Of a stretch of 64,000 bases of DNA, positions 1 through 64,000 are shown piece by piece. The first letter of the stretch is position 1, and each line of letters begins with the position of its first letter. Below the pieces are notes generated by a model. It ran no database searches, was not told the origin of the DNA, and saw nothing but the letters and a program-made list of their open reading frames with translations. Origin of the DNA: Rhizobacter sp. (GTDB lineage Bacteria > Pseudomonadota > Gammaproteobacteria > Burkholderiales > Burkholderiaceae_C); NCBI GenBank assembly GCA_025350965.1, contig JANXWV010000055.1, positions 1 through 64,000 on the forward strand, in the 5' to 3' direction. The translations under genes were made by a program, and so were the position numbers.

Positions 1-758
1 GACGGGCTGAGTGCCCTGGCCGCCGGTGCCCATGCGCGGCATGGTCAGCGGCACGCTGCGCGCCGAACCGGCCCACGCCAGCAGCGCCTCGACGCTGTCG
101 TAGCGGCCGATCAACTGGAGCGTCTTCAAGGTGGGCGTGAGCAGCTTCAAATCGCTGGCAGGCGCCAGCGCGTCGGCCGGACGCAGCCAGCGCTGCTCGA
201 GCATTTCCGTGCCGTCGAACGCGGCCGTTTGCCCGGGCGGCACGGCGGCAACGAAGAAGCGCGTGTCGAAGCGTTTGATGCGTGCGGGCGGCGTGACCCA
301 GTGGCTCAGGTAGTGGATGCCGCCCAGCGCCAGGCGCAGGTCGAACTCGCGGCACAGGTCGGCCATCGTGCGCTCGTCGCGGTGCAACAAGTCGCGCCAC
401 GCGCCGAGTGCGGCGCCCTCCTCGCCCGCCAGTTGCAGCAGCGCACCCGAGGCATCGTGTGCGAACAGCAGACCCGACTCCTCGAAGCATTCGCGCACGG
501 CGGCGATGACGTAGTCGAGCCCGCCGTCCGGCACACCGAGCCGCGCGCTGGCGGCGGCGTCGTCCAGGCCGGTGGACCAGGTGTGCGCACTGCGGTCGGC
601 GGGGTGCACCATGCCGCCCGGGAAGACCCAGGCGCCGCTGTTGTGGTCACCACGCTCGGCGCGGCGCGACAGCAGCACTTCGATGCCGTCGGGTGAGTCA
701 CGCACCACCACCAAGGTTGCGGCGGGGCGGGTCGGCGAGTTCAGTTCGAGGTCGGTCA
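1..758 (-). CDS. Nudix hydrolase (NUDT19-like), cut by window edge
   Basis: The visible N-terminal 252 residues form a Nudix fold; the C-terminus lies outside the window. Residues about 11-33 read as the first Nudix strands and a WVFPGG turn follows at 44-49. The helix carries REcfEEsG at about 89-95, matching the REx2EExG core of the Nudix box. The upstream box glutamate is not at its usual place, and a long insert lies between FPGG and the helix, as in NUDT19-type nucleoside/CoA diphosphatases. Such enzymes hydrolyse X-linked nucleoside diphosphates, with CoA esters the usual NUDT19 substrates. The substrate here is inferred only from family. It is the last gene of a minus-strand run and starts 82 bases from the end of the MetE-like gene. 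Confidence 0.8.
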
Positions 759-840
759 TGGCAGCAATGGGGGGGTGGTGGTGGGAGTGGCGAGAACGTG
801 GTGCGCGTGGTGCGAGTGGCGGGAATGGCGGCGTCGGGCG

Positions 841-1938
841 TCAGGCGTCAGGCCACACTTCGCGGGCCACTTCGACCACGCGTTCGAGCTTGCGCCACTG
901 CTCGTCTTCGGTCAGCGCGTTGCCATGGTGGGTGCTGGAAAAGCCGCACTGCGGCGACAGGCCCAGGCGGTCCAGCGGCACCACGCGCGCAGCCTCGTCG
1001 ATGCGGCGCTTCAGAAAGTCCTTCGACTCCAGCTCGCCGACTTTGGTGGTGACGAGGCCGAGCACCACTTGCTTGTCCGCCGGCAGCGCGCGCAGCGGCT
1101 CGAAGCTGCCGGCGCGCTCGGAGTCGAACTCCATGAAGAAGCCGTCGACCTGGGTCGAGAACATGGCGTCGACGACGGGCGCATAGCCGCCCTCGGCGAC
1201 CCACGCGCTCTTGAAGTTACCGCGGCAGGTGTGAATGGTCACGCGCATGTCGGGGTGCTTGCCGACCAGCGCGGCGTCGATGGCGCGGGCGTACATCATC
1301 GGCAGCGCGTCGGGGTCGTCGCCGTTGGCGCGGCAGTTGGCACGGATCTTCGGGTCGCACAGGTAGGCGAACGACACGTCGTCGAACTGCAGGTAGCGGC
1401 AACCCATTTCGGCATAGTTCGCAATGGCGATGCGGTAGGCCGCCGCCACGTCGGCCCAGAACTCTTCGAGGTCGGGGTACGCCTCGCGCGAGATGCCGGC
1501 GCGGCCACCGCGCAGGTGCAGCATCGAGGGCGACGGGATCGTCATCTTCGCGGGCACCTGCGACATGGTGTCGAGGAACGCGAAGTCGAGCTTCATGATG
1601 GGCGTGCTGCAACTCACCTTGCCCGTGACCGTGGCAATGGGCGGCTGCTCCGACTGGCCTTCGATCTTGAACTTCTCGCCGGGGTTCGGCGTCACCGTGA
1701 CGCCGTCGAGCTGCGACAGGAAGTCGAGGTGCCACCACTCACGGCGGTATTCACCGTCGGTCACCGAGCGCAGGCCGAGGTTCTGCTGCCGGTGGATGGC
1801 GTCGAGCACGGCACGGTCTTCGATGTGCACCAGATCGCCCGGGTGCATCTCGCCGCTGCGCACCAGGCTGCGTGCTTGCGTCAGCCAGGCCGGGCGCAGC
1901 AGGCTGCCAACGTGATCGGCGCGGTAGGGGGCGTTCAT
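841..1938 (-). CDS. MetE C-terminal-like, cobalamin-independent methyltransferase family protein
   Basis: A 365-residue single-domain protein similar to the C-terminal catalytic half of cobalamin-independent methionine synthase (YxjG/YxjH type), which moves a methyl group to homocysteine or a related thiol. The N-terminus has the typical RADHVGSLLRP start. Likely zinc ligands are H236 and C238 (HTC), E270 (FMEFD) and C331 (QCGFSS). It is half the length of true MetE and lacks its N-terminal barrel, so the methyl donor need not be methyltetrahydrofolate. A split cobalamin-dependent MetH lies at the other end of the window, so this enzyme probably has an accessory or different thiol-methylating role. 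Confidence 0.85.
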   Translation of the reverse strand: MNAPYRADHVGSLLRPAWLTQARSLVRSGEMHPGDLVHIEDRAVLDAIHRQQNLGLRSVTDGEYRREWWHLDFLSQLDGVTVTPNPGEKFKIEGQSEQPPIATVTGKVSCSTPIMKLDFAFLDTMSQVPAKMTIPSPSMLHLRGGRAGISREAYPDLEEFWADVAAAYRIAIANYAEMGCRYLQFDDVSFAYLCDPKIRANCRANGDDPDALPMMYARAIDAALVGKHPDMRVTIHTCRGNFKSAWVAEGGYAPVVDAMFSTQVDGFFMEFDSERAGSFEPLRALPADKQVVLGLVTTKVGELESKDFLKRRIDEAARVVPLDRLGLSPQCGFSSTHHGNALTEDEQWRKLERVVEVAREVWPDA

Positions 1939-2044
1939 GACGGGGCTCCTTTCAACACAGGTGCACAGTATCGCGCGAGGCTCGCGCCGGATCGAGCCAT
2001 CGGGCCCACTCTGACCCGCGCGCTGGCCCGCACTGGCACATCCG

Positions 2045-2857
2045 TCAACCCAGGCGCTCGATCAGCGCCATCGCTGCAGCGGGTGCGCGCTCTTTGGCAC
2101 CGCTGATGAAGAGCATGAACACATCGCGTGCTGCGCCGGGCACTTGCGGCGGCGCCACGCGCGGCAGGCCTTGCGGCTCGGCCCCGCCATGCCACGCTTG
2201 CGCACAGCGCGCATAGCCATCGAGCACCTGCGGCTCGAAGCCGGCGGCGAAGCGCGAACTGCTCCGCATGAGCCGGGCGTAGATGAACGCGCCGGTCGGG
2301 TCGGCGAACGATGGGTAGTCGTCGGAGTCGGTGAAGACCGTGGCGCAGCCGTGGCGGCGCGCGAGTGCAAGGTAGTCGGGTGTGGCGAAGCTGTCGTGGC
2401 GCACATCGAGCACGTGGCGCAGCGGCAAGCCACCCACCGATGCAGGCAAGAGCTTCAGAAAGGCCTCGAAGTCTGGCGGGTCGAAGCGCTTGGTCGGCGC
2501 AAACTGCCACACGATGGGGCCGAGCTTGGCGCCGAGCTCGGCAATGCCGCTGCCGACGAAGCGCTCGACCGACTCGCCGGCTTCGGCCAGCACGCGCCGG
2601 TTGGTCGCGAAGCGCGAGGCCTTGAGCGAGAACACGAAGCCGTCGGGCGTTTCGTCCCGCCACTTCGCAAACGTGGCGGGCTTCTGGCTGCTGTAGTACG
2701 TGCCGTTCACTTCGATGGCGGTGAGCTGGCGGCTGGCGTGCGCCAGTTCCTTGGCGTGCGGCAAGTCGGCCGGGTAGAAGCTCGCGCGCCAGGGCTCGTA
2801 GGTCCAGCCGCCGATGCCGACGCGAACGGTCGGCTTCCCCACGCTGTCGATGCTCAT
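2045..2857 (-). CDS. DUF72 (YecE-like) family protein
   Basis: A 270-residue DUF72 protein, a TIM-barrel family of unknown function related in fold to nucleases and isomerases. Signatures seen are GIGGWTYEPWR near the N-terminus, EVNGTYYSS at about 50, and FSLKASR and DVRHDSF later, all typical of the family. An ATG 42 bases further upstream exists, but the start at MSIDSVGK is preferred. Family members begin just before the GxGGW strand, and the longer form would run into the end of the upstream CorA-like gene. The gap to that gene is 13 bases, so the two are probably cotranscribed. Confidence 0.85.
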   Translation of the reverse strand: MSIDSVGKPTVRVGIGGWTYEPWRASFYPADLPHAKELAHASRQLTAIEVNGTYYSSQKPATFAKWRDETPDGFVFSLKASRFATNRRVLAEAGESVERFVGSGIAELGAKLGPIVWQFAPTKRFDPPDFEAFLKLLPASVGGLPLRHVLDVRHDSFATPDYLALARRHGCATVFTDSDDYPSFADPTGAFIYARLMRSSSRFAAGFEPQVLDGYARCAQAWHGGAEPQGLPRVAPPQVPGAARDVFMLFISGAKERAPAAAMALIERLG

Positions 2858-2870
2858 GCCGCGCCCCTCG

Positions 2871-4637
2871 TCATTCGCTGCCGCGCCGCCAGACGCCACC
2901 CAGCGCCCGGAGCTTGTCCCACAGGGTCATGCGCTCGTTCGACAGCGCATCGAGAAAGTCGGACAAGCCCTTCGACTTGCCCATCGTGTAGAACGTGAGC
3001 AAGGTGGTGAGCGCGAACACCACGCCGAAGATCCACAGCTTGCGGCCCACCGGCGCGTCGGCCTCGGCGAGCAGGTTCATGCCGAGGAAGCCCGTCGTCA
3101 CGGTGCCGATCAGCCCGAGGATCGTGACCACCGTGAGCCGCACGACGGTGTTCGCCTGGCGGCGCAGGCTGTCGGCGTCGAGGTAGCTGTTCATGTCGGC
3201 AATGCGCTCCTTGACTTCGGCATACAGCGGCTCCAGGCCGAGGTGGGTGCGGCACAGGTGCGACAGCGCCCGCACCTGCGCCTGTTCCGACACCTCGTGG
3301 AACCAGTAGCGGTGCGTGAAGCGCAGGAAGCCCTCGAAGCTGGCGCGGATCGAACGCTTGAAGCGGCGCACGCTGGGGGCGTCGCCCACGTCCAGGTTCT
3401 TCAGCGCCTCGACCAGCCGGTCCGACGACATCAACAGCGCCGCCTTCTGAAAATGGTTGATGAGGAACAGCAGGAAGTGCTGGTGGCGGAACTGCGCCAG
3501 CACGCCGCGATCTCGACACGCATAGAACGACGAGCGCGCATCGCCGATCACGATCAGCGCGTGGCCGCTGCACAGGTAGCGCGTGTTCGGCGCGGCGCCG
3601 GCGTTGGCCCAGAAGCGGTCGTAGCAGTAGCGCGCTTCGAAGTCGGCCACGTGGTCGGCGCCGTAAGGCAGGTGGCCGCCCTCGGCGCCACTCTCGGGCG
3701 CGCCATCGGCAAGGCCGCCGTTGTCGCTGCCGCCCGCGCCGGTGACCAGGCCGAGGCGAATGAAGTCGTTGCGGCTCAAGGCGCGCGGGTCGTCGAGCGC
3801 GAGGTACCCCATCAACGGCATGCGGTAATACTCGATCTGGCGGTAGCGCAGCGCGCCGGGCGCGTCGGAATGGTCGGCCACCAGCGGCTGGAGCATGAAG
3901 GCCCAGTGCGAGGCCGTGCGCGGCGCGCGGTGCTCGCACACGTGGGCGAGGAAGGCATCGCGCTGCTGCGAGTCGGAGGTTGCGAGCACGCTGCCGTCGG
4001 CGGCCAGCCACTCGACGCTGGCCATGCTGTGCAGCGCCTGGCCATTCAAGTCCCACCCTGCAGGGTAGCCGCGGCCGAAGCGGTAGAGCAATTCCTGCGC
4101 AGTGCCCAGCGTGAGGTCGTTGGCACTGACCTCGACATTGAGCAGCACCACGTCGACGTCGTAGAAGAAGTACAGGTCGACGTGCACGATGTCGAGCAGC
4201 ACCGCCGCATCGCCGGGCCGCGCGACCATGCGAACCCGGGCGATGTCGTGGCGGCGGAACACGCGCATTGGCGCGTCGGCATCGCGGCCGGCGGGGGGCG
4301 TGTCGGGGCCTTGCCCGGCGTTGCGCCGGGCTGAGCGCCCTTCGCCGTAGAGAAAGCGCTGAACGTAAGGCAGGAAGGTGACGAATTCGTTGTAGTGGCG
4401 CTCGTGGAAGCCGGCCGCGTCGCCGGTGTATTCATCGACCATTTCGCGCCACGGCGAGGCCTCGCCCAGGTCGCGCAGCACCTGCCACGGCGGGCGCCGG
4501 GCGGCATCTGCGGTGCGGGGCACCGGCATCAGGCGCAGCGGCCAGAGCAGCACTTGTCGGAAGTGGCGCACGGTCAACGCGTCGGCGGCAGCGTGAGAGG
4601 CGTCAGAGCGGGCAGTGTCGAGAGTGGCGCGCAGCAT
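2871..4637 (-). CDS. CorA-like membrane protein with large N-terminal domain
   Basis: A 588-residue protein whose last 110 residues have the CorA layout: a hydrophobic helix ending in GMN (about 519-521), a short loop, then a second hydrophobic helix ending in a basic tail. GMN is the selectivity signature of CorA divalent-cation channels. The first 430 or so residues are soluble and do not look like the usual CorA funnel, which is normally about 250 residues. Whether it transports magnesium, another cation, or acts as a sensor is open. An open frame continues upstream to 4799, but the ATG at 4637 is chosen because the extra 54 residues have no conserved look. DUF72 follows 13 bases downstream. 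Confidence 0.65.
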   Translation of the reverse strand: MLRATLDTARSDASHAAADALTVRHFRQVLLWPLRLMPVPRTADAARRPPWQVLRDLGEASPWREMVDEYTGDAAGFHERHYNEFVTFLPYVQRFLYGEGRSARRNAGQGPDTPPAGRDADAPMRVFRRHDIARVRMVARPGDAAVLLDIVHVDLYFFYDVDVVLLNVEVSANDLTLGTAQELLYRFGRGYPAGWDLNGQALHSMASVEWLAADGSVLATSDSQQRDAFLAHVCEHRAPRTASHWAFMLQPLVADHSDAPGALRYRQIEYYRMPLMGYLALDDPRALSRNDFIRLGLVTGAGGSDNGGLADGAPESGAEGGHLPYGADHVADFEARYCYDRFWANAGAAPNTRYLCSGHALIVIGDARSSFYACRDRGVLAQFRHQHFLLFLINHFQKAALLMSSDRLVEALKNLDVGDAPSVRRFKRSIRASFEGFLRFTHRYWFHEVSEQAQVRALSHLCRTHLGLEPLYAEVKERIADMNSYLDADSLRRQANTVVRLTVVTILGLIGTVTTGFLGMNLLAEADAPVGRKLWIFGVVFALTTLLTFYTMGKSKGLSDFLDALSNERMTLWDKLRALGGVWRRGSE

Positions 4638-4855
4638 GGCGGAAGTGTATGCAGTCGGCGCCGCCTGGGCATCTTCGGTTGCCCTGCGCACAAGGCGCGT
4701 CGGAACCTGCCTTACATCACGCGCCGACAATCTCTTACAAGCGATTCCCCTGAACGGCGGATGGTGAAGTGCCGAAGAACAGAGCACGATCAATGTCATT
4801 GCAGCAGCCGGCCCCGCATGTCGCGGGCAGCTGAACCAACCGCGGGAGCACCCTC

Positions 4856-5056
4856 ATGGCGAGCGATTCAGACTGGGTTGAGGACGTGCGCCGTTGGTAC
4901 CGGGCCAGCACGCAGGCTGTGGGTGTGCAACCGGCCAAGGGCCAAGACGGCGCCGAGAGCGACATGGCCGCATTGGGCTACGAGGCCGCACACCCCGCAT
5001 TGCAAGCCCGCCACTGGCCCGACGCACAAAACACCGGCTTCGACCCGCTGCGCTGA
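4856..5056 (+). CDS. Small protein of unknown function, 66 residues
   Basis: An acidic 66-residue frame preceded by GGGAG seven bases before the ATG. It begins MASDSDWVEDVRRWY and has no membrane segment or signal peptide. It is rich in Trp, Tyr and charged residues, which suggests a small folded protein. It stands alone, divergent from the CorA-like gene with a 218-base gap and convergent with the carboxylase gene. I do not recognise the family. The ribosome-binding site and the GC-type third-base use favour a real gene. Confidence 0.5.
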   Translation: MASDSDWVEDVRRWYRASTQAVGVQPAKGQDGAESDMAALGYEAAHPALQARHWPDAQNTGFDPLR

Positions 5057-5063
5057 CGCACCG

Positions 5064-5082
5064 GCCGGGCACCGCGCCCGGC
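5064..5082. terminator. GC-rich hairpin between convergent genes
   Basis: A perfect 7-base inverted repeat, GCCGGGC then GCCCGGC, with a 5-base loop lies between the ends of the 66-residue gene and the carboxylase gene. There is no T-run on either side, so it could slow polymerase from both directions or protect RNA ends. It is not a classical Rho-independent terminator. Confidence 0.4.
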
Positions 5083-5116
5083 TGCACCGCGATGCCGGGC
5101 GAGCGCAATGCGGCCT

Positions 5117-7075
5117 TCACCAAGGGTCGATGCCCGCCGCGCGGTCGCCCGCAGGGTCGCGTGACACAGCGGCAGAAGCCAGCCCCTTCACCAGCCACTC
5201 ACGGGTCTGCGCCGGATCGATCACCGCGTCGATCTCCAGCGTGGCCGCCATGTTGATCGCCCTGCCCTTCGCGCAGTGGTCGTCCAGGAGCTGCTGAAAC
5301 AGCGCTTCACGCTGCGGCCCTTCGGGCACAGCCTCTAACTCCTTCTTGAAGCCCAGGTGCACCGCGCCTTCGAGGCCCATGGCCCCGAACTCGCCGCTCG
5401 GCCACGCCACGGTGAACACCGGTGCGTTAAAGCCGCCGGCGGTCATCGCCATCGCGCCCAGCCCATAGCCCTTGCGCAGCACGACCGCGAAGAACGGCAC
5501 GCGCAGGTGGGCCGCCGCCACGAACATCCGGCTGACGTGGCGCACCTGCGCAGTCGCCTCTGCGTCCGGCCCGACCATGAAGCCGGGTGTGTCCACCAGC
5601 GACACCAACGGCAGCCCGTGCGCGTTGCACAGCCGCATGAAGCGAGCCGCCTTGTCAGCGGCGGCAGCGTCGATGGCACCGCCCAGGTGCGCCGGATTGC
5701 TGGCGATCAGCCCGACCGGCCGGCCTTCGATGCGCGCCAGCGCGGTGAAGATGCCGATGCCGAAGCCCACCCGCAACTCCAGCAACGAACCGGTGTCGGC
5801 CACGAGTCGCAGCACCGCCCGCATGTCGTAGCTGCGAGCGCGGTTATGTGGCAACACGTCGCGCAGCAGCAGCGGGTCGGCGGCTTGCCAATCGCTCGTC
5901 GCGCCCTGGAAGTACCCGGGCTGTCCCTGGAAGTCCCCGCGCTGTCCCTGGAAGTACCCTAGGTACTGTCGCGCCACGGCGACCGCCTGCGCCTCGTCGT
6001 CGACCAGCACGTCGATGACGCCGTTTGCGCTTTGCACCCCGCTCGGGCCGATCTGCTCCGGCGTGAACACGCCCAGGCCGCCGCCCTCGATCATGGCCGG
6101 GCCGCCCATGCCGATGTTGCTGGCGTGCGTGGCAATGATCACGTCGCTGCAGCCCAGCAAGGCCGCGTTCCCGGCGAAGCAGCGCCCGGCCACGATGCCC
6201 ACCACCGGCACCTGCCCGCTCAGCCGCGCATAGTTCGCGAAACTCGTGACGTGCAGGCCGGCGACGATGGGCATGTCGACGTCGCCCGGCCGCCCGCCGC
6301 CGCCTTCGGCGAACAGCACGACCGGCAGCCGCTGCTTCAGCGCAATCGCCAGGAGCCGGTCGGTCTTCTGGTGGTTGCGGATGCCCTGCGTGCCGGCCAG
6401 CACGGTCGCGTCGTACGCCATCACGACGCAGCGCGACTTGTCGGCACCGAAGAGCGCTCCGTTGATGCTGCCGATGCCTGTGACCATGCCGTCGGCCGGT
6501 GTGTTGGCGATCAGGTCGGCCTGGGTGCGGCGGCTGGCCTGGGCCGCGAGCGCGAGTGCGCCGTATTCGATGAAGCTGCCACCGTCGCACAGGTCGGCGA
6601 TGTTCTCGCGCGCGGTGCGCTGGCCGCGCGAACGGCGCCGGGCCACTGCCTCGGGGCGCTGCGCATCGAGCGTGAAGGCATGGCGAGCGAGCACGTCCTG
6701 AAGGTCGGCCCGCAGCGCCGGGGCGGCCCGCGATGGGTTCAGCGGCGACGGGTTCGGCATTGGCTGGTCGGGCGGCGCTGCATTCGGTTGCACGGCATGT
6801 GCCGATGCCGCTGATGCCGTGCCAGCAGCCCGTGCAAGGGCCGGCGCGAGCGCACCCAGGTGCATCAGCACATCGCCTTCGGCCACCAGCTCGCCCGCGC
6901 GGGCGCTGACGTGCAGCACCTGCGCGTCGACGCCGCTGCGCAGCTCGTGCTCCATTTTCATCGCCTCGATCACGACCAGCACGTCGCCGGCCCGCACCGT
7001 TTGGCCCGGTGCCGCCAGCACCTCGACCACGGTGCCCGCCATCGGCGCGTGGATGTCTTGTTGCGTCTGCGCCAT
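5117..7075 (-). CDS. Acyl-CoA carboxylase: biotin carrier fused to carboxyltransferase
   Basis: A 652-residue fusion. Residues 1-75 are a biotinyl domain with EAMKMEH, placing the biotinylated lysine at K40. An Ala/Pro linker (about 75-115) follows, then a full carboxyltransferase (about 120-640) of the propionyl/methylcrotonyl/geranyl-CoA carboxylase beta type, with the crotonase-like GG and LGGAIDAAAADKAARF segments. No biotin carboxylase subunit is adjacent, so the ATP-dependent half-reaction must be supplied elsewhere; the acyl substrate cannot be read from sequence. Residues about 371-390 hold a 7-residue triplicate (GYFQGQR, GDFQGQP, GYFQGAT) from a 21-bp repeat, an unusual insertion in a conserved enzyme. 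The start is 55 bases after the stop of the SARP/STAND regulator. Confidence 0.85.
   Translation of the reverse strand: MAQTQQDIHAPMAGTVVEVLAAPGQTVRAGDVLVVIEAMKMEHELRSGVDAQVLHVSARAGELVAEGDVLMHLGALAPALARAAGTASAASAHAVQPNAAPPDQPMPNPSPLNPSRAAPALRADLQDVLARHAFTLDAQRPEAVARRRSRGQRTARENIADLCDGGSFIEYGALALAAQASRRTQADLIANTPADGMVTGIGSINGALFGADKSRCVVMAYDATVLAGTQGIRNHQKTDRLLAIALKQRLPVVLFAEGGGGRPGDVDMPIVAGLHVTSFANYARLSGQVPVVGIVAGRCFAGNAALLGCSDVIIATHASNIGMGGPAMIEGGGLGVFTPEQIGPSGVQSANGVIDVLVDDEAQAVAVARQYLGYFQGQRGDFQGQPGYFQGATSDWQAADPLLLRDVLPHNRARSYDMRAVLRLVADTGSLLELRVGFGIGIFTALARIEGRPVGLIASNPAHLGGAIDAAAADKAARFMRLCNAHGLPLVSLVDTPGFMVGPDAEATAQVRHVSRMFVAAAHLRVPFFAVVLRKGYGLGAMAMTAGGFNAPVFTVAWPSGEFGAMGLEGAVHLGFKKELEAVPEGPQREALFQQLLDDHCAKGRAINMAATLEIDAVIDPAQTREWLVKGLASAAVSRDPAGDRAAGIDPW
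5904..5963 (-). repeat. In-frame 21-bp triplication inside the carboxylase gene
   Basis: Three copies of CCCTGGAAGTNCCC plus a variable spacer (21, 21 and about 18-24 bases) lie head to tail inside the carboxyltransferase coding region. The unit length is a multiple of three, so copy changes would keep the frame and add or remove seven residues. Confidence 0.8.
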
Positions 7076-7130
7076 GAAGGCCTCCTGCGGCCGACTGTAG
7101 CGAAGCGCGGCAGGCCCGGGGCCTCGCGTG

Positions 7131-9995
7131 TCAGGCCGGCGGTTGCAGTGACTGCGCCGCCAGGTCCAGCGCTTCGGCCAAAGTCATGGTGGCAGCACTC
7201 GCCCATGCGCGCTCGGTGGCAGCCGGGCCGATCTGCACGCGGATCAGGCGACGCACCTGCTCGACGTAACGCAGGTCGCTGTCGATCAGCGCGCTGAAGT
7301 TGGCGGTCCAGTAGCGCGCGCTGTAGGCCATCAGCCGGGCAGCCAGCTCGGGTTGGCGCCGGTGCGCGATGGGGCGCGCCAGGTTCCACAGGCCGAAGCC
7401 CATCATGTAGCGGTTCTGCAGCCGGGCCGAGCCGACGGCGCAGCGCGCGAAGGCCTGCTCGGCGTCGCGCCAGCGCACCATGTACGCGAACAGAAAGCCC
7501 TGCACGTTGGCCAGTTCGGGCAACGCGGCCACGTCGCCAGCGGCGATGAAGCGGCGCTCGCACTCGGCCAGTAGCAGCATCGCCGTCTCGTAGCGGTGCA
7601 GCTTGGCGTGGCAGTTCGCCTTGGTGAAGAGCATGCGGTTCGCATGGTGTTCGATGCCTGCCGCCTCGTACAGCTGTTGGGCGCGGCCGAACAGCGCGAT
7701 GGCCTCGTCCGACTTGCCATCGAGGTGGAAGGCCATGGTCGCGAGCAGCGCCGTCACGCCGGCCTCCAGCTCGACCGCGTGTTCCTGGCGCGCCAGGGCC
7801 ATCGCTTCGTCGAGCAGCGGGCGCATGCCAGCATCCCCGCGGGAACGCTCCCAATGCTGGCGTGCCTGCGCCAGCAGCGCAGCCGCACGCAGCGCGGGCT
7901 GTTGGCCCGCGAGTGCGAGCGCGCGGGTGGCGTGCGACTGCGCGGCCTCGCTCTCGCCCGCCACCAGCAAGGCCGCCCGCAGCACCAGGTGAGCGTGCAC
8001 CAGCAAGGCCTCGGAGCCACCCGCTTCGGCGGTCGACGCGGTCGACGCGGGCGCTGCGGGCGCTGCGCCGCCATGCTGCAGCAGCGCGCGCTCCATCAGC
8101 GAACGCACTTGCACCGGCATGCCGTGCTGATCCCACTCGCCGCGCAGGGCCACGCCCATGGCCAGAGCGAGCAGCGGCTCGGTGTCATCCACGGCCGTCT
8201 GCACGGCCTCGATAAAGTTCGGCAGCTCGTCGCGCGGTGCGGCCTGGCTGCGCTGCCCGAGCGTCAACGCGCAGGCCAGGAAGTGCGCGCGGTGGCGTTG
8301 GCGCAGCCGCTTGGCATCGGCCGGCAGAAGCTGCTCGTGCAGGAACTCGCGGATCATCTCCAGCATGAAGAAGCGCATCGACCCACTGGCATCGGCGTCG
8401 CTGGTCAGCAGCGAATCGGCGGTGAGTTCTTCGAGCAAGGCATGCGCGTTCGGCTCGTCGCTGATGGCTTGCGCACCCTGCGCCGACGAGCCGCCGCGAA
8501 ACACCGACAGCGCCATCAGGAAGCGCTGCTGCGACTGCGCCAGCAGCTGCCAGCTCCAGTCGATGGCCGCGCGGAGTGAATCGTGCCGGGCGCTGCCATT
8601 CACGCTGGCGCCTGCACCCCGCGCCGCGCTGCGGGCGAGCAAGCTGAACCGCTGGGCCAGCGCGGCGTGCATGTCGCTCGGCGAGAACGCGCGGCTGCGC
8701 GAGGCCGCCAGCTCGATGGCCAGCGGCAGGCCTTCGAGTGCACGGCACAGCGTGGCCAGGGCCTCGTGGTTGCGCGCGGTGACCTGGAAGTCGGGCCGCA
8801 CGCTGCGCGCCCGGTCCACGAAGAGCGACACGCTGGGGCTGCGCGCCACCTGCTCGACACTGCCGTGCGGCTCGGGCTGCGGCAAGGGTTGCAATGCCAG
8901 TTCGTGCTCGCCGGCCAGGCCGAGCACGCGCCGCGTGGTGACGAGCACATGCAGTTGGGCTGCGCCAGCGAGCAGCGCCTCGACCACGTTCACGCCGCCG
9001 GCCTGCACGAGCTGCTCGAAGTTGTCGAGCACGAGCAGCGCGCGCTGGCCGCGCAGCATCGCAATCACCTGCTCCAGCGGGTCACCGGGTGCGCGCGGAA
9101 GCGCGAGTGCCACGCGCAACTGCGTGGCCATCTGCGCAGCGTCGCGGCAGTCGGCCAGCGCAGCGAAAGCGACGCAGTCGAAGCCCTTCGCCGCACGGGC
9201 CACCTCAACGGCGAGGCGCGTCTTGCCGCAGCCCCCGGTGCCATGCAGCGTGACGAGCCGGTGCTGCGCGGACAGGTCGCGCAACTGCTCACGCTCGGCA
9301 CTGCGCGCGAAGAAGGTGGTGAGGTAGCTGGGCAGCACCGGCGAAGCCTGCGGCCACGGAACACTCGGTTCGATCTGCCCGCCGGGCCACGGAGTGGCGG
9401 CTGCGCCGGGTGCATCGGTTGGCGGGGCCGCGGGCTGGCCGGCACGTGCTTCGGCCTCGGCCACGCGGTCGAACAAGGCGGCGAGGCGGGCGCGTTCGTC
9501 CTGCACCCAGTCGTCGTAGAAACCGGGCAGCAGTTCGCCCCGGTACAACGAACGGGCCCGCTCGGTGTGGCCGGCGCGCACCGCACGCTCGAACTCGAGT
9601 GCATCGCAGGTGCAGGCGCCCGCCGCCAGGCGCACGCTTTGCCGGTCGGCCACCAGCACCGCGCCGGCACCCACACCCGGCGGCTCCAGCATGCGGCGCA
9701 GCGACGAGATCGCATTGCGCAGCCGGTTGCGGCCCACGTCGAGTTCGACCCCGGGCCACAGGTGCTCGACCAGTTCTTCGCGCGCGTGGTGGCGGTCGGG
9801 CGCCAGCACCAGCCGGGCCAGCAGTGCTGCGATCGGCTGGCTCACGAAGTGGGTCAAGGCGAGCTGGCCGTTGCGCGCTTCCAGCGCTCCGAGCACCCGC
9901 ACGTTCCACTGCCCAGCCAGAGGCTCGGCGGCGGCGGCAGGCAAGGGCTGGCGGGGTGACGTGGCGGACGGCATCGACATGGGCATTTGCGCCAT
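7131..9995 (-). CDS. SARP/BTAD-STAND ATPase transcriptional regulator
   Basis: A 954-residue AfsR/LuxR-MalT-style signal-transduction ATPase. Residues 30-130 are an OmpR-like winged-helix domain and 130-185 a bacterial transcriptional activation (BTAD) helical domain. From 228 comes an NB-ARC/STAND module with Walker A GTGGCGKT (252-259), Walker B LLVLDNFEQL and a TTRRVLGLAGE sensor segment. About 450 C-terminal residues follow with TPR-like helices that probably sense a ligand or partner. It most likely binds DNA and activates transcription after ATP-dependent opening. The carboxylase gene follows 55 bases downstream on the same strand, making it a plausible target or operon partner. SARP-type regulators are commoner in actinobacteria, but stand-alone versions occur in proteobacteria. 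Confidence 0.85.
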   Translation of the reverse strand: MAQMPMSMPSATSPRQPLPAAAAEPLAGQWNVRVLGALEARNGQLALTHFVSQPIAALLARLVLAPDRHHAREELVEHLWPGVELDVGRNRLRNAISSLRRMLEPPGVGAGAVLVADRQSVRLAAGACTCDALEFERAVRAGHTERARSLYRGELLPGFYDDWVQDERARLAALFDRVAEAEARAGQPAAPPTDAPGAAATPWPGGQIEPSVPWPQASPVLPSYLTTFFARSAEREQLRDLSAQHRLVTLHGTGGCGKTRLAVEVARAAKGFDCVAFAALADCRDAAQMATQLRVALALPRAPGDPLEQVIAMLRGQRALLVLDNFEQLVQAGGVNVVEALLAGAAQLHVLVTTRRVLGLAGEHELALQPLPQPEPHGSVEQVARSPSVSLFVDRARSVRPDFQVTARNHEALATLCRALEGLPLAIELAASRSRAFSPSDMHAALAQRFSLLARSAARGAGASVNGSARHDSLRAAIDWSWQLLAQSQQRFLMALSVFRGGSSAQGAQAISDEPNAHALLEELTADSLLTSDADASGSMRFFMLEMIREFLHEQLLPADAKRLRQRHRAHFLACALTLGQRSQAAPRDELPNFIEAVQTAVDDTEPLLALAMGVALRGEWDQHGMPVQVRSLMERALLQHGGAAPAAPASTASTAEAGGSEALLVHAHLVLRAALLVAGESEAAQSHATRALALAGQQPALRAAALLAQARQHWERSRGDAGMRPLLDEAMALARQEHAVELEAGVTALLATMAFHLDGKSDEAIALFGRAQQLYEAAGIEHHANRMLFTKANCHAKLHRYETAMLLLAECERRFIAAGDVAALPELANVQGFLFAYMVRWRDAEQAFARCAVGSARLQNRYMMGFGLWNLARPIAHRRQPELAARLMAYSARYWTANFSALIDSDLRYVEQVRRLIRVQIGPAATERAWASAATMTLAEALDLAAQSLQPPA

Positions 9996-10153
9996 GCCGA
10001 CGCAGGTGCCGGCGTGGCGCTAGGCCGATGGTAGCCAAGGCTTCGCGCTGCGGGCCCCCGCGACTGAGTGGGTCGCCGGCTCGCCGCGCGAGCCCCGCCA
10101 TCGCGTGCGGCCGGCAGGCCGGTGCGGTGGTCGATGCCCGAGTGGCGCCCACG

Positions 10154-10585
10154 TCAAGGCGGCTTGGCAAGCGCCGCTGGCGCGTTGATCGTGATACCGC
10201 GCTGGCGCAGTTGTTCGACGATGGCCCGGGCGTTCGGGTTGCCCTCGGCCGCCAGCTTTGCGGTCGCCGAGGCAACTGCATCGAGCGCCGCACGCACCTT
10301 GGCGGCTCCCTGGACCTGCGTGTCCAGCGCCGCCTGGGCGTTGCCGAGCTGCTGCCGCTCGGCCAGCAACTGCACCGACTGGAAGCCGAACCAGCCGGTC
10401 ATGCCGAACGCCAGCAGCAGCATCGGCACGAAGCCGGAACGCTCCGCCTGCGCACGCGCGGCCGGCACCGCGGGGGCTGCGCGCAGCCGTGGCGCCATTG
10501 CCGGCACGGCACTCGGCTGCGCATGCACACTCGGTTGAATGTGCGGCGCACCGACAGGGTGGGCCTGCCCTGCAGCGGCGCTCAT
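10154..10585 (-). CDS. Small single-pass membrane protein, second of a related pair
   Basis: A 143-residue protein with a Pro/Ala/His-rich N-terminus (1-50), one hydrophobic helix (about 52-70) with a GWFGF turn, an Ala/Gln-rich predicted coiled coil (72-115), and a C-terminal NARAIVEQLRQRGITINAPAA segment. Its start overlaps the stop of the gene before it by four bases (ATGA), indicating translational coupling. The C-terminal region resembles the upstream partner (NDAQVLNMLAAQGLSVSVNAPAA), so the two look like diverged duplicates. I do not recognise a named family. Position suggests a job in the inner membrane alongside the PEP-CTERM protein encoded first in the unit. Confidence 0.75.
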   Translation of the reverse strand: MSAAAGQAHPVGAPHIQPSVHAQPSAVPAMAPRLRAAPAVPAARAQAERSGFVPMLLLAFGMTGWFGFQSVQLLAERQQLGNAQAALDTQVQGAAKVRAALDAVASATAKLAAEGNPNARAIVEQLRQRGITINAPAALAKPP

Positions 10586-10914
10586 TTCGCGCCCTTGCGC
10601 GTTGCCACGTCGGCGCCGCCTGCTGCGGGTGCCGTGGGTGCCGCGGGTGCATTCACGCTGACGCTCAGCCCCTGCGCCGCCAGCATGTTCAGCACCTGCG
10701 CGTCGTTGCCCTTCACGCCAAGTTCGGCCAGTGCCTTGACCATCTCGCGGTACAGGGCCTCATGCCCGCCCGCCTGCTGCACCAACAGCTGGTTCTGATT
10801 CAGAACCCCTTGATCGGCACGGTTCTGCGTGAAGAGCCAACCGTTGGACGCCGCCAGCAGCACGGTCAAAGCGCCCAAGCCGGTCAACAGATTGAATTGC
10901 CAGGTCGACAACAT
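10582..10914 (-). CDS. Small single-pass membrane protein, first of a related pair
   Basis: A 110-residue protein with a hydrophobic helix at about 7-24 (LLTGLGALTVLLAASNGWLF), a Gln/Asn-rich predicted coiled coil, and a C-terminal tail. Two ATGs are possible. The inner one at 10914 is chosen because AAGGG lies nine bases before it, while the outer one at 10923 has the same purines almost touching it. The gene begins 27 bases after the PEP-CTERM gene and ends overlapping its paralogue, so all three form one transcription unit. Function is unknown. A periplasmic C-terminus anchored by the N-terminal helix is the likeliest topology. Confidence 0.75.
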   Translation of the reverse strand: MLSTWQFNLLTGLGALTVLLAASNGWLFTQNRADQGVLNQNQLLVQQAGGHEALYREMVKALAELGVKGNDAQVLNMLAAQGLSVSVNAPAAPTAPAAGGADVATRKGAK

Positions 10915-10941
10915 GGTGTGCATCCCTTGCTCGGGCGGTGG

Positions 10942-13900
10942 TCAGGCAGCGTCCGCCATCGCCTTCGCACGGCGCGCGCGCCCCACGCCGACGAGACCGA
11001 GCAGGCCGATGAAGATCATCAGGTTCGTGCCAGGCTCGGGGATGGCGTTGATGCCGACGACGCTGCCGTGCAGCACGAGCGTGGTGTCGAACAGAGCGGC
11101 GTTGTAGCCGCTGGCGTTGCTGCCGAAGGCGTGCAGCGTGATCGTGTCATCGAACGTTCCCAGCGTGCCGCTGGCAAAGCTCACCAGCGGGCCGCTCTGC
11201 GCCGCGCCGGCGCCGAGGCCCGAGAACGGGCCGAAGCCGCTCAAGCTGAACTCTGCCCCGACGCCCGACACATCGAACGAGCCGGCCAGCAGGTCCGCCA
11301 GGCCCGACGCCCCGTTGAGCACCTGCAGCGCATCGGTCAAGCTGGCGCTGCCGAGGGTCAGCGTGCCGAAGTCCAGTGTGTAGGCGTTGCCCACGTGCGA
11401 GAGCGTGGCCGCTCCGCTGGTCTTGGCCAGCGCCGCCTGCGCGTAGTTGTTGACCTGACCCTTGAGCGTGATGAGCGTGGAGCTGAGCGGCAGATCGCTC
11501 ATGTCGGCGTTGTGGCTCGCGAATGCGGCCGTGGCCGAGCCGGTGAAGAGGCCAGACGCCGCCGTGGTAAGGCCGGCCTGGAAGCTCGTGGCATCGCTGC
11601 CCTGCGCCGCCACACCGGCCAGCGTGCCACTCGCCGTGAACGGCCCGGTGGCGCTGCCGAGCGTGCCGCGCAGCACGTCGTTCAGCGCCGTGCTCGGGGC
11701 CGCGTTGCCGACCGACACACCTTGTGTGGCAACCACATCGCCGGTGTGCACGATGCCGAAGTCGATTGACGCAGTGTTCACTTGGGCTACCGCCGCCGCG
11801 TACACCTTGCCGCTGACGCTGACCTGCTGTGAGGCCAGCGTGAGCTGGCAGTTCGGCGCGCAGTTGCCGACGTTGCTCGCGTCGGACACGAGCGAGAGCG
11901 TGGCGCTGCCGGCGTTGGCGCCGGTGAAGTTGCCTGCGACCGCGGTGCTCAGGCCGACGCTGAGCTGGCTCGCGCTGGTGCCGGCCGGGTTGAGCAAGCT
12001 GAAACTGCCGCTGGCCGTGACCGGTACACCGTTGCTTGCGATGCTGGCATTCAGCGCAGCCTGCGGCGCGACAGTCGCCTGGTTCGTGATGCTCACGAAC
12101 GCGCTGGGCGACGCATCGCCAACGCGGCGCGCGCCGAAGTCGATGGCCGGGTTGTTGACAACCGGGCTGGCCTGGTTGATGACGTTGGCCTGCGCCTGGA
12201 TCGTGCCCGCCACACCGTAGTTCTGGCTGCCGGCAGCGGCCGTACCCAGGCCGTTGCTCACGCCGTTCACGGCCCCGGCCGTCGTGTAGTTCACCGCGAT
12301 GCCGCCGCTCACCGCGCCGGCGGAGGCGGTGTTCACCGTCACTGTCATTGCGCCGTTGCCGGCCGTGCTGTTGCTGCCCGCCAGAATGCCAGCGAGCGTG
12401 CCCGTGCCGCTGATGATCGATGCGCTGGCGCCGGTCGATGCCCCGAAGCTCGCGTTGAGGTCTTCGACGAAGCCGGCCGCACCCGTGGCGGTGTTGCGGA
12501 TCACCAGGGCCTGGCTCACCAGTTGCCCGACCTGCACCGTGCCGAAGTTCAGTGCCGCAGTCTGGATCGCACCGCTGGCCGCCTGGAAGACGTTGCCGTT
12601 GACCGTGACCACCTGCGTGCCCACGCTTGCTGTGCCCAGGCCGTTGCTGACACCGGCCACCGCACCGGCCGTCTGGTAGGCGAGCGTCACGCCGCCCGTG
12701 CGCGCGCCGGCGGCGGCCGTGTTCACACCCACGGTGATCGCCCCGCTGCCGGTGTTGCCCGTACCCGCCAGCCGGCCGAGCACCGCACCGCTGGCCGTGG
12801 CCGCGCCGCTGGTGCTACCGACCGCTGCATTCAGGTCTTCGCTGAATGCGCCTGCCGTCGCGGTGTTCGAGATCGCGAGCGCTGCAGTGTTGGCCCCGCC
12901 GACGCGCTGGTTGGCGATCTGCACCGGCGAAGCGCTGCTGCCGACGGCCGCGTTGAACGCTGCGGCGCCGCCGGCGATCACGATGTTCAGCTTCTGGTCC
13001 GCGATGTTGCTGAAGTTGCTCGTCAGATTCAGCACCTGGCCGGTGAGCGGGGCCAGCACGCCGGCACTGGCCGTCGTGAAGGTCACGCCGAGGTTGCCGG
13101 TGTTGCTGCCGGCCGGGCCGGTGTTGTAGTTGCCGGCGGTCACGCCAGCGCCGCTCAGGCGCGCATCGGTCAGGTTCGCGCCGTTCACGTTCGTCTGGAT
13201 CGCACCGCGCAGCGACGGGCCGGTGCTGCCGGTGTTCGCGACCTGGTAGTTGTAGGTCGTGGCACCGACGCGCATGTTGCCCAGCGTGAGCGTGGCGTTG
13301 GCGGTGGCACCGTTCGTCACGCCGGTGCCGGTGATGGCCTGCGCCGCATCGCCGCCAGCCACGATCAGGCCGGCGCCGTTGACGCCGGCGCGGCGGTCGA
13401 ACACGTTGCCGGTGCCAGCGACGACGCTGGTGTAGTCGTTGGTGATGGTCAGGTTCTGCGTGCCGATGTTCAGCGTCGAGCCGGCCCCGCCCACGACGAG
13501 CTTGCCTTGCGTGTTGGCGGCGTTGGCGAGGGTGAGAATGCCAGCCGAATCGACCCGCAGGGTGCCGGTTCCGGTAACGCCGTTGGCGAGGCTCAGCGTG
13601 CCGTTCTGGGCGCGCATCGTGCCGTTGTTGGTCACTGCACCGTTGACGCTCACGCTGATCGTGCCGCCACCGTCGGCGTTGATGGTGCCGTTGTTCGTCA
13701 GGCTAGCCGCACCCCCTACGAAGGACTGCAGGCCGATCAGGCCGTTCTGGCCACGCACCGTCACGCCCGAGCCGAGCACGAGGTTGCCGGCCTCGAGGTT
13801 GAGCCGGTTGGAGCCGGCGTTGTCGGCGAACACGATGCTGCCGGTGCCGCCGATGGTCTGGTCGCCTTGCGACGCGAGGATGCTGTTCTGGCCGATCTTG

Positions 13901-16203
13901 ATCGTGCCGTTCAGCGTCATGCCGCCGGCCGAGATGCGCTCGATGCCGGTTGCGCCAGCCATGTCGAGCACGCCGTTGAGCGTCACGCCGTTGAGGTAGT
14001 TGCTATTGCCGTTGGTGGCGTTGAAGACGCCTGAGCCGATCGAATTGAGCACACCACCGGTGATGACGGCGCCGTTCAGAAGAACCACGCTGCCTGCGTC
14101 GGCGAGCATCACGCCGGCACTGTTGTCATAGCCGCCGCCAGCGGTCAGCACGAGTGTGCCGCCGTTCTGCGCGCGCATCGTTCCATTGTTGGTGACCACG
14201 CCGTTGACGGCGAGCGTGATCGTGCCGCCGTTCACGTCGGCACTGATGTTGCCGTTGTTGGTGAGCGTGGAGGCGCCACCGACGAACGATTGCCCGCCGA
14301 TGGTGCCGTTGTTGCCACGCACCGTGATGCCGCTGCCGAGCGTGAGGTTGCCGCCCTCCATATTGAACCGGTTGCTGCCGGTGTTGTCGGCGAACACGAT
14401 GCTGCCGGTGCCGCTGATCGTCTGGTCGCCTTGCGGCGCGAGGACGCTGTTCTGGCCGATGTTGATCGTCGCGTTGTTCAGCGTGAGGCCGCCCACGACA
14501 CGCTCGATGCCGGTGGCCGAGGCGAGATCGAGCGTGCCGGCGTACGTGACGCCGTTGAAGAAGTTGTTGCCGTTGTTGCTGGCGCGGAAGGTCCCGCTGC
14601 CGGTGGTGTTGATGGCGCCGGTGAGGGTAACGCCGTTCTGCAGCACGGTGGAGCCGGCGCCAGCGAGGATCTGGCTGCCGCTGTTGCCCTGCACGTTGGA
14701 GTTGAGCAGAAGCGTGCCGCCATTCAATGCCGACAGCGTGCCGTTGTTGGTGACCAGGCCGTTGACGGCAAGCATGATCGTGCCGCCGCCCACGTCGGCA
14801 CTGATGGTGCCGTTGTTCGTGAGCGTGGAGGCGCCAGCGGCGAACGATTGCCCGCCAATGGCGCCGGTGTGGCCACGCACCGTGATCCCGCTGCCGAGCG
14901 TGAGGTTGCCGCCCTCCACATTGAGCCGGTTGCTGCCGGCGTTGTCGGCGAACACGATGCTGCCGCTGCCGCTGATGGTCTGGTCACCTTGCGGCGCGAA
15001 GACGCTGTTCTGGCCGATGTTGACGGCGCCGTTGAGAACCAAGCCGCCGGTCACGCGCTCGATGCCGGTGGCCGTGGCCAGGTCGAGCGCGCCGGTGAAG
15101 CTGACGCCGTTGAAGAAGTTGCCTCCGCTGTTGCTGGCGCGGAACGAGCCGGAGCCCGCATTGGTGATCGTGCCGTTCAGGGCCACGCCGTTCTGGATCA
15201 CCGTGCTCCCGGCGCCGGCGACGATCTGGCTGCCCACGCCGCCGTTGATGCTGTTGTTGAGCAGCAGCGTGCCGCCGTTTTGCGCCGATAGCGTGCCGTT
15301 GTTGGTGACCGCACCGTTGACGGCGAGCGTGATCGTGCCGCCACTCACGTCGGCGCTGATCGTGCCGTTGTTGGTGAGCGTCGAGGCGCCACCGATGAAC
15401 GATTGCCCGCCGATGTAGCCCGTGTCGCCACGCACCGTGATACCCGAGCCGAGCGTGAGGTTGCCAGCCTCCACATTGAACCGGTTGCTGCCTGCGTTGT
15501 CGGCGAACACGATGTTGCCGGTGCCGCTGAAGGTCTGGTCGCCCTGCGGCGCGAGAACGCTGTTCTGGCCGATCTTGATCGTGCCGTTGAGCACCATGCC
15601 GCCGGCCGAGATGCGCTCGATGCCGGTGCCGCCCGACATGTCGAGCACGCCGTTGAGCGTGACGCCGTTCAGGAAGTTGCTGCCGCTGTTGAAGGCCACC
15701 AGCGCACCGCTGCCGGTGCTGTTGATCGTGCCGCCGGTGATGGTGCTGCCGAACTGGTTGGCCACGCTGCCGGCACCGATGTTGATCACGCCGCCAGTGT
15801 TGTCGACGTTGTGGCCGCCGGAGATCTGAAGCGCCGCCGTGCTCGGGCCGCCGACGTTGATCGTGCCGGTGTTGGTGGTGCTGCCGCCACCCTGCAGCGT
15901 GAACGTGAATGCATCGATGTTGATGCTGCCGGCGTTGGTCAGGCCGAGTACGGACTGCCCGACATCAATGGTGACAGTTTTGCCGATCGCGATGGTTGCG
16001 GTGTCACTCCCCGGGCCGGTCGGCACGATCCCGCACGACCAGTTGCCCGCGCTGCCCCAGTTGCCGGTGGCCGGGTTCCAGGTGCAACTGGCGGCCTCGG
16101 CCTGCTGCAGGGTCGCGGTGCCGGCGACGATCATCGCCGCGACGGCGAGCGCGGTTTTCCTGAAAGTGCTGTGGCGCTTGCTGTTGATGTGCTGGCTGGT
16201 CAT
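10942..16203 (-). CDS. Giant repetitive exported protein with PEP-CTERM anchor
   Basis: A 1,753-residue surface or matrix protein. A signal peptide with LAVAAMIVAGTATLQQAEA near the N-terminus leads into a CTWNPATGNWGSAGNWSCG segment typical of autotransporter-like repeats. Four tandem copies of a roughly 186-residue Gly/Asn/Thr-rich beta-repeat follow (marker GSNRFNVEAGNLTLGSG). Then come about five choice-of-anchor D modules (ALNFGTVQVGQLVSQALVI type) and a C-terminal IPEPG, hydrophobic helix and RARRAK tail, which is a PEP-CTERM sorting signal for exosortase. In the start region GGGGAG sits eight bases before the ATG at 16203, so the longer frame from 16260 is rejected. No exosortase lies in the window. 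Such proteins are tied to exopolysaccharide and biofilm formation; the exact role here is inferred. Confidence 0.85.
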   Translation of the reverse strand: MTSQHINSKRHSTFRKTALAVAAMIVAGTATLQQAEAASCTWNPATGNWGSAGNWSCGIVPTGPGSDTATIAIGKTVTIDVGQSVLGLTNAGSINIDAFTFTLQGGGSTTNTGTINVGGPSTAALQISGGHNVDNTGGVINIGAGSVANQFGSTITGGTINSTGSGALVAFNSGSNFLNGVTLNGVLDMSGGTGIERISAGGMVLNGTIKIGQNSVLAPQGDQTFSGTGNIVFADNAGSNRFNVEAGNLTLGSGITVRGDTGYIGGQSFIGGASTLTNNGTISADVSGGTITLAVNGAVTNNGTLSAQNGGTLLLNNSINGGVGSQIVAGAGSTVIQNGVALNGTITNAGSGSFRASNSGGNFFNGVSFTGALDLATATGIERVTGGLVLNGAVNIGQNSVFAPQGDQTISGSGSIVFADNAGSNRLNVEGGNLTLGSGITVRGHTGAIGGQSFAAGASTLTNNGTISADVGGGTIMLAVNGLVTNNGTLSALNGGTLLLNSNVQGNSGSQILAGAGSTVLQNGVTLTGAINTTGSGTFRASNNGNNFFNGVTYAGTLDLASATGIERVVGGLTLNNATINIGQNSVLAPQGDQTISGTGSIVFADNTGSNRFNMEGGNLTLGSGITVRGNNGTIGGQSFVGGASTLTNNGNISADVNGGTITLAVNGVVTNNGTMRAQNGGTLVLTAGGGYDNSAGVMLADAGSVVLLNGAVITGGVLNSIGSGVFNATNGNSNYLNGVTLNGVLDMAGATGIERISAGGMTLNGTIKIGQNSILASQGDQTIGGTGSIVFADNAGSNRLNLEAGNLVLGSGVTVRGQNGLIGLQSFVGGAASLTNNGTINADGGGTISVSVNGAVTNNGTMRAQNGTLSLANGVTGTGTLRVDSAGILTLANAANTQGKLVVGGAGSTLNIGTQNLTITNDYTSVVAGTGNVFDRRAGVNGAGLIVAGGDAAQAITGTGVTNGATANATLTLGNMRVGATTYNYQVANTGSTGPSLRGAIQTNVNGANLTDARLSGAGVTAGNYNTGPAGSNTGNLGVTFTTASAGVLAPLTGQVLNLTSNFSNIADQKLNIVIAGGAAAFNAAVGSSASPVQIANQRVGGANTAALAISNTATAGAFSEDLNAAVGSTSGAATASGAVLGRLAGTGNTGSGAITVGVNTAAAGARTGGVTLAYQTAGAVAGVSNGLGTASVGTQVVTVNGNVFQAASGAIQTAALNFGTVQVGQLVSQALVIRNTATGAAGFVEDLNASFGASTGASASIISGTGTLAGILAGSNSTAGNGAMTVTVNTASAGAVSGGIAVNYTTAGAVNGVSNGLGTAAAGSQNYGVAGTIQAQANVINQASPVVNNPAIDFGARRVGDASPSAFVSITNQATVAPQAALNASIASNGVPVTASGSFSLLNPAGTSASQLSVGLSTAVAGNFTGANAGSATLSLVSDASNVGNCAPNCQLTLASQQVSVSGKVYAAAVAQVNTASIDFGIVHTGDVVATQGVSVGNAAPSTALNDVLRGTLGSATGPFTASGTLAGVAAQGSDATSFQAGLTTAASGLFTGSATAAFASHNADMSDLPLSSTLITLKGQVNNYAQAALAKTSGAATLSHVGNAYTLDFGTLTLGSASLTDALQVLNGASGLADLLAGSFDVSGVGAEFSLSGFGPFSGLGAGAAQSGPLVSFASGTLGTFDDTITLHAFGSNASGYNAALFDTTLVLHGSVVGINAIPEPGTNLMIFIGLLGLVGVGRARRAKAMADAA
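13620..15780 (-). repeat. Four tandem repeats of about 558 bp in the PEP-CTERM gene
   Basis: The same marker sequence TGTCGGCGAACACGAT recurs at 13821, 14385, 14943 and 15498, giving spacings of 564, 558 and 555 bases. Surrounding sequence is closely related in every copy, and units differ by small in-frame changes. This is a long tandem array that could expand or contract by recombination. Confidence 0.9.
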
Positions 16204-16262
16204 GTGGTGGCTCCCCGGGGCGCGGTGGTGGTTCGGATACTTGGGGGTGAGGATTGCCACCT

Positions 16263-16280
16263 ACCGTTAAGCAACCGTTA
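16263..16280 (-). promoter_or_regulatory. Paired 7-bp direct repeat upstream of the PEP-CTERM gene
   Basis: ACCGTTA occurs twice with an 11-base period (one helical turn) 60-77 bases upstream of the PEP-CTERM start. On the coding strand it reads TAACGGT twice. The spacing suits a dimeric regulator bound to one DNA face. No matching regulator can be named, and I could not find a convincing sigma-54 promoter here. Confidence 0.35.
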
Positions 16281-16294
16281 GAAAAGCACACGCG

Positions 16295-16334
16295 AACGCC
16301 ACCGAATCACCCCCAGGTCAGGGGGGTCGGCGTT
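16295..16334 (-). terminator. Long inverted repeat after dadA
   Basis: Nested inverted repeats (outer AACGCC/GGCGTT, inner ACCCCC/GGGGGT) form a hairpin 60 bases past the dadA stop. On the minus strand, seven to nine bases after the hairpin, comes TGCTTTTCT, a weak T-tract. It probably separates dadA transcription from the PEP-CTERM unit. Confidence 0.45.
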
Positions 16335-16394
16335 AGATGCGGGGGTGGCGCAGGGTGGGTTTCTACCGAGCGGCCGGGCGCCGCTGCGCCATGC

Positions 16395-17660
16395 TCAGGC
16401 GTAGGCGCGCGGGTAGCGGTCGACAGTGAGGCCGTCGAGGTCGATGCCGGGTTTTCGCCCGGAGATCACGTCGGCCATGACGCGGCCGGTGCCTGCGGCC
16501 ATGGTCCAGCCGAGCGTGCCGTGGCCGGTGGCGAGGTACAGGTTGGGCAGCCGCGTCGCACCGACGATGGGCGTGCCGTCGGGCGTCATCGGGCGCAGGC
16601 CGCACCAGAACTCGGCGCGCGACACATCGCCACCCTGCGGGAACAGGTCGGTGACCACATGCGCCAGCGTCTGGCGCCGGGCTTCGTGCAGCTTCAGCGT
16701 GTAGCCGGCCAGCTCGGCCGTGCCGCCAACGCGAATGCGCTGGCCCAGGCGCGTGACGGCGACCTTGTGCGTCTCGTCCATCACGGTCGATTCGGGCGCG
16801 CCCGCCGCATCGGTGATGGGCACGGTGATCGAGTAGCCCTTCACCGGGTACACCGGCAGGCGAATGCCCACGGACTTGAGCAGCAGCGGCGAATGGCTGC
16901 CCAGTGCCACGAGGTACGCGTCGGCCTTCAGCACGCCGGCATCTGTTGCCACGCCCTCGATGCGGTGGCCGGCGTGCACCAGCTTGCCGATGCGCGTGCC
17001 GTAGCGGAACTGCACGCCGCGCTTGACGGCCAGCGCCGCCAGGTTCTGCGTGAACTTGAAGCAGTCACCGGTCTCGTCGCCGGGCAGCAGCAGGCCGCCG
17101 ACGAACTTGTCGCGCACCCGTGCAAGCGCGGGTTCGTGGCGCAGGCAGCCAGCCACGTCAAGCAGCTCGTAAGCCACGCCGTAACGCTTGAGGATGGCGA
17201 TGTCGGCGGCCGTGCCGTCGAGCTGCGCCTGGGTGCGAAAGAGTTGCAGCGTGCCTTGCATGCGCTCGTCGTACGCGATGCCGGTCTGCGCCCGAAGCTC
17301 TTTGAGGCAATCACGGCTGTATTCGGCCAGGCGCACCATGCGGCCCTTGTTCAGCTCGTAGCGCGCGGCAGTGCAGTTGCGCAGCATGGCCAAGCCCCAG
17401 CGCACGAGGTTCAGGTCGAGCGTGGGGCGGATGACGAGCGGGCGGTGTTGCATCAGCAGCCACTTGATCGCCTTGATCGGCACGCCCGGCCCGGCCCATG
17501 GCGCCGAGTAACCGGGCGACACCTCGCCGGCGTTGCCGTAGCTGGTTTCCAGCGCGGCGGCCGGTTGCCGGTCGACCACCGTGACCTCGTGGCCGGCAAG
17601 CGCGAGCTGGTAAGCCGCGGTCACGCCGATGACACCACTGCCGAGTACAAGCACCTTCAT
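16395..17660 (-). CDS. dadA: D-amino acid dehydrogenase, small subunit type
   Basis: A 421-residue FAD flavoprotein that oxidises D-amino acids, mainly D-alanine, to 2-oxo acids plus ammonia and passes electrons to the respiratory chain at the inner membrane. The N-terminus carries the dinucleotide-binding [18 protein letters not shown] and the [20 protein letters not shown] segment typical of DadA. The C-terminus has [14 protein letters not shown] and [14 protein letters not shown]. Length matches the family (about 415-435). The frame is open to 17795, but the ATG at 17660 places the Rossmann motif at residue 3, as in homologues, with GGAG ten bases upstream. It is divergent from the aldo/keto reductase gene. 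No alanine racemase (dadX) lies beside it. Confidence 0.92.
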
Positions 17661-17817
17661 GGGGGAACTGCTCCGAACGCCTTGTGGGCGGTGGCAGCAG
17701 TTTACGGGCCAGCCCGAGGTGCGCCCTGCTTGACGCAAGGTTGCAGGAACGCACCTATGCTGGTGTGCTCCCCGGCCGGCACAGCGCGGCCACACGCATC
17801 ACTCCAGGAGCACCCTC

Positions 17818-18876
17818 ATGCGCAACAACCCCCTTGGCCGCACCGGCCTGTTCGTGTCCGAACTCTGCCTGGGCACCATGACCTTCGGCGGAACCGGCGG
17901 CATTTGGGGCCAGATCGGCGACCTGCAGCAGGCCGACGCCGAACGCCTGGTCGGCCAGGCGCTGGATGCCGGCATCAACTTCATCGACACCGCCGACGTG
18001 TACTCGAGCGGTGCGTCCGAGCAGATCACCGGGCGCTCGCTGAAGAACCTGAAGGTGGCGCGCGACAGCGTGGTGGTTGCGACCAAGGTGTTCGGTGACA
18101 CCGGCGCCGGCCCGAACGCGCGCGGCCTGTCGCGCAGCCACATCGCCGATGGCGTGAAAGCCAGCCTCGCGCGGCTGCAGCTCGACCACATCGACCTGTA
18201 CCAGCTGCACGGCTTCGACGCCGCCACGCCGATGGAGGAAACGCTGGCGGCACTCGACCAGTTGGTGCGCCACGGGCATGTGCGCTATGTCGGCGTGTCG
18301 AACTGGGCGGCCTGGCAGATCGCCAAGGCGCTGGGCATCAGCGAGCGGCTGGGGCTGGCGAGGTTCGCGTCGCTGCAGGCTTACTACACGGTTGCCGGGC
18401 GCGACCTGGAGCGCGAGATCGTGCCGATGCTCAAGAGCGAAGGCGTGGGCCTGATGGTCTGGAGCCCGCTTGCCGGCGGGCTGCTCAGTGGCAAGTACGG
18501 GCGCGACACGCAAGGCGATGAAGGCAGCCGGCGCACGAAGTTCGACTTCCCGCCCGTGAACCGCGAGCGCGCCTACGACTGCATCGACACCATGCGCCCG
18601 ATCGCCCAGGCCCACGGCGCCACCGTGGCGCAGGTGGCGCTGGCGTGGCTGCTGCACCAGCCGCAGGTCACGAGCGTGATCGTCGGCGCGAAGCGGCCCG
18701 AGCAACTGGCCGACAACCTGGGCGCGGCCGAACTCGTGCTGAGCGCCGAGGAACTGAAGCTGATCGACGCCGCGAGCGCACTTCCGGCCGAGTACCCGGG
18801 CTGGATGTTCGAACGCCAGGGCGAGTACCGGCGCAAGCAGGTGGCCGACTCGGCGGTGCGCGCGTTCGCCACCTGA
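17818..18876 (+). CDS. Aldo/keto reductase
   Basis: A 352-residue NADPH-dependent carbonyl reductase of the aldo/keto reductase superfamily (beta-subunit/YajO-like branch). The catalytic tetrad is visible: Asp in FIDTADVY, Tyr in the same motif, Lys in VVATKVF and His in LYQLHGFD. The C-terminal SVIVGAKRPEQLADNL cofactor-binding stretch is also present. GGAG lies eight bases before the ATG. The substrate cannot be named. It is divergent from dadA across a 157-base gap and followed 74 bases later by the YgiN-like gene on the same strand. Confidence 0.88.
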   Translation: MRNNPLGRTGLFVSELCLGTMTFGGTGGIWGQIGDLQQADAERLVGQALDAGINFIDTADVYSSGASEQITGRSLKNLKVARDSVVVATKVFGDTGAGPNARGLSRSHIADGVKASLARLQLDHIDLYQLHGFDAATPMEETLAALDQLVRHGHVRYVGVSNWAAWQIAKALGISERLGLARFASLQAYYTVAGRDLEREIVPMLKSEGVGLMVWSPLAGGLLSGKYGRDTQGDEGSRRTKFDFPPVNRERAYDCIDTMRPIAQAHGATVAQVALAWLLHQPQVTSVIVGAKRPEQLADNLGAAELVLSAEELKLIDAASALPAEYPGWMFERQGEYRRKQVADSAVRAFAT

Positions 18877-18950
18877 AACGGCGCCTGAGCGGATCGGTGC
18901 ATCATCGGCTTCGGCATGCGCGCCGAAACCACAACCCAGGACACGACACC

Positions 18951-19238
18951 ATGATCCACATCCTCGCCCGCATCAACGTCAAACCCGAATCAGCCGCCGC
19001 CGCACGCGACATCCTCAGCACGCTGGTCGACGCCTCGCGCAAGGAGCCGGGCTGCATCGACTACCAGCTGCTGCAGCGTGCCGACGCGCCGCACGTGTTC
19101 CAGACCGTCGAACTCTGGGCCGATCAGGCCAGCGTCGATGCGCACATGGCGGCGGCCAACGTGGGGGCTGCAATCGCCGCCGCCGGGCCACTGTTCACGT
19201 CGCCGCCCGAGATCCTGGCGTTCAACAAGCTGCTGTAG
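18951..19238 (+). CDS. Antibiotic biosynthesis monooxygenase (YgiN-like) domain protein
   Basis: A 95-residue single-domain ABM protein, a dimeric ferredoxin-like fold that acts on quinols or other small aromatic compounds without cofactors. It shows the usual order: an initial ILARINVKPE strand, the EPGCIDYQLLQ segment at about 33-43, and the FQTVELWADQASVDAHM helix region. Length is standard for the family. The ATG at 18951 is chosen because family members start directly at the first strand. It lies between the aldo/keto reductase and amn on the same strand and may serve in quinone redox balance with the reductase. Confidence 0.85.
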   Translation: MIHILARINVKPESAAAARDILSTLVDASRKEPGCIDYQLLQRADAPHVFQTVELWADQASVDAHMAAANVGAAIAAAGPLFTSPPEILAFNKLL

Positions 19239-19313
19239 GCGATCCTGGGGGGGGCCGACACCCCTTCGGCGGGCGGGCAAACGGCGAGAATGCGGCAGCC
19301 TCCGAGGAAGCCC

Positions 19314-20843
19314 ATGCCCTTCGTTCCGAACTACATTGCGCCCGCCCGATTCGATGACCCGCAGGCCGCGCTCGACCAGGTGCGCGCCATCTACGACGGC
19401 AGCATCAACCACTTGCGGGGGGCGTTGAAGTCGTTCGTCGCGGGCGACCCGCTGGCCGCGCGCGTGCGGGCCTGCTACCCGTTCGTGCGGGTGCACACCG
19501 ACACCGTCGCCCGGGCCGACTCGCGCCTGAGCTACGGCTTCGTCAGTGGCCCCGGCACCTACGAGACCACGCTGACGCGGCCCGACCTGTTCGGCAACTA
19601 CTACCTGGAGCAGTTCCGCCTGCTGCTGAAGAACCACCAGGTCGCGCTCGAAGTGGGTACCAGCGCGCAGCCGATCCCGGTGCACTTTTCGTTCGCCGAG
19701 AACGACCACATCGAAGGCAGCCTCACGCCCGAGCGGCGCCTGTTGATGCGCGACCGCTTCGACCTGCCCGACCTGAACGAGATGGACGACGGCATTGCCA
19801 ACGGCACCTTCGAGGCCGCACCCGGAGCGCCACAGCCGCTGGCACTTTTCACCGCGCCGCGCGTCGACTATTCGCTGCACCGGCTGCGCCACTACAGCGG
19901 CACCGCGCCCGAGCACTTCCAGAACTTCGTGCTGTTCACGAACTACCAGTTCTACATCGATGAGTTCGTGCGCCTCGGGCACGAAACCATGGCCCGCGTG
20001 CTCGACGCGGGCGCGCCTGGTGGCCCGAGCGCCCACGCGCAGGACTACACCTGCTTCGTCGAGCCCGGCAACGTGGTCACGCGCCGCGCCGGAGCGCCTG
20101 CAGAGCCGGGCGATGAACTGGGCGCCGCACCACCGCGCCTGCCGCAGATGCCCGCCTACCACCTGGTGCGCGCCGACGGCAGCGGCATCACGATGGTCAA
20201 CATCGGCGTCGGCCCGGCCAATGCGAAGACCATCACCGACCACATCGCCGTGCTGCGCCCGCATGCGTGGGTGATGCTCGGCCACTGCGCGGGCCTGCGC
20301 AACACGCAGCAGCTGGGCGACTACGTGCTCGCCCACGGCTACGTGCGCGAAGACCACGTGCTGGACGAAGAGCTGCCGCTGTGGGTGCCGATCCCGGCGC
20401 TGGCCGAGGTGCAGGTGGCGCTCGAGTCGGCGGTCGAGCACATCACGCAGCTCAAGGGCTACGAGCTCAAACGCATCATGCGCACCGGCACCGTGGCCAG
20501 CACCGACAACCGCAACTGGGAACTGCTGCCGTCGCAGCGGGCGGCCAGCACGCCGGAGCGCCGCTTCAGCCAGAGCCGCGCGATTGCACTCGACATGGAA
20601 AGCGCCACCATCGCCGCGAACGGCTTCCGCTTCCGCGTGCCTTACGGCACGCTGCTGTGCGTGTCCGACAAGCCACTGCACGGCGAAATCAAGCTGCCCG
20701 GCATGGCGAACCACTTCTACCGCGAGCGGGTGGACCAGCACCTGCGCATCGGCATCCGCGCGATCGAGTTGCTGCGCGAGGCGGGCGTCGACCAATTGCA
20801 CAGCCGCAAGCTCCGCAGCTTTGCAGAAGTGGCGTTTCAGTAA
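19314..20843 (+). CDS. amn: AMP nucleosidase
   Basis: A 509-residue enzyme that hydrolyses AMP to adenine and ribose 5-phosphate, helping set adenylate levels. It has the AMP nucleosidase N-terminal domain (about 10-200) followed by a purine-phosphorylase-type domain with GHCAGLRNTQQLGDYVLAHG and the nucleoside-binding ALDMESATIAANG. Length fits Amn (about 480-510). GAGGAAG five to eight bases before 19314 decides the start over an in-frame ATG at 19290. The histidine kinase gene begins ten bases after the stop, so they may be cotranscribed. Confidence 0.93.
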   Translation: MPFVPNYIAPARFDDPQAALDQVRAIYDGSINHLRGALKSFVAGDPLAARVRACYPFVRVHTDTVARADSRLSYGFVSGPGTYETTLTRPDLFGNYYLEQFRLLLKNHQVALEVGTSAQPIPVHFSFAENDHIEGSLTPERRLLMRDRFDLPDLNEMDDGIANGTFEAAPGAPQPLALFTAPRVDYSLHRLRHYSGTAPEHFQNFVLFTNYQFYIDEFVRLGHETMARVLDAGAPGGPSAHAQDYTCFVEPGNVVTRRAGAPAEPGDELGAAPPRLPQMPAYHLVRADGSGITMVNIGVGPANAKTITDHIAVLRPHAWVMLGHCAGLRNTQQLGDYVLAHGYVREDHVLDEELPLWVPIPALAEVQVALESAVEHITQLKGYELKRIMRTGTVASTDNRNWELLPSQRAASTPERRFSQSRAIALDMESATIAANGFRFRVPYGTLLCVSDKPLHGEIKLPGMANHFYRERVDQHLRIGIRAIELLREAGVDQLHSRKLRSFAEVAFQ

Positions 20844-20853
20844 AGCCGCGCCG

Positions 20854-23007
20854 GTGCTGACCCACCCACGGCCTTGGCGCCACAGCGCGCCCCGCAGTGC
20901 GGGAGGCGCCCTGCTCCGGCCCGCTGCCAAGCTCTTGGCGGCCGCCCTGCTTTTGGCTTCCACCTTCTCGCAGGCGCAGGCTCCCGCGCCGCCCGTTGAA
21001 CACCTGCGCTACGGGGGTGATCAGGCCTTCGCCCCCATCGAGTGGCTCGACGCCAAGGGCCAGCCGCAAGGCCTTCAGATCGACCTGCTGAACGAGATCG
21101 CGCGCGAAACCGGCCTGCGCTTGGACGTGCGCATGGGCCCGTGGAACGAGATCGAGGCCGCGTTCCGTGCGGGCGAGATCGACGCGGTATCGATGAGCGT
21201 GGTCGAGTCGCGCCGCACCTGGGCCACGTTCTCGCCGGCGCATGCTGTGCCGGCGCTGGCGGTGTATTACCGGCGAATCGATCCAGCACCACAGTCACTG
21301 GCCGACGTGGTGCGGGGCGTGATCGCCATTCGCCGCAGCGCGCCGATGCTGGAAACGCGCGACGAGTTCTTCAGTGGCCCGGGCGCACGTGTGCTGCTGA
21401 CCGACACGGCAGTCGAGGCGCTCGCCGCCGTGCGCGATGGCCGCGCCGACACCGCCGTGATGCCGCGCACCTACGGCGACGCCGCACTCGCGACGCAGCC
21501 CATGCCCGCACTCACCGTGAGCCCGTTCGACCTGCGCCTTCAGTCGTACGCGTTCGCCACCGCACCGCAGAACGCGGCGCTGCGCGAGCGCATCAATGTC
21601 GCGCTGGCGCGGCTCGAAGCCTCGGGCCGGCTGCAGGCGTTGCGCCTCAAGTGGTTGGGCACGCCGGTGCAGAACGCGGCGCGTCAGTCGCTCGAAGTCA
21701 CGATCGGGTGGCAGCGTTACGCCCTGGGCGCGCTCGGGGCGGCGCTGCTCGCAACCGTGGCCGCCGTGCTGTGGCTGCTCGGCCGGCGCCGCACGCGCCG
21801 CGCTGCCGAAGCCGTGGCCCGCCGCGAGGCCGAGCAGGCGCTGCAGGCGGCGGAGGAGCGGCTGTCGCACAGCTTCACCGGCCACCCCGACGCCATGCTC
21901 ATCACCGAACGCGGCACCCACGCCGTGCTCGACGTGAACGACGCCTGCTGCCGGCTCGTGGGCCTGGATCGCGAGGCGATCATCGGCCAGCCCATCGACC
22001 GCAACCCGCAGCTTGCCGGCGTGTCGGGCATCGAGGCGGTGGAACGCGAGTTCGCGGCTGCGGGCGGCGTGCACAGTGCGCCGGTGCAGTTCACCGGCGC
22101 GGATGGCGCAACGCGTTCATGCCTGGTGTGGTCGGAGCCGCTGCGCCAGGGCGAGGTGCGGTGCGCGTTCTCGATCGTGCGCGACGTGACCGGCGAACTG
22201 GCCGCCAATGACCAGTTGCGCGACGACTACAACGCGGCACTGGCACGCGTGCGAAGCAGCGAAGGCGAACGCGCCGCGCTGCAGGCGCGCGCCGAACTGG
22301 CCGATGCCGAGGTCGTGCGCTTCACCAGCTTCGTGGCGCACGACCTGAAGGCGCCGCTGCGGGCGGTGCGCGGCTTCACCGGGCTGCTCAAGCGCGACCT
22401 CGCCATCGGGCGCCTGGCCGAGGCGAACGCCCACGCCGACCAGATCGACAACGCCGCGCGCCGGATGGACAAGCTGGTCGATGCCCTGACCCGACTGTCG
22501 CGTGCGGGCCAGGCGGCGCCACACCTGGAACGGCTTGACATGAACACACAGGTCGCACAAACCTGGGCGTTGATCGTGGCATCGAACGCGCCGCGCTCGG
22601 TTGCCTTCGCGGCCGAACCGCTGCCGAGCACGCTGGGCGATGCCGGTCTCGTGGCACAGGTCTGGCAGAACCTGCTCGAGAACGCGTTCAAGTTCACCGC
22701 AGCGGTGACGGACGCGAAGGTCAGCATCACCAGTTTCGAAGAAGGCGGCCGACCCTGGTACCGCGTGGCCGACAACGGTGCCGGCTTCGCGAGCGACCGC
22801 GCTCAGAACTTGTTCGAGCCGTTCCAGCGCATGCACAGCAGCGCCGAATTCAGCGGCACCGGCATCGGCCTGAGCCTGGTGCGACGCGTGGTGCGCGCGC
22901 ATGGCGGCGAGGTGCGCGCAAGAAGCGCCGTGGGCGCCGGCACCGTGATCGAGTTCTGCCTCGCGCCAGCGGCCGCGGCGGCCTTCACGCAGGACCCGCA
23001 AGGTTGA
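20854..23007 (+). CDS. Sensor histidine kinase with periplasmic solute-binding and PAS domains
   Basis: A protein of about 717 residues, read from a GTG start. A signal peptide (about 24-43, LLAAALLLASTFSQAQA) is followed by an SBP_bac_3 periplasmic binding domain (48-270), a membrane helix (288-310), a PAS domain (335-450) and a coiled linker. HisKA with FVAHDLKAPLRA (phospho-acceptor H496) and an HATPase_c domain (WQNLLENAFKF, DNGAGF, GTGIGLSLVRR) complete it. It likely reads a small polar ligand, perhaps an amino acid, and autophosphorylates. No receiver or response regulator is encoded nearby. The open frame reaches back inside amn, but that part has no coding character; GTG at 20854 is the first sensible start and lacks a clear ribosome-binding site. 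Confidence 0.85.
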   Translation: MLTHPRPWRHSAPRSAGGALLRPAAKLLAAALLLASTFSQAQAPAPPVEHLRYGGDQAFAPIEWLDAKGQPQGLQIDLLNEIARETGLRLDVRMGPWNEIEAAFRAGEIDAVSMSVVESRRTWATFSPAHAVPALAVYYRRIDPAPQSLADVVRGVIAIRRSAPMLETRDEFFSGPGARVLLTDTAVEALAAVRDGRADTAVMPRTYGDAALATQPMPALTVSPFDLRLQSYAFATAPQNAALRERINVALARLEASGRLQALRLKWLGTPVQNAARQSLEVTIGWQRYALGALGAALLATVAAVLWLLGRRRTRRAAEAVARREAEQALQAAEERLSHSFTGHPDAMLITERGTHAVLDVNDACCRLVGLDREAIIGQPIDRNPQLAGVSGIEAVEREFAAAGGVHSAPVQFTGADGATRSCLVWSEPLRQGEVRCAFSIVRDVTGELAANDQLRDDYNAALARVRSSEGERAALQARAELADAEVVRFTSFVAHDLKAPLRAVRGFTGLLKRDLAIGRLAEANAHADQIDNAARRMDKLVDALTRLSRAGQAAPHLERLDMNTQVAQTWALIVASNAPRSVAFAAEPLPSTLGDAGLVAQVWQNLLENAFKFTAAVTDAKVSITSFEEGGRPWYRVADNGAGFASDRAQNLFEPFQRMHSSAEFSGTGIGLSLVRRVVRAHGGEVRARSAVGAGTVIEFCLAPAAAAAFTQDPQG

Positions 23008-23015
23008 GGCGGGGC

Positions 23016-24590
23016 TCAGCGCAACGCGCAAACCGCACCGGGCTGCGGCGTGATGATCGCCCAGCGGATCACACCCCGGTCTGGCCCGCCGGCACGGAAC
23101 TTGGGCCGTGCCCACGGCAGCACCCAGGTGCCCGAGGCGTCGGCGCGTGCCATCAGCACGTCCAGCGCCGGGTTGGGCTGCGCGTGGCCAGCGCGGTCTT
23201 CGGTGGTGTCGTCGAGGATCAGCGCGCCGCAGGTGTCCACTGCCTGTGCCTTGACCCATGGCGACTTCAGGTGGTGGCCGTCGATCAGCACCGCCAGCCG
23301 CTGCGGGCTGTTGGCGATGAGGTTGCCGCCCAGCCAGATGTCGGATACGACAAGGCGCAGCGGCGTGTCGGTGTGCGCCTTCCAGGTTTCCTGCGACAGG
23401 CGCGCCAGCAACGCTCCCGGAAAGTTGGCACGTGTCGGACGCTCGAAGCGGTCGGCGATGACGGTCTTGCTGATCGTCTGGCCGGCGCACATCAGCACCT
23501 GCACGACGACCACGATCTGCACCGTGCGGCGCCACATCAGCGGCGAATCGGGCCGGCGCCAGAGCGCCAGCGCGAGCAGCCCGCTGAGCAGGAATGCGTT
23601 GGTGCCCCAGCGGCCCTGCAACGCGGTCTCGCCGAGCACGCCGATGAGCGCGGTCAGCACAAGCGGCGATAACGCGGCCACCCACAGGAACAGGCGGTCG
23701 CGGGGTGCGAGCGTGGGAAGTTGCTGCACGGCCGGCTGAGGGTCGGCCGCGCGGCGCGCCAGCACGAACCACAGGCCCGCCAGGAAGGGCAGCACACGCA
23801 CCAGCTGCAGCAACAGGAAGCCCGCCAGGCTGCTGATCGCGGCCCAGACACCCGGCAGTTCTTCGGTGACCGAGCGGGCATAGCGGAACGGCAGGAAGTC
23901 GGTCGCCTGCAACCAAATCACGTGCGGGGTGAGCACCAGCGCAGCCACTGCGGTGGCCAGCAGCAGCCCGGCCACGGCGCGGCGGTGGTGCAGGCTGCGG
24001 TCGACCAGGAAGTACAGCGCCATGCCGGCCAGCGGCACGAGCGCCACGTACTTCACGAGCATGGCCAGGCCGGCGAACAGGCCGGTCAGCGCCCACAGGT
24101 GCCAGGCACCTCGCCGGGTGGCCAGGTAGAACAGCAGCAGCGCGGCGGCCTGGAACGGCAGCAGCACGGTGTTGTGGTTGAAGCTGTCTGCGCCGACGTT
24201 GTGGTACGCGACGAGCGATGTCAATGCCATCGCGATCAGCGCGCGCCGCGCCGACATGAACTCGCAACCGAGCCGCCAGGTGAGCGCCAGGGCGATCACG
24301 ATGCAGGCCTGCGCGGCCACGAACGGCAATGCCACCGAGGCCCCGAATGCCTGCAGCAGCACATGCATGATCCACGACGGCAGCGGCGGGTGTTTCCAGT
24401 AGCCGTTCTCCATCGAGAACGCCCACACGAACTGCTCGGCGCTGTCGATCTCGGGCGACTGGTAGTTCAACCCGATGCCCAGGCCCCACAGCGCGACCTG
24501 GCCGATGCAAAGAAGCGCCACCCATGCCAGCGTGCGGCGGTCGCGCCAGACCGGCGCGGCCGGCCAGGGCAGGGGAGCGGCAATGCGCAT
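23016..24590 (-). CDS. ArnT/PMT-like glycosyltransferase (GT39/GT83 type)
   Basis: A 524-residue integral membrane protein with about ten or eleven hydrophobic helices and a C-terminal soluble domain. The first periplasmic loop has SPEIDSAEQFVWAF and WKHPPLPSW, the pattern of dolichyl/undecaprenyl-phosphate-sugar transferases. These move a sugar from a lipid carrier to lipid A, protein or polysaccharide on the periplasmic side. The acceptor is not predictable. The frame is open to 24956, but residues before the ATG at 24590 have no family similarity. It converges with the histidine kinase gene with only eight bases between stops, and diverges from the EF-G-like gene. Confidence 0.82.
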   Translation of the reverse strand: MRIAAPLPWPAAPVWRDRRTLAWVALLCIGQVALWGLGIGLNYQSPEIDSAEQFVWAFSMENGYWKHPPLPSWIMHVLLQAFGASVALPFVAAQACIVIALALTWRLGCEFMSARRALIAMALTSLVAYHNVGADSFNHNTVLLPFQAAALLLFYLATRRGAWHLWALTGLFAGLAMLVKYVALVPLAGMALYFLVDRSLHHRRAVAGLLLATAVAALVLTPHVIWLQATDFLPFRYARSVTEELPGVWAAISSLAGFLLLQLVRVLPFLAGLWFVLARRAADPQPAVQQLPTLAPRDRLFLWVAALSPLVLTALIGVLGETALQGRWGTNAFLLSGLLALALWRRPDSPLMWRRTVQIVVVVQVLMCAGQTISKTVIADRFERPTRANFPGALLARLSQETWKAHTDTPLRLVVSDIWLGGNLIANSPQRLAVLIDGHHLKSPWVKAQAVDTCGALILDDTTEDRAGHAQPNPALDVLMARADASGTWVLPWARPKFRAGGPDRGVIRWAIITPQPGAVCALR

Positions 24591-24946
24591 GGATTCGGTG
24601 AACACGACGATGCCTCGGGCGGTCGAACAGTTGATTCCCGGGACGAGGCCCAAGAGATCCGGGGTTTTGACCCCGGGGAACGCAGCAGAGCAGAGCGGTA
24701 GCGCGTCTGCCCACAGCCCGAACGGCTCGCCGATCGAGTGCCACCTTATTTTGTAAAGAAACGTTGCCGATTCTAAAGAACTCGGCGCAGAAAGGCGTGT
24801 GGCATCCGACACACCAGGCCGGGGGTTTTCGCCAACCCGCGGCAGGCAATCCCGGTTGCCCCGGGCCAAGCGTTCCCGTACGCTGCATCTTACGACCCGT
24901 ACCAGCCACCCACCGGGCAGGCGCCCTGCCCCCGCAGGAGAGCGCA
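24591..24946. other. 356-base divergent intergenic region
   Basis: This gap lies between the glycosyltransferase and the EF-G-like gene and has no convincing reading frame. It holds a perfect hairpin CCGGGGT-TTTG-ACCCCGG at 24659-24676 in the glycosyltransferase leader. An AT-rich patch at about 24746-24782 (TTATTTTGTAAAG, TTCTAAAG) is where promoters for both directions probably lie. AGGAG six to ten bases before 24947 is the EF-G-like ribosome-binding site. Confidence 0.5.
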
Positions 24947-26995
24947 ATGTCACCAACCGTCATCGACCTCGCCGTCCAAGGCATCCGAACGGTGGCCCTC
25001 GTCGGCCAGACCGGCGCGGGCAAGACCAGCCTGGCGGAAGCGCTGCTGCACCGGGCCGGCACCATTGCCACGCCGGGCAGCCTGGAGCGCGGCACCACGG
25101 TGTCGGACCACGACCCGATGGAGCGGCGGGTGCAGCATTCGCTGAACGCCTCGGTGCTGCACCTGATGCACCACGAAACGCGCATCCACTTGATCGACAC
25201 GCCCGGGTCGGCCGACTTCGTGGGCCAGTCGATGACAGCGCTCGAAGCGGTCGAGACGGCGGCCATCGTCATCAATGCCAGCACCGGCGTCGAGATGATG
25301 AGCGCACGCATGATGGAATGGGCCGCCGCGCGGCGCATGTGCCGCCTGATCATCGTCAACAAGATCGACGCGGCGGGCGCGGGGCTGCCGGCGCTGGTGG
25401 CGCGCATTCAAGCGGCCTTCGGCAAGGAGTGCCTGCCGCTGAACCTGCCGGCGGCCGGCGGCACGAAGGTGGTCGACTGCTTCTTCAACCCAGCCGGTGA
25501 GGCGGACTTCGGCAGTGTGGAAGCCGCGCACCGCGCGCTGGTGGAGCAGGTGGTCGAGGTCGACCCCGAGTTCGTGGAGCGCTACCTGAACGACGGCGAC
25601 GTCGACCCGCGCGAGTTGCATGCGCCGCTGGAAGAGGCGCTGCGTCAAGGCCACCTGATCCCGATCTGCTTCGTCTCGGCGCGCAACGGCGCCGGCGTGG
25701 CCGAGTTGCTGGACGTGATCGAGGCATTGCTGCCGAACCCGGCCGAGGGCAACCCGCCGCAGTTCTATAGAGGTGCCGCCGCCGAAGAGCTGCATGCGCA
25801 AGCCGACCCGGCGCAGCACGTGATCGCGCACGTGTTCAAGATCGAGGTCGACCCGTATGTCGGCAAGATGGGCGTGTTCCGTATTCACCAGGGCACCGTC
25901 ACGCGCGACAGCCAGCTGTACATCGGCGACGGGCGCAAGCCTTTCAAGGTGGGCCACCTCTTCATGCTGCAGGGCAAGGACCACGTGGAGGTGTCGCGCG
26001 GTGTGCCGGGCGACATCTGCGCCGTGGCCAAGATCGACGAAATGCACTTCGACGCGGTGCTGCACGACGCTGCCGACGACGAGCACCTGCATCTGGCGCC
26101 GCTGCCCTTCCCGGTGCCGGTGCACGGCCTGGCCTTCGAGCCGAAGCGGCGCGGTGACGAGCAGCGCATGTGGGAGATCCTGCACAAGCTCGTCGACGAA
26201 GACCCGTGCCTGAAGGTCGAACACGTGGTGGCCACGAACGAGACCGTCGTCTACGGCCTGGGTGAGCTGCACCTGCGCACCCTGCTGGAGCGCATGCAGG
26301 AGGTCTACAAGTGCGAGGTGACGACACGCACGCCGCGCATCGCCTATGTGGAAACCATCACTGCGGCGGCCGAGGGCCACCACCGCCACAAGAAGCAGAG
26401 CGGCGGGGCGGGCCAGTTCGGCGAGGTGTTCCTGCGCGTCGAGCCGCTGGCGCGCGGGGCGGGCTTCGAGTTCGTCGACCAGGTCAAGGGCGGCACGATC
26501 CCCGGCCAGTACATTCCGGCGGTCGAGAAGGGCGTGCGCCAGGTTCTGGAGACCGGCGTGATCGCCGGCCACCCGGTCAAGGACGTGCGCGTGACGGTGT
26601 ATGACGGCAAGTCGCATTCGGTCGACTCGAAGGACATCGCCTTCGCGACGGCCGGCCGCAAGGCCTTCATCGACGCGGTGAAGAAGGCGGGGCCCATCCT
26701 GCTGGAGCCCATCGTCAAGGTGCAGATCAGCGCACCCGAGCACAGCATGGGCGACATCACCGGCGACCTGTCGGCCAAGCGTGGGCAGGTCAACGGCACG
26801 CAGGCGCTGCCCGGCGGCGGCATGTCGGTGGCGGGGCAGGTGCCGCTGTCGGAGCTGAACGGCTACCAGGCACGCTTGAATGGCATGACCGGTGGGCAGG
26901 GGCGCTACACGCTTGAGCTGAGCCACTTCGAGCCAGTGCCACTTTCAGTGCAGGCGCAGCTCGTGGCGGCTTACGTGGCGCGCGACGACGACTAG
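24947..26995 (+). CDS. Elongation factor G-like GTPase
   Basis: A 682-residue five-domain translational GTPase of the EF-G-like (EF-G2) subgroup. Walker A is GQTGAGKT (20-27), IDTPGSADF is the G3 motif and VNKID the G4 motif. Domains II-V are all present, including the domain IV GGAGQFGEVFLRVEP and GDITGDLSAKRGQV segments. The usual switch I RGITI is replaced by an RRVQHSLN-like stretch, as in EF-G paralogues of uncertain function rather than the canonical translocase FusA. There is no str operon context (rpsL, rpsG, tufA) here, so this is a second, specialised copy. An AGGAG ribosome-binding site decides the start. Confidence 0.88.
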   Translation: MSPTVIDLAVQGIRTVALVGQTGAGKTSLAEALLHRAGTIATPGSLERGTTVSDHDPMERRVQHSLNASVLHLMHHETRIHLIDTPGSADFVGQSMTALEAVETAAIVINASTGVEMMSARMMEWAAARRMCRLIIVNKIDAAGAGLPALVARIQAAFGKECLPLNLPAAGGTKVVDCFFNPAGEADFGSVEAAHRALVEQVVEVDPEFVERYLNDGDVDPRELHAPLEEALRQGHLIPICFVSARNGAGVAELLDVIEALLPNPAEGNPPQFYRGAAAEELHAQADPAQHVIAHVFKIEVDPYVGKMGVFRIHQGTVTRDSQLYIGDGRKPFKVGHLFMLQGKDHVEVSRGVPGDICAVAKIDEMHFDAVLHDAADDEHLHLAPLPFPVPVHGLAFEPKRRGDEQRMWEILHKLVDEDPCLKVEHVVATNETVVYGLGELHLRTLLERMQEVYKCEVTTRTPRIAYVETITAAAEGHHRHKKQSGGAGQFGEVFLRVEPLARGAGFEFVDQVKGGTIPGQYIPAVEKGVRQVLETGVIAGHPVKDVRVTVYDGKSHSVDSKDIAFATAGRKAFIDAVKKAGPILLEPIVKVQISAPEHSMGDITGDLSAKRGQVNGTQALPGGGMSVAGQVPLSELNGYQARLNGMTGGQGRYTLELSHFEPVPLSVQAQLVAAYVARDDD

Positions 26996-27054
26996 CGCCC
27001 GGTGACGCCACGGGAGCGCGCCGCCGTGTGCACGCACTCCACCGCTGGCGTGCG

Positions 27055-27459
27055 TCACATGCCGTCGCGCATCGGCCGCGTGGCCGCGAAGCCGTCGCCC
27101 AGTTCCGAAGGTTCGGTGTTGGCCGCGCCGGCCACTTGCCGGCGCAGGCGGTCGAGTTCTTCGTAGGCGGCCATCAGGCGCTGCTCGGCGCGCGCGGTGG
27201 CAGCCTGCGGCTCGGCCTGCGCAGCCTGGATTTGCCGCTTGTGGGCCTGGCGCAATTGTTCGAGTTCGGCCCGGGCGCGTGCCGTCGCCGTACGCAGCTG
27301 TTCGGACAACGCCGCGTTTTGCTTCTGCAAGGCGTCGGTGGCGCGCAACACCGCACGACCCTGTCGAAAGCGCACGATGCGCAGCATGACCCAGCCCCCC
27401 AGCACCGCGCCCGCGACCGCTGCCGAACCGATCAACCACCACCCTGTGTTCGCGTCCAT
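27055..27459 (-). CDS. Membrane-anchored coiled-coil protein of unknown function
   Basis: A 134-residue protein with an N-terminal membrane helix (about 7-28, WWLIGSAAVAGAVLGGWVML) followed by an Ala/Gln/Arg/Glu-rich predicted coiled coil (35-115) and a short tail. Topology suggests a single-pass anchor with the coil in the cytoplasm. I do not recognise a family. It lies 66 bases after purT on the same strand. The start at 27459 is chosen because it directly precedes the hydrophobic helix; upstream the frame runs antisense through purT and is not coding. Confidence 0.65.
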   Translation of the reverse strand: MDANTGWWLIGSAAVAGAVLGGWVMLRIVRFRQGRAVLRATDALQKQNAALSEQLRTATARARAELEQLRQAHKRQIQAAQAEPQAATARAEQRLMAAYEELDRLRRQVAGAANTEPSELGDGFAATRPMRDGM

Positions 27460-27524
27460 GTCGTCCTTGTCGTTGCTGTCGTTGTGCTGTTGTGGTCGTG
27501 GCCGCGGTCGCCGAACAGTCGGGC

Positions 27525-28793
27525 TCAGTCGTCTGCCGCCGCCGCGCGGGGTTTCACGCAGGCGGCGGATTCCTTGGCGCGGGCGCGCGCCACTGTCACA
27601 TCGGCCGCATGCGCCAGGGCCACCCCCATGCGCCGCTTCTTGAAACTTTCGGGCTTGCCGAACAGGCGCAACTCGGTGTCGGGCACGCGAAGGGCGTCGG
27701 CCACGCCGTCGAACACGATGCCCTGGGCCTCGACGCCACCGTAGATCACGGCGCTCGCCCCGGGGCTCTTCAGCGCGGTGTCGACCGGCAGGCCAAGGAT
27801 GGCCCGCGCATGCAGCTCGAACTCGTTCTGCCACTGCGTGACCATCGTGACCATGCCGGTGTCGTGCGGGCGAGGCGAAACCTCGCTGAACCAGACTTGG
27901 TCGCCCTTCACGAACAGCTCCACGCCGAACAGGCCGAGGCCGGGCATGCGGCCGGCCGGGGCGGCCCCCAGATCGTCGGTCACCGCTTTGGCGATCTCGC
28001 GCGCGCGCTGCAGCGCGGCCGGGTGCATGGCATGCGGCTGCCAGCTCTCGACGTAGTCACCGCTGACCTGCACATGGCCGATGGGCTCGCAGAAGTGCGT
28101 CTCCACATGGCCATCGGCCCCGAGCGCGCGCACCGTGAGCAACGTGATCTCGTAGTCGAAGTCGATGAAGCCTTCGACGATCACGCGGCCGTGGCTGACA
28201 CGACCCCCGGCCATGGCAACGTCCCATGCGGTCTGCACGTCGGCAGGACCGTCGAGTTTGCTCTGGCCTTTGCCGGAGCTGCTCATCACGGGCTTGACGA
28301 TGCACGGGTAGCCGATGCCCCGACGGCGTTGGCCGCCGTTTTCCGAACCATCGATGGCCGAGCGCAACTCGGCCAGCGAGTCGGCGAACACGTAGGGGCT
28401 GGTCGGCAGGCCGAGCGCCTCAGCGGCGAGGCGGCGGATGCCCTCGCGGTCCATCGTCAAGCGTGCGGCGCGGGCGGTGGGGATCACGCGCACCGTGCCG
28501 GCGGCCTCCAACTCTTCGAGCATCGCCGTCGCGATCGCCTCGATCTCGGGCACGACCAGCAGTGGGCGCTCGGCCTCGATCAGTGCCTTCAACTGCTGCG
28601 GGTCGCTCATCGTGATGGTGCGTGCGTGGTGCGCCACCTGCTGGCCGGGTGCGTTCTCGTAGCGGTCGACCGCGATGGTCTCGACGCCCAGGCGCTGCAA
28701 CGCAATCAGCACCTCCTTGCCGAGTTCGCCGCTGCCCAGCAGCATCACGCGGGTGGCGTGGGGTGACAGAGGGGTTCCGAGGGTGATGCTCAT
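27525..28793 (-). CDS. purT: Formate-dependent phosphoribosylglycinamide formyltransferase
   Basis: A 422-residue ATP-grasp enzyme of purine synthesis. It makes formyl-GAR from GAR, formate and ATP, bypassing the folate-dependent PurN step. Seen are the N-terminal [20 protein letters not shown], the ATP-grasp [14 protein letters not shown] loop and the [15 protein letters not shown] metal/ATP segment. The family is about 390-420 residues. The ATG at 28793 is the family start; an upstream in-frame stretch to 28871 is translated from an 8-bp repeat array and discarded. The gene is divergent from the HTH-like gene. Confidence 0.93.
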
Positions 28794-28816
28794 GGCGGTC
28801 GGGTGCGAGAGTCGCA

Positions 28817-28856
28817 ATGCGGGGATGCGGGGATGCGGGGATGCGGGGATGCGGTG
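28817..28856. repeat. 8-bp tandem repeat ATGCGGGG, four perfect copies plus one imperfect
   Basis: ATGCGGGG is repeated four times exactly at 28817-28848, then ATGCGGTG. It lies in the 134-base gap between divergent purT and the repressor-like gene, 24 bases from the purT start. Because the unit is 8 bases, each copy change would shift promoter spacing by 8 and any overlapping frame by two. Confidence 0.9.
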
Positions 28857-28927
28857 CATCGTGCCGAGCATTCTCCATCGAAGACCGGCGGCTTCTGCCT
28901 GCGCAACGCCGCTTTATCATCGAGCCC

Positions 28928-29524
28928 ATGAACCCCGGCCCGCGCGATGTCGCACAGATCCGCCTGGCCAACGCACTGGCCCTGTTCGACGAGTTCGTTC
29001 ACACCAACGTGAAGCACGCCGACGCCGCCACGCTCCGCGGTCTGGAAGGCCGCTTCGCCGAGAAGCTGCAGATCCAGGCGAGCTACTGGAGCCAGATCAA
29101 GGGCCGCTCGCGGCAGATCGGCGAGCGCCTGGCGCGGCAGTTCGAACAGCTGTGCCGCAAGCCCGCTGGCTGGATGGACGAGCCGCACGGCCACGCCCCG
29201 GGCTGGGCCGCGGCGGCCCGAAGCGCAAGCGCTGCACCTCAGCGCACACCGGCACCGGCGCCGGCAGCGCCCGATGATGCCCAGCGCAACGTGCCGCAAG
29301 ACGACGACGAGCGCTTCATCGTCGGCCTGGTACTGACCTACTACCGCCGCCACCCGCAGCGCGCGCGCACCCGCTTGCTTGACCTGCTCGGCGAGGTGCT
29401 GGTGCCGCAGCCGCCCACCACGGCGAAGCCTGCGTCGGGCAAGGCGGCGGCGCCCGCCGACGACGGGCGCGACCTGTGGAGCAAGACGCAGGCGGCTGTG
29501 GCGCCGTTGAAACGGAAGCGCTGA
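28928..29524 (+). CDS. Repressor-like (HTH) protein with disordered middle
   Basis: A 198-residue protein. Residues 10-80 resemble a lambda-repressor-like helix-turn-helix: a start helix RLANALALFDEFV, then FAEKLQIQASYWSQIKGRSRQIGERLARQFEQL, then a KPAGWMD closure. This pattern is common in Burkholderiales phage-type and housekeeping regulators. An Ala/Pro-rich linker (95-125) and a compact C-terminal part (DDERFIVGLVLTYYRRHP) follow. The ligand and target are unknown. It is divergent from purT across an 8-bp repeat array. The start at 28928 gives the domain its usual distance from the N-terminus; the frame upstream of it is repeat-derived. Confidence 0.65.
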   Translation: MNPGPRDVAQIRLANALALFDEFVHTNVKHADAATLRGLEGRFAEKLQIQASYWSQIKGRSRQIGERLARQFEQLCRKPAGWMDEPHGHAPGWAAAARSASAAPQRTPAPAPAAPDDAQRNVPQDDDERFIVGLVLTYYRRHPQRARTRLLDLLGEVLVPQPPTTAKPASGKAAAPADDGRDLWSKTQAAVAPLKRKR

Positions 29525-29574
29525 ATGGCGCCTCTTGCCCCAAGCACCCCCTAGAAATAGGTGGGATGGCCCCC

Positions 29575-29602
29575 TTGCGCAAGATAATCAATTGTTTATC
29601 AT
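29575..29602 (+). promoter_or_regulatory. Candidate sigma-70 promoter
   Basis: TTGCGC at 29575-29580 and TATCAT at 29597-29602 are 16 bases apart within a markedly AT-rich patch of an otherwise GC-rich gap. Transcription would begin near 29609. It would serve the leader or small RNA and the two small genes downstream. Confidence 0.45.
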
Positions 29603-29608
29603 TTGCTC

Positions 29609-29880
29609 AAGTTGTGGCGACGTACCGTTGCGCAACGACACCCCGCTCATTCCACTCTCGTTCAGCCTCCAGCCGCCTCATGTTCCCTGCGTTCTCTTCG
29701 ACACCGGTCCTGCGCACCCATTTCGATGTGGCGACGCATGCGCCGATGAAGGTCACGCCGGCAAACGCCGCTGCGCGCTGCGCGCTCCCTGGGCTACCGC
29801 CACGTTGAAGGCGTCGCACGCGACGCCTTCAGTCGCCAACGGCCCGGGTTGCGTCGCACACGCACCGGGCCGTTTTGCTT
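29609..29880 (+). ncRNA. Candidate small RNA or attenuator leader
   Basis: The 414-base gap between the repressor-like gene and the small basic protein has a good promoter at its left side. A perfect 10-bp hairpin (GAAGGCGTCG/CGACGCCTTC, 29807-29830) and an intrinsic terminator ending near 29880 lie at its right side, about 60 bases before the next gene. This implies a discrete transcript of about 270 nt, or a leader whose read-through controls the downstream pair. A weak 42-codon frame (29680-29808) lies inside but has no ribosome-binding site. No known RNA family could be assigned by eye. Confidence 0.35.
29840..29880 (+). terminator. Rho-independent terminator
   Basis: CGGCCCGG and CCGGGCCG form an 8-bp GC stem around a 17-base loop and are followed directly by TTTTGCTTT. 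It stands about 60 bases before the start of the 52-residue gene, so it ends a small RNA or acts as an attenuator. Confidence 0.6.
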
Positions 29881-29938
29881 TGTGGCGCACCCGCGCACTG
29901 TTCACTGCCACCCGTCACTGCTCACCAGGAGAAGCTTC

Positions 29939-30097
29939 ATGAAGATCACCCTCAACGCCCTCAAGCCCCGCAACCCGTTGGCGCGCCTCGCGCGCATGCG
30001 CAACGCCGGCAGCCACCGAGTACAGGGCGGCGCGATGCGCAGCCAAGCGTCGCGTGCCATGCAGCGCGAACTCGACCGATTGAAACAAAGCCCATGA
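29939..30097 (+). CDS. Small basic protein, 52 residues
   Basis: A 52-residue Arg-rich frame (MKITLNALKPRNPLARLARM at the start) with AGGAGAAG five to ten bases before the ATG, a strong ribosome-binding site. It contains about ten Arg residues and few acidic ones, has no hydrophobic helix, and could bind nucleic acid or ribosomes. The next small gene starts 45 bases later on the same strand. I do not recognise the family. The strong ribosome-binding site, leader and terminator context argue that it is expressed. Confidence 0.55.
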   Translation: MKITLNALKPRNPLARLARMRNAGSHRVQGGAMRSQASRAMQRELDRLKQSP

Positions 30098-30142
30098 ATC
30101 GACGCGTGGCCCGGTGCCGCGCGAACCCGAAGGAAGACTGAC

Positions 30143-30406
30143 ATGCCCAGCTTGAAAACCCTGCGTGCCAGCGTGACCGAACCACGCTCCCCCGCATTCG
30201 ACGCCACCCTGCGGCTTGCCGCAGTCGGCCTGCGCAGCGCCAGCGCGATGCTCACGCGCTTGTCGCACCGGCTCGTGCGGCCGGCCGTTCGCAGCCGTCA
30301 GACGGTGCCGCAACTGGAGTTCTACAGCGAAGCCGGCGCACCCGAAGGTGCCCTGTACCTCGACGGCCAACTGGTCGGCTGGGTGGCCGGTGTGAAGCGG
30401 CTGTGA
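30143..30406 (+). CDS. Small protein of unknown function, 87 residues
   Basis: An 87-residue protein with GGAAG eight bases before the ATG. The N-terminal half is basic and helical (RLAAVGLRSASAMLTRLSHR). The C-terminal half is a short beta pattern (QLEFYSEAGAPEGALYLDGQ followed by LVGWVAGVKRL). No family is recognised. It follows the 52-residue gene and probably shares its leader. The next gene, an aldo/keto reductase, is convergent and 73 bases away. Confidence 0.55.
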   Translation: MPSLKTLRASVTEPRSPAFDATLRLAAVGLRSASAMLTRLSHRLVRPAVRSRQTVPQLEFYSEAGAPEGALYLDGQLVGWVAGVKRL

Positions 30407-30479
30407 CGCCGCTGTTCGCCAGCCGTTGCCGCACACACACGCACACGCGTGCTGCAACGGCGTTTCAAAGGCCGTTCGT

Positions 30480-31334
30480 TCAGCGCATGGCGAGCGGCAG
30501 CTTGCGTCGCGGTGCCGGGAAGCGCGCCTCGATCTCGGTGCGGTCCGCCGCACCGAGCACCCAGTCGGCCGCAGCGAAGTTCTCGCGCAGGTGCTCTTCG
30601 CGCACAGCCTTCGGAATGACCATGACGCCGGGCTGTGCCATCGACCACGCCAGCGCCACTTGCGACGCCGTCACGCCGCTGCGCTCCGCCACGCCGCACA
30701 GCGTGGCGTCGGTGGCCAGGTCGCCCTGGTCGAGCGGGCAATAGGCCATCAGCGGCATCTGCTTCTGCCGCTGCCACGGCAGCAGATCGAATTCGGCGCC
30801 GCGCGTGCTGAGCGAGTGGTACACCTGATTCGCCGCGCAGCGCGCGCCGCCGGGGGTTGCTGCGAGCTCGCGCAGGTCGTCGGTGTCGAAGTTGCTGACC
30901 CCCCAATGGCGGATGTGGCCGCTCATCCGCAAGGCCTCGAAACCGGCCGCCGTGTCGCGCAGCGGGTGCGGGCCCGGCCAGTGCAGCAAGTACAGGTCGA
31001 TGTGGTCCAACATCAGGCGGCGCAGGCTTCGCTCACAGGCTGCCGCCACGCCTTTGCTAGTGGCGTTGTGGGGGTACACCTTGCTGACGATGAAGAGCTG
31101 TTCGCGTGTCACCAAGCCCGCGCGCAGCGCCTGCGCCACGCCTTGGCCGACGACCTCTTCGGCGCCGCCGTCGGCGTACATTTCGGCGGTGTCGATCACG
31201 CGGTAGCCGATGTCGATGGCGCAGCGCACGGCCGCCACTTCGTCGGCACGCCGCGCGGCCGCCTCACCCATGTGCCAGGTGCCCAGGCCGAGGGCGGGGA
31301 GCAGTGTTCCATCGGGCAACGCAACAGTGTTCAT
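30480..31334 (-). CDS. Aldo/keto reductase (DkgB-like)
   Basis: A 284-residue NADPH-dependent reductase of the 2,5-diketogluconate/methylglyoxal reductase type. The catalytic set is Asp and Tyr in VIDTAEMY, Lys in FIVSKVYP and His in LYLLHWPG. The C-terminal GVMVIPKAVREEHLRENFAA is the NADPH 2'-phosphate binding segment. Length is standard. The frame stays open far upstream through the antisense of the DUF2855 gene, but the ATG at 31334 gives the family start (LPDGTLLPALGLGTW). It is divergent from DUF2855 across a 12-bp repeat array. Confidence 0.88.
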   Translation of the reverse strand: MNTVALPDGTLLPALGLGTWHMGEAAARRADEVAAVRCAIDIGYRVIDTAEMYADGGAEEVVGQGVAQALRAGLVTREQLFIVSKVYPHNATSKGVAAACERSLRRLMLDHIDLYLLHWPGPHPLRDTAAGFEALRMSGHIRHWGVSNFDTDDLRELAATPGGARCAANQVYHSLSTRGAEFDLLPWQRQKQMPLMAYCPLDQGDLATDATLCGVAERSGVTASQVALAWSMAQPGVMVIPKAVREEHLRENFAAADWVLGAADRTEIEARFPAPRRKLPLAMR

Positions 31335-31362
31335 GGTGTGCGGGAAGGTGCCCCGGCCGGAC

Positions 31363-31434
31363 GCGAATTCAAACGCAAATTCAAACGCGCATGCAGACGC
31401 GCATGCAACCGCAAATGCAACCGCAAATGCAACC
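31363..31434. repeat. Six 12-bp tandem repeats between divergent genes
   Basis: Six head-to-tail 12-base units (GCGAATTCAAAC, GCAAATTCAAAC, GCGCATGCAGAC, GCGCATGCAACC, then GCAAATGCAACC twice) fill most of the 159-base gap between the aldo/keto reductase and DUF2855. Units differ gradually from one end to the other, which indicates stepwise duplication. Confidence 0.9.
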
Positions 31435-31493
31435 GCGATACTCGATGGTAGCGAGCGCCCGCGAGAGGCACGCCCACCCCCCGGAGACAGCCC

Positions 31494-32591
31494 ATGACCA
31501 CCCGCTTCATCGTCGACCGCAAAGACCTGCATGCCGCCCGCTGGGAACATGCCGAGGCCACGCCCATTGCAGACGGCAGCGTGCGCCTGCACATCGACAG
31601 CTTCGCGCTGACCTCGAACAACATCACCTATGCGGCCTTCGGCGACGCGATGAACTACTGGGGCTTCTTCCCGACCGGGAGCGCCGCCACCGGCTGCATC
31701 CCGGTGTGGGGTTTCGGCACCGTCACCGAGTCGCGCTGCGCCGGCGTCTCGGTGGGCGAGCGCTTCTACGGCTACTTCCCCATTGCCAGCGACGTGGTGT
31801 TGCAGCCGGCGCGGCTCAGCGACGCGGGCTTCTTCGACGGCGCAGAGCACCGGCGCGAGCTGCATGCGGTCTACAACCAGTACAGCCGCTGCAGCACCGA
31901 CCCGGCTTACGACGCAGGCTTTGAGGCCGAGCAGGCGCTGCTGCGCCCGCTGTTCATCACCTCGTTCCTGATCGACGACTTCCTGGCCGACAACGGCTTC
32001 TTCGGCGCGCGCACCGTGGTGCTGTCGAGCGCGTCGAGCAAGACAGCCTACGGCACCGCGTTCTGCCTCGGCCAGCGGCGCGGCTCCGATTCGGCGGTCA
32101 AGGTCATCGGCCTGACCTCGGCGGGCAACGTGGGCTTCACCACCGCGCTCGGCTGCTATGACGCGGTGCTCGCCTACGACGCGGTGAACACGCTGCCCGC
32201 CGATGCGCCCGCGGTCTATGTCGACTTCAGCGGCAGCGCCGCCGTGCGCTCGGCCGTGCACACGCATCTCGGTGAAGCGCTCGCCTACAGCTGCTCGGTC
32301 GGTGGCACGCACTGGAGCGACCTGGGCAGCGGCAAAGGCCTGCCGGGGCCGCGCCCGGTGCTGTTTTTCGCGCCAGCGCAGGTGAAGAAGCGCAACGCCG
32401 ACTGGGGTGCGGCCGGGCTGCAACAGCAGATTTCCAATGCATGGGCAGCGTTCATGGTGCCGGTCACCGCGCCAGGCAAGCCGTGGCTGCGCGTTGTCAA
32501 AGGTCAGGGCGAAGCAGCTGTCGACGCCACCTATGCGGCGCTGCTGGGCAACCGCATGAAGCCCGATGAGGGGCACATGCTCAGCGTCTGA
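31494..32591 (+). CDS. DUF2855 family protein
   Basis: A 365-residue DUF2855 protein, a family of unknown function in proteobacteria that resembles medium-chain dehydrogenase/quinone reductase proteins in overall pattern. It shows LTSNNITYAAFGDAMNYWGFFP at about 40-60, VWGFGTVTESRCAGVSVGERFYGY as a GroES-like strand region, and VVLSSASSKTAYGTAF plus VIGLTSAGN as a likely nucleotide-binding part. GGAG lies eight bases before the ATG. Activity is unproven. An NAD(P)-dependent oxidoreductase is a reasonable inference. Confidence 0.82.
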   Translation: MTTRFIVDRKDLHAARWEHAEATPIADGSVRLHIDSFALTSNNITYAAFGDAMNYWGFFPTGSAATGCIPVWGFGTVTESRCAGVSVGERFYGYFPIASDVVLQPARLSDAGFFDGAEHRRELHAVYNQYSRCSTDPAYDAGFEAEQALLRPLFITSFLIDDFLADNGFFGARTVVLSSASSKTAYGTAFCLGQRRGSDSAVKVIGLTSAGNVGFTTALGCYDAVLAYDAVNTLPADAPAVYVDFSGSAAVRSAVHTHLGEALAYSCSVGGTHWSDLGSGKGLPGPRPVLFFAPAQVKKRNADWGAAGLQQQISNAWAAFMVPVTAPGKPWLRVVKGQGEAAVDATYAALLGNRMKPDEGHMLSV

Positions 32592-32669
32592 CGAGCGCGC
32601 CGAAGAGGGGGCTCAAGGTGGCCTGCACTGGAGCCGATATCCACCCAAGACCGCTGCCAAACCCCGAGC

Positions 32670-33515
32670 TTGAACGCCTTCGCCTCGCCCCACCCTGCCC
32701 CGCTGGCCCACGCGCCGCGTGACCTGGCCGCGTGGGCAGCGCACCTGCTCAGCGCCGACGTCCCGGTGCTCGCCGAGACCGCCGAGGCGCTGGAAGCGCT
32801 GCGCGCCAACGAAGACCTGGTCGACGCCAACAGCCTCGGCGAGCTGATCGCCAGCGACCCGCTGATGACGCTCAAGCTGCTGGCCTACGCCTGCACCCAC
32901 CGCAGCGCGCGCATGGTCACCGACACCGAAACCGTGATCGCCGCACTGGTGATGATGGGCATCGGCCCGTTCTTTCGCGCCTTCGGCCCGCAACCCACCG
33001 TGGAAGACTGGCTCGCCGACCAGCCCGAGGCACTGGCCGGCCTGCAGGAAACGCTGCGCCGCTGCCACCGCGCCGCGAACTTCGCGCTCGGCTTTGCGGT
33101 GCACCGCATGGACCACGACGCGCCGGTGATCCACGCGGCCGCTCTGCTGCACGACTTTGCCGACCTGCTGGTGTGGTGCCATGCACCGGCGCTTGCACTG
33201 GCGATTCGCGCCCAACAAGACGCCGACCCGACCCTGCGGTCCAGCGCCGCGCAGCTGGCGGTGCTGCACATCGAGCTGCACGACCTGCAACAGGCCTTGA
33301 TGAAAGCCTGGCGCCTGCCGGAGCTGCTGGTGCGAATCAGCGACGACCGCCACGCCGAGCACCCGAGCGTGCGCAGCGTGACGCTCGCGCTGCGCCTGGC
33401 GCGACACACCGCGCACGGCTGGGACAACCCGGCCATTCCCGACGACGTGGCCGAGATTGCGGCATTGCTCAACATCTCCGCAGCCGCCACGCTACAGCTG
33501 CTGCAGGAAGCGTGA
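32670..33515 (+). CDS. HDOD domain signalling protein
   Basis: A 281-residue protein built mainly of one HDOD domain, a helical relative of HD phosphohydrolases that usually lacks catalysis and works in signalling. The segment ANSLGELIASDPLMTLKLLAYA at about 50-72 is the typical HDOD opening, and HAAALLHDFADLLVWCHAP is the HD-like helix. The start is a TTG; no in-frame ATG or GTG precedes the domain, and CCCCGAG lies just upstream. It is 78 bases after DUF2855 and 122 bases before the MscS gene. Confidence 0.82.
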   Translation: MNAFASPHPAPLAHAPRDLAAWAAHLLSADVPVLAETAEALEALRANEDLVDANSLGELIASDPLMTLKLLAYACTHRSARMVTDTETVIAALVMMGIGPFFRAFGPQPTVEDWLADQPEALAGLQETLRRCHRAANFALGFAVHRMDHDAPVIHAAALLHDFADLLVWCHAPALALAIRAQQDADPTLRSSAAQLAVLHIELHDLQQALMKAWRLPELLVRISDDRHAEHPSVRSVTLALRLARHTAHGWDNPAIPDDVAEIAALLNISAAATLQLLQEA

Positions 33516-33637
33516 CGGCTGCGCGAGCGCGGCAGTTTTAGGGGCTGGCCAAACCGGCCGGGCCGGGGACACTTCGAGCTGAACGCAAGCAAATGCATGC
33601 ACCGCACGAAACCCCATTCCCGAGAAGGCCCGCCCCC

Positions 33638-34450
33638 ATGGACATCAGCGCATTCAAGCTCTTCCTGAGCACCACCGCCACCGAACTTGCGATCAAGGTG
33701 CTGGCGGCCATCGTCTTCTGGGTGGTCGGGCGCTGGATCATCCACCGGGTCATCAGCCTGGTGCAGGCCGGCATGACACGCAACAGCGTCGACCCCACGC
33801 TCACCAAGTACCTGGGCTCGATCATCGCCATCGCGCTGAACGTGGCGCTGGCGCTCGGCATCCTCGGCTATTTCGGCATCCAGACGACCTCGTTCGCGGC
33901 CATGCTGGCGGGTGCGGGCGTGGCCATCGGCGCGGCCTGGAGCGGGCTGCTCGGCAACTTCGCTGCGGGCGCGTTCATGCTGATCCTGCGGCCGTTCAAG
34001 GTCGGTGACTTCGTCAGCGTGGCCGGCGTGGTCGGCACGGTGCGCGAATTGGGCCTGTTCGGCACCACGATGGTCACGCCCGACAACGTGATGACCATCG
34101 TCGGCAACGGCAAGATTTTCGGCGACACGATCCAGAACTTCTCGGCCCTGCCGCTGCGCCGGGTGGAGCGCGTGGCGCAACTGGCCAACGGGGTCGACGC
34201 GCTCGACGCGATCGCGCGCCTGAAGGCTGCGGTCGCGGCGATTCCGAACGTGTCGGCCACCATGCCGCCCGAAGTGAACCTGCTCGACATGAAGCTGGAA
34301 GGCCCGCAGATCGCGGTGCGGCCCTACACCCACACCGACCACTACTGGCAGGTCTACTTCGACACCAATGAAGCCATCGTGCGCGTCTGCGTCGAGGCCG
34401 GGTGGCCCGTGCCCGCCGGCACGCAGATTCACCGCAACGTGGCGGGGTGA
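33638..34450 (+). CDS. Small-conductance mechanosensitive channel MscS
   Basis: A 270-residue MscS channel that opens under membrane tension to release solutes during osmotic downshock. It has three hydrophobic helices (about 12-35, 60-80, 85-110). The pore-lining third helix carries AMLAGAGVAIGAAWSGLLGN, followed by the conserved FAAGAFMLILRPFKVGDFV and a beta domain. Length matches E. coli MscS (286). The start at 33638 has GAGAAGG 8-14 bases upstream and places helix 1 correctly; an upstream in-frame ATG at 33593 would add 15 unlikely residues. Confidence 0.9.
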   Translation: MDISAFKLFLSTTATELAIKVLAAIVFWVVGRWIIHRVISLVQAGMTRNSVDPTLTKYLGSIIAIALNVALALGILGYFGIQTTSFAAMLAGAGVAIGAAWSGLLGNFAAGAFMLILRPFKVGDFVSVAGVVGTVRELGLFGTTMVTPDNVMTIVGNGKIFGDTIQNFSALPLRRVERVAQLANGVDALDAIARLKAAVAAIPNVSATMPPEVNLLDMKLEGPQIAVRPYTHTDHYWQVYFDTNEAIVRVCVEAGWPVPAGTQIHRNVAG

Positions 34451-34463
34451 TTCAAGCGCCGGC

Positions 34464-34946
34464 TCACACCGGCACAGCCGTGGTGTTCTTGACCCGATCA
34501 AGCACGAAGCTCGTCTTGCAGTCTTCGACGCTCGGGTGCTTGAGCAGCGTGTCCATGATGAAGCGCGAGTAGTGCGCCATGTCTTGCACGACCACGCGCA
34601 GCAGGTAGTCCATCTCGCCGGTCAGCGCGGCGCATTCCACCACCTCGGGCCAGGCCTGCACCGAAGCACGGAACAGGTCCATCGGGTTGCGCTTGTGCAC
34701 CTCGGAGTGCTTCTCGAGCCGCACGTTGAGGTAGGCCGTCAGGCCCCAGCCCACGCGCTCGGGCGACACGATCGCCACATAGCCCTTGATCACGCCCGAC
34801 TCTTCGAGCCGCTTGACCCGACGCAGCGTTGCCGATGGCGACAGGCTGACTTGCGCCGCCAGCTGGTCGTAGATCATCCGGCCATCCGCTTGCAACGCGC
34901 GAAGAATGCGCCGATCAATCGCGTCGAGCTGTTCTGCGGTTTCCAT
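34464..34946 (-). CDS. Lrp/AsnC family regulator
   Basis: A 160-residue Lrp-type regulator with an N-terminal helix-turn-helix (LDAIDRRILRALQADGR through LSPSATLRRVKRLEESGVI) and a C-terminal RAM/AsnC ligand domain (ECAALTGEMDYLLRVVV). Such proteins form octamers and often control amino acid catabolism in response to an amino acid. It is divergent from hppD, with 137 bases between starts. Two TTGCARTAAA repeats lie there, so it very likely regulates hppD-phhA. The ATG at 34946 is chosen over 35003 because family members begin just before the LDxIDxxIL motif. Confidence 0.88.
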   Translation of the reverse strand: METAEQLDAIDRRILRALQADGRMIYDQLAAQVSLSPSATLRRVKRLEESGVIKGYVAIVSPERVGWGLTAYLNVRLEKHSEVHKRNPMDLFRASVQAWPEVVECAALTGEMDYLLRVVVQDMAHYSRFIMDTLLKHPSVEDCKTSFVLDRVKNTTAVPV

Positions 34947-34956
34947 GTTTTGAATT

Positions 34957-35007
34957 TTGCAGTAAACCTGCGTTGCGGTGCATTCCGCGGCCTGAACTTG
35001 CAATAAA
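34957..35007. promoter_or_regulatory. Paired TTGCARTAAA element between lrp-type gene and hppD
   Basis: TTGCAGTAAA at 34957-34966 and TTGCAATAAA at 34998-35007 are 41 bases apart, about four helical turns. The pair is AT-rich in a GC-rich region and sits in the only control region shared by the Lrp-type regulator and hppD. It is a good candidate operator; binding is inferred. Confidence 0.45.
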
Positions 35008-35083
35008 GCAGCGGGCCGCCCAACCTAAAGTGTGCGCAGCCGCCGCAGCCTGCGGCCCCACTTCAAAGCGCGACGGAGCCAGC

Positions 35084-36199
35084 ATGCAATTCACTCCCTG
35101 GGACAACCCGATGGGCACCGACGGATTCGAGTTCGTGGAGTACGCCGCACCCGACCCCGTGGCGCTCGGCCGCCTGTTCGAGACGATGGGCTTCGCGGCC
35201 ATCGCGAAGCACCGCACGAAGAACGTCACGCTGTACCGGCAGGGCGATGTCAACTTCATCATCAACGCCGAGCCCAACTCGTTCGCGCAGCGCTTTGCGC
35301 GCCAGCACGGCCCGAGCGTGTGCGCGATGGCGTTCCGCGTGAACGACGCCAAGCAGGCCTACGAGCGCGCGCTCGACCTCGGCGCCTGGGGCTTCGACAA
35401 CCACACCGGGCCGATGGAGCTGAACGTGCCCGCGATCAAGGGCATCGGCGACAGCCTGATCTACTTCGTCGACCGTTGGCATGGCAAGGGCGGTGCGGCA
35501 GCGGGCGCCATCGGCAACATCAGCATCTACGACGTGGACTTCATGCCCATCGAAGGCGCCGTGGCCCAGCCGGCCGGCAGCGGCCTGACCTACATCGACC
35601 ACCTGACGCACAACGTGCATCGTGGCCGCATGAAGGAGTGGGCCGACTTTTACGAGCGGCTGTTCAACTTCCGCGAGGTGCGCTACTTCGACATCGAAGG
35701 CAAGCTCACGGGCCTGAAGAGCAAGGCCATGACGAGCCCGTGCGGCAAGATCCGCATCCCGATCAACGAGAGTTCCGACGACAAGAGCCAGATCGCCGAG
35801 TACCTGGACCTGTACCACGGCGAAGGCATCCAGCACATCGCGATGGGCACCGACGACATCTATGCGGCGGTCGGGAACATGCGCGCCAGCGGCGTGATGT
35901 TCCAGGACACCATCGCGACCTACTACGACCTGATCGACAAGCGCCTGCCCGCGCACGGCGAGAACGTGGAAGAGCTCAAGCGCCTGCGCATCCTGATCGA
36001 CGGCGCCACGCACCAGGGCGCACCGAACGAATTGTTGTTGCAGATCTTCACGCAGACCGTCATCGGGCCGATCTTCTTCGAGATCATTCAGCGCAAGGGC
36101 GATCAAGGCTTCGGTGAGGGCAACTTCCGCGCGCTGTTCGAGAGCATCGAACTCGACCAGGTGCGGCGCGGCGTGCTCAGCGCCGAGCCAGCGCGGTGA
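35084..36199 (+). CDS. hppD: 4-hydroxyphenylpyruvate dioxygenase
   Basis: A 371-residue non-haem iron enzyme that converts 4-hydroxyphenylpyruvate to homogentisate in tyrosine degradation. It has two VOC-type halves. The iron ligands appear as His in YIDHLTHNV (about 173), His in GIQHIAMGT (about 250) and Glu in GPIFFEIIQRKG (about 333). The C-terminal GFGEGNFRALFESIE is a family hallmark. GGAG lies before the ATG at 35084; upstream in-frame ATG 34973 overlaps the regulator promoter and is rejected. phhA follows after four bases. Confidence 0.95.
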   Translation: MQFTPWDNPMGTDGFEFVEYAAPDPVALGRLFETMGFAAIAKHRTKNVTLYRQGDVNFIINAEPNSFAQRFARQHGPSVCAMAFRVNDAKQAYERALDLGAWGFDNHTGPMELNVPAIKGIGDSLIYFVDRWHGKGGAAAGAIGNISIYDVDFMPIEGAVAQPAGSGLTYIDHLTHNVHRGRMKEWADFYERLFNFREVRYFDIEGKLTGLKSKAMTSPCGKIRIPINESSDDKSQIAEYLDLYHGEGIQHIAMGTDDIYAAVGNMRASGVMFQDTIATYYDLIDKRLPAHGENVEELKRLRILIDGATHQGAPNELLLQIFTQTVIGPIFFEIIQRKGDQGFGEGNFRALFESIELDQVRRGVLSAEPAR

Positions 36200-36203
36200 C
36201 CCC

Positions 36204-37100
36204 ATGAGCCCTGTCACCTCGGCGACCGCCGGCATGCCCGCACGCAGCGTCAACATCGGCGCCGCGCCGGTGACCTACGGGCAGGGCGACCGCACCCCGC
36301 GCGGCGACTATGCCGGCGCGCGGCCCGATTACACCAGCGAGCAGAACTGGGCCGCCTACACCGCCGCCGACCACGACCTGTACCGCCGCCTTTACGAGCG
36401 CCAGGCCACGCAGCTGCCCGGCCTGGCCTGCCAGGAGTTCATCGACGCGGTGCAGTTCCTCGGCGCGCCCACGCACATCCCGCGCTTCGAGGCGCTGAGC
36501 GAACGCGTCTACAAGGCAACGAAGTGGGAAGTGGTGACTGTCCCGGGGCTGATCCCGGAAGAGGCTTTCTTCTCGCTGCTGAGCCAGCGCCGGTTCCCGG
36601 TCACGGGCTGGATACGGAAGCCCGAGGAGTTCGACTACGTGGTCGAGCCCGATGTGTTCCACGACCTGTTCGGCCACGTGCCGCTGCTGTTCAACCCGAT
36701 GTTCGCCGACTACATGCAGGCCTACGGCGCGGGTGGCCTGAAGGCGAGCCGGCTGGAGTCGTGCGAGTACCTCGCGCGCTTGTACTGGTACACGGTCGAG
36801 TTCGGGTTGATCGCAACACCCGCGGGCCTGCGCGCTTTCGGGGCGGGCATCTTGTCATCGGCCGGCGAATTGCGGCACAGCGTCACCAGTGCGCAACCGC
36901 AGCGCCTGGGGTTCGACCTCGAACGCATCATGCGCACGCGCTACAAGATCGACACCTTCCAGACAACCTACTTCGTGGTCGACTCTTTCCGCCAGTTGTT
37001 CGACGCCACCGCGCCCGACTTCACGCCGGTGTACGAGCGCGTGGGCGATGCCGGTGAGTTGGCGGCCGAGGCACGGCTTGAGACCGACAGGGTCTACTGA
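36204..37100 (+). CDS. phhA: Phenylalanine 4-monooxygenase
   Basis: A 298-residue pterin-dependent iron hydroxylase that makes tyrosine from phenylalanine. The iron site is His and His in FHDLFGHVPLL (about 153 and 158) plus Glu in WYTVEFGLI (about 199). PEEFDYVVEPDVFHD and GAGILSSAGELRHS are further family marks. Bacterial enzymes are about 260-300 residues without the mammalian regulatory domain, as here. It starts four bases after hppD, giving a short phenylalanine-to-homogentisate operon. The next step, homogentisate dioxygenase, is not in the window. A FAH-family gene lies 18 kb away but is not clearly part of this pathway. Confidence 0.95.
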   Translation: MSPVTSATAGMPARSVNIGAAPVTYGQGDRTPRGDYAGARPDYTSEQNWAAYTAADHDLYRRLYERQATQLPGLACQEFIDAVQFLGAPTHIPRFEALSERVYKATKWEVVTVPGLIPEEAFFSLLSQRRFPVTGWIRKPEEFDYVVEPDVFHDLFGHVPLLFNPMFADYMQAYGAGGLKASRLESCEYLARLYWYTVEFGLIATPAGLRAFGAGILSSAGELRHSVTSAQPQRLGFDLERIMRTRYKIDTFQTTYFVVDSFRQLFDATAPDFTPVYERVGDAGELAAEARLETDRVY

Positions 37101-37113
37101 TCGGGCAGTCAGT

Positions 37114-38028
37114 TCAGGTTCCAGCCGGCACCGGCTGCAACCACGCCTGCACCTCACTGAATACTGCGGCGTGAAACGCCATCTGCACGTGCGCGGTGCC
37201 GGCGATGTGCCGGTTGTCGGCACCGGGCAAGGTGGCGGTGAGCGCGGGGAACACGATGTTGTCGCAATGCCCGTAGAAGCACGTGAAGTGGCGGAACGCA
37301 GCCTGCTCGCCGCTTGACTCGGACCGGTTCAACCACGCGCTGTTCAGACGCATTTGCCGGCCATTGCGCGTGAGCGCGAAGCGCGCCAGCCACGTGCCCT
37401 GGTGCGGCGTGCCGACGGTGACGAGGCGGTGCACGCGCCCATGGTTGGCGCTGTCACGCAGCCACGCGCGCATCGCCAGGCCACCCATGCTGTGGCCGAC
37501 GATCACCGGCGGCATTTGCGTACACGCTTCGAGTTGGCGAACGCCTTCGTCGATGGCGCCGGTGTAGTCGTCGAGCGAGCCGAACACCGGCTCCAGGTTG
37601 ACCGCGACGAACGGAATGCCCTGCGCGCGCAGGCGTTGCATCCACGGGTTCCACAGGCCCCGGTTGCAAGCGAAGCCGTGCACCAGCAGCACACCGCGCT
37701 GGCCACTGCGCGCGGCGAGCAGCAGGTCGGGCTCGGTGTTCGAGCAGAACGGCTGGCGCCAGAAAAACACCTTCGGCGCTTCCTGCACCTCGGCCCACCA
37801 CGCGGCCAGCAACTGGTGCGCGCTCGGCACGGGCACTGAGGGCGCAGCGCGACCGATGAAGCCGAGCAGCACGAACTCCAGGCCCAGGAACCCGGCGTAG
37901 CCGAAGGCGATCGACACAACGCCGGCCGCAGCCCAGAACGGGTGGCCGGCACGAATGAACCAAGCGGCCCACGCGAGGCACGCCATCAGCAAAAGGAACA
38001 CCGTGATTTGCTGAAGACGGGCAAGCAT
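37114..38028 (-). CDS. Membrane-anchored lipase-like alpha/beta hydrolase
   Basis: A 304-residue protein with two N-terminal hydrophobic helices (about 8-27 and 30-58) followed by an alpha/beta-hydrolase domain. The oxyanion strand is VLLVHGFACNRGLW, the nucleophile elbow GHSMGG and the lipase-like segment LVTVGTPHQGTWLARF; the likely catalytic His is in GTAHVQM near the C-terminus. It resembles triacylglycerol lipase/esterase proteins of the inner membrane. It converges with phhA (13-base gap). The frame is open to 38637, but the membrane segments begin right after the ATG at 38028. Confidence 0.82.
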   Translation of the reverse strand: MLARLQQITVFLLLMACLAWAAWFIRAGHPFWAAAGVVSIAFGYAGFLGLEFVLLGFIGRAAPSVPVPSAHQLLAAWWAEVQEAPKVFFWRQPFCSNTEPDLLLAARSGQRGVLLVHGFACNRGLWNPWMQRLRAQGIPFVAVNLEPVFGSLDDYTGAIDEGVRQLEACTQMPPVIVGHSMGGLAMRAWLRDSANHGRVHRLVTVGTPHQGTWLARFALTRNGRQMRLNSAWLNRSESSGEQAAFRHFTCFYGHCDNIVFPALTATLPGADNRHIAGTAHVQMAFHAAVFSEVQAWLQPVPAGT

Positions 38029-38085
38029 GCGGCATGCTAACGCCGCATACAGCCCCAGAGCGCCCCATGCGGCAGACTCCCGGCC

Positions 38086-38892
38086 ATGCCGCTCAGCCCC
38101 GCCTCGATCCACCACAGCCTGCAGCTGGTTCACGACGAACGCACCCGCCGCGTTGCGACAGTCGGCCTCGCGGAACGCGTGCAAGCGGTCAAGGCCTACC
38201 AGCAGCAGCGGTTCGCGCACACCTATGCCGACATGCTCGCCTCGAAGCGCTACCGGCCCGCGTCGCAGTTCTTTCTGGACGAGCTCTACGGCCCCGGGGA
38301 CTTCCATGTTCGCGACCAGCAGTTCGCGCGCGTGGTGCCGACGCTGACGCGCGTCTTCCCGACCGACATCGTGCGCACGGTGGCCATGCTGGCGCAGCTG
38401 CATGCGTTGTCGGAGCGGCTCGACTCGGTCATGGGCGAGGCACTGGACCGTGAGCCGGTCACTGCCCTCGCGTATGCATTGGCGTGGCAGGCCACAGGCC
38501 AGCGCAGCGACCGCACCGAGCAGATCACGCTCACGGTTCGGGTGGCGGGGAGCCTGGACCTGATCACGCAGCGGCGCTGGATTCGCGGCAGCCTGCGCCT
38601 CATGCGAGCCGCCGCGCAGGCGGCCGGCCTGGGCCAACTGCAGGCCTTTCTGGAAGCCGGGTTCGACGCGTTCAAGGCGATGGACGGCGCGGCGGGGTTC
38701 ATCGCCGCCATCGAGGAACGCGAGGGGCTGTTGGCGGCTGCACTCTTCGATGCGGGCATCAAGCCCAGGCGTGCGAGCGCGTTGCCGGCGGACTTGCTCG
38801 CCTTGCTGCCGCCCGATACCGTGTTGTCTGCGCCTCTTGGACTTGCCCCATCTCGCCCCGGGAGAGGGGGCAAGACAGGCTCAGGCGGCTAA
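38086..38892 (+). CDS. Conserved hypothetical protein with FFLDELYGP motif
   Basis: A 268-residue, mostly helical soluble protein. The stretch [17 protein letters not shown] at about 61-77 is a recognisable conserved motif in proteobacterial hypothetical proteins, but no function is known to me. The C-terminus is a low-complexity Gly/Pro/Arg tail that overlaps the end of rpe by 12 bases in the convergent direction. It has no signal peptide or membrane helix and no clear ribosome-binding site at the ATG. Confidence 0.65.
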
Positions 38893-39561
38893 GTGGGCCC
38901 GCATCTTGTCGATCACCGCCTTGTAATCCGGCTGCCCGAAGATCGCACTGCCCGCCACAAACGTATCGGCACCAGCATCGGCGGCCGCTCGGATGTTGTC
39001 GGCCTTGATGCCGCCGTCCACTTCGAGGCAGATGTTGCGCCCGCTCGCTTCGATCAGTCGGCGTATCTGCTCGATCTTCTTCAGCGCACCGGGGATGAAA
39101 CTCTGCCCGCCGAAGCCGGGGTTCACGCTCATCACGAGGATCAGGTCGAGTTGGTCGAGGGTCCACTCGAGCACGTCGAGCGGCTCGGCCGGGTTGAACA
39201 CCAGGCCCGGGCTGCAGCCGGCACTCCGGATGACCTGCAGCGTGCGGTCGACGTGCTGGCTCGCGTCGGGGTGGAAGCTGATGCGGTCGGCACCGGCCTT
39301 CGCGAACTCGAGCGCGAGCGCGTCCACCGGCTGCACCATCAGGTGCACGTCGATGGGTACCTTCGTGCCATCGGCGCGCACCGCGTGTTTGCGCAGCGCC
39401 GCGCACACCATCGGGCCGAAGCTCAGGTTCGGCACGTAGTGGTTGTCCATCACGTCGAAGTGAATCCAGTCGGCGCCGGCTGCGATCACGTCGCGAAGCT
39501 CGTCGCCCAGGCGGGCGAAATCGGCAGACAGGATGCTGGGAGCGATTCGGTAGCTGCACAT
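38881..39561 (-). CDS. rpe: Ribulose-phosphate 3-epimerase
   Basis: A 226-residue TIM-barrel metal enzyme that interconverts ribulose 5-phosphate and xylulose 5-phosphate in the pentose phosphate pathway. It starts with the family [17 protein letters not shown]. Catalytic/metal residues appear in [19 protein letters not shown] and DVHLM, followed by [13 protein letters not shown] and the VDGGI phosphate site. Length is standard (about 220-230). It is divergent from apaG, a common arrangement in this order. The usual neighbour gph is not beside it here. Confidence 0.95.
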
Positions 39562-39635
39562 GGTGTGACACCTTGGTTTGGAGCGATTCTAGGAGGCGCA
39601 TCCAAGGTCAAAGTCGGCTCCCTAGAATGCGCCGC

Positions 39636-40025
39636 ATGTCGAACGCCGAATCCCCCAAGACCGAATTCACCAGCACGGTGGCCGTGCGCCACTTGCCCGA
39701 GCAGACCGACGCCGCGAAAGGCCAGTACGCGTTCGCCTACACCGTGACCATCCGCAACACCGGCACGGTGACCGGGCAGCTCATCGCGCGCCACTGGATC
39801 ATCACCGACGCGAACGGCCACACCGATGAAGTGCGCGGCCTCGCTGTGGTGGGCCACCAGCCCGTGCTCAAGCCCGGCGAGGTGTTCGAGTACACCAGCG
39901 GCACCCGCCTGCCCACGCCGCAGGGCACCATGCGCGGCACGTTCTTCTGCATCACCGAAGACGCGCGCGCCTTCAACGCGGTCGTTCCCGAGTTCGGCCT
40001 GACCATCGCTTCGGCGCTGCACTGA
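39636..40025 (+). CDS. apaG: ApaG (DUF525) protein
   Basis: A 129-residue ApaG protein, an immunoglobulin-like beta fold linked by genetics to cobalt and magnesium tolerance. It has the family strand order with YTVTIRNTGTVTGQLIARHWIITDANG and GHQPVLKPGEVFEYTSGTRLPTPQGTMRG. The ATG at 39636 gives the usual length; an ATG at 39627 is also possible. The last base of its TGA is the first base of the ATG of the next gene, so translation is coupled. Confidence 0.92.
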   Translation: MSNAESPKTEFTSTVAVRHLPEQTDAAKGQYAFAYTVTIRNTGTVTGQLIARHWIITDANGHTDEVRGLAVVGHQPVLKPGEVFEYTSGTRLPTPQGTMRGTFFCITEDARAFNAVVPEFGLTIASALH

Positions 40026-42133
40026 TGCCGACCACGTCGCCCTGGGACCTGACTGCGCTGCTCAACGCAGCCGACCCCAAGGCCACGCTCGCGGAGCGGC
40101 ACCTGTGGCTGATCCGCCTGCTCGAATGGCTGCGCCACGCGCCTGTGGAGGCGCCGGTCGACCCCACCCGAACCCCACGCCCGGCGCTGCGCCTGAAGCA
40201 CCTGCTCGGCGTGCTCGAGCGCAACCCCGAGTACCAGGCGCGCGTGGCCGAGCTGCTGGTGCGCTTCTGGGACGAGGTGGACAGCATCGCGCTGCTCGCC
40301 GACTTCGGCTTCGCGCCGCGCATGGACCTGTGGGGCGAGCTTGGCCGGCGGCTGCGCGCGCGCGTGTTGCCGGTGTCGCCCGACACACCCGACCTGGGCG
40401 AGTTGTTCGCGCTGCTGTTCCCGAACGCAGACGACGCCGAGTGGCTGCTTGCGCTCGACGACGCCACGCTCGAGCGCGTGCGCCACTATGCGCGCCCGGC
40501 GGCTGCTGACGGCGCCTGGCGGCGGCCGTTCCTCGACGCGATGGTGTTCCTCGCCAGCGCCGTGCGCACCGCCGGCTTCAACGGTGCGCTGCGCATGCGC
40601 ATGAGCCCCGAGTTGCTGACCGACCAACCGTTCCGCCAGTTGGCGCGTGTGGCCGAGGCCGTGAGTGACCATGCCCTGAGCTCGGCGCCCGACGCGCGCT
40701 CGCCGACCGAGAGCCTGAACCACGCCGCCTTGCTGCGCGAAGCACAGTACCTGCGGGCCCTGCTCGAACAGTGCCGCCTCGCGGCCGACAGCGTGCACGA
40801 GCACCTGGAGGCGCATGGCGTGTCGGTCGACATCGTCTTCGCGGTCGACCAGCTGCGCGAGCGCACCCAGCGCATCGAGGCGCTGTTGAACTGCGTCGTC
40901 AGCACCGAGCCGGCCCGCGAGGTGACGCGGCTGCTGGCCGAGCTGGTGCGAACGGCCGATGCGCGGCGCAGCATCCGCACGCTGCTGTCGCGCCACTACT
41001 CGATGCTGGCGCGCAAAGTGGCCGAGCGCAGCGCCGCCACCGGCGAGCACTACATCACCCGCACGCGAGACGAGTACCGCCACATGCTGCGGGCGGCAGC
41101 CGGTGGCGGCGCAGTGCTGGCCGCCACCACCTTCCTGAAGTTCGCGATCCTGGCGCTCGCACTGGCGCCGTTCTGGGGCGGGTTCTGGGCCGGCGTGAAC
41201 TACGCGGCCAGCTTCGTGGTGGTGCAGCTGCTGCACTTCACGGTGGCCACCAAACAGCCGGCGATGACGGCCCCGGCGATGGCCGCGCAGCTGGCGGGCA
41301 TCGGCCGCGCGGTCGATGACACGGCACCTGCGCCTTTGAGTACCTCTGCACACGCGACCACGCCAGGTGGCACGCCAACCGAAAAAGCAGCCGCAGCCGA
41401 CCCGAACGTCGAAGCCTTCGTCGATGAAGTGGCCCACCTGATCCGCTCGCAGGCGGCGGGCATCATCGGCAACCTCGCGGCGGTAGTGCCGGTCGTGCTG
41501 GCGGTGCAGTACGGCTGCCGCGCGGTGTTCGGTGCGCCGCTGCTCGGGCGCGCCGATGCCGAGCACGTGCTGGCATCGATCACGCTGCTCGGCCCGACGG
41601 CCCTGTTCGCCGCGTTCACCGGCATCTTGCTGTTCGCGAGTTCGTTGATCGCCGGCTGGGCCGAGAACTGGTTCGTGTGGCACCGGCTCGACAGCGCCAT
41701 CGCCTGGAACCCGCGCATCGTGGCGCGCCTCGGTGCCGCCCGCGCGGCCCGCTGGGGCGCGTACTGGCGCGTCAACGTGTCGGGCTTCGCGGCGAACATC
41801 TCGCTGGGCATGATGCTCGGTCTGGTGCCGACCGTGGCGCAGTTCTTCGGCCTGCCGATCGAGGTGCGGCACGTGACCTTGTCGACCGGCCAACTGGCAG
41901 CGGCCGTGGGCACGCTCGGCTCTGGCGTCGCGTTGACGGGCGCGTTCTGGTGGTGCGTGGGCGGTATCGCCGCAACCGGGTTGCTCAACGTGGGCGTGAG
42001 CTTTCTGTTCGCGTTCCGCGTCGCCCTGCGGTCACGCGGCATTCGCCTGGCCGACCGCAGCCGCATCTACCGGGCGATCCGCTCGCGCCTGTGGCGCGCA
42101 CCGATGTCGTTCGCGTTGCCGCCGCGTGGGTAA
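40025..42133 (+). CDS. COG4389 membrane protein ('site-specific recombinase' family)
   Basis: A 702-residue protein of the family named site-specific recombinase (Gcr type). The N-terminal 350 residues are helical and soluble. The C-terminal half has several hydrophobic helices (about 360-405, 475-500, 515-545, 580-605, 625-665). The sequence shows no tyrosine or serine recombinase catalytic motifs, so the name is historical and a membrane role is more likely. It overlaps apaG by one base (TGATG). The mltA gene follows on the same strand after 144 bases, with a small antisense gene between. Confidence 0.75.
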   Translation: MPTTSPWDLTALLNAADPKATLAERHLWLIRLLEWLRHAPVEAPVDPTRTPRPALRLKHLLGVLERNPEYQARVAELLVRFWDEVDSIALLADFGFAPRMDLWGELGRRLRARVLPVSPDTPDLGELFALLFPNADDAEWLLALDDATLERVRHYARPAAADGAWRRPFLDAMVFLASAVRTAGFNGALRMRMSPELLTDQPFRQLARVAEAVSDHALSSAPDARSPTESLNHAALLREAQYLRALLEQCRLAADSVHEHLEAHGVSVDIVFAVDQLRERTQRIEALLNCVVSTEPAREVTRLLAELVRTADARRSIRTLLSRHYSMLARKVAERSAATGEHYITRTRDEYRHMLRAAAGGGAVLAATTFLKFAILALALAPFWGGFWAGVNYAASFVVVQLLHFTVATKQPAMTAPAMAAQLAGIGRAVDDTAPAPLSTSAHATTPGGTPTEKAAAADPNVEAFVDEVAHLIRSQAAGIIGNLAAVVPVVLAVQYGCRAVFGAPLLGRADAEHVLASITLLGPTALFAAFTGILLFASSLIAGWAENWFVWHRLDSAIAWNPRIVARLGAARAARWGAYWRVNVSGFAANISLGMMLGLVPTVAQFFGLPIEVRHVTLSTGQLAAAVGTLGSGVALTGAFWWCVGGIAATGLLNVGVSFLFAFRVALRSRGIRLADRSRIYRAIRSRLWRAPMSFALPPRG

Positions 42134-42162
42134 CAGCGCGGGCACGCCGGCGCGGCAGTGCT

Positions 42163-42279
42163 TCAGTCGGTGTTGTCGTCGCGGCGCTCGCCGCCTTTGC
42201 GGCCCGAGAACATCGTCCACCAAACGATCAGCACGAACACCAGACCGGCCGCGAATGCCTCCAACAGAATGACCCACAT
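42163..42279 (-). CDS. Small membrane protein, 38 residues
   Basis: A 38-residue frame with one hydrophobic helix (WVILLEAFAAGLVFVLIVWW) and a short basic, charged tail. GGGAG lies ten bases before its ATG. Its start codon shares CATG with the likely mltA start, so the two genes diverge from overlapping starts. Small one-helix proteins of this type are often missed by gene callers. The helix and ribosome-binding site support it, but the function is unknown. Confidence 0.55.
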   Translation of the reverse strand: MWVILLEAFAAGLVFVLIVWWTMFSGRKGGERRDDNTD

Positions 42280-43465
42280 GTCGACTTCGCTCCCGGTGCG
42301 GCGCAGCGTGCTGCGTGCACTTCTGGCGGGCGCAATTCTAGGGTGGCTGGCAGGCTGCACCACGCCACCGCCCGCCCCCTCGCCGGTGCCCGCGCCCTTG
42401 CCCGTTCCGTCCAACGGCGCGCCGGTCGCCATCGAGGCGCCTTTGACTGCCACGCCCATCCTGCGCCCCCGCGCGCGCTGGGTGCCGGCGCGTTGGGCCG
42501 ACCTGCCGGGCTGGGAGCAAGACCGCAGCGCCGAGCTGTGGCCAGCCCTGCTGCGCGGTTGCGATCGGCCCGCCCCCGGCTGGGCAGGCGTGTGCGCCGA
42601 GGCCCGCAGCGCCACGCTGCCGTCGTTCAGCGACGAAGCCGCGCGCGCCTGGCTGCAACAGCGCCTGCAGCCCTACCGCGTCGAGGCGCTCGATGGCGCC
42701 GCAGAAGGTCTGATCACCGGCTACTTCGAGCCGCTGGTCGAGGCGTCGCGCCTGCCTCGCAACGAGGCCCGTGTTCCGCTCTACGCGCCCCCCGCCGACC
42801 TGGCCGCGCGCAAGCCCTACTGGACGCGCCAGCAGCTCGACACCCTGCCCGCCGCGCGCACCGCGTTGCAAGGCCGGGCCATCGCCTACGTGGCCGACCC
42901 GCTGGACGCGCTGATCCTGCAGATCCAGGGTTCGGGGCGCCTCAACATCACCGAGCCCGACGGCAGCCGCAAGCTCGTGCGCGTGGCCTTCGCGGCGCAC
43001 AACGACCAGCCCTACAAGTCGGTCGGCCGCTGGCTCATCGAGCAAGGCGAACTGGCACCTGCGCAAGCCTCGTGGCCGGCCATCAAGGCGTGGGCGCGCG
43101 CCAACCCGAAACGCATCAACGAGCTGCTCTGGAGCAACCCGCGTGTCGTGTTCTTCCGCGAAGAGCCGCTGCCCGACGCGCAGCTCGGTCCGAAGGGCGC
43201 GCAGGGCGTGCCGCTGACGCCAGGGCGCAGCATCGCGGTCGACCCGCAGAGCATCCCGTACGGCACGCCGGTGTGGCTGGACGCCTCCGAGCCGCTGACC
43301 AACACGCCACTGCGCCGCTCGGCAATGGCGCAGGACACCGGCAGCGCCATCACCGGCGCGGTGCGGGCCGACTACTTCTGGGGCTGGGGCGCCGACGCTG
43401 AAGCGCAGGCCGGGCGCATGAAGCAGGCGCTGCGCCAGTGGGTGCTGTGGCCGCGGCTGCCGTGA
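42278..43465 (+). CDS. mltA: Membrane-bound lytic murein transglycosylase A
   Basis: A 395-residue lipoprotein that cleaves the glycan backbone of peptidoglycan to 1,6-anhydro products in the periplasm. A signal peptide ends in a lipobox-like GWLAGC (Cys about 27), followed by a Pro-rich linker. The MltA barrel with GLITGYFEPLVEASR and the C-terminal 3D domain (SAMAQDTGSAITGAVRADYFWGWG) carry the catalytic Asp region. The ATG at 42278 is preferred for signal-peptide length; 42269 ATG and 42296 GTG are alternatives. The start overlaps the divergent 38-residue gene. Confidence 0.9.
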   Translation: MSTSLPVRRSVLRALLAGAILGWLAGCTTPPPAPSPVPAPLPVPSNGAPVAIEAPLTATPILRPRARWVPARWADLPGWEQDRSAELWPALLRGCDRPAPGWAGVCAEARSATLPSFSDEAARAWLQQRLQPYRVEALDGAAEGLITGYFEPLVEASRLPRNEARVPLYAPPADLAARKPYWTRQQLDTLPAARTALQGRAIAYVADPLDALILQIQGSGRLNITEPDGSRKLVRVAFAAHNDQPYKSVGRWLIEQGELAPAQASWPAIKAWARANPKRINELLWSNPRVVFFREEPLPDAQLGPKGAQGVPLTPGRSIAVDPQSIPYGTPVWLDASEPLTNTPLRRSAMAQDTGSAITGAVRADYFWGWGADAEAQAGRMKQALRQWVLWPRLP

Positions 43466-43478
43466 GGGGCGCGGCCGG

Positions 43479-43514
43479 CTTGCACCCTCGCTTGCACCCT
43501 CGCTTCCACCCTCG
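43479..43514. repeat. Three 12-bp tandem repeats upstream of an aldehyde dehydrogenase gene
   Basis: CTTGCACCCTCG occurs twice exactly and once with one change (CTTCCACCCTCG) in the 103-base gap after mltA. It has the same unit length as the array at 31363 but unrelated sequence. Confidence 0.85.
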
Positions 43515-43568
43515 TCGCGAGCACCGAGCGGCGGCATACTGGGCTTGGGCCACTTCTGCCGATCCGAC

Positions 43569-45038
43569 ATGAGCTTCCCGACCCCTTTCGAGATCCCGTT
43601 CGACACGTCGCTGCTGCTCATCGGTGGTGAATGGCGCAGCGCCACGACGGGTGCCACGCTGATGCTCGGCAACCCGTCGGACGGGTCCGACCTGGCGCCG
43701 ATTGCGCGGGGTGCTGCGGCCGACATCGATGCCGCCGTGGCCGCCGCGCAGGCCGCGCTCGATGGCCCGTGGGGCCGCTGCACCGCCGCCGAGCGCGGCC
43801 GGGTGCTCGGCACCATGAGCCGCAAGGTGCTCGAGAACGTCGACCTGCTCGCACACCTCGAAGCGCTCGACGTCGGCAAGCCGCTGAAGCAGGGCCGCGC
43901 CGATGCCGTGGCGCTGGCGCGCTACCTCGAGTTCTACGGCGGCGCGGCCGACAAGGTGCATGGCGCGACGCTGCCGTTCCAGGCCGGCTTCACGGCACTC
44001 ACATTGCGCGAACCGCACGGCGTGACCGGCCACATCGTGCCTTGGAACTACCCGATGCAGATCGTCGGCCGAAGCGTTGGCGCGGCCCTCGCGATGGGCA
44101 ACGCCTGCGTGCTCAAGCCCGCCGAGGAAGCCTGCCTCACGGTGCTGGCCTTTGCCCGCATCGCACTCGACTGCGGCCTGCCCGCCGGCGCGCTGAACGT
44201 GGTGACCGGCCTGGGCGAAGAGGCCGGCGCCGCGCTCGCCGCGCACCCGCAGGTGCGCCACATCTCGTTCACCGGCTCGGTGGCGACCGGCGCGCTGGTG
44301 CAGGCGGCGGCCGCGAAGAACGCCGTGCCGGTGACGCTCGAACTCGGCGGCAAGAGCCCGCAGATCGTTTTCGCCGATGCCGACCTCGATGCGGCCCTGC
44401 CGTCGCTCGTGAACGCCGGCATCCAGAACGCCGGGCAAACGTGCTCGGCCGCGTCGCGCGTGCTCGTCGAGCGTGCGGTGTTCGTCGAGGTGCGTGAGCG
44501 CATGGCCGAGCGCTATCGCGCCTTGCGCGTCGGTGCGGCGCTCGGCGACCCCGACATCGGCCCCGTGATCTCGCAGCGCCAGCAGCGCGTCGTCGAGCAC
44601 TATCTGGCGATGGCCCGCGACAGCGGGTTGCGCATCGCGGCGCAAGCCGTTCTCCCGCCCGACTTGCCGGCCGGCGGCCACTACGTTGCGCCAACGCTGT
44701 TCGACGACGTTCCGGCCGACCATGCCCTCGCGCAGCAGGAGATCTTCGGCCCGGTGCAGGTGCTGATCGCGTTCGATGGCGAGGCACAAGCCTTGGCGCT
44801 GGCCAACGGCACCGCCTTCGGCCTGGTGGCCGGCGTGTGGACGCGTGACGGCGCGCGCCAGATGCGCATGGCGCATGCGCTGAAGTGCGGGCAGGTCTTC
44901 GTCAACAACTACGGCGCAGGCGGCGGCGTGGAGCTGCCGTTCGGCGGCGTCAAACTCTCGGGCCACGGGCGCGAGAAAGGCTTCGAGGCGCTGTACGGCT
45001 TCTCGACGCTGAAGACCGTGGCGATGTTCCACGGCTGA
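43569..45038 (+). CDS. NAD(P)-dependent aldehyde dehydrogenase
   Basis: A 489-residue aldehyde dehydrogenase that oxidises an aldehyde to the acid. The catalytic cysteine is in NAGQTCSAASR (about 292) and the general-base Glu in TLELGGKSPQ (about 257). The cofactor site includes VPWNYPM and ISFTGSVATG, and QQEIFGPV is the usual C-terminal motif. The substrate is unknown; similarity is to betaine-aldehyde/gamma-aminobutyraldehyde type enzymes. It opens a cassette with a short-chain dehydrogenase (21 bases later) and a VOC protein, suggesting a small catabolic pathway. Confidence 0.9.
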   Translation: MSFPTPFEIPFDTSLLLIGGEWRSATTGATLMLGNPSDGSDLAPIARGAAADIDAAVAAAQAALDGPWGRCTAAERGRVLGTMSRKVLENVDLLAHLEALDVGKPLKQGRADAVALARYLEFYGGAADKVHGATLPFQAGFTALTLREPHGVTGHIVPWNYPMQIVGRSVGAALAMGNACVLKPAEEACLTVLAFARIALDCGLPAGALNVVTGLGEEAGAALAAHPQVRHISFTGSVATGALVQAAAAKNAVPVTLELGGKSPQIVFADADLDAALPSLVNAGIQNAGQTCSAASRVLVERAVFVEVRERMAERYRALRVGAALGDPDIGPVISQRQQRVVEHYLAMARDSGLRIAAQAVLPPDLPAGGHYVAPTLFDDVPADHALAQQEIFGPVQVLIAFDGEAQALALANGTAFGLVAGVWTRDGARQMRMAHALKCGQVFVNNYGAGGGVELPFGGVKLSGHGREKGFEALYGFSTLKTVAMFHG

Positions 45039-45058
45039 CCCTCGAAGGAATGAACACG

Positions 45059-45811
45059 ATGCACAACAGGCTCGAAGGCAAGGTCGCCGTCATCACCGGC
45101 GCGGGCTCCGGCTTCGGTGAAGGCATGGCGCGCAAGTTCGTTGCCGAGGGCGCGCGCGTGATCGTGGCCGACCGCGATGCCGCCGCCGCCGAACGCGTGG
45201 CCGCCGCACTCGGTTCGAGCGCGCGCAGTGTGCATGCCGACGTGACGATTGCGGCCGATGTGGCCGCCATGCTCGACGCGGCGCAGGCGCAGTTCGGCGG
45301 CCTGCACATCCTGGTCAACAACGCCGGCATCGGCCACGTGCCGCAGCCGCTGGAAGCGTTGAGCGAGGCCGAGTTCGACCGCATCTTCGCGGTCAACGTG
45401 AAAGCGATCTACCTCGCCGCGCGCGCAGTCGTGCCGCGCTTCAAGCTGCAGAAGAGCGGGGTAATCCTGAACATCGCCAGCACCGCCGGCGTGAGCCCGC
45501 GCCCGCGCTTGACTTGGTACAACGCGAGCAAGGGCTGGGTCATCACCGCCACACGCTCGATGGCGGTGGAACTGGCGCCGTTCGGCATCCGCGTCAACGC
45601 GCTGAACCCGGTCGCCGGCGAAACGCCCTTGCTCAAGACCTTCATGGGCGAAGACACGCCCGAGGTGCGCGCGAAGTTCCTCGCTACCATCCCGATCGGC
45701 CGCTTCTCGACGCCCGAAGACCTGGGTAACGCCGCGTGCTTCCTGTGCAGCGACGAAGCCTCGATGATCACCGGCGTGGCCATGGAAGTGGACGGCGGGC
45801 GCTGCATCTGA
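45059..45811 (+). CDS. Short-chain dehydrogenase/reductase
   Basis: A 250-residue SDR oxidoreductase of the 3-oxoacyl-ACP reductase type. It has the cofactor motif TGAGSGFG (about 13-20), NNAG (about 86), a catalytic Ser in NIASTAG and YNASK with the catalytic Tyr and Lys (about 153-157). The C-terminal ITGVAMEVDGG is typical. Two ATGs compete: AGGA touches the first (45050) but is well placed for the second (45059), which is chosen. It is coupled to the upstream aldehyde dehydrogenase, so it likely provides or consumes the aldehyde/alcohol intermediate. Confidence 0.9.
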   Translation: MHNRLEGKVAVITGAGSGFGEGMARKFVAEGARVIVADRDAAAAERVAAALGSSARSVHADVTIAADVAAMLDAAQAQFGGLHILVNNAGIGHVPQPLEALSEAEFDRIFAVNVKAIYLAARAVVPRFKLQKSGVILNIASTAGVSPRPRLTWYNASKGWVITATRSMAVELAPFGIRVNALNPVAGETPLLKTFMGEDTPEVRAKFLATIPIGRFSTPEDLGNAACFLCSDEASMITGVAMEVDGGRCI

Positions 45812-45851
45812 GCACGCCGCCGGGTCGTCACCATCTGAAAGGCGCGTTGCC

Positions 45852-46235
45852 ATGAGTGAGGTCCCGCCTGCCCCGAAGGCCTTGCAGTTCGGGCGCATCG
45901 CGCCAACGGTGGCGGTGCGTGACATCGGCCGCGCACTGGCGTTCTACTGCGATGTGCTGGGCTTCGACAAGTCGTTCGAGAACGGCTCACCGGTCGCCTT
46001 CGTCATTCTGGAACGCGGCGCCGCCGAGCTGCACCTCACGCTGAACCCGGCGCACCACGCTTCTTCGCACAACGTGGCGCACCTGATGGTGAGCGACGCT
46101 CGCGCGCTGCACGCGCACCTGCTGGTGCACGGGGTGCCCATCGTCAGCGCAATCCGCGACGCCGACTACGGCCTGCGCACTTTCGTTCTGGCCGACCCGG
46201 ACGGCAACCGCATCGACGTGGGCGAGGCTTTGTAA
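45852..46235 (+). CDS. VOC (glyoxalase/bleomycin-resistance) family protein
   Basis: A 127-residue VOC-fold protein. PTVAVRDIGRALAFYCDVLGFD at about 19-40 is the first beta-alpha-beta unit and FVLADPDGNRIDVGEAL the closing strand. The family includes glyoxalases, ring-cleaving dioxygenases and drug-binding resistance proteins; metal ligands cannot be assigned with confidence here. It lies 40 bases after the SDR gene and is probably in the same transcript. It converges with glcF. Confidence 0.85.
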   Translation: MSEVPPAPKALQFGRIAPTVAVRDIGRALAFYCDVLGFDKSFENGSPVAFVILERGAAELHLTLNPAHHASSHNVAHLMVSDARALHAHLLVHGVPIVSAIRDADYGLRTFVLADPDGNRIDVGEAL

Positions 46236-46259
46236 GGTCAGCCCTTCTTGGGCCCGGCG

Positions 46260-47495
46260 TCAAACCAACGCCGAGTCCAGCACCTCGACCCAGTGCCGCA
46301 CCGGCAGGTCGGTGCCAGTCTGCAGATGCTGGATGCAGCCGATGTTCGCCGACACGATGACCTGCGCCTCGATCAGCGCCAGGTTCGCGAGCTTGCGGTC
46401 ACGCAGCTGATACGCGAGCTCCGGCTGAAGCACCGAGTACGTGCCGGCCGAGCCGCAGCACAGGTGCGCCTCGTTCATCGCAACGCGCACGTTGAAGCCG
46501 AGCGCATTCAGGTGCTGCTCGACGCCGCCGCGCAGTTGCTGGCCGTGTTGCAAGGTGCAGGGCGGGTGGAAGGCGAGCTGCGTCGCATCGAGCGGCAGCC
46601 GCAGCTTCGGCTTGAGTTTGGGGACGAGGTCGGGCAACAGTTCGCTCAGGTCGCGCGTGAGTTCGCTGATGCGCCGGGCCTTGTCGGCATACAGCGGGTC
46701 GCCCGCCAGCGCGTGGCCGTACTCCTTGACCGTGACGCCGCAGCCCGATGCGTTCATCACAATGGCCTCGATCGCACCGCCGCTGACCTGCGGCCACCAG
46801 GCGTCGACGTTGCGGCGCATGTCTTTCAAGCCGCCGTCGTGATCGTTCAGGTGGGTGCGGATCGCGCCGCAGCAGCCAGCGTCGTCGGCCACCAGGGTCT
46901 GGATGCCGGCGGCGTCGAGCACGCGGGCAGTGGCGCTGTTGATGTTCGGCATCATGGCCGGCTGCACGCAGCCCATCAGCATCAGTACCTTGCGCGGGTG
47001 GTCACGCGTGGGCCACAGGTTCGCGGTGCTCGGCGCGGGTGCGGGCACCTTGTTCTTGAGCGAATGGGGCAGCAGCGGGCGCACCAGTTGCCCGAGCTTC
47101 ATGGCGGGGCCGAAGAGCGGCGACGTGAGCCCTTCCTTGAGGAGCCAGCGCACCGCTTTCTCGGCCGCCGGCCGCTCCACCCGCGCGTCGACCACGCGCC
47201 GGCCGATGTCGACCAGCTTGCCGTATTCCACGCCCGACGGGCAGGTGGTTTCGCAGTTGCGGCAAGTCAGGCAGCGGTCCAGGTGCTGCTGCGTGCTGCG
47301 CGTGACGGGGGCGCCTTCGAGCACCTGCTTCATCAGGTAGATGCGCCCGCGCGGGCCGTCGAGTTCATCACCCAGCAACTGGTAGGTCGGGCAGGTGGCG
47401 GTGCAGAAACCGCAGTGCACGCACCTGCGCAGAATGGCCTCGGCAGCATCGCCATCGGGCGTGCCTTTGAACTCGGGGGCGAGGTTCGTTTGCAT
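46260..47495 (-). CDS. glcF: Glycolate oxidase iron-sulfur subunit
   Basis: A 411-residue electron-transfer subunit of the membrane-associated glycolate oxidase, which oxidises glycolate to glyoxylate. Two 4Fe-4S binding motifs are plain: CVHCGFCTATCPTYQ (about 25-39) and CLTCRNCETTCPSG (about 75-88). Two CCG-domain cysteine clusters (DDAGCCGA and LCCGSAGTYS) follow. Its start codon overlaps the glcE stop by one base, so glcD, glcE and glcF are translated as a coupled set. Confidence 0.95.
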   Translation of the reverse strand: MQTNLAPEFKGTPDGDAAEAILRRCVHCGFCTATCPTYQLLGDELDGPRGRIYLMKQVLEGAPVTRSTQQHLDRCLTCRNCETTCPSGVEYGKLVDIGRRVVDARVERPAAEKAVRWLLKEGLTSPLFGPAMKLGQLVRPLLPHSLKNKVPAPAPSTANLWPTRDHPRKVLMLMGCVQPAMMPNINSATARVLDAAGIQTLVADDAGCCGAIRTHLNDHDGGLKDMRRNVDAWWPQVSGGAIEAIVMNASGCGVTVKEYGHALAGDPLYADKARRISELTRDLSELLPDLVPKLKPKLRLPLDATQLAFHPPCTLQHGQQLRGGVEQHLNALGFNVRVAMNEAHLCCGSAGTYSVLQPELAYQLRDRKLANLALIEAQVIVSANIGCIQHLQTGTDLPVRHWVEVLDSALV

Positions 47496-48607
47496 CAGAG
47501 TCCAGGGTAGAGCCGGCCGGGGTTGAACACGCCCTGCGGGTCGAACGATTTCTTCAGCTCGCGGTGGATGCGGTCGAGCGGCGACTGCAGCGGCGCGAAC
47601 ACGCCCGCCGCCTTGTTCGTGGCACGGAACAGCGTGGCATGGCCACCGGCGCGGGCCGTGGTGTCACGCACCGTTGATGCGGGCTGGTGGCTGCACAGCC
47701 AGCGCTGCGCACCGCCCCATTCGGTCAGCATCTCGCCCTCCAGGGCCAGCGGCTTGGCGGTCTGCGGCACCGACAGGCGCCACAGCGACGCACCCGCTTC
47801 GACGGCGGCTTGCGCGCGCACGAAATAGTCGTCGGCGTGGTCGCGCAAGCCGCTCCAGAACGGGCTCGCATGGGGCTCTTCGACCACCTCGCCACCGATG
47901 CGCATGCGAGCGGCCTGCACCGCCGCGAGGGCACCGCGCAGGCGAACGATCAGGTTGCCGTCCCACCAGGCGCTGGCGTTCAGCGGCAGCGGCTGGCCGC
48001 CCCAGCTGTTGAGCTGCGCCAGCGCGGCGGCCTCGGCCATTTCCATGCGCAAGGTCAGCGTGGCGGGTGCTACCGGCATGACCTTCATCGACACTTCCAG
48101 GATCACGCCGAGCGTGCCCAGCGAGCCGGCCAGCAGGCGCGACACGTCGTAGCCGGCCACGTTCTTCATCACCTGCCCGCCGAAGGTGAGCACCTCGCCG
48201 CGGCCGTTGAGCAGCGTGGCGCCGAGCACGTGGTCGCGCGCGGCACCCACCGCCGCACGTGCCGGGCCGGCGAGGCCGGCAGCGACCATGCCGCCGACGG
48301 TGGTTCCCGCACTGAAATGCGGTGGCTCGAAAGGCAGGCACTGGCCCTTCTCGGCGAGCACCGCTTCGAGCTCGGCAAGCGACGTGCCGCAGCGTGCGGT
48401 CACCACCAGCTCGGTCGGCTCGTAGCTGGAGATGCCTTCGAGAACGCGGGTGTCGAGCACCTCGCCCTGCGGCGGCTCGCCGTAGAAGTCTTTCGTGCCG
48501 CCACCGCGAATGCAGAGCTGTGCGCCGGCTGCAGCGGCCGTCTGCACACGATCGATGAGGAGTTGCAGCGCCGGGTCGTTGGTGATCATTTGCATCACGG
48601 GCTGCAT
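47495..48607 (-). CDS. glcE: Glycolate oxidase FAD-binding subunit GlcE
   Basis: A 370-residue FAD-binding subunit. The PCMH-type fold shows CIRGGGTKDFYG, SAGTTVGGMVAAGLAGPAR, GAARDHVLGATLLNGRGE and KNVAGYDVSRLLAGSLGTLG, all diagnostic of GlcE. It overlaps glcD at the start (TGATG) and glcF at the end by one base each. A nearby ATG at 48595 or 48589 could serve, but 48607 keeps the coupling overlap. Required with GlcD and GlcF for activity in E. coli. Confidence 0.94.
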   Translation of the reverse strand: MQPVMQMITNDPALQLLIDRVQTAAAAGAQLCIRGGGTKDFYGEPPQGEVLDTRVLEGISSYEPTELVVTARCGTSLAELEAVLAEKGQCLPFEPPHFSAGTTVGGMVAAGLAGPARAAVGAARDHVLGATLLNGRGEVLTFGGQVMKNVAGYDVSRLLAGSLGTLGVILEVSMKVMPVAPATLTLRMEMAEAAALAQLNSWGGQPLPLNASAWWDGNLIVRLRGALAAVQAARMRIGGEVVEEPHASPFWSGLRDHADDYFVRAQAAVEAGASLWRLSVPQTAKPLALEGEMLTEWGGAQRWLCSHQPASTVRDTTARAGGHATLFRATNKAAGVFAPLQSPLDRIHRELKKSFDPQGVFNPGRLYPGL

Positions 48608-50121
48608 CAGAACCGCGGAATGTCGGCGAACGGCAGCAGCCCACGCCGGACATGCATCTTGCCGTACTCGGCGCAGCGCGCGAGAGACGGGATCACCTTG
48701 CCGGGGTTGAGCAGCTCTTTCGGGTCGAACGCGCGCTTGACGGCGAACATCTGCTCGCGCTCGCTGGGTGAGAACTGCACGCACATCGCCGACAACTTCT
48801 CGATGCCCACGCCGTGCTCGCCCGACACCGTGCCGCCCATCGCGACGCTCGACTCCAGGATGTCGGCGCCGAACAGCTCGCAGCGGTGCAGCTGGTCGGC
48901 ATCGTTCGCGTCGAACATGATCAGCGGGTGCAGGTTGCCGTCGCCGGCATGGAACACGTTCAGGCAGCGCAGGGCGTACTTCTGTTCCATCTTGGCGATG
49001 GCTGTGAGGATGTCGGCCAGGCGCTTGCGCGGGATGGTCGAGTCCATGCACATGTAGTCGGGGCTCAGGCGCCCGGTGGCTGGGAAGGCGTTCTTGCGCC
49101 CGCTCCAGAACTTGAGGCGCTGCGCCTCGCTGGTGCTGACCTCGATGCGCGTGGCCCCACTGCCGCCGAGCACCGCTTCCATGCGGCTGATCTCCTCGGC
49201 CACCTCTTCGACGGTGCCGTCGCTCTCGCACAGCAGGATGGCCTGCGCGTCCAGGTCGTAGCCGGCATGAACATAGTCTTCCACGGCCGCCGTCATCGGC
49301 TTGTCCATCATCTCCAGGCCCGCCGGAATGATGCCGGCCGCAATGATGTTGGCAACCGCGTCGGCGGCTTTGCGCACGTCGTCGAAGCTGGCCATGATGC
49401 AGCGTGCGAGTTGCGGCTTGGGCACCAGCTTGACCGTCACTTCCGTGGTGACCGCGAGCATGCCTTCGCTGCCAACGAGCACCGTCATCAGGTCGAGGCC
49501 CGCGCAGTCGAGCGCTTCGGAGCCGAACTCGACCGCTTCGCCCGCCACCGTGAAGCCGCGCACGCGCATCACGTTGTGCAGCGTCAGGCCGTACTTCAGG
49601 CAGTGCACGCCGCCGGAGTTCTCGGCCACGTTGCCGCCGATGGTGCAGGCGATCTGGCTGCTCGGGTCGGGCGCGTAGTACAGGCCGTACGGCGCGGCGG
49701 CCTCGCTGATGGCGAGGTTGCGCACACCGGTCTGGACCACGGCGGTGCGCGCGTGCGCGTCGACCTTCAGGATCTTGTTGAACTTGGCCAGGCTCAGCGT
49801 CACGCCCATCGCGTGCGGCAGCGCCCCGCCCGACAGGCCCGTGCCGGCGCCGCGCGCCACCACGGGCACGCTCAGGTGATGGCATTCACGCAGCACCGCC
49901 GACACCTGCGCTTCGGTCTCGGGCAAGGCCACCACGAGCGGGTGCTCGCGGTAGGCGGTGAGGCCATCGCACTCGTAAGGCACGGTGTCTTCAAGGTGCC
50001 AGAGCAGGGCATGCGCAGGCAGCAGCGGCGCAAGGGCTGCCACGACCTCGGCTTGGCGCAGCGAACGCAGCGCTCGCGCGTCGGCCGCAGCGGCAACATC
50101 GACAGGAAGGGGGGCGTTCAT
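48607..50121 (-). CDS. glcD: Glycolate oxidase FAD-linked subunit GlcD
   Basis: A 504-residue flavoprotein of the FAD-linked oxidase (PCMH/vanillyl-alcohol oxidase) family. It has the FAD-contact PVVARGAGTGLSGGALPH and GGNVAENSGGVHCLKYG. The C-terminal catalytic part includes FHAGDGNLHPLIMFD and GEHGVGIEK. Length matches GlcD (about 499). It is the first gene of the minus-strand glcDEF unit. The nearby rpe gene is in line with general photorespiratory/glycolate salvage, though the usual phosphoglycolate phosphatase gene is absent here. Confidence 0.95.
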   Translation of the reverse strand: MNAPLPVDVAAAADARALRSLRQAEVVAALAPLLPAHALLWHLEDTVPYECDGLTAYREHPLVVALPETEAQVSAVLRECHHLSVPVVARGAGTGLSGGALPHAMGVTLSLAKFNKILKVDAHARTAVVQTGVRNLAISEAAAPYGLYYAPDPSSQIACTIGGNVAENSGGVHCLKYGLTLHNVMRVRGFTVAGEAVEFGSEALDCAGLDLMTVLVGSEGMLAVTTEVTVKLVPKPQLARCIMASFDDVRKAADAVANIIAAGIIPAGLEMMDKPMTAAVEDYVHAGYDLDAQAILLCESDGTVEEVAEEISRMEAVLGGSGATRIEVSTSEAQRLKFWSGRKNAFPATGRLSPDYMCMDSTIPRKRLADILTAIAKMEQKYALRCLNVFHAGDGNLHPLIMFDANDADQLHRCELFGADILESSVAMGGTVSGEHGVGIEKLSAMCVQFSPSEREQMFAVKRAFDPKELLNPGKVIPSLARCAEYGKMHVRRGLLPFADIPRF

Positions 50122-50197
50122 TCAGGTTGCCTCTGTGCCAGCCAGACCGGCCGGTGCCGCACTGTAGCGCCGGGCGCGGCTCGCTGCCTGACGCACC

Positions 50198-51454
50198 TCA
50201 AGCTCGGAAAACGGTCAACACGCCGGTATAGCCATAGAGGTTGGCGCGGGCAATTTCACCGGCGGCGAAGAAGCCGACCAGCGGCACATCGCCGAGCGCG
50301 TGTCGCACGATGGCCAGCTCCGCCGAGGCGCCGCCGAAGTGGGCCCCGCCGCGCCCCGCACAGCTCACGTACACAGCACCCGCGATGGCCCCGGAAACAA
50401 CACCCGGCGAAGCCGGCAGGCCCGCGGCGTCGGGCACGCCAGTGCGGTGAGCCACTGCGTCGGCGAGCGGCCAGCTTTCCGGCTCGACTTCTTCGCGCAG
50501 TTCGGCGCAGATGCGCACCAGGTCGCGCCGCGCGGCTTCGACATGGCGGGTGCAGAACGCGAGCTGCATGCCGGTCTCGGCGACTTCGGCGATGGCGATG
50601 CCGCGCCGCCCGGCGTCGAGCCCGATCAGGTTGCGCACCCTTGTTTCGGCGCCGAAGGCGCCGCGCCGAGCTACCTGACCGGCATCGGCCGAACCCGTTG
50701 GAGAGTCAGTGCGTCCCGGCGCATCGACCAGGCCGACCAGGAACTGCCGCAGGCGCGGCAGGGCTGCGCGCGGCTCCGCCCCTTCGACACCGGCGTCGCG
50801 CAGCAGGCAATCGAGCGCGGGCTCGCCGTCGAGCTTGGTGATGACGTTGCGCTCGGCGGCCGTGATGCGGCGCAGCGGCCCCGCCGGCTGGCAACCCTGC
50901 GTGACGCGCGACACCAACCCCACCTCGGCACCGAAGGCCACGCCCGACAAGCCGCCTGACAACACCGAGCCGGCAATGTGCACCGTGCGCGCGGCGCCGG
51001 ACGCGAGGCCGCCGAACAGGTAGCCGGTGGCCGTGCGGGCCGCCATGTCGTGGATCAATTCGGCCAGATCGGTGGCGCCCGGATCGGCGTGCACCTGCGC
51101 CGTGTGCGCGGCAAATGCGCCGAGCGGCCGGACGCCCGAGAACACCCGGTACTGATCGCGCGGCAAGTCCGTGAGCATCAGGCTGATGGCCGCCTCACCG
51201 AAGTATTCGACGCCACTGGCTGCAATGCCCACGCCGCTCGCGCCGACCCAGTCGACACCCGGCCAGCGTTGCTGCAGTTCGCGCAGCAGGCCGTCCGCAT
51301 GCGCAGCCGCTTCGTCGGTCATGTAGACCCAGCCGAGGGTAGGCATTTGCACCTGGCCGGGCTCATGGCGCTGCGCCTCGATTTGCGCTGCGGCCAGCGC
51401 CAGGGCCATGTGCGGGTCGGGGTGGGTGGCGTGGCCGTGCAGGAAGCGGTTCAT
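50198..51454 (-). CDS. FIST domain sensory protein
   Basis: A 418-residue protein with an N-terminal FIST domain (about 15-200; GWVYMTDEA, WVGASGVGIAASG) and a C-terminal FIST_C domain (about 235-410; GFFAAGEIARANLYGYTGVLTVF, the typical ending). FIST proteins are sensory modules thought to bind small ligands such as amino acids. Here the module stands alone without an output domain. The ATG at 51454 is preferred to an upstream frame that runs through phaM. It ends 76 bases before glcD and starts 17 bases after the phaM stop on the same strand. Confidence 0.85.
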   Translation of the reverse strand: MNRFLHGHATHPDPHMALALAAAQIEAQRHEPGQVQMPTLGWVYMTDEAAAHADGLLRELQQRWPGVDWVGASGVGIAASGVEYFGEAAISLMLTDLPRDQYRVFSGVRPLGAFAAHTAQVHADPGATDLAELIHDMAARTATGYLFGGLASGAARTVHIAGSVLSGGLSGVAFGAEVGLVSRVTQGCQPAGPLRRITAAERNVITKLDGEPALDCLLRDAGVEGAEPRAALPRLRQFLVGLVDAPGRTDSPTGSADAGQVARRGAFGAETRVRNLIGLDAGRRGIAIAEVAETGMQLAFCTRHVEAARRDLVRICAELREEVEPESWPLADAVAHRTGVPDAAGLPASPGVVSGAIAGAVYVSCAGRGGAHFGGASAELAIVRHALGDVPLVGFFAAGEIARANLYGYTGVLTVFRA

Positions 51455-51470
51455 GGGCAGTGCGGTGCGT

Positions 51471-52142
51471 TCAACGGCGCACGGTGGTCTTCTTGACGGC
51501 CGGCTTGCGGGCCTTCGCTGCCGGCTTGCGGGCGGGCTTCGTGGGAGCGCTCGACGCGTCGGCAGTTGCTGCGGCGTCGCCACCCATCGAGCGCTTGACC
51601 ATGGCGGCGGCCACGCTGCGGGCGGCGTCGGTGCCGGTGTCCTTCATGGCGGTGGTGGCAAGTTCGGTGAACTGCTTGGTGAGCGCCGACCACCACTGCA
51701 TCGGGTCGACGAGGCCGGGCTTCCCGGTGGCTTCGCCGCTCGCAGCAGCCTCGGGCACGGGCGCCGCGTCGGCTGCGGGCTCGGGCGCCTGCGCCGGCTG
51801 AGCAGCCGGCGGCGCGGCCGGTGTGAGGCTGGGCATCACCGGCATCTTGATCTGGAGTGAGTCGCGCAGGCCTTCCATCTGCACGTTCATGGTCTGCAGC
51901 GTGGACAAGGTCATGCGCTGCACTTCGAGCGCCTGGATCGTGGCGCCGAGCATGCGCGAGTTCTGCTCGAGCCAGAACTGCACGGTGCGCAGCTCGTCGA
52001 TGCGCTTGTCGATCTCTTCCGGGTTCAGCGTGGGCGCGACCCACTGGCCGATGCCGGGCAACGCAGCGCCGGCGTTCTTGACCAGGCTCTGCATGAACTC
52101 GAATCCCGGAACGAGCTTGGTGAAGCCGCTGGCGTCGCTCAT
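51471..52142 (-). CDS. phaM: PHB granule-associated protein PhaM
   Basis: A 223-residue protein with the PhaM layout. A helical N-terminus (FTKLVPGFEFMQSLVKNAGA; VAPTLNPEEIDKRIDELRTVQFWLEQN) is followed by an Ala/Pro linker, then PMQWWSALTKQFTELATTAM, and a Lys/Pro/Ala-rich tail (PTKPARKPAAKARKPAVKKT). In Ralstonia eutropha PhaM activates PHB synthase and tethers granules to DNA through its basic tail. GAGGAG lies seven bases before the ATG, deciding the start. No pha synthase gene is in the window. Confidence 0.85.
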   Translation of the reverse strand: MSDASGFTKLVPGFEFMQSLVKNAGAALPGIGQWVAPTLNPEEIDKRIDELRTVQFWLEQNSRMLGATIQALEVQRMTLSTLQTMNVQMEGLRDSLQIKMPVMPSLTPAAPPAAQPAQAPEPAADAAPVPEAAASGEATGKPGLVDPMQWWSALTKQFTELATTAMKDTGTDAARSVAAAMVKRSMGGDAAATADASSAPTKPARKPAAKARKPAVKKTTVRR

Positions 52143-52389
52143 GGTGTCTCCTCGGTGGGGTTGTTTTGTGGCCGATTCTGCATTCATCGCGCGGTGCTGC
52201 CAAACCGCTGCTCGATGCGGCCGAACCAGCCACCCCCACGTTGCACGGCAGCGACCCCTAACGTGCAGGATGGCCTGGGCAAACGGCGCGCCTAGAGTGA
52301 CAACAGGTGACCGCATCGGGTTGGTCGGCCACCCGGTCCGCCGACTCAACAGTCCACCAGCCCGAGCCCACCCTTCGAGGAGACTCCCC

Positions 52390-53355
52390 GTGGCAACAGC
52401 ATCCAGCCGAAGCAGCAAACCGAACCCGCACGACGCCGTATCGAACCAGCCCGAAGAGGCCAGCGTCGCGATCAAGAAGCCCGTGTCCAAGCCGCCCGCC
52501 GAAGGCATGGACCCGAAGACCATCAAGCCCCGTGCCGACGGCGCCGAGGCCGTGACCGGTTTCGCCCTCACCAAGGAGATGGCCTCGGCCGTGAACCAAG
52601 GCTACACCGCGCCCGACACCAGCAAGCTGCGCGACATCGCCGAGGCCTCGTTCGGCCCGCCGCCCCCGAAAGCCGAGACCGTGCACGGCCCCGACAACCG
52701 GGTGCAGATCACCACCACCAGCGTCTACCCGTGGCGCGTGCATGCCTCGCTGCTCATCACCGCAGCCGACAACTCGATGTGGATCGGCACGGGCTGGTTC
52801 ATCGGCCCGCACACGCTGATGACGGCAGGCCACGTGGTCAACATTCGCGGCAGCGGCGTGGCCGGGCGCGATGGCTGGGTCAAACGCATCCAGGTCATGC
52901 CGGGGCGCAACGGCGCCTCGCTGCCCTACGGTTCGGTCACGAGCACGAGCTTCCGCTCGGTCTCGGGCTGGACCACGAGCGCCAGCGGCAACGAGAACTT
53001 CGACTACGGCGCGATCATCCTGCCCACGCAACTGGGCAACACCACCGGCTGGCTCGGCTTCGGCGTGTACACCGATGCCGACCTGCTCAATACCGTGGGA
53101 AACATCTCCGGCTACCCCGGCGACAAACCCGGCGGCACGCAGTGGTACGACGCGCGGCGCATCGCCTCGGTGAACAGCCGCAAGGTGTTCTACGACATCG
53201 ACACCGCCGGCGGCCAGAGCGGCAGCGCCGTCTACCGCATCATCAACGGCGCGCGCTATGCGTTCGCGGTGCATGCCTACGGCGGCGGCACCACGAACTC
53301 GGGCACGCGCATCGTCACTGCCGTCTACAACAACATGGTGGCGTGGAAGGCCTGA
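52390..53355 (+). CDS. V8-like (S1B) serine protease without visible signal peptide
   Basis: A 321-residue trypsin-fold protease related to glutamyl endopeptidases. The triad is His in LMTAGHVVN (about 150), Asp in ENFDYGAI (about 209) and Ser in GGQSGSAVY (about 278). The first 100 residues are polar, Lys/Pro-rich and disordered-looking, with no hydrophobic signal or Tat motif, which is odd for a normally secreted class. The start is GTG, supported by GAGGAG eight bases upstream. A one-domain partner begins one base after the stop. It may act inside the cell, or leave by a non-classical route; the prosegment could be the N-terminus. Confidence 0.8.
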   Translation: MATASSRSSKPNPHDAVSNQPEEASVAIKKPVSKPPAEGMDPKTIKPRADGAEAVTGFALTKEMASAVNQGYTAPDTSKLRDIAEASFGPPPPKAETVHGPDNRVQITTTSVYPWRVHASLLITAADNSMWIGTGWFIGPHTLMTAGHVVNIRGSGVAGRDGWVKRIQVMPGRNGASLPYGSVTSTSFRSVSGWTTSASGNENFDYGAIILPTQLGNTTGWLGFGVYTDADLLNTVGNISGYPGDKPGGTQWYDARRIASVNSRKVFYDIDTAGGQSGSAVYRIINGARYAFAVHAYGGGTTNSGTRIVTAVYNNMVAWKA

Positions 53356-53356
53356 G

Positions 53357-53632
53357 GTGGCTGGCGCGGCCGGCACCAGCCGGGTGATCTCGGGCACCGT
53401 GCTCAGCGCTGGCGGGCAGCCGGTGGCGCTGGCGCGGGTGTACGTGCTTGCAGCACCCGGCCCGGTGCCCGATGTGGCCCTGCTGACCGATGCCGATGGC
53501 CGCTTCGAGATCGGCACGCTGCAACCCGGCGCCTACGAGATCGGGGCCAGCACCGACGGCCTGGGCTCGGGCAGCGTGGCCGTGCGCCTGGCCCGCACCG
53601 ACGCGCGGATTCAGATCAAGCTCGGCGGTTGA
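53357..53632 (+). CDS. Single carboxypeptidase-regulatory-like domain protein
   Basis: A 91-residue beta-sandwich domain. VISGTVLSAGGQPVALARVYV, ADGRFEIGTLQPGAYEI and AVRLARTDARIQIKL follow the CarboxypepD_reg pattern, which usually decorates secreted or surface proteins. The start is GTG, placed one base after the protease stop with GGAAGG just upstream, so translation is coupled. It has no signal peptide. It is probably a dedicated partner, chaperone or substrate-binding module of the protease. Confidence 0.65.
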   Translation: MAGAAGTSRVISGTVLSAGGQPVALARVYVLAAPGPVPDVALLTDADGRFEIGTLQPGAYEIGASTDGLGSGSVAVRLARTDARIQIKLGG

Positions 53633-53655
53633 ACGGGCCGCCGACTCCGCGCAGA

Positions 53656-54648
53656 TCAGGGCAGCCTCTCGACCTGGAAGCCGCGCTGCGCCAGCAGCGC
53701 GGGCAAGCCCATCGGCCCGGCCATGTGCAGGCTGCCGACCGCCGCGAACACGCGTTGGCCGTTCGCGTGCAGCGCGCTGACTGCGTCGGCCAGCGCCGGG
53801 TTGCGGTCATCGAGCAGGCGCGCCATGGCGGCCCTGTCGGTGTCGGTCTTGATGCAGTCGCACCAGTCGCCGTAGCTCGCGAAGTCAGCCAGGTTGCCAT
53901 CGGCCCAGGCCTGCGTCATGCGGCGAAGCAGGGGCCTCGATTGGCCGGTTTCGAGCTGCGTCAGCGCGTTTCGAATCGATTCGTTGCGCTCGGCTGCGGT
54001 GTCGGCCTTCAGCAGCGCCATCTGCAACTCCGGCGTTTCCAGCGACACCACAGTCTTCTTCGTGCTGCGCGCCCACCCTGCCAGCACGATGTCGATGCCG
54101 TACGACGGGTCGAGCCCGTCGCGGCGGCCCGACAGACTCGTCAACGTGGCGATCTGCATCTCGGGGCTCAGCGCTGCGAGCGCCTGCGCGGGCAGGCACT
54201 CGGCCTCGATCTGGCGCTGCAGGCGCAGCCGCATCTCATCGGGCAGCGCGGGCGCCGGCGCTCGGTTCGCCGGCGCGCTGGCGGCCATGGCCGTGCTGAG
54301 GCGACGCTGGATGTCGGGGTCGAGCATGTCGAGTTCGAGCGCGACGGTGTCACTGGCGTTCAGCGCGCGTTGCACCTGCGGGCCGGGGTAGATCCATTCG
54401 ACGCGCGCCACGTGCACGGTGCCGTACAGGTACGACACGTGCCCGTCGCGCCGCAGCCGCCACAGGAAGCCGTGGTCGCGTGCGTCGCGCATGCCGGCCT
54501 GCATTTGCTCGGTCGAGGGCATCTGCGCGGCGGGCGGGCAGTCCGGTGCGCCCTGGGCCGGTGCCGTTTGGGCCGCGAGAGTGCCGGCAACGAACGCCGC
54601 GAGGGCGCAGGTCATGCGGCCGACGAGGCGGCGCAGGTTGATCATCAT
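53656..54648 (-). CDS. TraB/GumN family protein
   Basis: A 330-residue exported protein of the TraB/GumN (PF01963) family. A signal peptide (about 12-32) is followed by FLWRLRRDGHVSYLYGTVHVA near the start and VFAAVGSLHMAGPMGLPALL at the C-terminus. These are the paired GTxH and GxxHxxG motifs of the erythromycin-esterase/Tiki-like metalloprotease fold. A peptidase role is plausible but unproven. It overlaps the retropepsin-like gene by four bases (ATGA), so the two are coupled. Confidence 0.85.
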   Translation of the reverse strand: MMINLRRLVGRMTCALAAFVAGTLAAQTAPAQGAPDCPPAAQMPSTEQMQAGMRDARDHGFLWRLRRDGHVSYLYGTVHVARVEWIYPGPQVQRALNASDTVALELDMLDPDIQRRLSTAMAASAPANRAPAPALPDEMRLRLQRQIEAECLPAQALAALSPEMQIATLTSLSGRRDGLDPSYGIDIVLAGWARSTKKTVVSLETPELQMALLKADTAAERNESIRNALTQLETGQSRPLLRRMTQAWADGNLADFASYGDWCDCIKTDTDRAAMARLLDDRNPALADAVSALHANGQRVFAAVGSLHMAGPMGLPALLAQRGFQVERLP

Positions 54649-55160
54649 GGCGCAAGCTTATCGCCTGCCGCGCCTGCCGCGCCGGCCTCGATGCGCAGCA
54701 CACCGTCGCGCTGCGACCAGTGCAAGCGACCGAGTACGTCCATGCCGAGCAGCGGGTTGTCCGACAGGCCGGGCAGTGCCACCACCCGCAGCCGTGCCAC
54801 GCTGACACCGCCCCGCAGTTCCACGTCGGCCCGCACCGCCTGGCCGCTGACCACGCCGCCGGCCGTCTGCGAACGCACGCTGCCGATCACTTCCAGGCCG
54901 AGCTCAGCCGCAAGCGCGGCCGACACCGCCGTGCCCGTAGCGCCGGTGTCGACGAGAAAGTCCACCGCCCGGCCGTTGATGCGCCCCGGCCAGTGGTACT
55001 GCCCATCGGGCCCGCGGCGGATCTCGATGGCCTCGCCGCCGGCCTGGAAGCGCGCCTGTTGTGCGCGGTGCAGCCACCACTGCACGCCGACGAAGACCGC
55101 CGCGCCGAGCACCAGCCAGAGCGTGACAAGCTTGAAGGTGCGCGACAGGTCCGTGTTCAT
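54645..55160 (-). CDS. Retropepsin-like aspartic protease, membrane-anchored
   Basis: A 171-residue protein with an N-terminal membrane helix (about 10-28) and a periplasmic retropepsin-like domain. It has the active-site motif VDFLVDTGATGTAVS (DTG at about 71) and the C-terminal LLGMDVLGRL flap/Gly turn. It belongs to the clan AA aspartic proteases of proteobacteria, which function as homodimers. It lies 15 bases after the FAH-family gene and overlaps the TraB-like gene, linking two putative peptidases in one transcript. Confidence 0.85.
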   Translation of the reverse strand: MNTDLSRTFKLVTLWLVLGAAVFVGVQWWLHRAQQARFQAGGEAIEIRRGPDGQYHWPGRINGRAVDFLVDTGATGTAVSAALAAELGLEVIGSVRSQTAGGVVSGQAVRADVELRGGVSVARLRVVALPGLSDNPLLGMDVLGRLHWSQRDGVLRIEAGAAGAAGDKLAP

Positions 55161-55175
55161 GGAGCGGCCACCGCG

Positions 55176-56159
55176 TCAGCCGAGCGCCGCCACCCGCTGC
55201 TCGATGGCGCCGAACACGCTCATGCCGTCGCTGCCCTTCGCCTCGATGCGCACGGTGTCGCCGAAGCGCAGGTAGCCGGTCTTCGGCGCGCCGGTGTCGA
55301 GCGTCTCGATGGCGCGCTTTTCCTCGATGCTGGCGTAGCCGCGCGATGTGTCCTGCGCGCTCACGGGCCCGCTGCCCACGATACTGCCGGCGCGCACGTG
55401 GCGGGTGCGAGCCAGGTGCGCGATCAAGCGACCGAAATCGAAGCTCATGTCGGCACCGGCATCGACCAGGCCGACGCGGCGACCGTTCCACGCACACTCC
55501 ACGTTCAGGTTCACGCGGCCGCCTTGCCAAGCTTCACCCAACTCGTCGGGCGTGACGGCGACCGGGCCGAACGCGGTGGCGCCTCGGCCTTGAACCGAGC
55601 CAACGCCGGTGGCTGCATCGGCCACGACAAGCTGGCGCAGGCTCACGGCGTTGGCCAGCATCAGCAGGCGAATGCCTTCGAGCGCGTCGTCGGCGCCAGC
55701 GCCGATGGTCACGTCGCCGGTGATCACGGCCAGCCCGGCACCGAAGTCGGCGCCGTGCGCTTCGTCCACGCACACGATGTCGGCGCACGGGCCGAGCAAA
55801 TCGTCGCTGGCGCGCTGGGCCAGCGTGGGCACGTTGGTCAGGGTCGCGGGCACTTCGGCGCCACGCGCCTTGTGCAGCAGGGCCACGTGGTGTGCGTAGG
55901 CGGCGCCCTCGGCCCATTGAAAAGCGCGCGGCAGTGGTGCCATGCAGCGCGCGGGCTCGAACGCGAAGGCATGGCGGGCCTTGCCGTGGTTCAGGGTCTG
56001 CGACAACTCCTGCAGTTGCGGCGAGAGGAAGTTCCAGTCGTCAATCACCTGCTGCAAACGTGTGGCGACGCTGCTGGCATAGTGCGCAGTCGAGAGATCG
56101 CGCGAGACGACGACGAGCTGGCCGTCGCGCGAGCCGTCTTGGTAGGTCGCAAGCTTCAT
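55176..56159 (-). CDS. Fumarylacetoacetate hydrolase family protein
   Basis: A 327-residue enzyme of the FAH superfamily (C-C bond hydrolase, decarboxylase or isomerase of 2-oxo acids). The N-terminal FAH domain is followed by the metal/catalytic region VCVDEAHGADFGAGLAVITG and a C-terminal GSGPVSAQDTSRGYASI segment. It could be the fumarylacetoacetase of homogentisate degradation, given hppD in the window, but it stands 18 kb from it in a different transcript, so this is only inference. The start at 56159 has the family MKLATYQDGSRDG. It is divergent from the DUF3108 gene. Confidence 0.85.
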   Translation of the reverse strand: MKLATYQDGSRDGQLVVVSRDLSTAHYASSVATRLQQVIDDWNFLSPQLQELSQTLNHGKARHAFAFEPARCMAPLPRAFQWAEGAAYAHHVALLHKARGAEVPATLTNVPTLAQRASDDLLGPCADIVCVDEAHGADFGAGLAVITGDVTIGAGADDALEGIRLLMLANAVSLRQLVVADAATGVGSVQGRGATAFGPVAVTPDELGEAWQGGRVNLNVECAWNGRRVGLVDAGADMSFDFGRLIAHLARTRHVRAGSIVGSGPVSAQDTSRGYASIEEKRAIETLDTGAPKTGYLRFGDTVRIEAKGSDGMSVFGAIEQRVAALG

Positions 56160-56167
56160 GGGAGCGG

Positions 56168-57388
56168 GTGCAGGTGGCAGGAAGAAGGTCATTGTCGACG
56201 CAGTCGCGCGGGCGTCTCGTGGTGCTCGCAGGCGCGGCGGTGCTGCTGCATGCACTGGCGCTGAGCGGTCTCGAATGGGCCTGGCCGGCGCACCCTGCTG
56301 CTGCTTTCGCGTCCAGCGCGATGCAGGTGCGCCTGGTGGATGCAACGCCGCCACGTGATGCAGCCGCGATGGCAGTTGCCGATGCGGCGCCCGTGGCGAT
56401 ACCGGCGGCAGCCGTGCCCGCCGCACCGACGCCACGCCTGGCGCCTAGCTTGGCGCCAGGACCGCCGTCACGCCCATTGCCCCGCCCAACACTCCATCCG
56501 CTATCCCGATCAAAGCCGCCACCCACAGCGGCTGTGCCCGCGCGCGTCGCCGCACCCACGCGTTCGCCGCCGCCCGCCGGCAGCGAGCCGCTCGCACCCG
56601 TGGCGGCACCGATGCTCACCCTGCTCACGCCGCTGCCGCCTTCTGCGCCGGCCATGCCCATCATCACCACCGCATTCGAGGTGGCCCGGCCGCCCGCAGC
56701 GCCGGCACCGGCTGCGCCGCACGACGAAGTCATCCCGCACTACGCGACCCAGATGCCCCCGCCGATGTTGCTGCGCTACGAAATGCACCGGGGTGCGCTG
56801 CGCGGCACCGGCGAGCTGGCATGGCGGCCGCAGGCCGGGCGCTACGAACTGAGGCTCGATGCGCGCATCGGTCCGCTTGCCCTGCTCACGCAGTCCAGCA
56901 CCGGCGGCTTCGATTCGGCGGGCATGGCGCCGGTGCGCTTCACCGACCAGCGCATGCGCAAGGCCGTGCAGGCCGTGAACTTCCAGCGCGATGCCGGCAA
57001 GGTCAGCTTCTCCGGCCCCTCCACCGAGTACCCGCTCCGCCCCGGCATGCAGGACCGCCTGAGCTGGATGGTGCAGCTCGCGGCCATCATCTCGGCCGAG
57101 CCGGCTTTGCGCGCCACCGGCGCCAAGGTGTCGGTGCTGGTGGTGGGCTCGCAGGGCGACGCGAGCGTGTGGGCGTTCCGCTGCATGGGCGTCGAAGCGC
57201 TGCAGCTCGGCGCCGGCGAGACGCAGGCGCTGAGCTACGTGCGCGAGCCGCGCGACCCGTACGACACCAGCGTCAAGGTGTGGCTCGACGCCGCGCGCCA
57301 CTACCTGCCGGTGCGCGCCGACACCAAGGCCGGCCCGAACGACCCGGGCATCGGCTTGTCACTCGAAGCGATGCAGCCGCTCACCTGA
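56168..57388 (+). CDS. DUF3108 periplasmic protein with Pro/Ala-rich linker
   Basis: A protein of about 406 residues with an N-terminal membrane anchor (LVVLAGAAVLLHALALSGLE), a Pro/Ala-rich low-complexity region (about 45-185), and a DUF3108 beta domain (from about 198). The domain shows GTGELAWRPQAGRYELRLDARIG and YVREPRDPYDTSVKVWLDAARHYLPVR. Family function is unknown; envelope location is likely. Two starts fit: GTG at 56168 with GGGAG upstream, and TTG at 56192 with AGGAAGAAGG upstream, which would shorten it by eight residues. It diverges from the FAH gene with an eight-base gap. Confidence 0.8.
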   Translation: MQVAGRRSLSTQSRGRLVVLAGAAVLLHALALSGLEWAWPAHPAAAFASSAMQVRLVDATPPRDAAAMAVADAAPVAIPAAAVPAAPTPRLAPSLAPGPPSRPLPRPTLHPLSRSKPPPTAAVPARVAAPTRSPPPAGSEPLAPVAAPMLTLLTPLPPSAPAMPIITTAFEVARPPAAPAPAAPHDEVIPHYATQMPPPMLLRYEMHRGALRGTGELAWRPQAGRYELRLDARIGPLALLTQSSTGGFDSAGMAPVRFTDQRMRKAVQAVNFQRDAGKVSFSGPSTEYPLRPGMQDRLSWMVQLAAIISAEPALRATGAKVSVLVVGSQGDASVWAFRCMGVEALQLGAGETQALSYVREPRDPYDTSVKVWLDAARHYLPVRADTKAGPNDPGIGLSLEAMQPLT

Positions 57389-57506
57389 ACCCAGCCCCGA
57401 TTTGCGGGGGAGCGCCGAGGTTCCGAGGCAAATGCACGGCAGCTCGTCCCCGATTGGCTTGATATTTGCGTTGACGTGACCACTTGGTCGGGCAGGAGAG
57501 TCCTCA

Positions 57507-57809
57507 ATGCAGATGCTCTACAACTCAGACAGTTTCACGGTCGTGCTGTTCGACGTCGGTTCCGCCGCCGGCACCGACCCCGCGCACACCGAAGGGCACG
57601 CTTCGGAGCCGCTCAAGCCGCTCACTCAAGGCGGCTATGAAATAGTAGACAAGTTCGCCCGCAAGGAGATCTTCCTGCAAGGCGCGATGGCCGAGAGCTT
57701 CAAGGAAGGTGTCGAGGCGCTGATCGGCACCAGCCCGTCGGAAGAAGAGATCGACGACTACATCGAGCGCTTCGCGTCGTTGATGCAGCAACCCGTCGTG
57801 CTTCACTGA
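57507..57809 (+). CDS. DUF3567 family protein
   Basis: A 100-residue betaproteobacterial DUF3567 protein. The family core GGYEIVDKFARKEIFLQGAMAESFKEGV (about 42-69) and the exact ending LMQQPVVLH are both present. It is cytoplasmic, mixed alpha/beta, and of unknown function. GGAG lies eight bases before the ATG. It is a useful taxonomic marker for Burkholderiales. It is followed by the AAA ATPase on the same strand after a 153-base gap. Confidence 0.9.
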   Translation: MQMLYNSDSFTVVLFDVGSAAGTDPAHTEGHASEPLKPLTQGGYEIVDKFARKEIFLQGAMAESFKEGVEALIGTSPSEEEIDDYIERFASLMQQPVVLH

Positions 57810-57962
57810 GGTGTGACCTGCGCCACGTGAACCCGCCCTGATTGGGCCTGTTGTCGTCCGGGGCGCGCGGCCTGCGTTATGGTCAGTTCAAGCCCGGTTG
57901 GGCTTGCCGCCTGGCGCACTCTGCGCCAAGATGGCCCGAACGACCCGCTCGCAGGAGGTGTC

Positions 57963-60275
57963 ATGGTCAAGAGCCCCATCGATGCACGCATGCTCCTTTC
58001 ACCGGGGCTCAAAGATGCGCCGGTGCTCGACCGCATGTGTTCGCAGTTCGTGCTCACGCTGACCACACGGCACGCGGGGCGCTTCAACCTGCGGCGCGAC
58101 TGGAACAGCCTGCTCTCGCTCACCGGCCGCCACCTGGTCTGGCCGAGCACGGTGCTGGCGCGGCTGCGCGCCTTCCTGAACACGCGCTGCAAGGGCAACG
58201 AACACTGGCGTGGCCACGAATCGTTGAGCGACGACGCGTTCATGCTGCGCCATGGCGCGTGGCGCGGCCCGTATGAAGAGGGCACGCTTTTCTTCTACAT
58301 CGACGAGTACATCAAGGACGCCCCGAAAGACCTGCTCGCCGTCCTCGGCGCGACGGCCGACTGGCTCGTGAAAAGCCTGAAGAAAGAGTCGACCCTGGTC
58401 GAGAAGAACATCGACTCGCTCGCCGGCTTGCTGCAATTGAACCCGGCCGAGCGCGCACTGCTGTTGTACGGCACGCTTGCGCGCTACCAGCGCGACCTGC
58501 GCGGCCTGCTGGTCGAGTTCAAGGTGTCGAATGCGCAAGAGGCGTATGCGGCCATTGCGGCGGTCGCAGGCGTCAGCGAGACCGACGTGGCCGAAGCGCT
58601 GCGTGCGGGCTCGCGGCTCGAGCGCATCGGCATGGTCGAGAACCTGATCTCCGAACACAACATCACCGACCTGGCCGACCTGATGAAGGTCAGCGAGCAG
58701 TTGCCACCGGTGCTGATGCGCAAGTACGAAGGCCCGTCCGACCTGATGGCGGTGTTCACGCGGCCGGCCAGGCGCAGCGAACTGACCCCCGGCGACTTCG
58801 ACTTCGTCGGCGCCGATCAAATGGTGCTGACCGCCCTGCTGAGCAACGCCGTGGCGCGCAAGGAGCCGGGCGTGAACGTGCTGCTCTACGGGCCGCCCGG
58901 CACGGGCAAGACCGAACTCGCGAAGGTCGCAGCGCAAGCCGCGAGCCTGGAACTCTACGAAGTCGAATACGCCGACCGCGACGGCAATTCGCTCAGCGGC
59001 CGCGACCGCTACCGCTCGCTGCAGATCAGCCAGGTGTTCCTGAAAGGCAGCACGAACGTGGCCCTGCTGTTCGATGAAGTCGAAGACGTGTTCCCCCCGA
59101 TCAGCACCGATGCCGCGCAACTGATGGCACGCATGGACACCGGTGACGGCGCACTCAGTGGCAGCGTGAGTGGCAAAGCCTGGGTGAACCAGATCCTCGA
59201 GACGAACCCGGTGCCCGTCATCTGGGTCACGAACCGCATCGAGCAGATCGACCCGGCGTTTCGGCGCCGCTTCCAGTACCACCTCGAACTGAAGAGCCCA
59301 CCGCCCGGCGCGCGCGAATCGCTGGTCGCCCGTGCGCTGGTCGGCGTGCCGGTGGCCGAGGGCTTCGCGGCCAAGCTGGCCGAGCGCAAGGGCCTGACGC
59401 CGGCGCAAATACGCACCGCCGTGAAGTTCGCGCGGCTCGCCGGCGACCCGCTCGACGCCACCGGCGCAGGCATGCAGGCATTGATCGAGCGCCAGCTTGG
59501 CAACGCCGACAAGGCCCTGGGCAACACCAGCACCGAACGCGGCGCCCGCCGTGTGGTGACGAGCTATGACCTTGGGCTGGTCAACACCGAGTCGCGCTTC
59601 GAGGTGCCGAAGATCGTCGAGGCGCTGCGCCGCAAGAGCTACGGCACGCTGTGCTTTTACGGCCCACCGGGCACCGGCAAGACGGCTCTCGCAGAGCACA
59701 TTGCACACGAGCTGCAACTGCCGCTGATGATCCGCCAGGCGAGCGACATCATGAGCAAGTATGTCGGCGAAACCGAACAGAACATGGCGAAGATGTTCGA
59801 GGAAGCACAGGCCGAGAAGACCGTGTTGCTGCTCGACGAATGCGACAGTTTCCTGCGCAGCCGCAAACAAGCCGAACGCAGCTACGAAGTGAGCGAGGTG
59901 AACGAGATGCTCCAGGGCATGGAGCGCTTCACCGGCGTGTTCATCTGCACCACCAACCTGTTCGGCGACCTCGACGAAGCCGCGCTGCGGCGCTTCACGT
60001 TCAAGATCCAGTTCAAGCCGCTGACACAACCTCAGCGCGAGCGCATGTTCATCGCCGAAGCGCTGGGGGGTGAGGCGTTGCTGCTCACCGCCGAGCAACG
60101 CAGCCGCCTGATGCAACTGGCCTGCCTGGCGCCCGGCGACTTTGCCGCCGTGAAGCGCCAGGTCGATGTGCTGGGCGAGGTGTTCGAGCCCGACGAGTTC
60201 TTGTCGCAGCTCGAAGCCGAACACCGCGTCAAGCCCGACGTGCGCCAGCAGCGCGGCATCGGCTTCATGACCTGA
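57963..60275 (+). CDS. Two-module AAA ATPase of unknown function
   Basis: A 770-residue protein with two AAA modules. Module 1 has Walker A GPPGTGKTEL (about 308), Walker B ALLFDEVEDVF and the RRRFQYHLEL finger region. Module 2 has GPPGTGKTAL (about 566), LLLDECDSFL and FTFKIQFKPL. About 280 N-terminal helical residues precede module 1. It resembles a conserved proteobacterial AAA family without assigned role; remodelling or disassembly of protein complexes is the general activity. AGGAGG eight to thirteen bases before ATG 57963 decides the start over the upstream 57879 frame. Confidence 0.82.
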   Translation: MVKSPIDARMLLSPGLKDAPVLDRMCSQFVLTLTTRHAGRFNLRRDWNSLLSLTGRHLVWPSTVLARLRAFLNTRCKGNEHWRGHESLSDDAFMLRHGAWRGPYEEGTLFFYIDEYIKDAPKDLLAVLGATADWLVKSLKKESTLVEKNIDSLAGLLQLNPAERALLLYGTLARYQRDLRGLLVEFKVSNAQEAYAAIAAVAGVSETDVAEALRAGSRLERIGMVENLISEHNITDLADLMKVSEQLPPVLMRKYEGPSDLMAVFTRPARRSELTPGDFDFVGADQMVLTALLSNAVARKEPGVNVLLYGPPGTGKTELAKVAAQAASLELYEVEYADRDGNSLSGRDRYRSLQISQVFLKGSTNVALLFDEVEDVFPPISTDAAQLMARMDTGDGALSGSVSGKAWVNQILETNPVPVIWVTNRIEQIDPAFRRRFQYHLELKSPPPGARESLVARALVGVPVAEGFAAKLAERKGLTPAQIRTAVKFARLAGDPLDATGAGMQALIERQLGNADKALGNTSTERGARRVVTSYDLGLVNTESRFEVPKIVEALRRKSYGTLCFYGPPGTGKTALAEHIAHELQLPLMIRQASDIMSKYVGETEQNMAKMFEEAQAEKTVLLLDECDSFLRSRKQAERSYEVSEVNEMLQGMERFTGVFICTTNLFGDLDEAALRRFTFKIQFKPLTQPQRERMFIAEALGGEALLLTAEQRSRLMQLACLAPGDFAAVKRQVDVLGEVFEPDEFLSQLEAEHRVKPDVRQQRGIGFMT

Positions 60276-60315
60276 CAGCCCTCAAGCGAGACGCGTGCGT
60301 GCCGATAGAGCACGC

Positions 60316-62418
60316 ATGTCTTACCTTCCAGAACTCGCGTGGCCAGCGCTGGCATTCCTGATCGCGGCGGCCGCGGCATTCGTGGCGCTCGACCTGGCGC
60401 GGCGCCTGCAGACCACCGGCGAGCGCGAATCGCGTGCGTGGCTGGCCGCCGCCGCCGTGGCCTGGGCGTCCGGCATGTGCGCGGCGCAGTTCATTGCGCG
60501 CGCGGCCCAGGTCGCCGCATCCGCCGGCTCAGTTGAACCGTGGGTGGTACTCGGCGCGTGGGCCATGGCGCTTGTGTTGAGCGTGGCAGTGCTGGCACAG
60601 GCCGGTGGCGGTGTGACCGGCCCGCGGCGCGTTGCCGTCGCGGCAGGCATGTTGGGCATCGGCTTGCCTGCAGTTCAGCTCGCGCTGCTTGCTGCGTTCG
60701 GTGGGGTGTTCGGATCGAATGTGCAGTGGCCACTGTTGGCGCTGGCGCCGGTCACGGCGGCGGTCGGGGGCGCTGCTGCCCTGGGGCTGTTCTTCCTGTT
60801 GCGCCAGCGCTTCGAGTCACACCGCAACGCATGCGCCGCAGCGGCGGCATGCGTTCTCGCGGTCACGGTGGTGCTCGCGCAACACCTCATCGCGCAGGCC
60901 GTGTCCCCCGCTGCGCCCAGCGCCGACCCGCTCGGGCCCGCGCTGGGGCCGCTGGTGATGGCCGCCCTCGCCGCCGTGGCCACCGCAGCATTGCTGGCAG
61001 GGCTGCACCTCGGCGCGGCCCGCTTCGAACGCCGGCGGCTGGCGCATGTCAGCGCCCGACAAGACCTGCGCAAACTCGCGCTGCGCGACCCGCTGACGGG
61101 CCTGGCGAACCGCGTGATGTTCGATGGCGCGCTGAACCAGGCGGTGCAGCACGCCGACGCCCACAGCACCCGGCTGGCGCTGCTGTTCATCGACCTCGAC
61201 GGCTTCGGCCCGATCAACCAGGCGCTCGGCCACCACAGCGGTGACCGCCTGCTGCGCGAGGCCGCCGCACGCCTGCGGGCCGTCACCGGGCCGCAGGACC
61301 GGCTCGCGCGGCTCGGGGCCGACAAGTTCCTGATCCTGCGCACCGACGACCCGGGCACCGACGTGGCGGCGCATCTGGCGGGCGAGGTGCTGGAGCGCCT
61401 GCACCAGCCGTTCACGCTGCCGGACCGCGACACCACGCTGAGCGCCTCCATCGGAATTGCGATGTACCCGGAGCACGGTGCCATGTCGACCCTGCTCGCG
61501 CATGCCGAGGCCGCCATGCGTGGCGCCAAGGGCACGGGCGGCGCCACGTACTGCTTCTTCGAAGCGCGCATGGCCAACAGCACGCGCGATCAGATGGAGC
61601 TGCTGCGCGACTTGCGCGTGGCACTCGCCAACGGCCAACTGGAGCTGTACTACCAACCGAAGATCCACGCGGCCAGCGGTGAAGTCTCGGGCGTCGAGGC
61701 GTTGATGCGTTGGCACCACCCGCAGCGCGGCATGGTGAGCCCGGCAGTGTTCATTCCCATCGCCGAGCGCTACGGTCTGATCCACGCGCTGGGCAACTGG
61801 GTCATCGACGAGGCCTGCCGGCAAGCGCGCGTGTGGCGCGACGGCGGCCTGCGCATGCGGGTGGCCATCAACCTGTCGGTGCACCAGCTGCGCGCCAGCG
61901 ACCTGGCCGAGCGCATCGGAACGGCACTGGCGCGCCACCAGATCCAGCCCGGCTTGCTGACCTGCGAGATCACCGAGTCGGTGGCGATGGAAGACTCGCC
62001 GGTCACGGCGCGCTTCTTCGAGGCGCTGGCACGCGTCGGCGTGCACATCTCGATCGACGACTTCGGCACCGGCTACTCGAGCCTGTCGACACTGCGCAAG
62101 CTTCCGGCCGAAGAGCTGAAGATCGACCGCAGTTTCGTGCTCGACCTGGAGACGAGCAGCGACGCCCGCGCCGTGGCCGAGGCGGTCATCAAGCTGGCGC
62201 AGGTGCTCGGCCTGAAGGTCGTGGCCGAGGGCGTCGAGACCGAAGGGCAGAACCAGATCCTGCGTGCGCTCGGCTGCGACGAATTGCAGGGCTACCTGTT
62301 CGCCAAGCCGATGTCGGCCAAGGCCCTGGCCGTGTGGGCGCTGGACGATGTGGGGCCCCGTTCGCTGGCCTTCCGCGCCTCGCTGTACAAGGACACCGCG
62401 CTGCTCGCGATGCATTGA
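60316..62418 (+). CDS. GGDEF-EAL cyclic di-GMP phosphodiesterase with MHYT-like sensor
   Basis: A 700-residue membrane protein. About seven N-terminal hydrophobic helices (5-235) contain degenerate MHYT-type segments (SGMCAAQFIARAA, LAQHLIAQA) in which metal-ligand positions are partly lost. A GGDEF domain (250-405) reads GADKF at about 333, so cyclase activity is unlikely. The EAL domain (425-680) is intact: VEALMRW, NLSVHQ, CEITES, DDFGTGYSS, LKIDRSF and AEGVE. It likely degrades cyclic di-GMP, with the GGDEF part possibly sensing GTP. A partial copy of its EAL segment lies just downstream. Confidence 0.88.
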   Translation: MSYLPELAWPALAFLIAAAAAFVALDLARRLQTTGERESRAWLAAAAVAWASGMCAAQFIARAAQVAASAGSVEPWVVLGAWAMALVLSVAVLAQAGGGVTGPRRVAVAAGMLGIGLPAVQLALLAAFGGVFGSNVQWPLLALAPVTAAVGGAAALGLFFLLRQRFESHRNACAAAAACVLAVTVVLAQHLIAQAVSPAAPSADPLGPALGPLVMAALAAVATAALLAGLHLGAARFERRRLAHVSARQDLRKLALRDPLTGLANRVMFDGALNQAVQHADAHSTRLALLFIDLDGFGPINQALGHHSGDRLLREAAARLRAVTGPQDRLARLGADKFLILRTDDPGTDVAAHLAGEVLERLHQPFTLPDRDTTLSASIGIAMYPEHGAMSTLLAHAEAAMRGAKGTGGATYCFFEARMANSTRDQMELLRDLRVALANGQLELYYQPKIHAASGEVSGVEALMRWHHPQRGMVSPAVFIPIAERYGLIHALGNWVIDEACRQARVWRDGGLRMRVAINLSVHQLRASDLAERIGTALARHQIQPGLLTCEITESVAMEDSPVTARFFEALARVGVHISIDDFGTGYSSLSTLRKLPAEELKIDRSFVLDLETSSDARAVAEAVIKLAQVLGLKVVAEGVETEGQNQILRALGCDELQGYLFAKPMSAKALAVWALDDVGPRSLAFRASLYKDTALLAMH

Positions 62419-62474
62419 CGGCGCGAACCCGCAAAGCCCCTCAAGCGGGCCGGGGTTCATCCGAAACCAACGGC

Positions 62475-62552
62475 ATGGCCGAGCGTTTCGGCCCCATCAA
62501 CGCACTGGGCAACTGGGTCATCCACGAGGCCTGCCGGCAGGCGCGCGCATGA
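62475..62552 (+). pseudogene. Fragment duplicating part of an EAL domain
   Basis: The 25 codons MAERFGPINALGNWVIHEACRQ and the following residues closely match IAERYGLIHALGNWVIDEACRQ in the EAL domain encoded upstream (61760-61840), at about 85 percent base identity over 80 bases by eye. The frame ends at once after ARA with a stop. This is a relic of duplication or of a lost EAL gene, not a functional protein. Confidence 0.7.
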
Positions 62553-62640
62553 CGCGACGAAGGGCATCGTTCAAGGAAACGCTTCCCAACGTGCTGTCAG
62601 CGGCGTGGCCCTGACTTGACGGGGTTTCTACAATACGAAG

Positions 62641-63699
62641 ATGAACACCGCATCCTTCACGCGCGGCGCCCGGCTGCCGCAGATCCTGGCCGAACGCATC
62701 GTGATCCTCGACGGCGCGATGGGCACGATGATCCAGCGCTACAAGCTCGGGGAGGCCGACTTCCGAGGCGAGCCCTTCAAGGCGCACCCGAAAGACCTGA
62801 AGGGCAACAACGACTTGCTGCAGCTGACACGCCCCGATGTGATCCGCGAGATCCACGAGCAGTACCTCGCCGCCGGGGCCGACATCGTCGAGACCAACAC
62901 CTTCGGCGCCACCAGCGTGGCCCAGGACGACTACGGTCTGGGCGCCTTCGCCCGCGAACTGAACGTGGCCGGCGCGCGGCTGGCGCGCAAGGCTTGCGAC
63001 AAATACAGCACGCCCGACAAGCCGCGCTTCGTGGCCGGTGCGCTCGGCCCCACGCCGCGCACCGCGAGCATCAGCCCCGACGTGAACGACCCGGCCGCGC
63101 GCAACGTGACCTTCGACGAGCTGAAGGCCGCCTACCACGAGCAGGCAAGCGGCCTGCTCGAGGGCGGCTGCGACCTGTTCCTCGTCGAAACCATCTTCGA
63201 CACGCTCAACGCCAAGGCTGCGATCTTCGCGCTCGACGAGCTGATGGAAGAGACCGGCGAGCGCCTGCCCGTGATCGTCTCCGGCACCGTGACCGACGCC
63301 TCGGGCCGCATCCTCTCGGGCCAGACCGTGAGCGCGTTCTGGCACAGCGTGCGCCATGCCCGGCCGCTCGCCGTGGGCCTGAACTGCGCGCTCGGTGCGA
63401 CGCTGATGCGCCCCTACATCGAAGAGCTGGCGCGCGTTGCCGGGGACACCTTCGTGAGCTGCTACCCGAACGCCGGCCTGCCCAACCCGATGAGCGAAAC
63501 CGGCTTCGACGAGACGCCCGAGATCACCGGATCGTTGCTCGAAGAGTTCGCCAAGGCCGGCTTCCTGAACATCGCCGGTGGCTGCTGCGGCACCACACCC
63601 GACCACATCGCGGCGATCGCGCAGAAGGTCGGCAAGTACCGGCCGCGCTGCGGGCACAAGGGCGCGCTGTTCGGTGAACTCGACCTGGAAGCGGCCTGA
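62641..63699 (+). CDS. metH1: Methionine synthase, homocysteine-binding half (MetH1)
   Basis: A 352-residue protein equal to the N-terminal homocysteine methyltransferase domain of cobalamin-dependent MetH. It shows [45 protein letters not shown], and the zinc-binding cysteines in VGLNCALGA and [11 protein letters not shown]. In E. coli this is one of four domains of a 1,227-residue protein; here it ends cleanly with a stop, and the remaining domains begin in a separate gene after a riboswitch. Such a split is known in Burkholderiales. A TACAAT box lies seven bases before the start, making a very short leader possible. Confidence 0.92.
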
Positions 63700-63700
63700 C

Positions 63701-63706
63701 TACAAT
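63701..63706 (+). promoter_or_regulatory. Candidate -10 box of the riboswitch promoter
   Basis: TACAAT directly after the metH1 stop (TGA at 63697-63699) would start transcription near 63713, exactly at the first base of the SAH aptamer. No good -35 hexamer is visible. metH2 may therefore have its own promoter in addition to read-through from metH1. Confidence 0.45.
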
Positions 63707-63713
63707 CGCGACT

Positions 63714-63802
63714 CGCCCGAGGAGCGTTGCGACAGCCGATTGATGCGGCTGCCAGGCTCGGGCACGGTGCCTTGACCGGGCACTGGTTCAACGGCGCTCA
63801 CC
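63714..63802 (+). promoter_or_regulatory. S-adenosylhomocysteine (SAH) riboswitch
   Basis: The aptamer is complete. P1 pairs GCCCGAG (63715-63721) with CTCGGGC (63757-63763). An inner hairpin pairs AGCCG with CGGCT (63734-63750). The pseudoknot pairs GAGCG (63722-63726) with CGCTC (63795-63799). The conserved GAGGAGCGTTGC and GCCAGGCTCGG blocks match the SAH class. GGTGAGC at 63821-63827 can pair with GCTCACC at 63796-63802, giving an alternative hairpin ahead of the metH2 start and thus a translational switch. SAH riboswitches are ON switches, so high SAH should raise methionine synthase half 2. Confidence 0.9.
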
Positions 63803-63854
63803 CGACCTGACACGGTCCGCGGTGAGCAGCGCGGGCCGCATTGAGTGACATGCG

Positions 63855-64000
63855 ATGACCGCCTCCAAGCAGCCCAACGTCCCCCCGATGAAACTCTCCG
63901 GCCTGGAGCCGGTGCTGATCGGCGAAGGCGCGCTCTTCGTCAACGTGGGTGAGCGCACCAACGTGACCGGCTCGAAGGCCTTCGCGCGGATGATCCTGAA
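63855..64000 (+). CDS. metH2: Methionine synthase, folate/cobalamin half (MetH2), cut by window edge
   Basis: The first 48 residues of the pterin-binding part of MetH are visible, with [20 protein letters not shown], the opening of the methyltetrahydrofolate domain. The cobalamin and activation domains should follow outside the window. The start is ATG at 63855. Another ATG at 63850 opens a two-codon frame (ATGCGATGA) that overlaps it. The ribosome-binding site is weak (GAGTGA), in line with control by the upstream riboswitch. Confidence 0.9.

Follow-up and report, generated by a model that had tools for sequence, protein, structure and literature searches.

The window (the whole 64,000-nucleotide stretch of Rhizobacter sp. 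DNA that was analysed) carries three consecutive open reading frames on its minus strand, which had been picked out in a first-pass annotation. The first encodes a 1,753-aa, apparently exported repeat protein with choice-of-anchor D modules and a PEP-CTERM-like tail (10942..16203; hereafter the giant), and the other two encode small one-helix membrane proteins: small1 (10582..10914), of 110 aa, with an N-terminal membrane helix, a helical region and a conserved C-terminal segment, and small2 (10154..10585), of 143 aa, with a membrane helix, a helical region and a conserved GN.NA...V..L..RGITIN-like segment. All three reading frames were judged real, as were the 27-base gap between giant and small1 (with the small1 start at 10914) and the 4-base overlap of small1 and small2. 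An alternative in-frame ATG at 10923 would lengthen small1 to 113 aa and narrow the gap to 18 bases. A search of the minus strand from 9800 to 16700 for consensus promoter and terminator sites found none.

The N-terminus of the giant has the typical look of a signal peptide when the translation is read by eye (approximately 37 aa; 16093..16203, minus strand). Against the NCBIfam model NF012200 the whole protein scored 112.8 bits over four stretches (cut-off 45), the best module being residues 1197-1310 (12274..12615, minus strand), and by this curated cut-off the giant is a choice-of-anchor D protein. A repeat of about 186 aa was also apparent by eye, with the word GQNS recurring at residues 212, 397, 583 and 771; self-BLAST at E 1e-10 returned only the full-length self match, and a tandem repeat finder run with periods up to 500 bases reported no repeat in the gene. 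Towards its end a conserved C-terminal domain (profile A7; 10966..11448, minus strand) leads into the sorting tail (10969..11046, minus strand), where a PEP motif, a hydrophobic stretch and a basic cluster are visible by eye. The tail scored 17.9 bits with PF07589, under the cut-off of 20.7, and TIGR02595 did not appear among the matches of the window giant at E<=1. Among four giant homologues scanned, three passed TIGR02595 (22.6, 23.4 and 24.0 bits against 16) and in the fourth (G060) it was not listed. The signal-peptide-like start and the three-part form of the tail, both as read by eye, resemble those of the PEP-CTERM/exosortase (EpsH/XrtA) system, and the giant is a putative substrate for exosortase sorting.

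Beyond the pair lies a recurrent fourth gene (7131..9995, minus strand) encoding a 954-aa protein with an NB-ARC/STAND ATPase domain (PF00931, 29 bits against 23.5), probably a regulator. Such a gene followed the pair in seven loci, namely the window, G004, L166, L168 (where a contig end leaves only small2 in view), L169, L170 and G127 (itself cut by a contig end). In G517 the next gene encodes the PEP-CTERM-system protein PrsT (TIGR02917, 650.7 against 312.2 bits), a further likeness to the exosortase system.

Relatedness and predicted structure of the small proteins

The first-pass annotation had described a C-terminal pattern common to both small proteins, N-[DP]-A...L...G-[LI]-[ST]-x-NAPAA, and this resemblance was found to exceed chance. 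A profile-profile comparison using 20 sequences of each protein gave E 5e-6 at a probability of 86%, where earlier comparisons with smaller profiles had been weak (22% and 10%). Scored with the small1 profile, 20 real small2 proteins gave a median that 1 of 1000 shuffled copies reached; in the converse test, with the small2 profile on small1 proteins, 4 of 1000 did so. These comparisons indicate that small1 and small2 are probably distant paralogues. Neither window protein matched a Pfam or NCBIfam family over its cut-off, and a Pfam scan of nine small1 and nine small2 members yielded only GspL_C (E 0.0038) under E 0.01; the two are protein families unnamed in the libraries searched.

Single-chain models of small1 and small2 predict a helix of 62-66 residues, a break and a short helix, at mean pLDDT values of 68 and 78 (moderate confidence). 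The net charges flanking the membrane helix do not point clearly to one topology. For small2, nothing was found among solved structures by sequence at E<=0.1, nor by a fold search with its model at E<=0.001. In the PDB the small1 profile hit mainly designed helical repeats, the best of them at E 2.9e-8 over 23 residues, with a weak further match to interferon gamma (E 0.0048); both were read as helical composition and set aside.

Two known pairs of small proteins were compared. FtsB and FtsL, both small, span the membrane once, extend long helices outside the cytoplasm and act together, and the likeness of the small pair to them is one of analogy, drawn from the single-chain models; as a difference, no such Pfam family was matched and none appeared in the small2 structure search. 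The Rz/Rz1 spanins likewise have small overlapping genes, and small2 gave a weak PHROGs match to this group (E 0.007). However, Rz1 requires a lipobox cysteine and neither window small protein contains cysteine, so the spanin reading was rejected.

Recurrence of the three-gene order

Searches of proteobacterial genomes located 38 pair loci, under record titles that include Rhizobacter, Rubrivivax, Rhodoferax, Ideonella and Ca. Accumulibacter. Three lie at contig ends, where the presence of a giant could not be judged, and were left out. In 24 of the 35 remaining loci (the window and 23 further) a giant stands directly upstream of the pair, so that the three-gene order, which the first-pass annotation had proposed to look for in other genomes, does recur. 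In the other 11 no giant adjoins the pair, one of these pairs being decayed. The earlier view is upheld in part: an uncharacterised three-gene unit exists, its order recurs, though not exclusively, and the small pair looks paralogous, while a role of the pair in exporting, anchoring or regulating the giant, as then suggested, is one that it may have.

Within a sample of 399 genomes of the family, strong small1 matches occurred in eight, and in all eight a giant adjoins a pair; a phylum sample of 299 genomes added no further strong carrier, and a plasmid search with small1 gave no match. Several weaker candidates were discarded as chance matches: L006-L009 after inspection, and G345 (22 bits with small1, within a 436-aa frame), G1277 (20.9 bits) and G049 (20.8 bits) by score and reading-frame length only. 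Matches in G066, G135 and G373 (30-31 bits) were judged by score to be ordinary PEP tails and not giants.

With start codons chosen by hand, the gap between giant and small1 ranged from -4 to 107 bases (13 loci) and that between small1 and small2 from -8 to 28 bases (20 loci). A sigma-54 motif, sought with one consensus, appeared in one of eight stretches (L117), a poor test given that two of the eight precede lone pairs and that for L023 the stretch used lay beyond the frame start.

The genes might simply travel as a cassette, the pair having no role with the giant. The patchy distribution, with strong matches in so few genomes of the family, would fit such linkage, as would the scatter of giant-less pairs over several branches of the tree (6 Fitch changes; the tree comes from a small alignment, and several deep branches have support < 50). 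Against it, the gene order is kept among loci whose small proteins share only 31-65% identity with those of the window, and dN/dS was below 1 in all 22 comparisons (0.10-0.68; small alignments, three with dS > 1). We regard linkage without function as quite improbable. That the arrangement recurs in some two dozen related genomes suggests a helper role, so far unrecognised, of the small pair in handling such giants.

A large exoprotein followed by small genes also recalls contact-dependent inhibition, in which the very large CdiA precedes a small immunity gene, cdiI, and a variable C-terminal toxin is matched by a cognate, variable immunity gene. In contrast, the giant has a conserved C-terminus that ends in a sorting tail, not a variable domain, and the small proteins are membrane proteins, probably paralogous, that are conserved across loci. 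PADLOC models gave no match at E<=0.1. Since both the C-terminus of the giant and the small proteins are conserved, we rejected this reading, and a toxin with two immunity proteins can be considered highly implausible here.

Exosortases and pairs without a giant

Of 19 pair genomes tested, 17 carry exosortase (PF09721), another point of likeness to the EpsH/XrtA system; none turned up in G426 (87% complete) or G933 (97% complete). Of ten enzymes classified, six scored over the cut-off as XrtA, two as XrtB and one as XrtD (G826), and the tenth (G780) passed general models only. Both XrtB enzymes belong to the host genome of the window (G000), which has three PF09721 matches over cut-off. Exosortase was also present in five of seven comparison genomes, which were a non-random choice, so that the co-occurrence of exosortase and pair discriminates little.

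Giants and pairs also occur apart. The first-pass annotation had held that small genes found in unrelated contexts, with no PEP-CTERM partner, would speak against the unit, and this objection applies in part because giant-less pairs exist, including a second pair beside polA in the host genome itself. For the lone-pair genomes G974, G826 and G869, no giant C-terminal domain was detected at E<=0.001; in L155, L159, L171 and L178 the absence of a giant was judged by the C-terminal profile only; and tblastn at E<=1e-3 detected no giant remnants in seven lone loci. At the Accumulibacter locus L178 the pair is decayed, with no giant within 5.7 kb upstream, and adjoins a murJ-like gene (by eye) at which L158 keeps an intact unit. 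Conversely, giants with an A7-type C-terminal domain occur without a pair in G419 and G300, and G517 holds two further pair-less giant copies with the same domain.

In the genus g39, pairs persist without an adjacent giant at dN/dS 0.14-0.46 (12 comparisons), and by these ratios the lone pair in one lineage is kept under purifying selection. Such persistence would fit a pair that is an independent envelope scaffold, unconnected with export, with the giant as the surface-exposed portion of some larger structure; FtsB/FtsL and PilN/PilO are examples of scaffolds of this kind. Three of nine small1 proteins weakly resemble the periplasmic domain of GspL, to which the GspL_C match above belongs, and the spanin-like match of small2 points the same way, but both resemblances are near noise, and an unrelated scaffold would hardly seem likely to adjoin the giant as often as the pair does (24 of 35 loci). 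We consider a scaffold unlikely.

Alternatively, the pair might be a general exosortase accessory serving many PEP-CTERM-type substrates, and its place beside the giant would then reflect only that the giant is the most demanding or most expressed of them. The presence of exosortase in most of the pair genomes tested, in several classes (XrtA, XrtB and XrtD), is consistent with such breadth, and so are lone pairs in exosortase-bearing genomes that have no A7-type giant. On the other hand, no exosortase gene was seen in the fetched stretches around the pairs, and the five exosortase-bearing comparison genomes (G009, G008, G345, G419 and G300) have no accepted pair. A general accessory is a reading that we consider rather doubtful.

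A possible handling step for exosortase substrates

Our preferred reading, offered tentatively and at somewhat short of an even chance, is that a membrane-anchored helical pair docks or holds a giant exosortase substrate during export. Small1 and small2 would have been born of an ancient duplication, each anchored by a membrane helix near the N-terminus, with a long helix extending away from the membrane and a conserved segment in the C-terminal part. They may pair with one another in the manner of the bitopic coiled-coil proteins FtsB and FtsL. Once the giant had been exported through Sec, the pair would dock or hold it on the periplasmic side, so that it stayed fit to be processed by exosortase and to move onward, and with this two-protein helper the repeat protein would reach the cell surface or matrix via exosortase. 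Pair copies without a giant may serve other exosortase substrates in trans. In favour of this reading are the frequent adjacency of giant and pair, the short gaps between the genes, the exosortases of most carriers tested, PrsT beside the G517 unit, the likely paralogy, the modelled helices, the dN/dS ratios and the decayed, giant-less locus L178; against it are the pairs that lack a giant, the giants that lack a pair, the carriers G426 and G933, the exosortases of the comparison genomes and the absence of exosortase genes from the fetched stretches around the pairs. In its most specific form, which we think possible though on balance improbable, the pair would be an exosortase-sorting adaptor: two paralogous helical proteins, anchored in the membrane as a heterodimer, would capture giants and present them for processing, sometimes in trans.

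The unit differs from what has been described for related systems. Most known PEP-CTERM proteins appear to lie in single-gene operons (PMC1569441). In Aquincola tertiaricarbonis the PEP-CTERM protein PepA, which has a role in floc formation, is encoded near prsT, with pepA upstream and a putative terminator between, and the part of that report available to us does not mention a small pair (PMC9850573). More broadly, PEP-CTERM proteins have been linked with the flocs and granules that wastewater bacteria form (PMC9850573, PMC12019908). The literature searched, which covered few subscription journals and some sources in part, held no mention of a paralogous small membrane pair, a difference from the PEP-CTERM/exosortase system as known, and described no dedicated client-handling component of the pathway. 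To our knowledge, the handling of exosortase substrates after export is poorly known. If the adaptor reading is true, the small pair would be such a dedicated component, encoded together with its main client, and the conserved unit in Ca. Accumulibacter, Rubrivivax and their relatives offers a small, testable candidate for a post-export handling step.

The giant gene and its small partners

The giant gene (16203-10942, minus strand) encodes 1,753 residues with a signal-peptide-like start, repeats, choice-of-anchor D modules and a PEP-CTERM tail; a repeat of ~186 residues occurs four times, as judged by eye and from the spacing of one word. The tail of the window copy scored under the Pfam cut-off and was absent from its NCBIfam matches, and the NCBIfam tail cut-off was passed by three of the four homologous giants scanned. 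The whole unit lies on the minus strand, where the gap of 27 bases between the giant and small1 and the four-base overlap of small1 with small2, both reported in the first-pass annotation, were confirmed. A scan of 9800-16700 found no sigma-70-like sites and six terminator-like sites, every one on the plus strand. The next gene downstream of small2 encodes an NB-ARC/STAND-type protein of 954 residues (7131-9995, minus strand). At 5117-7075 (minus strand) the translation suggested, by eye, a biotin-carrier-like N-terminus fused to a carboxyltransferase-like protein.

The giant is of known kinds (PEP-CTERM-type, choice-of-anchor D). For the small pair, no Pfam or NCBIfam model scored over its cut-off on the window copies, and no description was found in the literature searched. 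Aligned over 20 copies each, small1 and small2 both display a single membrane helix and a helical stretch, and their C-terminal segment is conserved. AlphaFold models of the two (mean pLDDT 68 and 78) predict one 62-66-residue helix, separated by a break from a short one; charge gave no topology call for either. Comparison of small1 and small2 profiles returned probabilities of 22% (3+3 sequences), 10% (9+9), 89% (13+13) and 86% (20+20), and their relatedness was backed by a shuffle control. Judged from sequence, the two are probably distant paralogues, a reading tempered by the contribution that helical composition makes to the score. Among solved structures nothing convincing was found for small2 by sequence or fold, and a match of small1 to designed helical repeats (best E 2.9e-8, 23 residues) was attributed to composition.

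Recurrence of the unit and of lone pairs

A small1 search of 399 genomes from the same family gave matches in nine at E<=0.001, of which eight were kept; the match in G345 (22 bits, inside a 436-residue frame) was set aside as chance. The class sample (369 genomes) added four pair genomes and the order sample (349 genomes, small2 query) seven, with a 20.8-bit match in G049 from the latter set aside. The phylum sample (299 genomes) yielded no additional strong carrier, a 20.9-bit match in G1277 being set aside. Combined, the four taxon samples hold 20 pair loci in 19 genomes. With small2 as query, the genome_contigs collection (described as covering 84,980 species) separately returned 27 loci: nine on contigs that, judged by their length, were already in the taxon samples, and 18 new ones, among them loci in Ca. 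Accumulibacter, Rubrivivax and Ideonella records.

The giant lies directly upstream of small1 at 13 of the 20 sample loci (the window, G004 from the genus of the window, G171, G426, G127, G060, G174, G236, G464, G517, G751, G968 and G795; split over two frames in G464 and G751) and is absent from seven (a second copy in the host genome, G780, G933, G1032, G974, G826 and G869). Profile searches of the 27 genome_contigs loci placed a giant upstream in 16 and none in eight (L155, L159, L160, L171, L174, L175, L177 and L178, the pair being decayed in the last); L162, L165 and L168 were not judgeable, as the contig edge was reached and small1 was not seen. Upstream sequence spans only ~430 bases in L155 and ~340 in L171, and a different gene fills that space. 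The combined total is 38 loci: 24 with a giant, 11 without and three not judgeable at contig edges. The proposed three-gene order recurs in other genomes, and its frequency (24 of 35 judgeable loci) was not built in by the search, because the pair rather than the giant served as query. Occurrence of the small genes apart from such a partner had been named as evidence against the unit; this was the case at the 11 giant-less loci and not at the 24.

The second pair of the host genome (4.3 Mb, 155 contigs, 87.7% complete) lies on contig C80 (L004, 7499-8145), by eye flanked by polA on one side and a gene of divergent orientation on the other, and shows 62% and 57% identity to the window pair; neither a giant nor, by tblastn, a giant remnant was found beside it. 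Five of the 11 giant-less loci (L111, L113, L114, L116 and L171), all of one lineage, have the same surroundings next to a prolyl isomerase (recognised by a PPIC domain scan for L111 and by eye for the others). In Accumulibacter, the decayed pair (L178, 5786-6279) has no giant and a relative (L158, 5669-6264) keeps an intact unit; by eye, both adjoin the same murJ-like gene.

On a 34-tip tree, which leaves out L178 with its decayed pair and the three pairs at contig edges, lone pairs required six Fitch parsimony changes, and 36 of 2000 label shuffles gave as few; lone pairs are therefore clustered, yet on several branches. Values of dN/dS were 0.10-0.68 over 22 comparisons (dS above 1 in three) and 0.14-0.46 in 12 comparisons within g39, a genus of lone pairs. 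An alternative reading is that the pair forms an independent envelope scaffold.

At six other loci the pair is directly followed by a homologue of the window STAND-type protein (G004, L166, L169, L170, L168, with small2 alone in view, and G127, where the homologue is cut by the contig end), so that this protein may belong to the unit as a fourth member across part of its distribution. In G517 the unit is directly followed by a PrsT-family TPR protein belonging to the PEP-CTERM system (L036, 4997-7351); in G464 an ExbB-like gene (MotA_ExbB domain) and an ExbD-looking gene, the latter by eye, come after the unit (L035, 3591-5066).

Exosortases and giants without the pair

The exosortase family PF09721 was found in 17 of the 19 pair genomes (11 of 12 plus 6 of 7), with none found in G426 and G933, and in five of seven non-random comparison genomes (G009, G008, G419, G300 and G345; not in G003 and G123). 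Ten exosortases from nine genomes were classified: six XrtA, two XrtB (both in the host genome) and one XrtD over cut-off, and a tenth (G780) that passes general exosortase models only. G826, of the prolyl-isomerase lineage, has an XrtD (VPLPA) exosortase. The three exosortase matches of the host genome lie on contigs other than that of the window, and tblastn with the extracted exosortases gave no match in 47 fetched loci, which include eight second copies and two giants without a pair (L078, L079) and do not include the window. Six additional tail-like matches, all weak (20.9-23.7 bits), lie on other contigs of the host genome, which therefore probably has other PEP-CTERM proteins.

A profile of the C-terminal 165 residues of the giants (A7; 11 rows, among them giants of the eight pair genomes) matched 14 of the same 399 family genomes at E<=1e-6: the eight pair genomes, G419, G300 and G123 strongly, and G066, G135 and G373 weakly (30-31 bits). 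In G419 and G300 the giants have no pair downstream, and the small1 search was also without match there; in G123 the match is a short piece close to the end of a contig, so that its downstream side was not judgeable. G517 has two more giants without a pair. Among lone-pair genomes, the domain was not found in G974, G826 and G869, G933 and G780 have just weak tail-like matches, and in G1032 split pieces lie on other contigs and end in a VPLPA-like tail. Given lone pairs and pairless giants, neither partner strictly needs the other. The pair could alternatively be a general exosortase accessory.

Taken together, there is good support for a conserved unit made up of a giant substrate of the exosortase type plus a helical membrane pair. 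Linkage, architecture and the content of the genomes lead us to infer that the most economical function of the pair is that of a helper for giant exosortase substrates, which would usually be encoded alongside its client giant and may sometimes act in trans.
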